Of a DNA stretch of 36,796 bases, positions 1-36,796 are shown piece by piece. The DNA lies in assembly GCA_028274765.1 (NCBI GenBank), contig JAQCND010000587.1, positions 1 to 36,796 of the forward strand. Reading direction: 5' to 3'. Made by a program: the position numbers and the translations under genes. A model generated the notes under the pieces. That model saw only the letters and a program-made list of their open reading frames with translations. It had not been told where the DNA came from and searched no databases. The DNA comes from Bradymonadaceae bacterium (lineage in GTDB: Bacteria; Myxococcota_A; Bradymonadia; Bradymonadales; Bradymonadaceae). Within the stretch, counting starts at the first letter, position 1. Each line of letters begins with the position of its first letter.

Positions 1-1016
1 TTGCGCCCGAAGAATTCGCTGGCGTGCGAGGCGACGCGGCTGGTCATGTCCGTGTAGCCGATGATCTCGACGCCGTGGCGGTCGATCCGTTTGTCGACCT
101 CGGTCAGCTCGCAGTTGCCCCCCGTGTCGGCGGCCAGATCGACGATGACGCTGCCAGGGCGCATCGACTCGACCATCGGCTCCGTGATCAAGGTCGGCGC
201 GGGTCGACCGGGGATCGAGGCCGTCGTCACGACGAGGTCGGTGTCGGGCACTTCCTCGCGGAAGAGATCGCGTTCCGCCTCCAGAAACTCCTCACCCATG
301 TCGGTCGCATAGCCCCCTTCGCCCTCCTCGAGTGGGAGATCGAGCATCAGGAAGTCGCCTCCGAGGCTCTCGACCTCCTCGCGGACCGCCGGACGCACGT
401 CGAAGGCACTTACCTGGGCGCCCATGTCGCGACCGGTCGCGATCGCCGAGAGTCCCGCCACGCCGGCCCCGATGACGAGCATCTCGGAGGGAGGGGTCGA
501 ACCGGCGGCTGTCGTCCGGGCGCCGACGAATCGATCGTAGGCGCCGGCCGCCTCGATGACGGCGCGATAACCGGCGATGCCCGCCATCGAACTCAACACG
601 TCCATCGACTGGGCGCGAGTGATCCGGGGGACGCGCTCGAGGGCCAGCGCTGTCGCGCCCCCCTCCTCGATACGATCGAGAACGTCGTCGCCCGCTTCAC
701 TATCGAACAGCGAGATCCAGATCGTTTCCGCCGAGGCCACTTCGATCGCGTCGAACGAATCGCCATGATCCTCGTCGAGACGAGTCGGCGGGTGAATGGC
801 GACGACGATGTCGGACTGTTCGAGTAACTCCCGGGCATCATCGACGATCTCGGCCTCTACCTCGTCATAGGTCTCGTCGGGGAAACGAGCTCGGCGGCCG
901 GCGCCCGATTCGACGGCGACCTGCCATCCCGATTGCACGAGCGCCTCGACGACACTCGGCGGCACGGCGACGCGCCGCTCGCCCTCGTCCCATTCGCGAA
1001 GGATGCCAATTTGCAC
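1..1016 (-). CDS. pntA: NAD(P) transhydrogenase subunit alpha / alanine dehydrogenase-like, C-terminus truncated by window edge
   Basis: Reverse-strand translation from GTG at 1016: MQIGILREWDEGERRVAVPPSVVEALVQSGWQVAVESGAG...; later MLVIGAGVAGLSAIATGRDMGAQVSAFDVRPAVREEVESLGGDF and PTLITEPMVESMRPGSVIVDLAADTGGNCELTE, characteristic of the AlaDh/PNT N- and C-domains. Not in the ORF track because it runs off the window. Confidence 0.9.
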   Translation of the reverse strand, partial: MQIGILREWDEGERRVAVPPSVVEALVQSGWQVAVESGAGRRARFPDETYDEVEAEIVDDARELLEQSDIVVAIHPPTRLDEDHGDSFDAIEVASAETIWISLFDSEAGDDVLDRIEEGGATALALERVPRITRAQSMDVLSSMAGIAGYRAVIEAAGAYDRFVGARTTAAGSTPPSEMLVIGAGVAGLSAIATGRDMGAQVSAFDVRPAVREEVESLGGDFLMLDLPLEEGEGGYATDMGEEFLEAERDLFREEVPDTDLVVTTASIPGRPAPTLITEPMVESMRPGSVIVDLAADTGGNCELTEVDKRIDRHGVEIIGYTDMTSRVASHASEFFGR

Positions 1017-1281
1017 GATAGAGCCACCTGTCTTTCAGTGTGATATCCAATGCGGTGTCGAACCCGGCACATACGATGACGGGCCGCGCTGTGATCATGA
1101 GATGCAATGCCCCCGCGGTGCGTCGTGCAAACGACGAGTCCCCGGTCTATCTTCCCGGCGTTCATTTCGATGTGCTCGACATCACTGTCGACCGAATGGT
1201 CGTTGATCCCGACTCGTGACGTACCGTACACTTCTGATGTCTATTATGTTCACACCCGTCCCCTTGCCGTCGAGGTTCGAC

Positions 1282-3795
1282 ATGGCGCAACTTTTCAACT
1301 GGATGACTTCCGGCCTGTGCGCGGGAGTCGTGCTGTCGATATTCATGTTCGCAGGGGGACTGGGCTGCAATCCCGAGCCGTCGCGGTCGGGGGTTGGCTC
1401 GGTCGATGAGAACGACGAGCCCCAGGACGTCGGGATCGTCGATACTCGTCCCGACGACGTCGGGGCGGGGGGAGACGATGCGAGCGACGGAGGTGTCGAG
1501 TGCACCTCCGGGGGCGGCTGTCCGAGCGGAGTCTGCCGCGAGGGGCTGTGTGCGGCGCCGAGCTGTTCGGACGAGGTCCCAAACGGCGACGAGACGGACG
1601 TCGATTGTGGTGGACCCGATTGTGATGCCTGCGAGGCGGGAGCGGCCTGTCTCGAGGATCGCGACTGCCGAACCGGCACGTGTGAAGGTGGGACGTGCGC
1701 GCCTCCGGGCTGTTCGGACGAAGTCCCGAACGGCGAGGAGACCGACGTCGACTGTGGGGGACCGGACTGCGACGCCTGTCGGGCGAATCAAAGTTGCGAG
1801 GCGGATTCGGACTGTGCCTCCGGTCGATGCTCCGAGGGAACGTGTGACGAGCCCACCTGCTCGGACGAAGTCCAGAACGGCGAGGAGACCGGCGTCGACT
1901 GCGGCGGCCCCGACTGCGACGCCTGTGAAGCGGAGACGAGCTGTGCCTCGGATTCGGACTGTATCTCGAACCTCTGCTCGGAGGGGACGTGTGCCGCCCC
2001 GACCTGCTCGGACGAGACTCAAAACGGCGAGGAGACCGACGTCGACTGCGGCGGCCCCGACTGCGACGCCTGTGCGGAAGACGAGGCGTGCGAGCGAGAC
2101 GAAGACTGTCAGAGTGGTCGCTGCAGCGACGCGGGACGCTGCCGGGCGCCGACCTGCTCGGACGAGGTTCAGAACGGCTCGGAGACCGACGTCGACTGCG
2201 GCGGGTCGAGCTGTCCGGGATGTGAGTCGGGCGAGTCGTGTGCCAACAACTCCGACTGTCAGTCCAGCGTCTGCGAGGGCGGGACATGTGCCAGCTCGAC
2301 ATGCGACGACGGCGTCGCCAACGGCGACGAGTCCGACGTCGATTGCGGAGGCTCGACGTGCGAGGTCTGCGAGGCCGGCAAGACTTGTACCGAGGACGCC
2401 GACTGTCAGAGCCAGAACTGCAATCAAAATACGTGCGAAGCGGCGAGCTGTTCGGATGGGGTCCAAAACGCCGGTGAAACCGATGTCGATTGTGGTGGAG
2501 CCCAGTGTGCGCCCTGTGACGTCGGGGGCGTCTGTCAGCGTGGTTCCGATTGCATCTCCGGTGTCTGTGAAAACGGAACGTGCGTGGCGCCGACCTGTGG
2601 TGATGGCGTCCAGAACGGCTCGGAGACCGACGTCGACTGTGGCGGAGCGGATTGTCCGGGATGTGTCGCAGACGATACCTGTCGGAGAGATACGGACTGC
2701 CAGTCGGGCGTCTGCACCAACGCGATTTGCCAGGCGCCGACCTGCAGCGACGACGTCCGAAACGGCGACGAGACGGATGTCGACTGCGGCGGAGCGGACT
2801 GTTCGGGATGCGGCGACGGCAAATCTTGCCGGGTCGACTCGGACTGCGAGCGGGGGCGCTGCGATCAGGGCGATACCTGTGACGCCTTCAGCTGCGACGA
2901 CGGGACACAGAACGGCCAGGAGACCGACGTCGACTGCGGCGGCCCCAACTGCCCGGGCTGCGCCAACGGCGCATCGTGCCTCGCCGACCGCGACTGCCAA
3001 TCGAGCATCTGTAACGGCACGACGTGCGGAGTCTGTCGCGACAGCAACACTCGGACGGGAGGGGGCTGCGGCTACCAGGATCGCGGGACGGTGATCGAGG
3101 TCTGCCGAAACGGCCGATGGACGCGACAGAACTGTCGGGACGTCTGGTTTGCGAGCTGCAACGAGGTTCTCCAGGCCGATCCCAACGCCAAAGACGGACG
3201 ATACACCATCGACCCGGACGGGCCCTCGAATGCAACCTATCAGCCGCGCGAGGTGCTCTGCGACATGACGACCGACGGAGGGGGCTGGACGCGGGTTGCC
3301 TTCGAGGACTTCGAGTCGGGTACGTCGGGCTGGAGCACCACGAACACCATCACACAATGTGGTAAATACGGGCAAATCCTGGGGGGTTACTGCGAAATCT
3401 CCGGAGCGACCAACGAGAAGACCTATGCTGTCGAGGGCGTGCCCCACTCGGAGGCGAGGCTCTCGCTGGAATACATCAAGATCGATAGCTGGGGGAGCAG
3501 CGACGAAGAGGGCTTCGTCGAGCTGGCCAACACGGAGATCTATCGTCAGGAGTTCTGCGCCTGTCGCCACGGCTGTCAGACGCAGGGGGGCATCTGCGGC
3601 GGCGAGCACGTCTGCGGAATGAACCGACAGGGGTCGAACGCCTCGGTCGACGATCTCGAGCGCGAGATCACCGTCGAAGGGACGACCTCGCACAGCAGCA
3701 CCCGTGACATTCGCGTCGCCGCGGGCTCGAACCTCGACCAGGATCCGTGCGACGAATCCTGGGGCATCGACGACGTCAACGTCTGGGTTCGATGA
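1282..3795 (+). CDS. Secreted lipoprotein with ten tandem Cys-rich repeats (xCSDxxxNGxETDVDCGGxxCxxC...) and a C-terminal fibrinogen-like GGGWT module
   Basis: ORF 1216..3795; the internal ATG at 1282 gives a signal peptide and lipobox (FMFAGGLGC). C-terminus contains YTIDPDGPSNATYQPREVLCDMTTDGGGWTRVAFEDFESGTSGWS. Confidence 0.88.
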   Translation: MAQLFNWMTSGLCAGVVLSIFMFAGGLGCNPEPSRSGVGSVDENDEPQDVGIVDTRPDDVGAGGDDASDGGVECTSGGGCPSGVCREGLCAAPSCSDEVPNGDETDVDCGGPDCDACEAGAACLEDRDCRTGTCEGGTCAPPGCSDEVPNGEETDVDCGGPDCDACRANQSCEADSDCASGRCSEGTCDEPTCSDEVQNGEETGVDCGGPDCDACEAETSCASDSDCISNLCSEGTCAAPTCSDETQNGEETDVDCGGPDCDACAEDEACERDEDCQSGRCSDAGRCRAPTCSDEVQNGSETDVDCGGSSCPGCESGESCANNSDCQSSVCEGGTCASSTCDDGVANGDESDVDCGGSTCEVCEAGKTCTEDADCQSQNCNQNTCEAASCSDGVQNAGETDVDCGGAQCAPCDVGGVCQRGSDCISGVCENGTCVAPTCGDGVQNGSETDVDCGGADCPGCVADDTCRRDTDCQSGVCTNAICQAPTCSDDVRNGDETDVDCGGADCSGCGDGKSCRVDSDCERGRCDQGDTCDAFSCDDGTQNGQETDVDCGGPNCPGCANGASCLADRDCQSSICNGTTCGVCRDSNTRTGGGCGYQDRGTVIEVCRNGRWTRQNCRDVWFASCNEVLQADPNAKDGRYTIDPDGPSNATYQPREVLCDMTTDGGGWTRVAFEDFESGTSGWSTTNTITQCGKYGQILGGYCEISGATNEKTYAVEGVPHSEARLSLEYIKIDSWGSSDEEGFVELANTEIYRQEFCACRHGCQTQGGICGGEHVCGMNRQGSNASVDDLEREITVEGTTSHSSTRDIRVAAGSNLDQDPCDESWGIDDVNVWVR
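1561..3033 (+). repeat. Ten in-frame tandem repeats of about 147 bp (about 49 aa, usually 8 Cys each)
   Basis: Manual alignment of units beginning SCSDEVPNGDETDVDCGGPDCDAC..., GCSDEVPNGEETDVDCGG..., through SCDDGTQNGQETDVDCGGPNCPGC... Confidence 0.9.
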
Positions 3796-4043
3796 GTCGT
3801 CGTTGTCCGAGCGCCCCATGTGTCGACATCCGTAAGTAGCTTGTGATCGGCGCGCGAAACATGCGACCGAAACGACGTATCGAGTCGAATGTCGTCGTCT
3901 CGACAAGGTAGAACGTCACACGCCTCGCCCACGATGCGGCCGAAGTCCTTCGATAGGGCACTCGATGGCGCGGCATGGCATCCCATTCGCGGTGTCCTGC
4001 TCAGGCTCGGACCGGGTCACTCACTATTCTCGGGATTGCTTTC

Positions 4044-5288
4044 ATGGATCGCGAACGCATCGAAGCCCTCATCGCCCGTCTCGAACGCGACGATCTACCG
4101 GATGAGCAATGCGATCACGTCGTCGAATCGCTCCAGGCCCTGACCCATCAGACGATCGGTGACGATCCCGACGTCTGGTGGGACTGGCTCGACGGTCGGG
4201 GGACGGAGGAGAGAGCAGGCGGGACTGCCTCGACGACGAGTGCTCCTCGTGCCGACGTCTCTCCTCGAGACAACACCGATCGCTTCCGTCGGGACGATTC
4301 GGATCATCAGACGTGGCCTCTCGTCGACCTTCGGATCGAGCGGGGCCTGATGGTCGAGGAAGCTCGGAATGCTCGCCAATCACGTCCGACGAACTCGACC
4401 GGCCAGCGGCCTGAAGAGCAGTATGAGACCATGCTGCGTCAATACGGGGACTCGGTCCGCGTCCCCAAGGTCCTTTGGCAACTCGACTCGGAGCTGTTCG
4501 ATTGGATCGAACATGTCACCGACGGCGCCATCGGGGCCCGTCTGGAGACGACCAACGATTACGGGGCTACGGTCGAGATCGATGGCGAGCGCTTGCGAGT
4601 GCAAGACGAGCAGCTCCCCGACCTGCTTTTCGATCGCATCGCTCGAGCGGGCGACAGACTCGAGAAACGCGACTTCTACCGAAGCGGCGACGATCTCTGG
4701 TGTCTGACCGACGATCAGCTCGACTGGCTCCGAGAGGTCTCGCCCTTCGGATTGAGCCGGCTCGAACCGCGAGACGGGCCTCCGAAACCCGCCCCCGGAC
4801 CGGTGACGCTCGAAGCCATCGTCGAGCGCCACTGGGAGCACGATCTGAAGGGGCTCATCGAGGAACTCGGGGCTTCGGGACGTCTGATGGAATTCGACGC
4901 CGAATACGGCTATCCCGTCGACAGCTACGCGGGATTGAACGACCGGATCGACGAGCTTCTGGACGGGGCCTTCGACGAGGTGGAGTGGGAGTACATCCAC
5001 GAGGACTTCGACGCTCCCCAGATTCTACGAGCCACCTGCCCCGATGGGACAGTCGTCGAGCGGGAGGTCGGAAATAGCGACTGGGTCGACGTGCCCCCCT
5101 GGCTGGATCTGCTGAACACCCTGCTCGCGGAACTCGACGACGAGCGCGGCGTCTGCAGTATCTGGGATTCTCGGATCTACGGCCAGGACATGGCGGTGGT
5201 CGTCGGGACACCAGAGGAGATCCGACAGCTCATCGAGGTGGGACTGCCGGTCGAGGAGAGGCCCGACTCTATCGACCTCGAACCATGA
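4044..5288 (+). CDS. Hypothetical acidic protein, no recognised domain
   Basis: Long ORF with acidic codon usage like its neighbours; probable start ATG 4044 (MDRERIEALIARLERDDLPDEQ...). Confidence 0.75.
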   Translation: MDRERIEALIARLERDDLPDEQCDHVVESLQALTHQTIGDDPDVWWDWLDGRGTEERAGGTASTTSAPRADVSPRDNTDRFRRDDSDHQTWPLVDLRIERGLMVEEARNARQSRPTNSTGQRPEEQYETMLRQYGDSVRVPKVLWQLDSELFDWIEHVTDGAIGARLETTNDYGATVEIDGERLRVQDEQLPDLLFDRIARAGDRLEKRDFYRSGDDLWCLTDDQLDWLREVSPFGLSRLEPRDGPPKPAPGPVTLEAIVERHWEHDLKGLIEELGASGRLMEFDAEYGYPVDSYAGLNDRIDELLDGAFDEVEWEYIHEDFDAPQILRATCPDGTVVEREVGNSDWVDVPPWLDLLNTLLAELDDERGVCSIWDSRIYGQDMAVVVGTPEEIRQLIEVGLPVEERPDSIDLEP

Positions 5289-5734
5289 GCAGCTCTCGAG
5301 CGAGCGCACTCGCGCTGTCGGATGGCATGTAGAGCTGACTTCCAAGTCTTTCGCTCTTGATATCAAGCCGGCTGGGAACCGGCGCTCCCAAGGACTACTC
5401 GTACCACAACGATCTGTTATCAGAGGGGCTGGCAACCGTTGCTGAGGTGTTGAAATGCGCTCTCAGCAAGATCGGCCGGCCCCGGAAGCGTCGTCGAGGG
5501 ATGGATACCCACCTCGTCGCGTCGACCGAGATGCGCGCTCGAGGAGGAGAGAGTCGACAATCCTTGCCATCATTCCGTCAGAAGGCGCACGTCACAACGG
5601 TACGGGAGAGGGCGTTCGACATCACATCGTCGGATCTGAGGAGATTGAAAAGACCGGCGTATCGGACGAGAGGTCAGCATGACTATAGCCCCGTACAAAT
5701 GTGTCGACAGTTCCATCCATCTGAAGGTTGCACT

Positions 5735-5867
5735 CGGGTCCGCTCGGATACCGTGGGAGACGCCGTGGCACGACGTTTGTGGTCGACCGACCCGATGATG
5801 GGCCGGCGGGGCCGCCGGCACTCCAAAAAACGCGTCGTCGAGATCCCACGGACCCGAGTCACACCCG
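5735..5867. repeat. Intergenic hairpin-type repeat, copy 1
   Basis: Shares cgggtccgctcggatacc.tggga..cgccgtggcacgacgtttg..gtcgaccga..cgatgat.ggccggc...cgcgtcgtcgagatccca.ggacc.gagtcacacccg with 24136-24256; arms CCGTGGGA (5751-5758) and TCCCACGG (5844-5851). Confidence 0.85.
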
Positions 5868-6220
5868 TTGCACTCCCGTCAATCGCATGAGGATGGAACC
5901 ATTGCGGATACGAGCCGGTGATCCGCCGGCGCTCCGGGGAGTCGTCGAGGACACAAGAGGTTCGATCGATGCCCGAAGCACCTTGATACCTCCTCGACAT
6001 GAATAGCTTGCTGGCCTCTCGCCGAGCGAGGAGATGTTCGCCTACGGATCGTCCTCGTGCACTCCTCGAGTGGCGATGACACGTCTCGCATCGTATGGTA
6101 CGTTAACTCTCCGAGCATGCCTGCATCGTAGTGAGCGCCGAGTATCGAGGCGGGAGCGGGGTCGTCGTACTGGATATCTCTCTCCCGAGACGAACACACC
6201 AAGCATGGATAGGGCGAGGT

Positions 6221-8608
6221 ATGTCGACCCGAGACAACGAACCGTTATTTGACGCCCTTCAATCGACCTCCGATCAGTCGCGACGCGTCCAACTCATCGA
6301 TTTTCTCGGTGACGTTGTCACCCGAGTGCTCGACGCCAACGATCTCGAAACCATCGCCGAGGTCGTCGACGAGACGTTCAAAGAACTCATCTCGGTTCAG
6401 TATGGAGCTCTCTATCTGTTTGACGAAAAGGAGCAACGGCTGACTCAGGTCTGGCAGCGGGGGTTTTCCGAGGAGGCGGCCCGGATTGCCGAACAGACGG
6501 CCATGGAGCGCCATCCAGGCGAAGTCTATCGGGAGGGATGCCAGATTCACATTCCCGACGTCCCCAACGATCCCGAGTCGCGCACGGAGACGAGCCCCCG
6601 CGAATCCGTGGTCCGATCTCGTCTCTTTTTTCCCGTCCAGACGGGAGGGACGACCGTGGGGTCGCTGGGGCTGGCCGCCTCGGAGCGCGAGGCCTTCTCG
6701 CAAGACCACGTGGCCGTCATGAGTTTCTATGCCCGCTTGATCGGGGCTGCTTACGGTCGTCTCCGTCACGAACAACAACAGAGACGGGCCCGCACTCGCA
6801 TTTCCCGATTCAACGAGACACTCCGTGCCATCCGAGACATCAGTCAATTGATGGTACGGGAGCGCGATCCCGATCGCATCTGGCAATCCGCCTGCGAACG
6901 CCTCGTCTCGACAGCCTCGTACGCATGTGGCTGCATCGTCTCGCGAGAGGCGGACGGGACGATGCGCGTGGATGCTACCGCTCCCGAGTCCATCGAGCCC
7001 CGGCAACTCGAATCCCGACTCAGAAGCGCCGGAACCATCGAGCCTCTCGTGAGTGTTCTCGATGGCGAACAGCACGTTGTCAGCTGGACGGGCGAATCGT
7101 TCGACGAGTACTTCGAGCGGCAGGGTGAAGCTATCGATCGATGGGTGGGGGTCACCCTCGATTACAGTGGCATCGTCTACGGCGTACTGGTCCTCGGCTC
7201 GCAGGCATTCGACGATGCACGCGAGAAACCCATCCTGCAGGGGGTAGCCAACGACATCGCCTTCGTCACTCACATGCTCACCCGCGAGAGCGAGAACAGT
7301 CCGATCGAAGAGCGTGCGCTTCGCGACTGTCTGACGGGACTCCCGAACCGGACCCTCTTTCAGAGTCGGCTCGATCACGTGCTCACTCGGAGTGAGCGAC
7401 GAGAGACGAATGTTGCTCTCCTCTTCGGGGATCTCGACGATCTCAAGAAAATCAACGACAACTTCGGTCACGAAGCCGGCGATCGTCTGCTCATCCAATT
7501 CGCGCGCCGTCTCGAAGATGCGGCACGCGAGGCGGATACGGTGGCACGCATCGGAGGGGACGAGTTTACGGTGCTCATCGAGGAGCTGGCCCCCGACGAC
7601 GACCTGGAACCCCGTCTCGAGCGGCTCATCGCTCAGCTAGACGCTCCCTTCGAGATTCAGGGACGCGACGTCTACTCGACGGCGAGTATCGGAGTGGTTC
7701 GCTACGACGAGCTGAAGCAAGAGGCGGAGACCTCCTCGCTCGAGGCCGAGGATTTGCTTCGAGCGGCCGATCGGGCCATGTATCGGGCCAAAGAACAGTC
7801 CACGACCGAGTGGCGGCGCGGGTATCCCGGCGACCTGCAGGAGGGCGGCGAGCTTCAGCGCGCCAGCCAACTTCGCGGGGCGATCGAAGCCGACAACATC
7901 ACGGCTCACTTCCAGCCGATCGTCACGCTCGACGACGAGTGCACGGTGGGGATGGAGGCACTCGCGAGGTGGGAACATCGCGAGAAGGGATGTCTCGAGG
8001 CCCACGAGTTTTTGAGGCTCACTCAGAACCGAGGACTCTTCGAGCAGGTGACACGGTGCGTCTACCAGGAGGCGTGCCAACGATTCGAGCAATGGCACCG
8101 TGACGTCGAGACGGAACTGACGCTCTTTCTCAACGTCAATCCCTCCCAACTCGGCGATAGCACCTGGCTCGCCTATCTCGAAGAGTTTGCGCTTCCGCCC
8201 GATCAAATCGTCATCGAGCTCACCGAGCGGGAGATCATGCAGAACGCAACCTGCATCGAACAGATGATGCATCGAGACTTTCAGTTGGCCATCGATGATT
8301 TCGGGACGGGCTACTCGTCGCTTGAATACCTCAAGGATCTCGACGTCGACGTCCTCAAGCTCGACATGGCGTTCATCCACGGAGCCGTCGACGATCCCAC
8401 CGACCGGGCCATCCTCGAGTCCGTGTGCCGTCTCAGTTCAAAACTGAACATCACCGTGGTCGCCGAAGGGGTCGAGACTCCGCAACAGGCTGCCGTCGCC
8501 CGAGAGACGGGATGCGATTCTGGCCAGGGATTCTACTACGCCTCTCCGATGCCCTCCGAGCGATTCGAGGCGCAATTCGTGGAGAACGACTCATCGGTGG
8601 CTCACTGA
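6221..8608 (+). CDS. Cytoplasmic GAF-GAF-GGDEF-EAL protein (diguanylate cyclase / c-di-GMP phosphodiesterase)
   Basis: ATG 6221 preceded by purine-rich gggcgaggt. GAF-like blocks, then DCLTGLPNRTLFQSRL, VARIGGDEFTVLIEEL; EAL motifs GMEALARWEH, VNPSQL, ELTEREI, IDDFGTGYSSLEYLKDLDVDVLKLD, VVAEGVET. Confidence 0.93.
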   Translation: MSTRDNEPLFDALQSTSDQSRRVQLIDFLGDVVTRVLDANDLETIAEVVDETFKELISVQYGALYLFDEKEQRLTQVWQRGFSEEAARIAEQTAMERHPGEVYREGCQIHIPDVPNDPESRTETSPRESVVRSRLFFPVQTGGTTVGSLGLAASEREAFSQDHVAVMSFYARLIGAAYGRLRHEQQQRRARTRISRFNETLRAIRDISQLMVRERDPDRIWQSACERLVSTASYACGCIVSREADGTMRVDATAPESIEPRQLESRLRSAGTIEPLVSVLDGEQHVVSWTGESFDEYFERQGEAIDRWVGVTLDYSGIVYGVLVLGSQAFDDAREKPILQGVANDIAFVTHMLTRESENSPIEERALRDCLTGLPNRTLFQSRLDHVLTRSERRETNVALLFGDLDDLKKINDNFGHEAGDRLLIQFARRLEDAAREADTVARIGGDEFTVLIEELAPDDDLEPRLERLIAQLDAPFEIQGRDVYSTASIGVVRYDELKQEAETSSLEAEDLLRAADRAMYRAKEQSTTEWRRGYPGDLQEGGELQRASQLRGAIEADNITAHFQPIVTLDDECTVGMEALARWEHREKGCLEAHEFLRLTQNRGLFEQVTRCVYQEACQRFEQWHRDVETELTLFLNVNPSQLGDSTWLAYLEEFALPPDQIVIELTEREIMQNATCIEQMMHRDFQLAIDDFGTGYSSLEYLKDLDVDVLKLDMAFIHGAVDDPTDRAILESVCRLSSKLNITVVAEGVETPQQAAVARETGCDSGQGFYYASPMPSERFEAQFVENDSSVAH

Positions 8609-8835
8609 TGGCGAAACTCTTCTCACGCTTCCCGTGATGGGGTCCCAGGGGATGGCAAGAGAAAAAGAACCAGCCCTCGCCGTCGAGAAGCTCGGTCTGG
8701 AGGCAGTGGCGACGAATAGAGCCCTGGCGTCAGATGACGGATGCAGGCCGAGTCGAGTGTCGGTGGCCGAAACCTCCCCCCAACGAGGTCCATGCTCGCT
8801 CTCCCCAACACGACAGAGGGCGAGAGGGAGATGGT

Positions 8836-9378
8836 TCAGCTCAAAAGTTTCTTCTTCTGTCGCTCGAACTCCTCGTCCGAGATGGCGCCCGATCGGCGGA
8901 GCTTCTCCAGTTTTTCGATCTCCTCGGCAATGCCGAGTTGTTCATTCGAGTCGTCGGACGCATCGGTCGAGGTCTCGTCGTCGGCGACGTTGACCGTGAC
9001 GTTTTGCGCGATCTGATGGTTCATCTCGGGCTCGTCCGTCCCCTCGTGTCCACGCTTTTGTGGCGGAGACGACGAAGATTGAGAGCTCCGAGGCTCGGCG
9101 AGCTGGCGATCCGTCCCGATCTGGCTGTCGGGCAGCTGTTGGCCGTACTGATGCTGGAACTCATCTTGATCCATCGAGAGATATTGAATCCCCTCGACCA
9201 GACCGACGATCGCCGGGATGTATGTCCAGCAAAACAGAAGATACAGTAGTCCCTTTCCCGTCTCACCGAGATAAAACTTGTGGGCGCCAAATCCTCCGAG
9301 CAGAATGCCTAGCACCCCGGCCGTCGTTTTGTCCTTACTCATCGTCTCTCCCGTGTCGTCGCGTTCATCGTTCGCCAT
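8836..9378 (-). CDS. TM2-domain membrane protein with C-terminal SHOCT-like motif
   Basis: MSKDKTTAGVLGILLGGFGAHKFYLGETGKGLLYLLFCWTYIPAIVGLVEGIQYL is a TM2 signature; C-terminus EEIEKLEKLRRSGAISDEEFERQKKKLLS is SHOCT-like. Start ATG 9378 or 9342. Confidence 0.88.
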   Translation of the reverse strand: MANDERDDTGETMSKDKTTAGVLGILLGGFGAHKFYLGETGKGLLYLLFCWTYIPAIVGLVEGIQYLSMDQDEFQHQYGQQLPDSQIGTDRQLAEPRSSQSSSSPPQKRGHEGTDEPEMNHQIAQNVTVNVADDETSTDASDDSNEQLGIAEEIEKLEKLRRSGAISDEEFERQKKKLLS

Positions 9379-9398
9379 TCGATCTGCTCGTCCGTAGC

Positions 9399-10148
9399 TC
9401 AGTGATCTCGAGACTCCAGTCGTTCGGCTCGCTCGTCGACGGGGAGCGCCTCGCGGACGTCGTCTCCGAGCGCCTCCGAACGATCGATCTGATAGGTCCA
9501 GTGTCCGCTGTCGACATCCAGATCTTCGAGGACGCGTCCCCGATCGATAGCTCGTTTGAGGGTCGAGACTACCTTTGATTCGCTCCAGTCCAATCGGGTC
9601 TGGAGCTCCTCGACCGTCAACGGAGACGCTGCCTCGTCGAGCCTCCCCACGAGACGCTCCATGTGTTCGAGAGCTTCTCGAGCCTCGCCGGGCGACTCGA
9701 ACGGATCCAGCCCGGCTCGAGTCAGATGCCGATACCCGAGACAGCCTCCGCATCCGAGGATGCAGAGTCCCGGAATCGTGATCGCGATGATCATCGGCAA
9801 CCACTGGAGCAGCCCGACGACGAGGAGACTCGCCGCCGCCAGAGAGGCGATCACCCCCACGCCGAGATAGTACATCGGCGCATGTTCGGGAAGGTGAATT
9901 TCTCCCAGCTCGTACGCTGGATGGGAAGACTGCTCTCTGGAGGAGCGAGGGCGCTCGCCATCCATGCGCCCGCTGGCGCTCTCGAGGGACGAAGACTGGG
10001 ACGACGCACCGGAGGGTAGGGGAGCATCGGAGCCGTCGCCGTCCGTTGGAGGGTCCTCTCGAGCATCCTCGGTTCGAGTGACCTCGCGGCCATCGATATC
10101 GATGCCCGTCTCCGAATCCATCTCGATGTCGCCAACTTGCATCTTCAT
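9399..10148 (-). CDS. Hypothetical membrane protein with C-terminal winged-helix-like region
   Basis: Probable start 10148 (MKMQVGDIEMDSE...); two hydrophobic segments (MYYLGVGVIASLAAASLLVVGLLQWLPMIIAITIPGLCILGCGGCLG) and a helical C-terminus (SPLTVEELQTRLDWSESKVVSTLKRAIDRGRV). Only 20 bp separate it from the downstream TM2 gene. Confidence 0.7.
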   Translation of the reverse strand: MKMQVGDIEMDSETGIDIDGREVTRTEDAREDPPTDGDGSDAPLPSGASSQSSSLESASGRMDGERPRSSREQSSHPAYELGEIHLPEHAPMYYLGVGVIASLAAASLLVVGLLQWLPMIIAITIPGLCILGCGGCLGYRHLTRAGLDPFESPGEAREALEHMERLVGRLDEAASPLTVEELQTRLDWSESKVVSTLKRAIDRGRVLEDLDVDSGHWTYQIDRSEALGDDVREALPVDERAERLESRDH

Positions 10149-11089
10149 GATATGTCGAGGGGCGGGATGGAAGATAGAGTGCGTCGAGCCGAGCCGGCTC
10201 TCCGTGCCGATGGCCAGCCGCTTCCGGTTTGCTCCGTCGACCGATCGTCCCATCCACTATAGAAATTTTCGAGACGCTGACAAACGAGCGAGTCCAGCCA
10301 CAAGGGTGATCGCATGTAAACATGTCTTCCCTCGTGGCCGCCTTGCGCCTCCCCGCAAGGAGTCGCTGAAGCGACGCGCCAGCAGGCCGCTCACGTCGAG
10401 AAAATATCCAGGCGCTCCACGGATGCGTCGATCGCACTTCGTGTCCCCTCAACGCCTCATTGGAGCGCCCCCGTATGTCTCCGTCCCCTGGACGTGGGCG
10501 GCTCGCCGGCTCATACCCGCGATGGTTCGATCCTGATGCGATGGCCCTCGTCCAGCCATGCGTCTAGCTCATTCGTGTTCGGACAAGCGTGCTTCCATTC
10601 CTTCGAGGCTCGGATCGAGGCACATCCCGCACTTTTTGCTCTTCGGGCCCACGCCCGAAGCCATATACTGACGCTCCCTTCGAGAACTCGGAAGACGAAC
10701 GCGACTTCGGGGAGCGTGTGCTCAAACGAACACGTGCGGGGTTCATCTCTGAGTTGGCAGGTCGCGAGGCCGCTCACGTCACAGACCTACAGGAGCGCGT
10801 CAGGAGACACGACGCCGTGATGAGTCACCCACGGGGCGTGGTTGCCCTCCCCAGCCACCGATCTCTCGATAGGAATATTCCAGCCCACTTGCCCGTACAT
10901 TACGGTGGTCAAAGGGCGAGCCGTTCCTCGCCGACCGGGTACGAGGCGCGCTCGTTTCTCTGGTCACGGTATGCGCTGTGTGACATGATCACGCCACGTG
11001 AGCGAACGAGGTTTGCTCTCGTCGAGACATGTCGACCACTCCGCACACCCGAGCCACGAGACGTCTCTTTTCAGCCCCACTCTGTCGAG

Positions 11090-12121
11090 ATGGTCCATTC
11101 GAGCGATACGCCCAACGATACTCCCTCGCACGTCCTGCTGGTCGGGGGCAGTGGCGATACGGGACGTCGACTCGCCCGAGTCTGGACCGAGCGCGACGTC
11201 TCGGTGGTCGTCACGACACGCCAGTCTCCGGACGAGCTCGACGACGAGGCATTCGCATCGGCCGAGATCCGTCAATGGCAAGGAGCCGGTGAAACGGCGG
11301 CCATGGCGTCCATCGTCGACGCGCTCCGGGGCCAACCCGACGAGACGCTGGTCGTTTACAACCTCGTCGGAGCGTGGCTCCAAAACCCCGAGGAGGCCAT
11401 CTGGGGCGTCGCTCGGACCCTCGCTGACGCGCTGTGTGCGGTCGAGACGGAGGTGCGTCTGGTTCACTGCAGCGCCACATCGGTCTACGGTGATCGTCCC
11501 GGCGAGATCGTCGACGAATCATCGGAACGCTCGCCGGAACTCGAGGTCGGTCGCATTCACGCTCGCGCCGAAGATCGGCTTCTGGAGGCCGAGACGAAGG
11601 GGGTTCGACCCTACGTCCTGCGACTCCCTCACATCTACGGCCCGGGACGCGAGCAGACCGTCGAGTGGATGGCTCAAGGCGAATTCGTCGTCGCCGGCGA
11701 CGGGACCAACCCGATGCACCACATCTACATCGAGGATCTGATCGAGGCGCTGGTCTCGGCGGCGACTGCTCCTCGCCCCGAACCGCCCATCGTCAACGTC
11801 GTCGACGACGTGGCGGCCCCTTACGGCGACTACTGCGACTTCATCGCCGAATCCTGCGGACACGAGCCCCTGGAGCGCGTGGCGCTCGAGGAAGCCAAGG
11901 CGAGCGGCGTCTTCACCGAATGGCTGGGCCCCCACATGGCCGACGACGACGTGCTCGAGGCATTTTACCGATACATGACCTCCAGCGTCGAGATTGACAA
12001 CGAGCGCATGAAGGAGGTCCTCGATCTCGATCTCTCGCATCCCTCCTATCGGGAGGGACTTCGCGATCTACTCGCCCATCGCCACGATCCATCGGATACC
12101 AACTCCGGGAGTCCCCCGTGA
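11090..12121 (+). CDS. Atypical extended SDR / NAD-dependent epimerase-like protein
   Basis: ATG 11090: HVLLVGGSGDTGRRLARVW (dinucleotide-binding motif), VHCSATSVYGDRPGEIVDESS, YVLRLPHIYGPGRE, NPMHHIYIEDLIEAL. Canonical YxxxK position reads ...VGRIHARAEDRLL, so the dyad appears lost. Confidence 0.85.
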   Translation: MVHSSDTPNDTPSHVLLVGGSGDTGRRLARVWTERDVSVVVTTRQSPDELDDEAFASAEIRQWQGAGETAAMASIVDALRGQPDETLVVYNLVGAWLQNPEEAIWGVARTLADALCAVETEVRLVHCSATSVYGDRPGEIVDESSERSPELEVGRIHARAEDRLLEAETKGVRPYVLRLPHIYGPGREQTVEWMAQGEFVVAGDGTNPMHHIYIEDLIEALVSAATAPRPEPPIVNVVDDVAAPYGDYCDFIAESCGHEPLERVALEEAKASGVFTEWLGPHMADDDVLEAFYRYMTSSVEIDNERMKEVLDLDLSHPSYREGLRDLLAHRHDPSDTNSGSPP

Positions 12122-12849
12122 CCTCGACAACCGCTCAACTCGACATGCTCGAAACCCCTCTGCGCGACGCTGGACTCGAGGCCATCGAATTACCCGATTC
12201 GCTGCAACAGCCCGTCCCAGATAACCGAGAAGGGCGTATCGTCAATCGAGCGTACGAGGGCCCCTCGACGCGCCTGGCTCGCCTCACGCGACTGGAACTC
12301 CCCGCATTTCAGGGATTCAATGCCATCGTTTTTCCGAACATCGATCGGCCGGCCCCCTTGCTCGGTATCGATCTCGCGGACGATGGCGGCGACGTGACCA
12401 ACTTCATCGTCGACCTCTGGGGGCTGGAGGCACTCGACGCCAGCGACCGAAGTCCCTGGAAGGAGGCGCGCGCCCCGCTAGACGCATGCTCCGTCGACTG
12501 GACGCCCGGCTCGGTCCTCGAAGGCCCCCGGGCTCGGCTTATCTCCGATGCCGGATTGATGGCCCGAGACGACGGCAGCATCTGCTCGCTCGATGGAGCG
12601 CTTGGGGCCATCGCCGACGCGCTGGATGCCATGGTGAGTCGGCTCGAATCCCTCGACGCTCGGTCGGACTGCGATACGACCGAAGTGCAGGAGACGTTCT
12701 GTCAGTTGCACGCGGCCAAACCAGGGGGGCGAGACATGCTGGTCGATCTGCTCGGCGAGTCACACGCCAATACGTACCTCGAACAGCTCTTCTTTCCAGC
12801 CCCCGATGGACGCCCCCAGTCGGACGGGACGTCGGCGGTGGACGAGTGA
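12118..12849 (+). CDS. Ferredoxin-dependent bilin reductase (FDBR/HY2 family)-like protein
   Basis: GTG start overlapping the upstream stop (GTGA). 243 aa; GRIVNRAYEGPSTRLARLTRLELPAFQGFNAIVFPNIDRPAPLLGIDLADDGGDVTNFIVDL matches the FDBR core pattern (N-x-y-xxP-xxRxxRxxxL...N-x-x-x-FP....P-x-x-G-x-D); C-terminal AAKPGGRDMLVDLLGESHANTYLEQLFFP matches the FDBR tail pattern. Confidence 0.78.
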   Translation: MTSTTAQLDMLETPLRDAGLEAIELPDSLQQPVPDNREGRIVNRAYEGPSTRLARLTRLELPAFQGFNAIVFPNIDRPAPLLGIDLADDGGDVTNFIVDLWGLEALDASDRSPWKEARAPLDACSVDWTPGSVLEGPRARLISDAGLMARDDGSICSLDGALGAIADALDAMVSRLESLDARSDCDTTEVQETFCQLHAAKPGGRDMLVDLLGESHANTYLEQLFFPAPDGRPQSDGTSAVDE

Positions 12850-12927
12850 GGGCGGCCCGGGCCCGTCTCGTTCCCTTTCCGACGAGTGCACGCAAGCACC
12901 CCGCTAGACATATTTTCCTCTCTCTGG

Positions 12928-12956
12928 TTGACTTCCCTCGTGGGTCGACTTACATT
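12928..12956 (+). promoter_or_regulatory. Candidate sigma70-type promoter for the TetR-efflux operon
   Basis: TTGACT (12928-12933), 17-bp spacer, TACATT (12951-12956), upstream of the ATG at 12993. Confidence 0.4.
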
Positions 12957-12970
12957 GACACTCGATCGGC

Positions 12971-12986
12971 TTAACTAACGTTAACC
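12971..12986. promoter_or_regulatory. Candidate TetR autoregulatory operator
   Basis: Inverted repeat TTAAC-TAAC-GTTAA containing palindrome TAACGTTA, immediately upstream of the TetR start codon. Confidence 0.4.
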
Positions 12987-12992
12987 AGAGAT

Positions 12993-13676
12993 ATGACCAC
13001 ATCCGAATTCCCGGCCCAACTCGATTCCTTACCGTTCTTCGAAGGCAGCGAGTACCCTCAGAGCGCCCGGCAATTGTTGAAGTCGGCCATCGAGCTGTTT
13101 GCTCGCAAGGGATATGCGGCGACGAGCGTCCGCGAGATCGTCGAGGCCGCCGATGTCACCAATCCGATGCTCTATTACTATTTCGACAGCAAAGAGGGCA
13201 TCTTTCTGGAACTGAACTCTTATTTGTTCGAATCGATCACCGAGCGGGTCCGGGAGGCGCTCGAAAGGGCCGAGTCGTTCGAGGAGCGCGTCGAGAGCAT
13301 CGTCCGAGCCCACATGGAGGGGTGTCTCGAGGCCCCCATCGCCCTTCAGTTCTCCTATTTCGTGCTCTTCGGGCCCGAAGACAGCAAGCCAGCTTTCAAC
13401 GTGCTCGAGGCCCGCGAGCCGATGGCCGAGATGGTCCACCGGGTCTTCGCCGAGGCCATCGGATCGGGCGAACTCGAGACCCTCGAAGACGGGACGCCCC
13501 ACGAGATGACCGAGCGGCTCCTCGGCACCATCAACTTCCACATGATGCGAGCGCTCAAGGAAGCCGAGCGCCTCGACGAGCCCCAGTCTCGCATCGAACA
13601 CATGCGAGAACTTCTCGGTCCCGAGAGGCGTCAGCGTTTGGTTCGTTTTTTCCTGCGAGGAATCGGATACCCATGA
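12993..13676 (+). CDS. TetR/AcrR-family transcriptional regulator
   Basis: LLKSAIELFARKGYAATSVREIVEAADVTNPMLYYYFDSKEGIFLEL is a canonical TetR N-terminal HTH; next to an efflux operon. Confidence 0.93.
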   Translation: MTTSEFPAQLDSLPFFEGSEYPQSARQLLKSAIELFARKGYAATSVREIVEAADVTNPMLYYYFDSKEGIFLELNSYLFESITERVREALERAESFEERVESIVRAHMEGCLEAPIALQFSYFVLFGPEDSKPAFNVLEAREPMAEMVHRVFAEAIGSGELETLEDGTPHEMTERLLGTINFHMMRALKEAERLDEPQSRIEHMRELLGPERRQRLVRFFLRGIGYP

Positions 13677-14794
13677 GATGGCGCTACGCGGCGACAATCG
13701 TACTTGCACTACTCGTCGGTCCCCACTGCCAGTCCGGCGCCTCCGAGGCGGGTGCAGCCACTCGTGAGAAAGCTCCCGACGAGGGAGATTCCGGCGGCGT
13801 CGAAGCCATTCCCGTCGAGACGATGAAGGTCTCGACGACGGAGTTTCGCGAGACGTCGACCGTCCCCGGGACGACTTCGCCCGTTGACACGACGAACGTC
13901 TCGGTCGAACAACCCGGCCGCATCGAGCGCCTCACCATCGAAGAAGGCGATGACGTCCAAAAGGGAGAGCGGCTCTTGAAGCTGGAGACCGAAATCGATC
14001 GTGCACGCATCAAACGGCTCGAAAATGCCGTCAAGGCGGCCAAGCGCGAGTTCGAGCGGACTCAAAATCTCCGCGACGACGATCTCGCGACCCCTCGAGA
14101 ACTCGATCGAGCTCGCACCGAACTTCGAGACGCCGAGCTCCAGCTCGAGGAGGCGCAAGTCGGCCTCGACAAGGCGACGGTCCGGAGTCCGACGTCGGGG
14201 GTCATCCTCGACGTCCGCGCCGAAAAGGGAGAACAAGCTGCTCCCGGACGCCCGCTCGCGACGATCGCCGATCTCTCGACGATCGAAGTGACCGCCTCCG
14301 TGCCCGCCTCTCGTATTGGAGTCGTCCAGGAGGGAGACTCGGTCGACGTCGAGATTTCGCCTCTCGGCGAGACCGTCTCAGGAACGATCGCGCGTCGTCC
14401 CCCGGCTGTCGACTCGGATACGCGAACGTATCCTGTCGAGATTCACCTCGACAACGAGGAGGGACGCATCCGGCCCGGCATGCAGGCCTCGATGACGCTG
14501 ACGCGCCAAGTCTGGACCGATGCGGTCGTCATTCCTCGGACGACCGTCCTCCAGGGTTATGAGCGACAGGAGATCGCCGTCGTCCCCCAGACGGAGGACG
14601 ATCAGCCCGAGCAAGCCCTCATTCGCCGCGTTCAGCTCGGCCCGAGCGCGGGCAACCGCGTCGTCGTCACCGAGGGACTCGAAGCCGGCGAACGTCTGGT
14701 CGTTCGAGGGCATCGAAGTCTCATGGAGGAAGCCCCCGTTCAGATCGTCGGGACATACGAGGGCTTACAGGAGGCGCTGGAGGCCGGACTCTAG
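13673..14794 (+). CDS. RND efflux periplasmic adaptor (HlyD/AcrA-type MFP), lipoprotein
   Basis: ATG 13673 overlaps the TetR stop (ATGA); LALLVGPHC lipobox; QPGRIERLTIEEGDDVQKGERLLKLE, ATVRSPTSGVILDVRAEKGEQAAPGRPLATIADLSTIEV, RPGMQASMTL. Confidence 0.93.
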   Translation: MRWRYAATIVLALLVGPHCQSGASEAGAATREKAPDEGDSGGVEAIPVETMKVSTTEFRETSTVPGTTSPVDTTNVSVEQPGRIERLTIEEGDDVQKGERLLKLETEIDRARIKRLENAVKAAKREFERTQNLRDDDLATPRELDRARTELRDAELQLEEAQVGLDKATVRSPTSGVILDVRAEKGEQAAPGRPLATIADLSTIEVTASVPASRIGVVQEGDSVDVEISPLGETVSGTIARRPPAVDSDTRTYPVEIHLDNEEGRIRPGMQASMTLTRQVWTDAVVIPRTTVLQGYERQEIAVVPQTEDDQPEQALIRRVQLGPSAGNRVVVTEGLEAGERLVVRGHRSLMEEAPVQIVGTYEGLQEALEAGL

Positions 14795-14880
14795 ATGCCC
14801 ATTGCTCCGTCCACGACGCTCTCTCCCGAGCTCCCGGCGAGGAGCTCGTTGTCCTCTGACCGCCACGTCGTCTGCAGTCC

Positions 14881-17800
14881 ATGAAGATCACCAACTTTTC
14901 AATCCATCACGCAACCGCCGTCTTCGTGCTCATCGCCGTCATCGTCATCGGCGGCGTGCGTGCCTACGATTCTTTGCCCAAAGAGGCCTCCCCGGACGTC
15001 CAGATTCCGATCGTCATCGTGCAGACGGCGTACTTCGGCGTCTCGCCGTCGGATATCGAGACGCTGGTGACGCGCCAGCTCGAAGAGGAGCTCGACGGGC
15101 TCCGCAACGTCGACAAGATGACCAGTACCTCGGCGGATAGCGTCTCGCTGATCACGATCGAGTTCGATCCCTCGATCGACATCGACAATGCCCTCCAGAA
15201 AGTTCGCGAGAAGGTCGACAAGGCCGAGGGGGATCTCCCCGACGATGCCGAAGATCCCGAGATCATCGAGATCAACGCCAGCGACTGGCCGGTTTTGATC
15301 GCCAACGTCTCCGGCGAGGCCGATCCCGTTCGTCTGCAGTCGATCGGCGAGGATATCCAGGAGGATATCGAGGGCATTCAGGGGGTGCTTCGTGTCGAAC
15401 TCGCCGGAGGTGTCGACCGCGAAGTGCAGGTGGCCGTCGATCCCGAGGCACTCCGCCACCACAAGGTTTCGCTCGGCCAGATCAATCGGGCGATCCGGGC
15501 CGAAAACATCAATCTCCCGGGCGGAAGTATCGATGTGGGGTCGCAGAAGTTTACGGTACGAGTCCCGGGTGAGTTCGAACGTGTCCAGGCCCTCGAAGAG
15601 ATCGTCGTCAAATCCACCGACGGCCAGGTAGTCATGTTAAAGGACGTTGCCGACGTCCAGTGGGGGTTCGAAGCGCGAGACACTTACAGTCGTCTGACGA
15701 CCTGGACGCGCCACGACGACGGCGAGCTGAAACCGATCAGCAAGCCCAACATCTCACTGTCGGTGGTCAAACGAGCGGGGGAAAACATCTTGCGCATCTC
15801 GCGGGAGGCCAAAGAGGTCCTCGATCAGTATCGAGATCGGTTCGAGAAAGCCGGCGTCGAGATCACGGTGATCAACGACAACTCCGAGATGATCAAAACT
15901 CGAGTCAAGGAACTCGAGAACAACATCATCTCGGGGCTTTTGCTGGTGCTGATCACGCTCTTTTTCTTCATGGGCGGGGCCCGCAACGCCCTCTTCGTGG
16001 CCATCAGTATCCCGACGTCGATGCTGCTCACGTTTCTGGTCCTTCAGATGCTCGGTGTCACCCTCAACATGGTGGTGCTGTTCAGTCTGGTGCTGGCGCT
16101 GGGGATGCTGGTCGACAACGCCATCGTCGTCGTCGAGAACATCTATCGACACGTCAACGAGGGTAAGACCCGAGTGCAGGCGGCCATCGACGGCACGAAA
16201 GAAGTTGGCTGGGCGATCACGGCCTCGACGGCCACGACGGTCGGTGCATTCTTCCCGTTGCTGTTCTGGCCGGGGGTCATGGGGGAGTTCATGGGCTATC
16301 TTCCCATGACGGTCATCATCGTGCTGTTGAGCAGTCTCTTCGTGGCACTCGTGATCAATCCGACCCTCTGCTCGAAGTTCATCAAGCCCAGCGACGACGT
16401 TCAGCTCGACGAAGCCGAAGTGCCCGACAACGCCCTCTATCGCCACTTCCGGACGCTCCTGGAGTGGGCGCTGCACTTGCGATTCGTGGTGCTGCTGGGC
16501 ACGATCGGCATTCTCGTCGGAAGCATCATGCTGTTCGCGGCCAACGACCAGGGGGTCGAGCTATTTCCGGAGACGACCCCGGACAAATTCAACGTTACGA
16601 CCGAATTGCCCGATGGCACCCGGCTGGAGGCGACCGGTGAAGTCGTCGAAGCGCTCGAAAAGCCCCTCGATCAGCGCCCCGAACTGGTCGAAGCCTGGGT
16701 CTCGAACATCGGGACCAAAGGCAGCCGTCAGCAAGGCGGGGGCGAGGCACCGCACTACGGCAACATCTCGGTCGACCTCGTCGAAGTCGAGGACCAGACC
16801 AGCGATCCTGCCACCTTTATTCAGAAACTACGCGACGTCTACGAGGAGATTCCGGGCGCCAACATCTCCGTCAAAAAGGCCTCGATGGGGCCCCCGACGG
16901 GGCCGCCGATCGGCATTGAGATCGTCGGCGAGGATCTAACCACGCTCCAGTCGATTTCCGACCGGGTCAAACGCACACTGCGCACGATTCCGGGTGTGAT
17001 CGATGTCGACGACGATCTCGAACTGACCCGACCCGAGATCCATGTCGACGTCGACCGCAAGCAGGCTGCACTCGCCGGCATCAACACTCGCAAGATCGCA
17101 AGCACCGTCCGCACCGCCATCAGTGGCACCGAGGCGAGCGTCTTTCGCGATGCTGAAGAAGAGTACGACATCACGGTCCAGCTGGACCAGGCCCATCGAC
17201 GAGACATTCAGGACATTCGACAGTTGACGGTGACCGACCGCCGCAACCGTCACATTCCCCTGACTGAACTCGCCGAGGTTCGCGTGCGGGGCGGGAGTGG
17301 GTCGATCCACCACCGCGACCGAGAGCGCGTCGTCACCGTCACGGCCAAAGCGGCCGAGGGGTACCTGGCGGCCGATCGACTCGAGCGCGCCCAGGCCGAA
17401 CTCGCCGATCTGGACGTGCCGACCGGCTACGACATTCGATACACGGGTGAAAACGAAGATCGTCAGGAGGCATCGGACTTTCTGGCGGGCGCCTTGATGG
17501 CCGCGGTCTTCATCATCGCACTCATTCTCGTCACCGAGTTCAACTCCGTCGTCCAGCCGCTCATCATCCTGCTCAGCGTCACGCTGAGTCTCATCGGCGT
17601 CTTCTGGTCGCTCCTGATCACCGGCGAACCCTTCGGCATCATCATGACGGGCATCGGTATCATCAGCCTCGCCGGCGTCGTCGTGAACAACTCCATTGTC
17701 ATGGTGGACTACATCAACGTCCTGCGCGAGCGGGGATACGAACGTCGAGAGGCCGTCATTCGAGGGGGGATGGTTCGTCTACGTCCGGTGGTCTTGACGG

Positions 17801-19503
17801 CCGTGACGACGGCGCTGGGCTTGCTGCCGATCGTCATCGGCGTGAGTCTCGACTTCGTCAACTTCGACATCGTCGTCGGCGGCAACTCCGTCGAACTCTG
17901 GGGGCCGATGTCGCGTGTCGTGGTCGCCGGACTGATGGTCGCGACGGTGCTGACGCTGGTTGTCGTCCCCGTCATGTACTCGATCTTCGATGACATCGGC
18001 GCGATTCCCGGCAAGGTCGCCGACTGGATGTCGTCGTCCGGGGTTGCCCTCCTGGCGGCCGGTCTCGGCGTGGCGCTCGCCGGTTCGCCCACCTCCGTTC
18101 GGGCGCAGGACGACACCTCCAGCTCCGTCTCCGAGGCCTACGCTCGCTCGATGGACGACACCTCGCAGACGACGGACGCGACGTCCGAGGCTTCGAAGGA
18201 CAACACCGACGACTCGGAGAGCGTATCGGTCGACCCCGTCGAGCCCGGCATCGAGGCGGCGCGGACGCTGACGCTCTCGGAGGCTCGCGATCTGGTGCGC
18301 GAGCAAAACTACGACGTCAAACTGGCCGCGACGCGCGTCGATGAGGCCGCCAGCTCCATCCAACAGGCCTACAGCATCCTCTTTCCAAACGTCTCGGCCT
18401 CGGGGTCGTACATCATCCACGATCAGGAGATCACCACCTCGTTTGGGCCCTCCGACGGTGGCGGCGGCCAGCTCCCCGAAGGAGTCGACACCGAAATCCT
18501 CATCCAGCCGAAGACCGAATATCGCTGGAATCTCGCCGCCAACATTCGGCTCATCAACGCCCGAGCCATCCCTCTGATCAAACAGGCCTACAAGCGCAAG
18601 GAGCTGGCGGACAAACAGGTCGAGGTGCTACGGGACGAACTCGATTTCGCGGCCATTCGGCTTTACTACAACCTTCTGACTGTACGCCGGGTCGTCGAAC
18701 TGTCGGCCGAGCAACTCGAGGCCCGCCGTCGCGAACGCCGCACCAACCAGAAGCGCCTGGATCGAGGCGTCATCAATCAGTTCGAGATGACGCGTTCGAA
18801 GCTCCGAGTCGTCCAGGCCGAAAAGGAACTCGAGCGGGCCCGGCTCCAGTTCGAGAAAGTTCGCGAGTCCCTCGCCCAGCTTTTACAGACCGAGGCCGAC
18901 TTCGATCTCGAGCGTCCCGATGCACCAAGAGTTGACCGTTCCCCGAACGAGCTCGTCGAGGTCGCGGCCGATCGACGTCTCGAACTCGAGGCCCGCGAGC
19001 TCGATATCGAGCTCGCCGAGCGACGCATCGACGAGGTCTACACCCAGTATCTCCCCACCATCGGCGCGACCTTTTCGCTCATCGGCACGCGCACGACGGA
19101 CTTCAATCCCGACCCGTTCAAGTGGCAGGCCTCGCTCAACGCTAACTGGACGATCTGGGACGGTGGAGGGCGCGAAGCCATGCTCGATCGACGTCGCGCC
19201 CAGCAAATCGCGAGTGAACTCGAACAAGACAAGAAGCTGAGCGAGATCGAGACCAACCTCCGCAAAGCGTGGAGCGACTACGAATCGGCTCGCTCCCAGG
19301 TCGAATCCGGAGAAAACGAAGTCGAACTCGCCCGCCAAACTCTCGAGGAGACGCGACGCGCTCATCGTCGAGGCGTCGCCACCCAGCTCGACTTGATTCG
19401 AGCCGAAGATCAGGTTCGGAGTGCCGAGATCACCCTCGTGCGCGACCGACTCGAACTTCACCTGGCCGCCCGAAAACTCCAGCATCTGGCCGGATTGAAC
19501 TGA
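14881..19503 (+). CDS. RND efflux permease fused in frame to a TolC-family outer-membrane factor (1540 aa)
   Basis: N-terminal RND: FSIHHATAVFVLIAVIVIGGVRAY, ALGMLVDNAIVVVENIYRHV, GIGIISLAGVVVNNSIVMVDYIN, VVAGLMVATVLTLVVVPVMYSIF. After about 1045 aa an uninterrupted frame continues into TLSEARDLVREQNYDVKLAATRVDEA..., typical of TolC-like OMFs, ending RLELHLAARKLQHLAGLN. Confidence 0.93.
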   Translation: MKITNFSIHHATAVFVLIAVIVIGGVRAYDSLPKEASPDVQIPIVIVQTAYFGVSPSDIETLVTRQLEEELDGLRNVDKMTSTSADSVSLITIEFDPSIDIDNALQKVREKVDKAEGDLPDDAEDPEIIEINASDWPVLIANVSGEADPVRLQSIGEDIQEDIEGIQGVLRVELAGGVDREVQVAVDPEALRHHKVSLGQINRAIRAENINLPGGSIDVGSQKFTVRVPGEFERVQALEEIVVKSTDGQVVMLKDVADVQWGFEARDTYSRLTTWTRHDDGELKPISKPNISLSVVKRAGENILRISREAKEVLDQYRDRFEKAGVEITVINDNSEMIKTRVKELENNIISGLLLVLITLFFFMGGARNALFVAISIPTSMLLTFLVLQMLGVTLNMVVLFSLVLALGMLVDNAIVVVENIYRHVNEGKTRVQAAIDGTKEVGWAITASTATTVGAFFPLLFWPGVMGEFMGYLPMTVIIVLLSSLFVALVINPTLCSKFIKPSDDVQLDEAEVPDNALYRHFRTLLEWALHLRFVVLLGTIGILVGSIMLFAANDQGVELFPETTPDKFNVTTELPDGTRLEATGEVVEALEKPLDQRPELVEAWVSNIGTKGSRQQGGGEAPHYGNISVDLVEVEDQTSDPATFIQKLRDVYEEIPGANISVKKASMGPPTGPPIGIEIVGEDLTTLQSISDRVKRTLRTIPGVIDVDDDLELTRPEIHVDVDRKQAALAGINTRKIASTVRTAISGTEASVFRDAEEEYDITVQLDQAHRRDIQDIRQLTVTDRRNRHIPLTELAEVRVRGGSGSIHHRDRERVVTVTAKAAEGYLAADRLERAQAELADLDVPTGYDIRYTGENEDRQEASDFLAGALMAAVFIIALILVTEFNSVVQPLIILLSVTLSLIGVFWSLLITGEPFGIIMTGIGIISLAGVVVNNSIVMVDYINVLRERGYERREAVIRGGMVRLRPVVLTAVTTALGLLPIVIGVSLDFVNFDIVVGGNSVELWGPMSRVVVAGLMVATVLTLVVVPVMYSIFDDIGAIPGKVADWMSSSGVALLAAGLGVALAGSPTSVRAQDDTSSSVSEAYARSMDDTSQTTDATSEASKDNTDDSESVSVDPVEPGIEAARTLTLSEARDLVREQNYDVKLAATRVDEAASSIQQAYSILFPNVSASGSYIIHDQEITTSFGPSDGGGGQLPEGVDTEILIQPKTEYRWNLAANIRLINARAIPLIKQAYKRKELADKQVEVLRDELDFAAIRLYYNLLTVRRVVELSAEQLEARRRERRTNQKRLDRGVINQFEMTRSKLRVVQAEKELERARLQFEKVRESLAQLLQTEADFDLERPDAPRVDRSPNELVEVAADRRLELEARELDIELAERRIDEVYTQYLPTIGATFSLIGTRTTDFNPDPFKWQASLNANWTIWDGGGREAMLDRRRAQQIASELEQDKKLSEIETNLRKAWSDYESARSQVESGENEVELARQTLEETRRAHRRGVATQLDLIRAEDQVRSAEITLVRDRLELHLAARKLQHLAGLN
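18028..19503 (+). other. OMF (TolC-like) moiety of the fusion, beginning at an in-frame ATG with an internal signal-peptide-like sequence
   Basis: MSSSGVALLAAGLGVALAGSPTSVRA|QDD resembles a signal peptide with a V-R-A cleavage site, followed by a Ser/Thr/Asp-rich linker and the OMF fold; AAGG lies 11 nt upstream of the ATG. Confidence 0.75.
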
Positions 19504-19574
19504 CGGGCGTTTGGCCGATCGATAGTCTGCGAGCTCGACGATGCGCTCCGGACTTCCACCCTCCTTTAGATGCA

Positions 19575-19883
19575 TCATTCCTTCGAGGATGGAGATGACG
19601 ACGTCTCGAGCCGACAGGCCTCCGGGGGGTCTATGTCTTTGTCCTCGAACATGTATCCGACTGTCTTCAGCACGGTGCGGCAGGTCGCTTTGTCGTCCTC
19701 TTTTTCGGCGAGCTGGCCACACGACTGGCCGACCTCGGGATGGTTGTCTTTGACCTGGCGACAACATTCGACCATCCGCTGGCAGAGTGCAGAGCGACAG
19801 CCTCCCGCCAGCAGGAGGAGGAGCAAACCGCCGAAGAGACTCCAGCGGGTGACACGACGATTGTCGACGTTGAGCTGAGGCAT
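19575..19883 (-). CDS. Small Cys-containing lipoprotein
   Basis: RWSLFGGLLLLLLAGGC lipobox; short Cys-rich mature region (ALCQRMVECCRQVKDNHPEVGQSC). Confidence 0.7.
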   Translation of the reverse strand: MPQLNVDNRRVTRWSLFGGLLLLLLAGGCRSALCQRMVECCRQVKDNHPEVGQSCGQLAEKEDDKATCRTVLKTVGYMFEDKDIDPPEACRLETSSSPSSKE

Positions 19884-19936
19884 GGGACGTGGTGGGGAAG
19901 AGGTGGGATGAAACAGTGGCGTATCGAGCGGCGGTC

Positions 19937-21934
19937 TCAGCGGTCGGGCACTCGATCTCGGACGAGGGGTAAGACCTCGGAGATGAACAGTTCCACCAGC
20001 TTGGAGTCCAGTTTCCTCTCCTTGGCCTCCGCTCGAAGAATCTTGGCGGCGCGCTCGATCGAATAGGCGTCGCGATAGGGGCGATCGTTGGCCGTCAGGG
20101 CATCGAAGATGTCGGCGATCGTGAGCATCCGAACCTGAGGAATGATCTCGTCGCCTTCGAGTTCGTAAGGATATCCCGACCCGTCGAGCTTTTCGTGGTG
20201 GGCGCCGGCGATTCGGGGGATCCGCTCGAGGTCGTTACTCCAGGGGATGCGCTCGAGGTAATGTTTACTGTGGGCAGGATGTTCGCGAACCTCTTTCCAC
20301 TCGCGCTCGTTCAACGTACCGTACCGGATGGTGAGTGATTCGACTTCGTCCTCCTGCAGGAAGGGTCGAGGCTCGCCAGACGTATCGAGGTACGTGCGTT
20401 CGGCGAACTCGCGCACCCATTCGATATCGTCTTCGCTCACCGAGGGAGCCTGGGCGAGCGATGTGATTTTCGAGGCGGCTTCGTCGATCTCCTCGCAGAA
20501 ATCGCGATGCTCGCGCTCGAGGTCGGCGAGGATGTCACCGTCGAGCGTCCCCTCGTCGTCGAGCTGTTCTTGAACTCGCCTCTGGTAATCTCGACTCTTG
20601 ATCGTTTCGAGTCGCTGCTGGACGACATCTAACCGTTCTTCGGTCAGGCGATTGGCTTTCTGGAGAATGGCCTCGTCGACGGCGATCTTGCCGAAGTCGT
20701 GGAGGAGTGCCGCATAACGGAGTTCTTTGAGTTCATCGCCGTCGAGCTCGAACGCCTCGAAGCCGTCGCAATCCAGTTCATTGACGACCTTGGCGAACTC
20801 CAGCGTGTACTCGGTCACGCGTTCGCTGTGACCGGCCGTGGAGGGATCGCGAGCCTCGATGGCGTTGACGCTGGCGGCCACGAAGCTCTCGAACATTTCG
20901 ACGATGTTGCTCGAGAGATTCGCGCGTTCGATGGCGAAGGCCACGTTGGAGGCGAGGACACTGAACAGATCCAAATCCCGCCGAGAAAAGACCCCGCCGC
21001 CTCCCTCGCCTCGCGTGTCGACCTCCATGACGCCCAGAAGCGATTCCTGGCCGACGAGCGGTGCGCAGAGACACGAGGTGATTTCGGCCTGAAGGATCGA
21101 TTCGGAGACCTCGGCCTCCGTGCCATCTTTCAAAAAGAGGACGCTCTCCTGGCGCTCGACGACGTGCTCGAGGATGCTCGTACTGATGATGGGCTCGTCG
21201 CTGTCGCCCGGAAAATTACTTCGGATGTGGGTATAAAAGGGGTCGGCTTCGGCGACTTCGCCGGGTTCGGAGACGAGCGTGATGGCAAAGAAGTTGGCGT
21301 TTGGGAAGGCGTCGAAGGTGGCTTCGCCGACGAGGTCGAGGATGTCGTCGAGCCCCGTCCGCCCGTTCAGCTCGCCGGCCAGTCGGAAGAGGATGGCGAG
21401 TCGCTCGTTGTCGTTTTCGATCCGGCGGTTGAGCGACTGCACCGGCTCGAGCGACTGGGTGATGACCTTGTCTTGGCTTTCATTGACTTCGCCGACGCGC
21501 CCGAGCTGAGTCGATTGCAACTTGGGCTCCGAGTCCGACAACTCGATTTTGGAATCCGTATCGGCCGGCCGGGTGATCTCGACCTGAATGAGTGAACATC
21601 CGACTTGAAGCTCACATTCCCCCTCGATTGGGTCGGAGTGTCGGCGTCCATCGTCGTGGAGTCGGTGAGAGACGTTGTCGATGACCACCAGAGAGCCGTG
21701 GCGACTCTCGAGGTCCTGATAGATGACATCACCCTCGGCGTTTTGACGAAACTGACCGTGTCGACCGGAGACGAATCCGTCACTCAGGACGAAATCGTTG
21801 TCCGGGGCCCGACCGACCTGGACGTTGGACTGCTGAAAAGAGAGACACAGTCCGGCATCTGGACCACTGACGACCGTCAGCTTGACTTGGGCTCCCTCCG
21901 ACTGGACTTCACTCTGTGGAGATGACGATGGCAA
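19937..21934 (-). CDS. FHA-GAF-HD-GYP signalling protein (putative c-di-GMP phosphodiesterase)
   Basis: FHA: VQVGRAPDNDFVLSDGFVSGRHGQF...DLESRHGSLV; GAF-like middle; HD: YAALLHDFGKIAVDEAIL; GYP: IAGAHHEKLDGSGYPYELEGDEIIPQVRMLTIADIFDALTANDRPYR. Confidence 0.92.
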   Translation of the reverse strand: MPSSSPQSEVQSEGAQVKLTVVSGPDAGLCLSFQQSNVQVGRAPDNDFVLSDGFVSGRHGQFRQNAEGDVIYQDLESRHGSLVVIDNVSHRLHDDGRRHSDPIEGECELQVGCSLIQVEITRPADTDSKIELSDSEPKLQSTQLGRVGEVNESQDKVITQSLEPVQSLNRRIENDNERLAILFRLAGELNGRTGLDDILDLVGEATFDAFPNANFFAITLVSEPGEVAEADPFYTHIRSNFPGDSDEPIISTSILEHVVERQESVLFLKDGTEAEVSESILQAEITSCLCAPLVGQESLLGVMEVDTRGEGGGGVFSRRDLDLFSVLASNVAFAIERANLSSNIVEMFESFVAASVNAIEARDPSTAGHSERVTEYTLEFAKVVNELDCDGFEAFELDGDELKELRYAALLHDFGKIAVDEAILQKANRLTEERLDVVQQRLETIKSRDYQRRVQEQLDDEGTLDGDILADLEREHRDFCEEIDEAASKITSLAQAPSVSEDDIEWVREFAERTYLDTSGEPRPFLQEDEVESLTIRYGTLNEREWKEVREHPAHSKHYLERIPWSNDLERIPRIAGAHHEKLDGSGYPYELEGDEIIPQVRMLTIADIFDALTANDRPYRDAYSIERAAKILRAEAKERKLDSKLVELFISEVLPLVRDRVPDR

Positions 21935-22302
21935 TGCTGTCCTCCAGAATCATGAAACCTCGCACTCACGAGCGCAACTCACACGTCACGCGGCATGTTT
22001 GGGCGACACGTCAATGCGGGCGAGATGTTCGAGGACGCCGAGCCCCTCTGCGCCGATATGTCGAGGCAACGAGGTGAGTACTCCTCCGTGAGCGCACCCC
22101 TTCAATCAATATACAGAAGACTCGTGACCGCGCCAAGTTCGCCAATCTCGTACGAACTCGAGTCAGACTGTCTTCGCAGCGTCGCTATCGGCGAATGGAT
22201 CCATGCCAACTCGACTGCGCCGCCACTCGGACGGCACATCGCGGGCTCACCCGTCCCGATTTATCGGATGCGCGGCGCGGAGGGCGTCCGAGATCACACT
22301 AT

Positions 22303-23478
22303 TCAGACCGGCTCGCCTTCATCGAGGGCATCGAGGGCGAGCTCTTCGACCCGACGCATGGCCATCGACATGGGGAGATCGTCGAGTCGATCGCGGGCGA
22401 TCCACTTTAGGGGACGCTCGGTGGCGACATCGTCGGCTCGGGTACTCTCTTCGGCGTCGATCACCCGGAGTCGGAGACTGAGCGACAGGCGAATGTGCGA
22501 AAAGAGGTGGGTAACGTCCTCGAGGGCTCGTCCCTCGACGCGAGAGGCCGCCGACAGGCCCAGCGTCTCCGCCAGATAGGTGTCGATCCGATCGCCGATT
22601 GCGTCGTCGTCTTCCAGTTCGACGGTCGGAAACTCCCAGAGTCCGCCGAGCAGCCCTTCGGCGGGCCGTTTGACGACGGCGAACTCCTCGAGTCCCTCCT
22701 CGGGGCGACGCACCGTGACGGCCGTGGCGGCGGAGACGGACTTCTGAGTGGGACGATCCGTCGGCTCCGGGTACTGTTCCGGCTGTCCCGTCTCGAAGGC
22801 CTGGCAGTGTTCGCGGACGGGGCAGATCAGGCAGTTGGGATTCTGGGGGGTACAGATGGCAGAGCCAAGCTCCATCATCGCCTGATTGAAATCACCTGGC
22901 CGATCGGGATCGACGAGCTGGTCGGCAAGTCGCCACTGAATCTTTTCGTTAGCCCTCTCTTTGGGGTCGCCCTCGAGGGTGCGGAGGCGAGAGAGGACGC
23001 GCGCCACGTTGCCGTCGACAACCGGCGTCGGTTCGTCGAACGCGATCGAGGCGATGGCACCCGCCGTGTAGGGGCCGATGCCGGGGAGTTCCTCGAGCTC
23101 GTCGGCGGTGTCGGGAAGGGTGCCGTCGCCCTCCTCGACGAGTTGTTGAGCGGAACGATGGAGATAGCGCGCCCGTCGGTAATAGCCGAGCCCCTCCCAG
23201 AGATCCAGAACCTCCTCGCGGTCGGCCTCGGCGACCGATTCGAGGGTCGGGAAGCGCTCGAGCCACCGTTCGTAGTAGTCGACGACCGTCGAGACCTGGG
23301 TCTGCTGGAGCATGATCTCCGAGACCCAGGTCGCATAGGGGTCGTCGATGTCGCGCCACGGAAGATCGCGGCGGTGGCGGTCGTACCAGTCGAGCAAGTG
23401 GTGACGAATCGACTCGATTGCTTCGTCGTCGAATGCCGGCTTCGTCGGCTCGTCGGATTCGGCGTTGGAGGTACTCAT
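22303..23478 (-). CDS. mutY: A/G-specific adenine glycosylase
   Basis: ATG 23478. LPWRDIDDPYATWVSEIMLQQTQVSTVVDYYERWLERFPT, ELPGIGPYTAGAIASIAF (HhH), VDGNVARVLSR, Fe-S ligands CTPQNPNCLICPVREHC. Confidence 0.96.
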   Translation of the reverse strand: MSTSNAESDEPTKPAFDDEAIESIRHHLLDWYDRHRRDLPWRDIDDPYATWVSEIMLQQTQVSTVVDYYERWLERFPTLESVAEADREEVLDLWEGLGYYRRARYLHRSAQQLVEEGDGTLPDTADELEELPGIGPYTAGAIASIAFDEPTPVVDGNVARVLSRLRTLEGDPKERANEKIQWRLADQLVDPDRPGDFNQAMMELGSAICTPQNPNCLICPVREHCQAFETGQPEQYPEPTDRPTQKSVSAATAVTVRRPEEGLEEFAVVKRPAEGLLGGLWEFPTVELEDDDAIGDRIDTYLAETLGLSAASRVEGRALEDVTHLFSHIRLSLSLRLRVIDAEESTRADDVATERPLKWIARDRLDDLPMSMAMRRVEELALDALDEGEPV

Positions 23479-23966
23479 GGCATCGCGTCGGGGGCATCCA
23501 CACATTGACCCTGCTCCCCCGTTGTGCATCCCTGTTCGGGGCGCGTGCAGGCACCACAGGCGTAGGTGTCGGGCGGAGGACAGGTACTCGAGTAGGGTTC
23601 GGTCACCCGGAGTTCGCCTTCGCAGTCGTACTGGCGGCAGTTGGGCGTCTCGGGACACCGCTGACATGCTCCCTGTTCGACCGCATAGAAGGCGCCGGGC
23701 CCACATGTATCACATTCGGAATCGCACGTCGGGCGGGGACAGCCGTTGCGGTCTTCGGTAATCTCGAAGCCGCATCCCGGTTTGCACGAGGGCTTGTCGT
23801 AGACCGGGCAGGGTTGACAGCGCTCGGTGCGCTGGTTGAAATATTCGTCACCCGTGCAGTCACTCGGCCGATCCGAGGGCTCGTTGCCCCCGCATCCGGC
23901 TGCGGTCAGGACGACCATGACCACTCCAATCAGTCCCCAGTTCCGTAAGCAAAGTGTCTGTACCAT
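23475..23966 (-). CDS. Cys-rich lipoprotein (about 19 Cys)
   Basis: ATG 23966: MVQTLCLRNWGLIGVVMVVLTAAGCGGN, lipobox then dense Cys. Stop overlaps the mutY start (ATGA, 23475-23478). Confidence 0.8.
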   Translation of the reverse strand: MVQTLCLRNWGLIGVVMVVLTAAGCGGNEPSDRPSDCTGDEYFNQRTERCQPCPVYDKPSCKPGCGFEITEDRNGCPRPTCDSECDTCGPGAFYAVEQGACQRCPETPNCRQYDCEGELRVTEPYSSTCPPPDTYACGACTRPEQGCTTGEQGQCVDAPDAMP

Positions 23967-24135
23967 GTGGCCCGTCGAGATGCGTCCAGAGGCGAGCTCG
24001 AATGGAGGGCGACCCCCTTTGGGCAGGCGCCGACATGGCTCCGGAGGGCGGTCGCGCGTCCGTCGCCGACACTCCGTAACAGGGTGATTCTCTGTGAGCA
24101 AGCTCGAGAGACGCCAGCTCGGAGCGGGCTCCTCC

Positions 24136-24256
24136 CGGGTCCGCTCGGATACCATGGGATGCGCCGTGGCACGACGTTTGCCGTCGACCGACTCGATGAT
24201 CGGCCGGCGCTCCCAACCACGCGTCGTCGAGATCCCATGGACCTGAGTCACACCCG
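24136..24256. repeat. Intergenic hairpin-type repeat, copy 2
   Basis: Homologous to 5735-5867; arms CCATGGGA (24152-24159) and TCCCATGG (24233-24240), inner arms ACGACG and CGTCGT. Confidence 0.85.
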
Positions 24257-24385
24257 CTCCTCTCCGGCGGGCGATGTCGAGGCCGCACGTTCCGTGACAG
24301 TTGATCTCGCCCCCCCTTTTCGGTAACCGCACACTCGTACGATCGTGCCCTCGCATTCGCTCTCTTTCGACGCGGAGCCCAACCG

Positions 24386-25657
24386 ATGGAGACTCGATAT
24401 CTAATCGTCGGCGCCGGCATCACCGGACTCTCGTTTGCCAACTTCATCGACTCCGACGACTATCTCGTGCTCGAACGCGAGTCCGAGATTGGAGGGTGGT
24501 GCAAGACGATTCAAAAAGAGGGATTCGTGTGGGACTTCTCCGGGCACTTCTTTCACTTCAACCATCCCGAAATCGAACAGTACCTCCGGGATCGCATGCC
24601 CCCCGACGAGGTCGTGACCGTCGAGAAAAACGCCAAGATCCTCTATAAAGACAACCTCGTCGACTTTCCCTTTCAGAAGAACATCCACCAGCTGCCCCAG
24701 GACGAATTTGTCGAGTGTCTCTACGACCTCTATTTTCGAGACGAGCAGGCCGACGAGTACGACTCGGAGAGCTTCAAGGGGATGCTCTACGAGAAGTTCG
24801 GCGAGGGCATCAGCGATAAATTTCTGGTGCCGTACAACGAGAAACTCTACGCCTGCGACCTCGAAGAACTCGACCGCGACGCGATGGGGCGCTTTTTCCC
24901 CTATGCCGACGTCGAGGAGATCATTCGCAACATGCGTCAGCAGGAGGACGACGAGTCGTACAACGCGACGTTCACCTATCCCAAAAACGGGGCCATCATG
25001 TACGTCAACGCCCTGGCCTCGGAGGTCCCCGACGACCAGATCGCGTTGAACGAAGCCCTCGTCGACGTCGATCTCGACAACAAGGTGGCGACGACCTCTC
25101 AGGGGCGAGAGATCGACTTTCAGTACATGATTTCATCGGCCCCCTTCGATCGACTGATGGAGATGGTCGATCTCGACTACGAGCCGAGCACGTTCTCTTA
25201 CAACAAGGTGCTCGTCTTCAACATGGGGTTCGACCGGAAAGGGCACGAGGGCGTGCACTGGATCTACTTCCCCGAAAGGAAGTACTCCTTCTACCGGGTC
25301 GGGTACTACGACAACATCATGGATACCGACCGCATGAGTCTCTACGTCGAGATCGGGCAACAATCGGACGCCGAGCCCGACGTCGACGCCAAGCGCCAGG
25401 AGGTGCTTCGCGATCTCGAGCGCGCCGGTATCGTCGACGATCACGAACTCGTAGCTGACCATTCCGTCACGCTCGATCCGGCCTACGTCCACATCACCCA
25501 GGATTCCAACGAGGCTTTCGAGAATCTCAGCAGCAAGCTCGAACTTCGAGGCGTCCACTCGCTTGGGCGATACGGAGGCTGGACCTACTGCGCCATCGAG
25601 GACAACATCGTCGAAGCTCGCGGATTGGCTCGAAAGTTCAACGATCTCGACGCATGA
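24386..25657 (+). CDS. FAD-dependent UDP-galactopyranose mutase / amine-oxidase-like protein
   Basis: METRYLIVGAGITGLSFANFIDSDDYLVLERESEIGGWCKTIQKEGFVWDFSGHFFHF (FAD-binding Rossmann), FLVPYNEKLYACDLEEL, C-terminal SLGRYGGWTYCAIEDNIVEARGLA. Confidence 0.85.
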   Translation: METRYLIVGAGITGLSFANFIDSDDYLVLERESEIGGWCKTIQKEGFVWDFSGHFFHFNHPEIEQYLRDRMPPDEVVTVEKNAKILYKDNLVDFPFQKNIHQLPQDEFVECLYDLYFRDEQADEYDSESFKGMLYEKFGEGISDKFLVPYNEKLYACDLEELDRDAMGRFFPYADVEEIIRNMRQQEDDESYNATFTYPKNGAIMYVNALASEVPDDQIALNEALVDVDLDNKVATTSQGREIDFQYMISSAPFDRLMEMVDLDYEPSTFSYNKVLVFNMGFDRKGHEGVHWIYFPERKYSFYRVGYYDNIMDTDRMSLYVEIGQQSDAEPDVDAKRQEVLRDLERAGIVDDHELVADHSVTLDPAYVHITQDSNEAFENLSSKLELRGVHSLGRYGGWTYCAIEDNIVEARGLARKFNDLDA

Positions 25658-25739
25658 GTCTCGGCTCTGGAGATGGTGTCAACATCTCGGATCGGGCCCG
25701 GAGCCACTCCGCTCTCTCCGTAAATCAAGGGCTTCGACC

Positions 25740-25777
25740 GGCCTCCATCCGCACGGTCGCCCTCCGCGACGGAGGCC
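25740..25777 (+). terminator. Nested stem-loop downstream of the UGM-like gene (weak terminator candidate)
   Basis: Outer stem GGCCTCC (25740-25746)/GGAGGCC (25771-25777), inner stem GTCGC/GCGAC; no T-tract follows. Confidence 0.3.
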
Positions 25778-25956
25778 AAGCCCTCGTGTCAACGTAGTGG
25801 TGAGGATGCGATATCGCCCTGACGACTAGGAACTGCGGGGGGCATGGCCGATGCTCTCTGAAGTCGACACGTGAATGCATCTGTACGTCAGCGAGTCATC
25901 GCGCCGTGTGGCGAGCGCCGCCCCTCCGAGAGACGTCGCTCCCCCGATCGGAAGAT

Positions 25957-25985
25957 AAAAAAAGAGCCGCCGACGTGGCGGCTCT
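25957..25985 (-). terminator. Rho-independent terminator of the RodZ-like gene
   Basis: AGAGCCGCC-GACGT-GGCGGCTCT perfect 9-bp stem; a 7-nt A run on + gives a U-tract on -. Lies just downstream of the stop at 26022. Confidence 0.85.
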
Positions 25986-26021
25986 CCGAGTTGTAGCCCC
26001 TGCAAGGCTCTTCGAGACCGA

Positions 26022-26651
26022 TCAGTCCGAATTACTCGAATCCGACGCTGATGCCGTCTCGGCGGACTGATTTTTGATCAACCACTGGGACTTGTCGGCT
26101 CGCTGATCGAGGCTGTCGTTCCAGTTCTGCTCGGCAGTTCGCTCGCTGTCGGGAAACTCGTTCGAATCTTGAGCCGTCGCCCGATTCTCACCGGTGAGAC
26201 TGAAGATCCCGAAGAGTCCGGCGAGTATCAGAATTGCGGCAAAGAGATGACTGGGCTGGACGCGATCCCAGAGTTGAGACCATTCGACGCGATCGATCGG
26301 TCCTCCCGAATCGAGAGACGCCTCGTGGTCGTGGGATTCGTCGCGATCCTCTCGAGTCTCGGCTTCTCCGGACTCGACCGTCTCCGTCTCCCCTTCACCC
26401 GTGTGACGCTCGAAGGTCTGGAGGACGAGTTCGGGTTCGAGATCGACCTCTCGAGCGTAATTGCGGAGATGACCTCGCGCGAATACCTCGGCGGGATATT
26501 CCTCGTAACGATCTGCCTCCAGATGTTCGAGCATTGTTTTGGGGATGCGGGTCATGGCTGCAATGTCCGCCACACTCAGCCCGAGAGACTCGCGTGCTTC
26601 GCGAACAATCGTGCCCGGCGTCTCTTGTGTCGTTTCACTATCGGTCGACAT
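26022..26651 (-). CDS. RodZ-like helix-turn-helix (HTH_25) membrane protein
   Basis: ATG 26651: TIVREARESLGLSVADIAAMTRIPKTMLEHLEADRYEEYPAEVFARGHLRNYAREVDLEPELVLQTF, then one TM (HLFAAILILAGLFGIFSL). Confidence 0.85.
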   Translation of the reverse strand: MSTDSETTQETPGTIVREARESLGLSVADIAAMTRIPKTMLEHLEADRYEEYPAEVFARGHLRNYAREVDLEPELVLQTFERHTGEGETETVESGEAETREDRDESHDHEASLDSGGPIDRVEWSQLWDRVQPSHLFAAILILAGLFGIFSLTGENRATAQDSNEFPDSERTAEQNWNDSLDQRADKSQWLIKNQSAETASASDSSNSD

Positions 26652-27269
26652 CAGGACAGCAACACAGCAGGGAGGAACAGCGATTTTGAGATGCGTTGAG
26701 GAGTCCGTTAAAATTGTATCTCCCGTGTATACATACCACCGTAATCTCTTGCAAGGACATATCGCTCGTTCGCCCGACTGAGGTCGCCTACTAGACTCAC
26801 CCGACAACAGCGCGCCATTCCCCCTTTCGAGCATCTCTCTGGCGAGAGATGCATCCCTGGATATATCAGAAGCTCGAGGACCGTATCGTCCAAGTCGTCT
26901 TCCATCTCATCGACATGAGGCTGGCTACCTCGATCTCAGCGTGATCTGTCGTCTCGATCGTCCTACTGCTCTGGAGCAGACATGGTATGGGGGGCGAACA
27001 TCGGACACGGCCATTGCCTGCGCAGATAAAATCGCCATCGTCCCCATGATCATAGACTATAATTTACAAAAATACCCCGGTCGGCTCGGGAGGGTGTTGG
27101 GGTAAAACTTGACAGGGTACGGCCCGATTGATAGCCAATGAGTTGTTCCTATTAGGGAACGATCCCCGTGGAAATTGAAAATGTGATGGCGCGTTCTTGC
27201 GATGTCGCGTCCCGGTCGCTCGCCCGTCGGAGTGCCGAGGCAATCTCGATGTGCATCGAGGAGATCTGT

Positions 27270-28895
27270 ATGCGCGATGTGTGTCACCTGATCGTTGTCG
27301 GCCTCATCATCGGCGGCCTCCTCGGAGCCAGCTCTTCTGCCCGGGCCGCCGAATTCACCGATCTCCTCGACGCGGCGGACGACAAAGACGACTACGACGA
27401 GGACACTTACGACCCCTTCGATTTCCACTTCGAGCCCTCGTTCGAGTTCAACACTTCCAAGGGGACCATCGCCCGCGAGGCGCCTTGTGTACCTCGGCAG
27501 CGGAGTGAGGTAGGCGACAAAGATCCTGCCTCGACCAATCCGCGCGTCCAATTCAGTCCAGGACGCTGCAACGAGGCGACCATCGTCGACAACAAGGAGA
27601 TGATCTACCGCCACCAGCGCGGAGAGCTGGACTTCGATCTGCGATTCGGACTCTACAAGGACCTCGAACTCCGCTTCAACGTCCCCTTCGTGCTCTTCAG
27701 CAAATACGGGCTCAAGTACGCCAACGAGGCCGACGACCCCTCCAATCACGTCAGCGCCCAGAATTCCTACGTGGATCCGACGAACGACGCCATCGAGGAA
27801 AACGCCGACAACGTCTTTCGGCCCAACAACACCAATCCCTCTCGAGACCAAAAGCTCAACCGACTCCCCCGCTTCCAGCAGCATCGCTATTTCAACCTCC
27901 AGGGGAGTTTCAACGACTACCAGCGCTCGGGATTTGCCGACCCCTCGGTGGGCCTCCACTGGGCGCCCTACAACGACCAGCGCGACGACACCAAGGCGAC
28001 GATGGCGCTCGGCATGGATTACCAGATGCCACTCGCCCCGGTGCGCCAAAGCGACAACGACGACGTCGGTGAGGGCATGCACAAGTTCAGTTGGTCGTTT
28101 CGCACCTCGAAGCGATTCGACTGGATCGATCCGTACTTCGGACTCGAATACCAGCTCCCGCTCCTCTCGGGCAACTCCCCCATCCAGGACCTCAAGGAGA
28201 CCCAGGGGGAAAACAGCAATCCCAATCGAGGCCAGACGGTCACCAATCCTCCGCATCGCGCCGACGTGACCATGGGCACGGAGTTCGTGCCCTATGAGAA
28301 CAAAGAAACCGGCGAAAAATACGTGATCGACCTGAGATTCAACTTCGGCTACACCAGCGAGGGGCGCAACTACACGCCGCTCTACGAGCACATGACCAAC
28401 AGTCGGTGCAACGGCAAGACGACCAACGAGATCTTGCCCCAGTTCAACGAGGCGGGCGATCTCCAGAACTCGGATGACCTCGGATGCTCGTGGATCGCCC
28501 AGCGCCCCGCCAACGTCCGGCCCGCTCCCCGTTACACGTTGAGCGGGCTCGAGTCCGACAACAGCTATCGGACCAACGGTATCATGACGGTCGAAGGATA
28601 CGCCACCTTCGGGGGAGAGCTCGGGTTCTATTTGCAGCCCTCGGAGTACTTCGAGATCAAGGCGATCTTCGGGCTCGAACACCGCCAGTCCCATCTGTTG
28701 ACCAATGCCCGCACCGGCAAGGATGCCGAGAGCGGCGAGGCAACCTCCGACCAAAAAGTCGATCTGACCGGCCCGGACGCCGACCTCGAGCGCAATCCCG
28801 CCTACAATCCTACCTACGACTCACCCGGGTCGCGATTTCGCCTCAGTGGCTTCAACACCTGGAAAATTCAGCTCGTGACGGCCCTCCAGTTCTAA
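27270..28895 (+). CDS. Exported, probable outer-membrane beta-barrel protein
   Basis: Signal peptide MRDVCHLIVVGLIIGGLLGASSSARA|AEF; alternating amphipathic strands; C-terminal ...KIQLVTALQF ends in an aromatic residue, as in outer-membrane barrels. Confidence 0.75.
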   Translation: MRDVCHLIVVGLIIGGLLGASSSARAAEFTDLLDAADDKDDYDEDTYDPFDFHFEPSFEFNTSKGTIAREAPCVPRQRSEVGDKDPASTNPRVQFSPGRCNEATIVDNKEMIYRHQRGELDFDLRFGLYKDLELRFNVPFVLFSKYGLKYANEADDPSNHVSAQNSYVDPTNDAIEENADNVFRPNNTNPSRDQKLNRLPRFQQHRYFNLQGSFNDYQRSGFADPSVGLHWAPYNDQRDDTKATMALGMDYQMPLAPVRQSDNDDVGEGMHKFSWSFRTSKRFDWIDPYFGLEYQLPLLSGNSPIQDLKETQGENSNPNRGQTVTNPPHRADVTMGTEFVPYENKETGEKYVIDLRFNFGYTSEGRNYTPLYEHMTNSRCNGKTTNEILPQFNEAGDLQNSDDLGCSWIAQRPANVRPAPRYTLSGLESDNSYRTNGIMTVEGYATFGGELGFYLQPSEYFEIKAIFGLEHRQSHLLTNARTGKDAESGEATSDQKVDLTGPDADLERNPAYNPTYDSPGSRFRLSGFNTWKIQLVTALQF

Positions 28896-29108
28896 AGGTG
28901 GTCGGAGCTCGCCCGAGGCGTCCGCAGTCTCGTCGCGTTGGCTTCCTTTCAGATTGGATCGAGGTCGTATACCCGCTCGGGCCGCATGGCGAGAAGTGAG
29001 CTCCAGATGGTTGGAGGCGTTCACAGCTTCGACACATTTGCCTTCCCCGCCCTCCTTCAGCCCTCACCCCTCATCTCGAGAGAACATGTCATCCCGTGAC
29101 GGTCGACG

Positions 29109-29957
29109 TCAGTTGTCGAGCTCGTCGCGGATGCGCTCGATGCGATCGTACAGCGACGAGCGCGAGACATCGTAGAGTTCGTCGACGACCTCCTTGATCC
29201 CCCGGGAGCGCATCCCGTCGTCGAGCAATTCACGGATCTTGGCGTCGACGACTTCGTCGTCCGTCTCCTCTTCGGGGGCGGGTTCGATGACGACGGTACA
29301 TTCGCCGCGGATGCGCTCTCGATCCCGGAGCTCGTCGAGGATGTCGCCGACCGTCCCCCGAAGATACTCCTCATGGGCTTTGGTCAACTCTCGTCCCACC
29401 GTCGCACGACGCGAGGCCCCGTAGATCTCTGAAAGATCATCGAAGAGGGCTTCGAGCCGATGGGGCGATTCGTACAGGACGGTCGTCAACGCGGGTGAGT
29501 CGATCCGTTCGAGAAACGACCGTCTCTGGCCGGATTGGGAGGGGGGAAAGCCACGAAACTGCACGTCCGTGGTGGGCAACCCCGAAGCGACGAGACCGAC
29601 AATCGCGGCGACGGAGCCGGGGAGCGAGGTCACCTCGATATCGGCCCCGAGAGCCGCTCGCACGAGCCAATAGCCAGGATCGGAGATCCCCGGCGTCCCC
29701 GCATCGGAGACGAGTGTGACGTCGGCTCCGCGCCTGAGATGGTCGACGAGCTGATCGGCGGCCTCGCGCTCGTTGTGCTCCTCGTAGCGGACGAGCTCGG
29801 GCGTCCCGCCCTCGCGCTCGATGCCGAGATGCTCGAGGAGCTTGCCCGTGCGCCGTGTGTCTTCACAGGCGATCATGTCTGCCTCGGCGAGCGCACGTTG
29901 CTGGCGGGGCGTCGCGTCGTCGAGGTTGCCGATGGGCGTCGGACAGATGGTCAGCAC
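29109..29957 (-). CDS. rsmI: 16S rRNA (cytidine1402-2'-O)-methyltransferase
   Basis: MLTICPTPIGNLDDATPRQQRALAEADMIACEDTRRTGKLLEHLGI, VSDAGTPGISDPGYWLVRAAL, LPGSVAAIVGLVASGLPTTDVQFRGFPP. Confidence 0.95.
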   Translation of the reverse strand: MLTICPTPIGNLDDATPRQQRALAEADMIACEDTRRTGKLLEHLGIEREGGTPELVRYEEHNEREAADQLVDHLRRGADVTLVSDAGTPGISDPGYWLVRAALGADIEVTSLPGSVAAIVGLVASGLPTTDVQFRGFPPSQSGQRRSFLERIDSPALTTVLYESPHRLEALFDDLSEIYGASRRATVGRELTKAHEEYLRGTVGDILDELRDRERIRGECTVVIEPAPEEETDDEVVDAKIRELLDDGMRSRGIKEVVDELYDVSRSSLYDRIERIRDELDN

Positions 29958-29972
29958 GGGTCGGGACTCCGG

Positions 29973-32900
29973 TCAATGATCCTCGATCGAGATGCTGAGC
30001 CGCTTGCGAAGCTCGATAAACTCGTCGCTGATGGCAAACAGCAGCAGCTCGTGGACCTGGTCGCGGACTTCGCCCTTGTTGATGGGGCTCTGGCCGTTGC
30101 GGATACACTGGGCTGCCTGATTGAGGTCGCCGCACATCAGGAGTCCGAGGCGATTGGTCGTATGCTCGACGTGGCGTCGCCAGGCGGAGAGATTCGGATT
30201 CTCGCCCGTCTCCAAAAACTCGGAGACGTGCTTCTGGAGTTTCATCTGCCGCTGTGAGGGCATCTCTTGGATCAATCCGGCCCACTCGAGTCCGCTTTCG
30301 CCGAGCTGTTGTTCGAGCACATCCGTGGGGTTGGTAATGTACATCGCCGCCATGAAGAGCATCTTCAACCCTTCGGTCGGCCACTGAATCGAGGCGAGGT
30401 AGTGTTCCGGCCGCATCGCCGACAGCAGCGCGCCGAGCCGGAAAACGAGCTCGCGCTCGTCCTGGTTTTGTACGATGTCGGCGCCCGCCAGGATGGCCGG
30501 CGGATGGGTGTTGGCATTCTGGACACCGAGCGCCTGATCGCGCTTCAGATACACCTCGGGGGCTGGAGCGATGTTGAGCGTATCGACGAGATACTTGTAG
30601 ATGTCTCCGAACATCGAGCCCTGATCGATCTCGAGCTGATCTTGCCGGGGATTGACGCCCCACTTCTTGATGTCTTCGGCGTAATACTCCCGGAGTCCCT
30701 GGTTGAGGATGCGCATGATGGTGGTGATGCGCTGATCTTGCTCCGGATAGTACAATTTGTCGTAGGCGGAGCGATCCAGCGTACCAGTCGTGCGACGGAG
30801 ACTGGGCGACCGGTATTTCTCATACATCTCGCGCTCGCGAGCCGACGCCTGTTCGAGGAAGACCAGCGCCGAAGCGATACACCAGGCGCGGTCGTACTGT
30901 TTGGCGTCCATGTAGGCGTCGAACAGCGCCTTGTAGCTGTCGACTCGAAGCGGGTCCTGCTCGATGAGCGCGCGGTGCTGGGCGACAATGGCATCGACAT
31001 CTCCCCTCTGGTCGTGGAGCTCGGCCAGGAGGAGGCGAACTCGCTCGTCGTCGGGGTTGAGTTGGGCCGCCGTCTCAAAGGCTCGGATCGCGCTCTCGCG
31101 CCAGTTCTGCTCGAAGGTCAGATGCGAGTGGTAGATCTCGCCGAGTCCCTTCCAGAGCTTGAACTTGATCTGGTTTTCGAGCTCGATGCCGCTATCGGCA
31201 ATGCGGTGAAGCATGCGTCGATAGGCGCGCTCGAGCTCCTTCCAGATGCGCTGCTTTTCCTCCTGGCGATCCGTCGAAATCGCCATCTTGCGGTAGATAC
31301 GCTCGATCTCGGGGAAGGCCTCGCCGAGTTTTTCGGTGACGTCGGCGTCGAGCGCCGCCTCGAAGTACTCGATGGCCCGCTTCGGATCCTGGAGCTCGTC
31401 GCGGCAGATGACGGCCGCCACGTAGTTGAAGTGAGCGCGGCGACTCGGGTCCTCCTGCTGTTCGATGAGACGGTCGAGCATGTCGAGCGCATCGTACCAC
31501 TGCTCGGTGTTGCGATAGATCTGGAGCAATTTGCGAAGGACGGAGACGCTGTTGGGACGAATGTCGAGCGCCTCGCGATAGGCGTCGATGGCCCGACTCA
31601 TGTCCCCGATCTCGTCGGCACAGACCTCGCCGATCCGTGTCAGACGGGCAAACTGGAAGGAGGGATCGTCATCGACCTCGCGGAGACGTCGATTGTAATC
31701 GACGACCCGCTCCCAGTGACCTTCGTCGGCGTGGAGATCGACCAGCGATTCCAGGGTCTCCTGGTGGTCGCCGTCGATCTCGAGAGCCTTCTCGTAGTAG
31801 TCGATGGCCGTGATGACGTCGTTGAACTCCTCCCACGTGCGGCCGGCCTTGTAGTAGAGTTCGAGTCGATCATTGGCCTCGAGATCCTCGAGGTGACCGG
31901 CCTCGAGTTCCTCGTAGATGTCGGCCGCCGACTCGTAGTCTTCGACCTCGAACAGAAGCCGCCCCAGTCCGACGAGGACGTCGACGTCGTCTCGATCGAG
32001 ATTGTAAGCGTTCCAGTACTGTTCGAGTGCCGACTCCTGCTGCTCGAGGTCGTCGTACACCTGGCCGAGCTGGACGTAACGACGCTCGAGCTGCTCGTCG
32101 CCGATCTCGTCCGAACGCTCGTAGTGTTCCGTGGCGCGTTCGAGCAGCGGCACCGCCTTCTCCCAGAGATCGTCCTCCAGATAGAGGTCGATCAGCGGTT
32201 CGGCAGCGTCGAGAAGATTGGGATCTTCCTCGAGGGCTTGCTCGTAGTAGTCGAACGCTTGATCGCGAGCCTCGAGTTCCAGCTCATAGATCTCGCCGAT
32301 CTGGGCCAGATACATGGCCTTCTCGGTGAGATCGAGCGTCTCGCCGGCGAATTCGGCGTAGAGATCGACCAGCTCCTGCCATTTGCTGCGCGATTCGTAG
32401 AGGCGTTCGAGGGCGTTGCGGGCGGGCTGGTAGCTGAGATCGACGTCCAGGGCCTGACGATAATACGTCTCGGCGGCGTCTTCGTTGCGAAGCTCGTCCT
32501 CGAAGATTTCGCCGATAGTGGAGTAAATCTCTACGACGTCGTCGGGGTTGTCGAGGCGCTCGGCCAGATCTTCGTAGACCTCGATCGCCTGCTGCCAGTT
32601 GTTGGTCTGGAGGTGCAAGTCGGCCAGGTCGACCAGCACGCCGGGTTGATCGGGGGCCCGCTCGATCGATGCCTCGTAGGCCTCGATGGCAGCGTAGGGC
32701 TCTTCGAGGTGGTTCCACTGCGTACCGCCCAGCTCGTTGTAGAGCTCGACTTTCTTGTCGTCGGAATCGGCGACCTCGATGTGTTGCTGGAGGGTGTCGA
32801 CCTGATCGAACCATGCTTCGAGTTCCCCGTACAGCCGCTCCAGGTTCGCGAGCGCCGTCTCGTTGTCGGGGTCGAGCATCTGGACGTCTTCGTACTCTCC

Positions 32901-35900
32901 GACGGCCGACTCGAGATCGTCGAAATGATCCTCGTAGACGGTGGCTCGCTTGCTGTGGAGTAGAATTTCGTCATCGGGCTCGTGGGTGACCGAGAGCTGT
33001 CCGTCGTAGAGATCGAGCAGATCGTTCCATTCCTCGCGCTCCCGATACAGTCGCTCGAGCGCCTCGAAGGCGTGGCGCGTGTCGCTGTCACGCTCGACCT
33101 CCAGAAGATCGCGATACGCCTGAATAGCACGATCGATGTCGCCGACACGCCGTTCCCAAACGGAGCCGATGCGTCGACGAATCTCGATCTCCTCGTCGCC
33201 GTAACTGGTGTCGGCCTTGCGCTCGAGGATGTCGATCAGATCCTCCCAGCGCTCCTCGCGTTCGTAGATGCTCTCGAGGCTTTCGAGGGCGGGCAGATCG
33301 GTGTCGTCGATCTCGAGGATGCTCCGGTAGGCATCGATCGCCGACTCCAGGTCGTCGAGGCGCAGCTCGTACAACTCTCCGAGGTTGCGCCACAGGTTGA
33401 TCTCGACGTCGACATCGACTGCCAGATCGATCCGCTCCTCGAGGATGTCGGCCAATTCGGGCCACGCCTCGATCTGGCGGTAGAGTTTCTCGAGCGTCTC
33501 GAAGATCTCGACGCGGTCTGGATCGATGTCCAAGGCCCGACGGAGGTGATAGATAGCATCGTCGGGGCGGTCGAGTTCGTCGGCACACCAGTGCCCGACG
33601 CGCTCGTGCAGATCGGCTGCCATCGGGACGTCGCCGAGCTCCCGGATGACGCCCTCGAAGGACTCGATCAGCTCGTCCCAGTGATCGGTGCCGCGGGCGA
33701 GGTCCTCGAGTTCAGCGCGGAGTTGCTCATCGTCGGCAGTCTCGGTGCCGAAGGCCGACTGCAGGATCACGAACGCCCGGTCTGGCTGGTCGAGTTCGTC
33801 GCGGAAAATGCGGGCCGCCGATCGAAGCGTCTCGAGTCGACGATCCGGCTCGTCGCCGTAGATTTCGGCTCGATCGAGGTAGACCTCGACGAGCTTCATG
33901 TACGACGCGTCGTCGTCCTGCTGGAGGTAGATGGTCTCGAGCTCGCGGCTGGCGTCGAGATCGTCGGGATCGAGATCGAGGATCTTCTCGTAGAAGACGG
34001 CGGCCTGCTCGGGTTCGCCGATCCGCTGATCCCAGAGCTCGGCGATGCGATAGAGGACATCGATGCGCTCCTGGTCGGCTTCGAGCTGGTCGGCCTGCAT
34101 CTCCAGAATGTTGGCGGCTTCCTCCCACTGGCCCTCCTGGAGGTACAGCTCCTCGAGTTGATCGAGAGCGTCTTGGTGTTCGGGTTCGATCGAGAGGACT
34201 TCGCGCCAGGCGTCGATCGCCGCCTCGGGATCGAACAACTGCTCGCTCCGGATCTCGGCCAGCTCGACCCACAGCTCGAAGGTCTCGTCGTCGCCGACGG
34301 CGTCGTGTTCGATCAGTCGTTCGAGAATGTCGGCCAGTTCCGGATATTCGGCCTCCTGGCGATAGAGTTCACGGAGTTCGTGGAGCGCCTCCAGGTGGTT
34401 GGGATCGAGGGTGAGGACGTCCTCCCAGGCTTCGATGGCAGGGCCGACGGCCTGGAGACGTTCGCTCCAGACAATACCGAGAGAGCTGTGAATGTCGATC
34501 TGTTCATCGAGGTTGTCGGTCAGCTCCAACTCGCGCTCGAGAATATCGACCAGATCTTCCCAGCGCTCTTCTTCGGCATAGAGGTACTCGAGATCTGCGA
34601 TCGCCTCGGTGTGATCGGGCTGGAGATTCAGGACGTCGCGCCATCGTTCGATCGCCTCGAGAGGACGATCGAGCATCTCTTCGTCCTCGGCCAGGCGCGC
34701 CATCTGGGCGCACTTGTCGATTTCGATCTCCGGATCGGTCGCCGACTCGGCTTGGCGCTCGAGGATGTCGTACAGCTCCTCCCAGTTCTCGCCGCGTCGA
34801 TAGAGGGTCTCGAGTTCGACCAGTGCGTCTTCGTGACGGGGGCGGATGTCCAGAAGATCGCGATACGTCTCGATCGCGCTCTGCGGCTCGTCGAGTTCGT
34901 ACTGGTAGATCTGGCCGAGTCGGAACTCGAGTTCCGTGATGACCTCTTCATCGTACGTGTGGTCGAGTCGCTGGATGAGAATCTCGGCCAGTTCACTCCA
35001 GCGTCTCTCTTCGTAGTAGACGCGATCGAGCGCTTCGAGCGCCTCGAGATGACCGGGTTCGAGCTCGAGTACCTGCTGGTAGGCCATTTCGGCGTCGCGC
35101 TCCTGGCCGAGCTCGTAATCGAGCACGCGGGCCAGACGAATCCAGAGTCGAATCGCCGCCTCGTCATCGAGGGCATCGGTCTCGAGAGCTTCGTAGTAGT
35201 AGCCGGCCGCTTTCTTCCATTGTTCGGTCTGTTCGGCGAGTTCGTCGACGCGTTCGACGGCCTCCTCGAAGTTGGGCTTTTCGACGAGAGCCTCCCCGTG
35301 GGCCTCGAGCGCGCTCTCGGGATCGTCGAGTTCCGTCAGATAGAGCTCGCCGATCTCTTCGAGGAGTTCGAATCGATCCAGCGGGTCTTCGAGACGCTCG
35401 ATACGTCGCTCGTAGAGATGGACGATCGCATCGTACTGGTCGCGCTCCCGATAGTAGGGCTCGAGGATGCCCAGAATGCGATCCGGGCGCCGGCCGGCCG
35501 TGAACATCTCCTCGAGCAGATCGATCGAGACGGCGTGTTCGGGTTCGTTGTCGAGAATGCGCTGAATCGTGTCGATGGCCTCGTCCGGACGGTCGAGCTC
35601 CTCTTTGTAGAGCAGCGCCAGACGACTCCGGAGGTTGCGGAGTTCCTCGGGGTCGTCGACGAGTCGGATGCGCGTCTGCAGCACGTCGGCGAGACGTTCC
35701 CACTCGCCGGCCTGCTGATAGAGGGGATCGATGGCGGCGTTGACCTCGGGATGCTCCGGATCTGCCTCGAGGGCGAGTTCGTAGCGATCGATCGCGCCGT
35801 AGAGGTCGTCGAGTGGGCCATCGAGGATCTGACCAATACGTCGATTCAGATCCGTGACGACCTCGAAGTCGCTCTCATCCTCGAGCTGGACGTCGAGCCA

Positions 35901-36796
35901 CTCGATGAAGACCTCCCACTCGCCGAGCTGTTCGGCGAGTCGCTCGGCGGTATCGAGCATATCCGAGCGAGACGGATCGACGGCGACGGCGTCGAGGTAT
36001 GCCTCGAAGGCCTCGACCTCGAGGTCGAGCTGCTCCTCGTAGATCTCGCCGATCTCTCGGTACAGCCCGATCTTGCGTTCGGGTTCGGGATCGGTCTCGA
36101 TGAGGCGCTCTTTGACGTCGATGAGCGCCCTCCATTCGCCGGCTTTTTCGTAGATCGGTTGGAGGACGTCGGCGGCCTCGAATGCCGCCTCTTGCCGATC
36201 GATCAGGTCTTCGAGGGCCCGGAGAGTGGACTCGTGTCCGGGGTTTTCGTCGAGGATCTCACGATAGACCTCGACGGCTTGATGGACGTCCCTGAGTTCG
36301 CCCTCCCAGAGTTGACCGATTTCGTGGTGGAGTTGCTGACGCTCTTCATCGATCGAGGCCAGATCTCGCTGGCGCTCGAGCATCTCGAGCAATTCGTGCC
36401 ACTGTTTCGTTTCTTCGTAGAGATCGGCGAGGTTTTCGAGGGCCTCGAGCTCCTCGTCGTCGAGGTCGAGCAGGTCGTGGTAGGTCTCAATCGCCTCGTA
36501 GGGACGCTCAAGCTGGTCTTCGTAGATGGGCGCGATGGCATAGAGAAGATCTTTGCGCGCCTCGTTGCTGTCGACCAGATCGAGTTTGCGCTCGTAGATC
36601 TCGAGCAGCTCCTCCCACTCTTCGAGATCTCGGTAGAGGGCTTCGAGCTGACCGATCGCCTGCCGGTCCTCCTCGTCGATCTGGAGCACCTCGCGGTAGA
36701 CCTCGATGGCGTCTCGAGGTTGCTCGAGGGCGTCGTCGTAAAGCTGGCCGGCTTGGTAGAGGAGATTCTTGCGGGTCTCGGTCTCGTCGGTGTGGT
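29973..36796 (-). CDS. Giant TPR-repeat protein, 5' end beyond the window (more than 2270 aa)
   Basis: Many imperfect units like DDPESAIEAYRDLLDLDPDHEEALEALERLYRREERWEELVDILERQ. The frame is open through the right edge (HTDETETRKNLLYQAGQLYDDALEQPRDAIEVYREVLQIDEED), so the listed start at 36689 is internal. Confidence 0.92.
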   Translation of the reverse strand, partial: HTDETETRKNLLYQAGQLYDDALEQPRDAIEVYREVLQIDEEDRQAIGQLEALYRDLEEWEELLEIYERKLDLVDSNEARKDLLYAIAPIYEDQLERPYEAIETYHDLLDLDDEELEALENLADLYEETKQWHELLEMLERQRDLASIDEERQQLHHEIGQLWEGELRDVHQAVEVYREILDENPGHESTLRALEDLIDRQEAAFEAADVLQPIYEKAGEWRALIDVKERLIETDPEPERKIGLYREIGEIYEEQLDLEVEAFEAYLDAVAVDPSRSDMLDTAERLAEQLGEWEVFIEWLDVQLEDESDFEVVTDLNRRIGQILDGPLDDLYGAIDRYELALEADPEHPEVNAAIDPLYQQAGEWERLADVLQTRIRLVDDPEELRNLRSRLALLYKEELDRPDEAIDTIQRILDNEPEHAVSIDLLEEMFTAGRRPDRILGILEPYYRERDQYDAIVHLYERRIERLEDPLDRFELLEEIGELYLTELDDPESALEAHGEALVEKPNFEEAVERVDELAEQTEQWKKAAGYYYEALETDALDDEAAIRLWIRLARVLDYELGQERDAEMAYQQVLELEPGHLEALEALDRVYYEERRWSELAEILIQRLDHTYDEEVITELEFRLGQIYQYELDEPQSAIETYRDLLDIRPRHEDALVELETLYRRGENWEELYDILERQAESATDPEIEIDKCAQMARLAEDEEMLDRPLEAIERWRDVLNLQPDHTEAIADLEYLYAEEERWEDLVDILERELELTDNLDEQIDIHSSLGIVWSERLQAVGPAIEAWEDVLTLDPNHLEALHELRELYRQEAEYPELADILERLIEHDAVGDDETFELWVELAEIRSEQLFDPEAAIDAWREVLSIEPEHQDALDQLEELYLQEGQWEEAANILEMQADQLEADQERIDVLYRIAELWDQRIGEPEQAAVFYEKILDLDPDDLDASRELETIYLQQDDDASYMKLVEVYLDRAEIYGDEPDRRLETLRSAARIFRDELDQPDRAFVILQSAFGTETADDEQLRAELEDLARGTDHWDELIESFEGVIRELGDVPMAADLHERVGHWCADELDRPDDAIYHLRRALDIDPDRVEIFETLEKLYRQIEAWPELADILEERIDLAVDVDVEINLWRNLGELYELRLDDLESAIDAYRSILEIDDTDLPALESLESIYEREERWEDLIDILERKADTSYGDEEIEIRRRIGSVWERRVGDIDRAIQAYRDLLEVERDSDTRHAFEALERLYREREEWNDLLDLYDGQLSVTHEPDDEILLHSKRATVYEDHFDDLESAVGEYEDVQMLDPDNETALANLERLYGELEAWFDQVDTLQQHIEVADSDDKKVELYNELGGTQWNHLEEPYAAIEAYEASIERAPDQPGVLVDLADLHLQTNNWQQAIEVYEDLAERLDNPDDVVEIYSTIGEIFEDELRNEDAAETYYRQALDVDLSYQPARNALERLYESRSKWQELVDLYAEFAGETLDLTEKAMYLAQIGEIYELELEARDQAFDYYEQALEEDPNLLDAAEPLIDLYLEDDLWEKAVPLLERATEHYERSDEIGDEQLERRYVQLGQVYDDLEQQESALEQYWNAYNLDRDDVDVLVGLGRLLFEVEDYESAADIYEELEAGHLEDLEANDRLELYYKAGRTWEEFNDVITAIDYYEKALEIDGDHQETLESLVDLHADEGHWERVVDYNRRLREVDDDPSFQFARLTRIGEVCADEIGDMSRAIDAYREALDIRPNSVSVLRKLLQIYRNTEQWYDALDMLDRLIEQQEDPSRRAHFNYVAAVICRDELQDPKRAIEYFEAALDADVTEKLGEAFPEIERIYRKMAISTDRQEEKQRIWKELERAYRRMLHRIADSGIELENQIKFKLWKGLGEIYHSHLTFEQNWRESAIRAFETAAQLNPDDERVRLLLAELHDQRGDVDAIVAQHRALIEQDPLRVDSYKALFDAYMDAKQYDRAWCIASALVFLEQASAREREMYEKYRSPSLRRTTGTLDRSAYDKLYYPEQDQRITTIMRILNQGLREYYAEDIKKWGVNPRQDQLEIDQGSMFGDIYKYLVDTLNIAPAPEVYLKRDQALGVQNANTHPPAILAGADIVQNQDERELVFRLGALLSAMRPEHYLASIQWPTEGLKMLFMAAMYITNPTDVLEQQLGESGLEWAGLIQEMPSQRQMKLQKHVSEFLETGENPNLSAWRRHVEHTTNRLGLLMCGDLNQAAQCIRNGQSPINKGEVRDQVHELLLFAISDEFIELRKRLSISIEDH
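31000..36796 (-). repeat. TPR-like tandem array with bipartite period of about 75 aa
   Basis: Recurring pairs: (GELYEEELDDPESAIEAYRDxLxLDPxHxEALExLExLY) followed by (ExxxWEELxDILERxxExxxDxxExxELxxRIG). Confidence 0.85.

Follow-up and report, generated by a model that had tools for sequence, protein, structure and literature searches.

The window, i.e., the whole stretch of 36,796 nucleotides analysed here, carries on its forward strand an operon in which a TetR-family regulator gene and an adaptor gene precede one long frame (Table 1). This frame (14881-19503, +) is a single, stop-free run of 1540 codons. The initial annotation described it as one 1540-aa ORF joining an RND permease to a TolC-like outer-membrane factor (OMF), and its coordinates, length, and junction sequence all hold.

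Table 1. Features of the operon and of the fused gene
Feature	Position	Strand	Basis
TetR-family regulator, first operon gene	12993..13676	+	PF00440 E 7.8e-18
Periplasmic adaptor (MFP), ~373 aa	13673..14794	+	HlyD_D23 E 1.1e-28; RND_mfp TIGR01730 204.5 bits, cut-off 94.9
RND permease domain, residues 1-1035	14881..17985	+	ACR_tran; nearest solved chains MexK, MdtB
Short cytoplasmic tail / predicted signal n-region, residues 1036-1048	17986..18024	+	position after last RND helix; basic in most orthologues
Predicted internal signal peptide	18025..18105	+	core 1049-1067, Pro1070, V-R-A at 1073-1075
Ser/Thr/Asp-rich linker, residues 1076-1127	18106..18261	+	predicted disordered, mostly pLDDT 29-39
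OMF (TolC-like) domain, residues 1128-1540, and stop codon	18262..19503	+	OEP; Foldseek to TolC, OprM, CusC

Residues 3-1036 match ACR_tran (PF00873) at 721.5 bits (E 2e-216, gathering cut-off 28), which identifies a full-length RND permease. The C-terminal part matches OEP (PF02321) at 162.6 bits (E 1.2e-47, cut-off 22) and, with its TolC fold, belongs to the OMF/TolC family. In an AlphaFold2 model of residues 864-1540, this part forms a complete OMF, made of two repeats of a helix, two strands, and a 66-67-residue helix; pLDDT is mostly 85-96 over the OMF, which a disordered linker precedes, and is low at the junction. In Foldseek, the best PDB hits of the OMF model are to TolC and related proteins, OprM, and CusC (E 1e-14 to 5e-19), with TM-scores to target of 0.66-0.79 for TolC, OprM, and TOprJ1. 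Pfam, AlphaFold2, and Foldseek agree with the earlier reading of a frame that runs uninterrupted from the last RND helix into a complete OMF.

The permease lies under every NCBIfam subfamily cut-off: it reaches 433.8 bits against 701 for the CusA/CzcA heavy-metal subfamily (TIGR00914), and at best 633 bits against 1250 for the HAE-1 multidrug subfamily (RND_permease_2 and others). Its nearest solved chains, MexK and MdtB, are HAE-type multidrug pumps, and it resembles the HAE type, a likeness that falls short of a subfamily assignment. The proton-relay residues of AcrB are, on the numbering that we assume, D407, D408, and K940. In the window permease, D412 is kept, N413 replaces the second Asp, and N936/N937 lie near the position of the Lys, all of them invariant among 17 orthologues. 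If this numbering is right, Asn appears to stand in 17/17 orthologues in place of both the second Asp of TM4 and the Lys of TM10 in AcrB.

The stop of the TetR gene and the start of the adaptor gene overlap as ATGA. The adaptor start was read from the sequence at 13673, the program-listed ORF start (13322) being too early, and the N-terminal ..LALLVGPHC indicates that the adaptor is probably a lipoprotein. Elsewhere in the window, positions 12118-12849 (+) encode a ferredoxin-dependent bilin reductase-like protein (PF05996, E 5.8e-10) adjoining an epimerase gene, and positions 29973-36689 (-) hold a 2238-aa ORF made largely of TPR repeats.

A signal-like segment at the junction

The junction of the window reads MSSSGVALLAAGLGVALAGSPTSVRA|QDD, or over a longer stretch ...VVPVMYSIFDDIGAIPGKVADWMSSSGVALLAAGLGVALAGSPTSVRA|QDD..., where the bar marks the predicted cut between A1075 and Q1076 (18105/18106); M1050 lies at 18028. 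A hydrophobic signal-like segment is found at every fused junction. After the last RND helix, the fused proteins show the same order, i.e., a mostly basic stretch, a hydrophobic core, a proline, small-x-Ala, and then Gln/Glu/Asp. The predicted cleavage sites include AQA|QE, TSA|QE, ANA|QD, LQA|QE, and ASA|QE, as well as SVRA|QDD in the window, where the n-region has one Lys only and the hydrophobic core is modest.

The initial annotation had taken this segment for a signal peptide with a V-R-A site, followed by a Ser/Thr/Asp linker. We defined a strict cleavage motif, [AVSTGLI]xA|[QED], and used the RND helices of the same proteins as control. The signal anatomy with this motif is present in 17 of the 21 fused proteins versus 10 of the 219 control helices (Fisher p 9e-16, a value that overstates certainty and is only a guide, since the rows are related); the four family junctions that miss the strict motif are those of G003, G020, G010, and G019. 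Proline 1070 is the only invariant junction column among 17 aligned orthologues. The position and character of the predicted signal and of the cleavage motif are kept family-wide while the surrounding sequence drifts, and the segment that follows the site is indeed the linker that had been described. By its n-region, h-region, and small-x-Ala, the junction has the anatomy of a signal peptide and is a predicted signal peptidase I substrate.

From the sequence, the likely product of the gene is, as the initial annotation had proposed, an RND-OMF polyprotein whose internal signal peptide is cut by signal peptidase I, and we infer export, cleavage, stoichiometric output, and pump function as follows. 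During translation, the RND part would enter the inner membrane and leave its C-terminus on the cytoplasmic side. The hydrophobic segment that comes after it would then act as the internal signal peptide, a 13th helix with N-in/C-out orientation, and send the OMF through Sec. After cleavage behind A1075 by signal peptidase I, the freed OMF would go to the outer membrane and the signal would stay on the permease as one more helix; each half would form trimers and assemble with the adaptor of the preceding gene (13673-14794). A single translation would, in this way, yield permease and channel at 3:3, as in a tripartite pump, matching the published 3:6:3 assembly (PMC4754349).

Linker length, internal starts, and the case for cleavage

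Between the cut site and the first conserved segment of the OMF, the linker counts 52 residues in the window and 4-69 in 17 aligned orthologues. Short linkers are found in G022 (4 residues), G024 (24), and G001 (25); 26 residues also occur among fused relatives, and the linker of L097 has zero or close to zero. The two membranes are 23 nm apart and the periplasmic part of the OMF is 10 nm long (PMC4754349), with an equatorial domain at mid alpha-barrel (PMC8277102). By this published geometry, the inner membrane and the OMF N-terminus would be at least ~18 nm apart. With 0-26 residues, a chain spans ~9 nm at most, while ~18-23 nm are needed from the inner membrane to the OMF equator or the outer membrane. 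In short-linker relatives, the uncut protein therefore could not form a normal tripartite pump. The 52-residue linker of the window, which reaches 18.7 nm when fully stretched, is borderline, so that the case for cutting there rests on the conserved motif.

These lengths bear directly on the possibility that the protein stays uncut, the junction being a permanent 13th helix and the linker a periplasmic tether between permease and OMF. The stretched reach of the window linker would allow it, as would relatives with up to 69 residues, and the strict motif is missing from four junctions. However, fused relatives have linkers of 0, 4, 24, 25, and 26 residues, most Cytophagales fusions have very short ones, and both the cleavage motif and the helix-breaking Pro are conserved, neither of which a tether requires. 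We judge such a tether improbable.

Internal initiation, at the ATG in position 18028, could also yield the OMF as a protein of its own with a signal peptide, beside some read-through fusion. In the window, this ATG is in frame, stands just before the hydrophobic core, and is preceded by a weak AAGG-like element. However, it is not conserved among orthologues, several of which (e.g., G020 and G007) lack a usable start directly ahead of the core; most of the possible starts have no Shine-Dalgarno, and the fused product would remain in any case. No conserved internal start with a Shine-Dalgarno was found in the orthologues, where ATG, GTG, or TTG codons before the core are scattered and, in some, absent. 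For want of conservation, we rule out internal initiation as a general mechanism and regard it as unlikely in the window. This scatter makes it most likely that one polypeptide is made, in which the old signal peptide of the OMF is kept as an internal signal.

It is also very unlikely that some copies in this family, whose linkers often have 50-70 residues, stay uncut as one polypeptide anchored in both membranes, perhaps with regulated cleavage. If this were true, these copies would be pumps whose channel is physically tethered to the permease.

Conservation and repeated occurrence of the fusion

In all 18 carrier genomes, out of 21 family genomes, the fused gene is a single open frame, and no orthologue was found in the other three (G002, G008, and G013). 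Where one match spans the whole frame, the orthologues are 52-69% identical to the window. The single-contig assemblies G005 and G011 also carry the intact fused frame; the orthologue of G019 is cut by the contig end, yet spans both domains; and those of G010 and G007 match as two pieces inside one frame. One carrier is named, 'Myxococcales bacterium CSSed162cmA_402' (L060). In nine pairs, purifying selection acts on both the RND and the OMF domain (dN/dS 0.04-0.39), and dN/dS across the junction is below 1 in all nine (0.16-0.94), the highest value, 0.94 between the window and its genus mate G001, indicating little constraint there.

The initial annotation had named a sequencing error removing a stop or a frameshift as a possible refutation; since the frame is intact in all 18 carrier genomes, such an error is excluded. 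An artefact of assembly or sequencing, or a degenerate fusion pseudogene, has practically no chance of being the explanation: the window does come from a fragmented assembly of 667 contigs, but the same frame in 18 genomes, two of them single-contig, rules out an artefact origin, and the dN/dS of both domains speaks against a pseudogene.

Homologues spanning both domains, which the initial annotation had suggested seeking, are thus found in all 18 family carriers, and they also occur in relatives outside the family. Close relatives with two ORFs, which it had named as a second possible refutation, are absent inside the family and exist only outside (G021, G023, G031, G033, G035, and G051). These have the same adaptor-RND-OMF order, often with TetR in front. 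In G023, the RND stop and the OMF start overlap as ATGA, and the separate OMFs of G021, G023, G031, G033, and G051 start with ordinary signal peptides. Both states are met in the sister family f2, where G022 and G024 are fused, and G021 and G023 separate; in G025, of the same family, the RND ends with a stop and the contig ends soon after. The RND tree requires no fewer than four switches between the fused and the separate state. The fusion of G022, which has ...EQSSKLG directly before its signal peptide, looks independent, with the old RND tail (QSSKLG motif) kept, since this tail is shared with the unfused RND ends of G021 (...MQSSKLL) and G025 (...AQSSKLGGVEEA).

A further fused lineage is L097, an uncultured proteobacterial bin. 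In the class to which the window belongs, a second RND group, ~30% identical to that of the window, likewise continues in frame into an OMF (L203 1545-6029; L204, L205, L206, and L208); its junctions show a clear internal signal (ASA|E, ATA|Q) and its linkers are mostly very short. A fusion unique to the window is ruled out by G022, G024, L097, this second group, and the CusA/CzcA proteins of Cytophagales described below. When the whole protein was searched against plasmids, no record matched over most of its length.

Two other RND relatives have their own peculiarities. The unfused one of L042 (3935-7564, G027) ends in a ~140-residue Pro/Ser/Thr/Asp-rich C-terminal tail, and no OMF was found in the 11-kb stretch around it. 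That of L045 (3613-6809, G031) extends over two frames with an in-frame TAG, possibly through a frameshift or as a pseudogene.

Comparison with known systems

The view that pump and channel are normally separate genes has to be qualified, as CusA/CzcA-type RND-OMF fusions are frequent in Bacteroidota. Among 39 genomes sampled from the order of Flammeovirga (G057), frames of 1440-1500 aa hold many of the CusA/CzcA RNDs. A hydrophobic core and a cleavage motif stand at the junction in 17 of the 21 Cytophagales fusions inspected, the linker usually being very short, and one of these fusions is, by Pfam, an RND end followed by OEP. At NCBI, each such protein carries a single name, 'CusA/CzcA family heavy metal efflux RND transporter'; WP_264563277.1 (1452 aa, Flavobacterium plasmid NZ_CP092371.1) is an example. 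Like the window gene, they have ACR_tran and OEP in one frame, an adjacent adaptor gene, and, in most of those inspected, a junction signal. They differ by belonging to the heavy-metal subfamily (over the TIGR00914 cut-off of 701, the window lying below at 434) and to another lineage, by separate fusion events, and by their very short linkers. The RND-OMF fusion is, therefore, an already known database architecture (Bacteroidota HME type), of which the window holds an HAE-like version in a different lineage and of separate origin.

One of the 21 proteins inspected, L200 (G082:C10:331049-334135), joins a CusA/CzcA RND to a CusB-like adaptor instead of an OMF. With the lipobox LLSSA|C at the end of its internal signal, it looks like the same design adapted to signal peptidase II, which would release a lipoprotein adaptor. 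Efflux pumps from more than one subfamily and phylum repeatedly show this solution, in one case with an adaptor and a lipoprotein signal.

To our knowledge, bacterial polyproteins matured by signal peptidase have rarely been described. The FbcH cytochrome b/c1 precursor of Bradyrhizobium is one: a polytopic protein is followed in frame by an exported protein, and the internal signal is cut by signal peptidase. Unlike the RND-OMF fusion, it belongs to a respiratory complex and its exported half stays in the inner membrane. Our literature search returned nothing on point for this precedent or for internal signal peptides in polyproteins, and no description of a natural RND-OMF fusion or of its internal signal, which, its coverage being incomplete, is weak evidence of absence.

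If cleavage is confirmed, annotation has counted two proteins as one ('RND transporter'). In E. coli, one TolC is shared among many pumps; the fused genes would offer a natural system for asking why a fixed permease-to-channel synthesis is favored despite such sharing. The HAE-1 tripartite pumps (AcrAB-TolC, MexAB-OprM, MdtABC, and MexJK) resemble the window operon in that permease, adaptor, and OMF are encoded together, in the order TetR-adaptor-permease-OMF, but there permease and OMF each have a gene, and the OMF starts with an N-terminal signal of its own.
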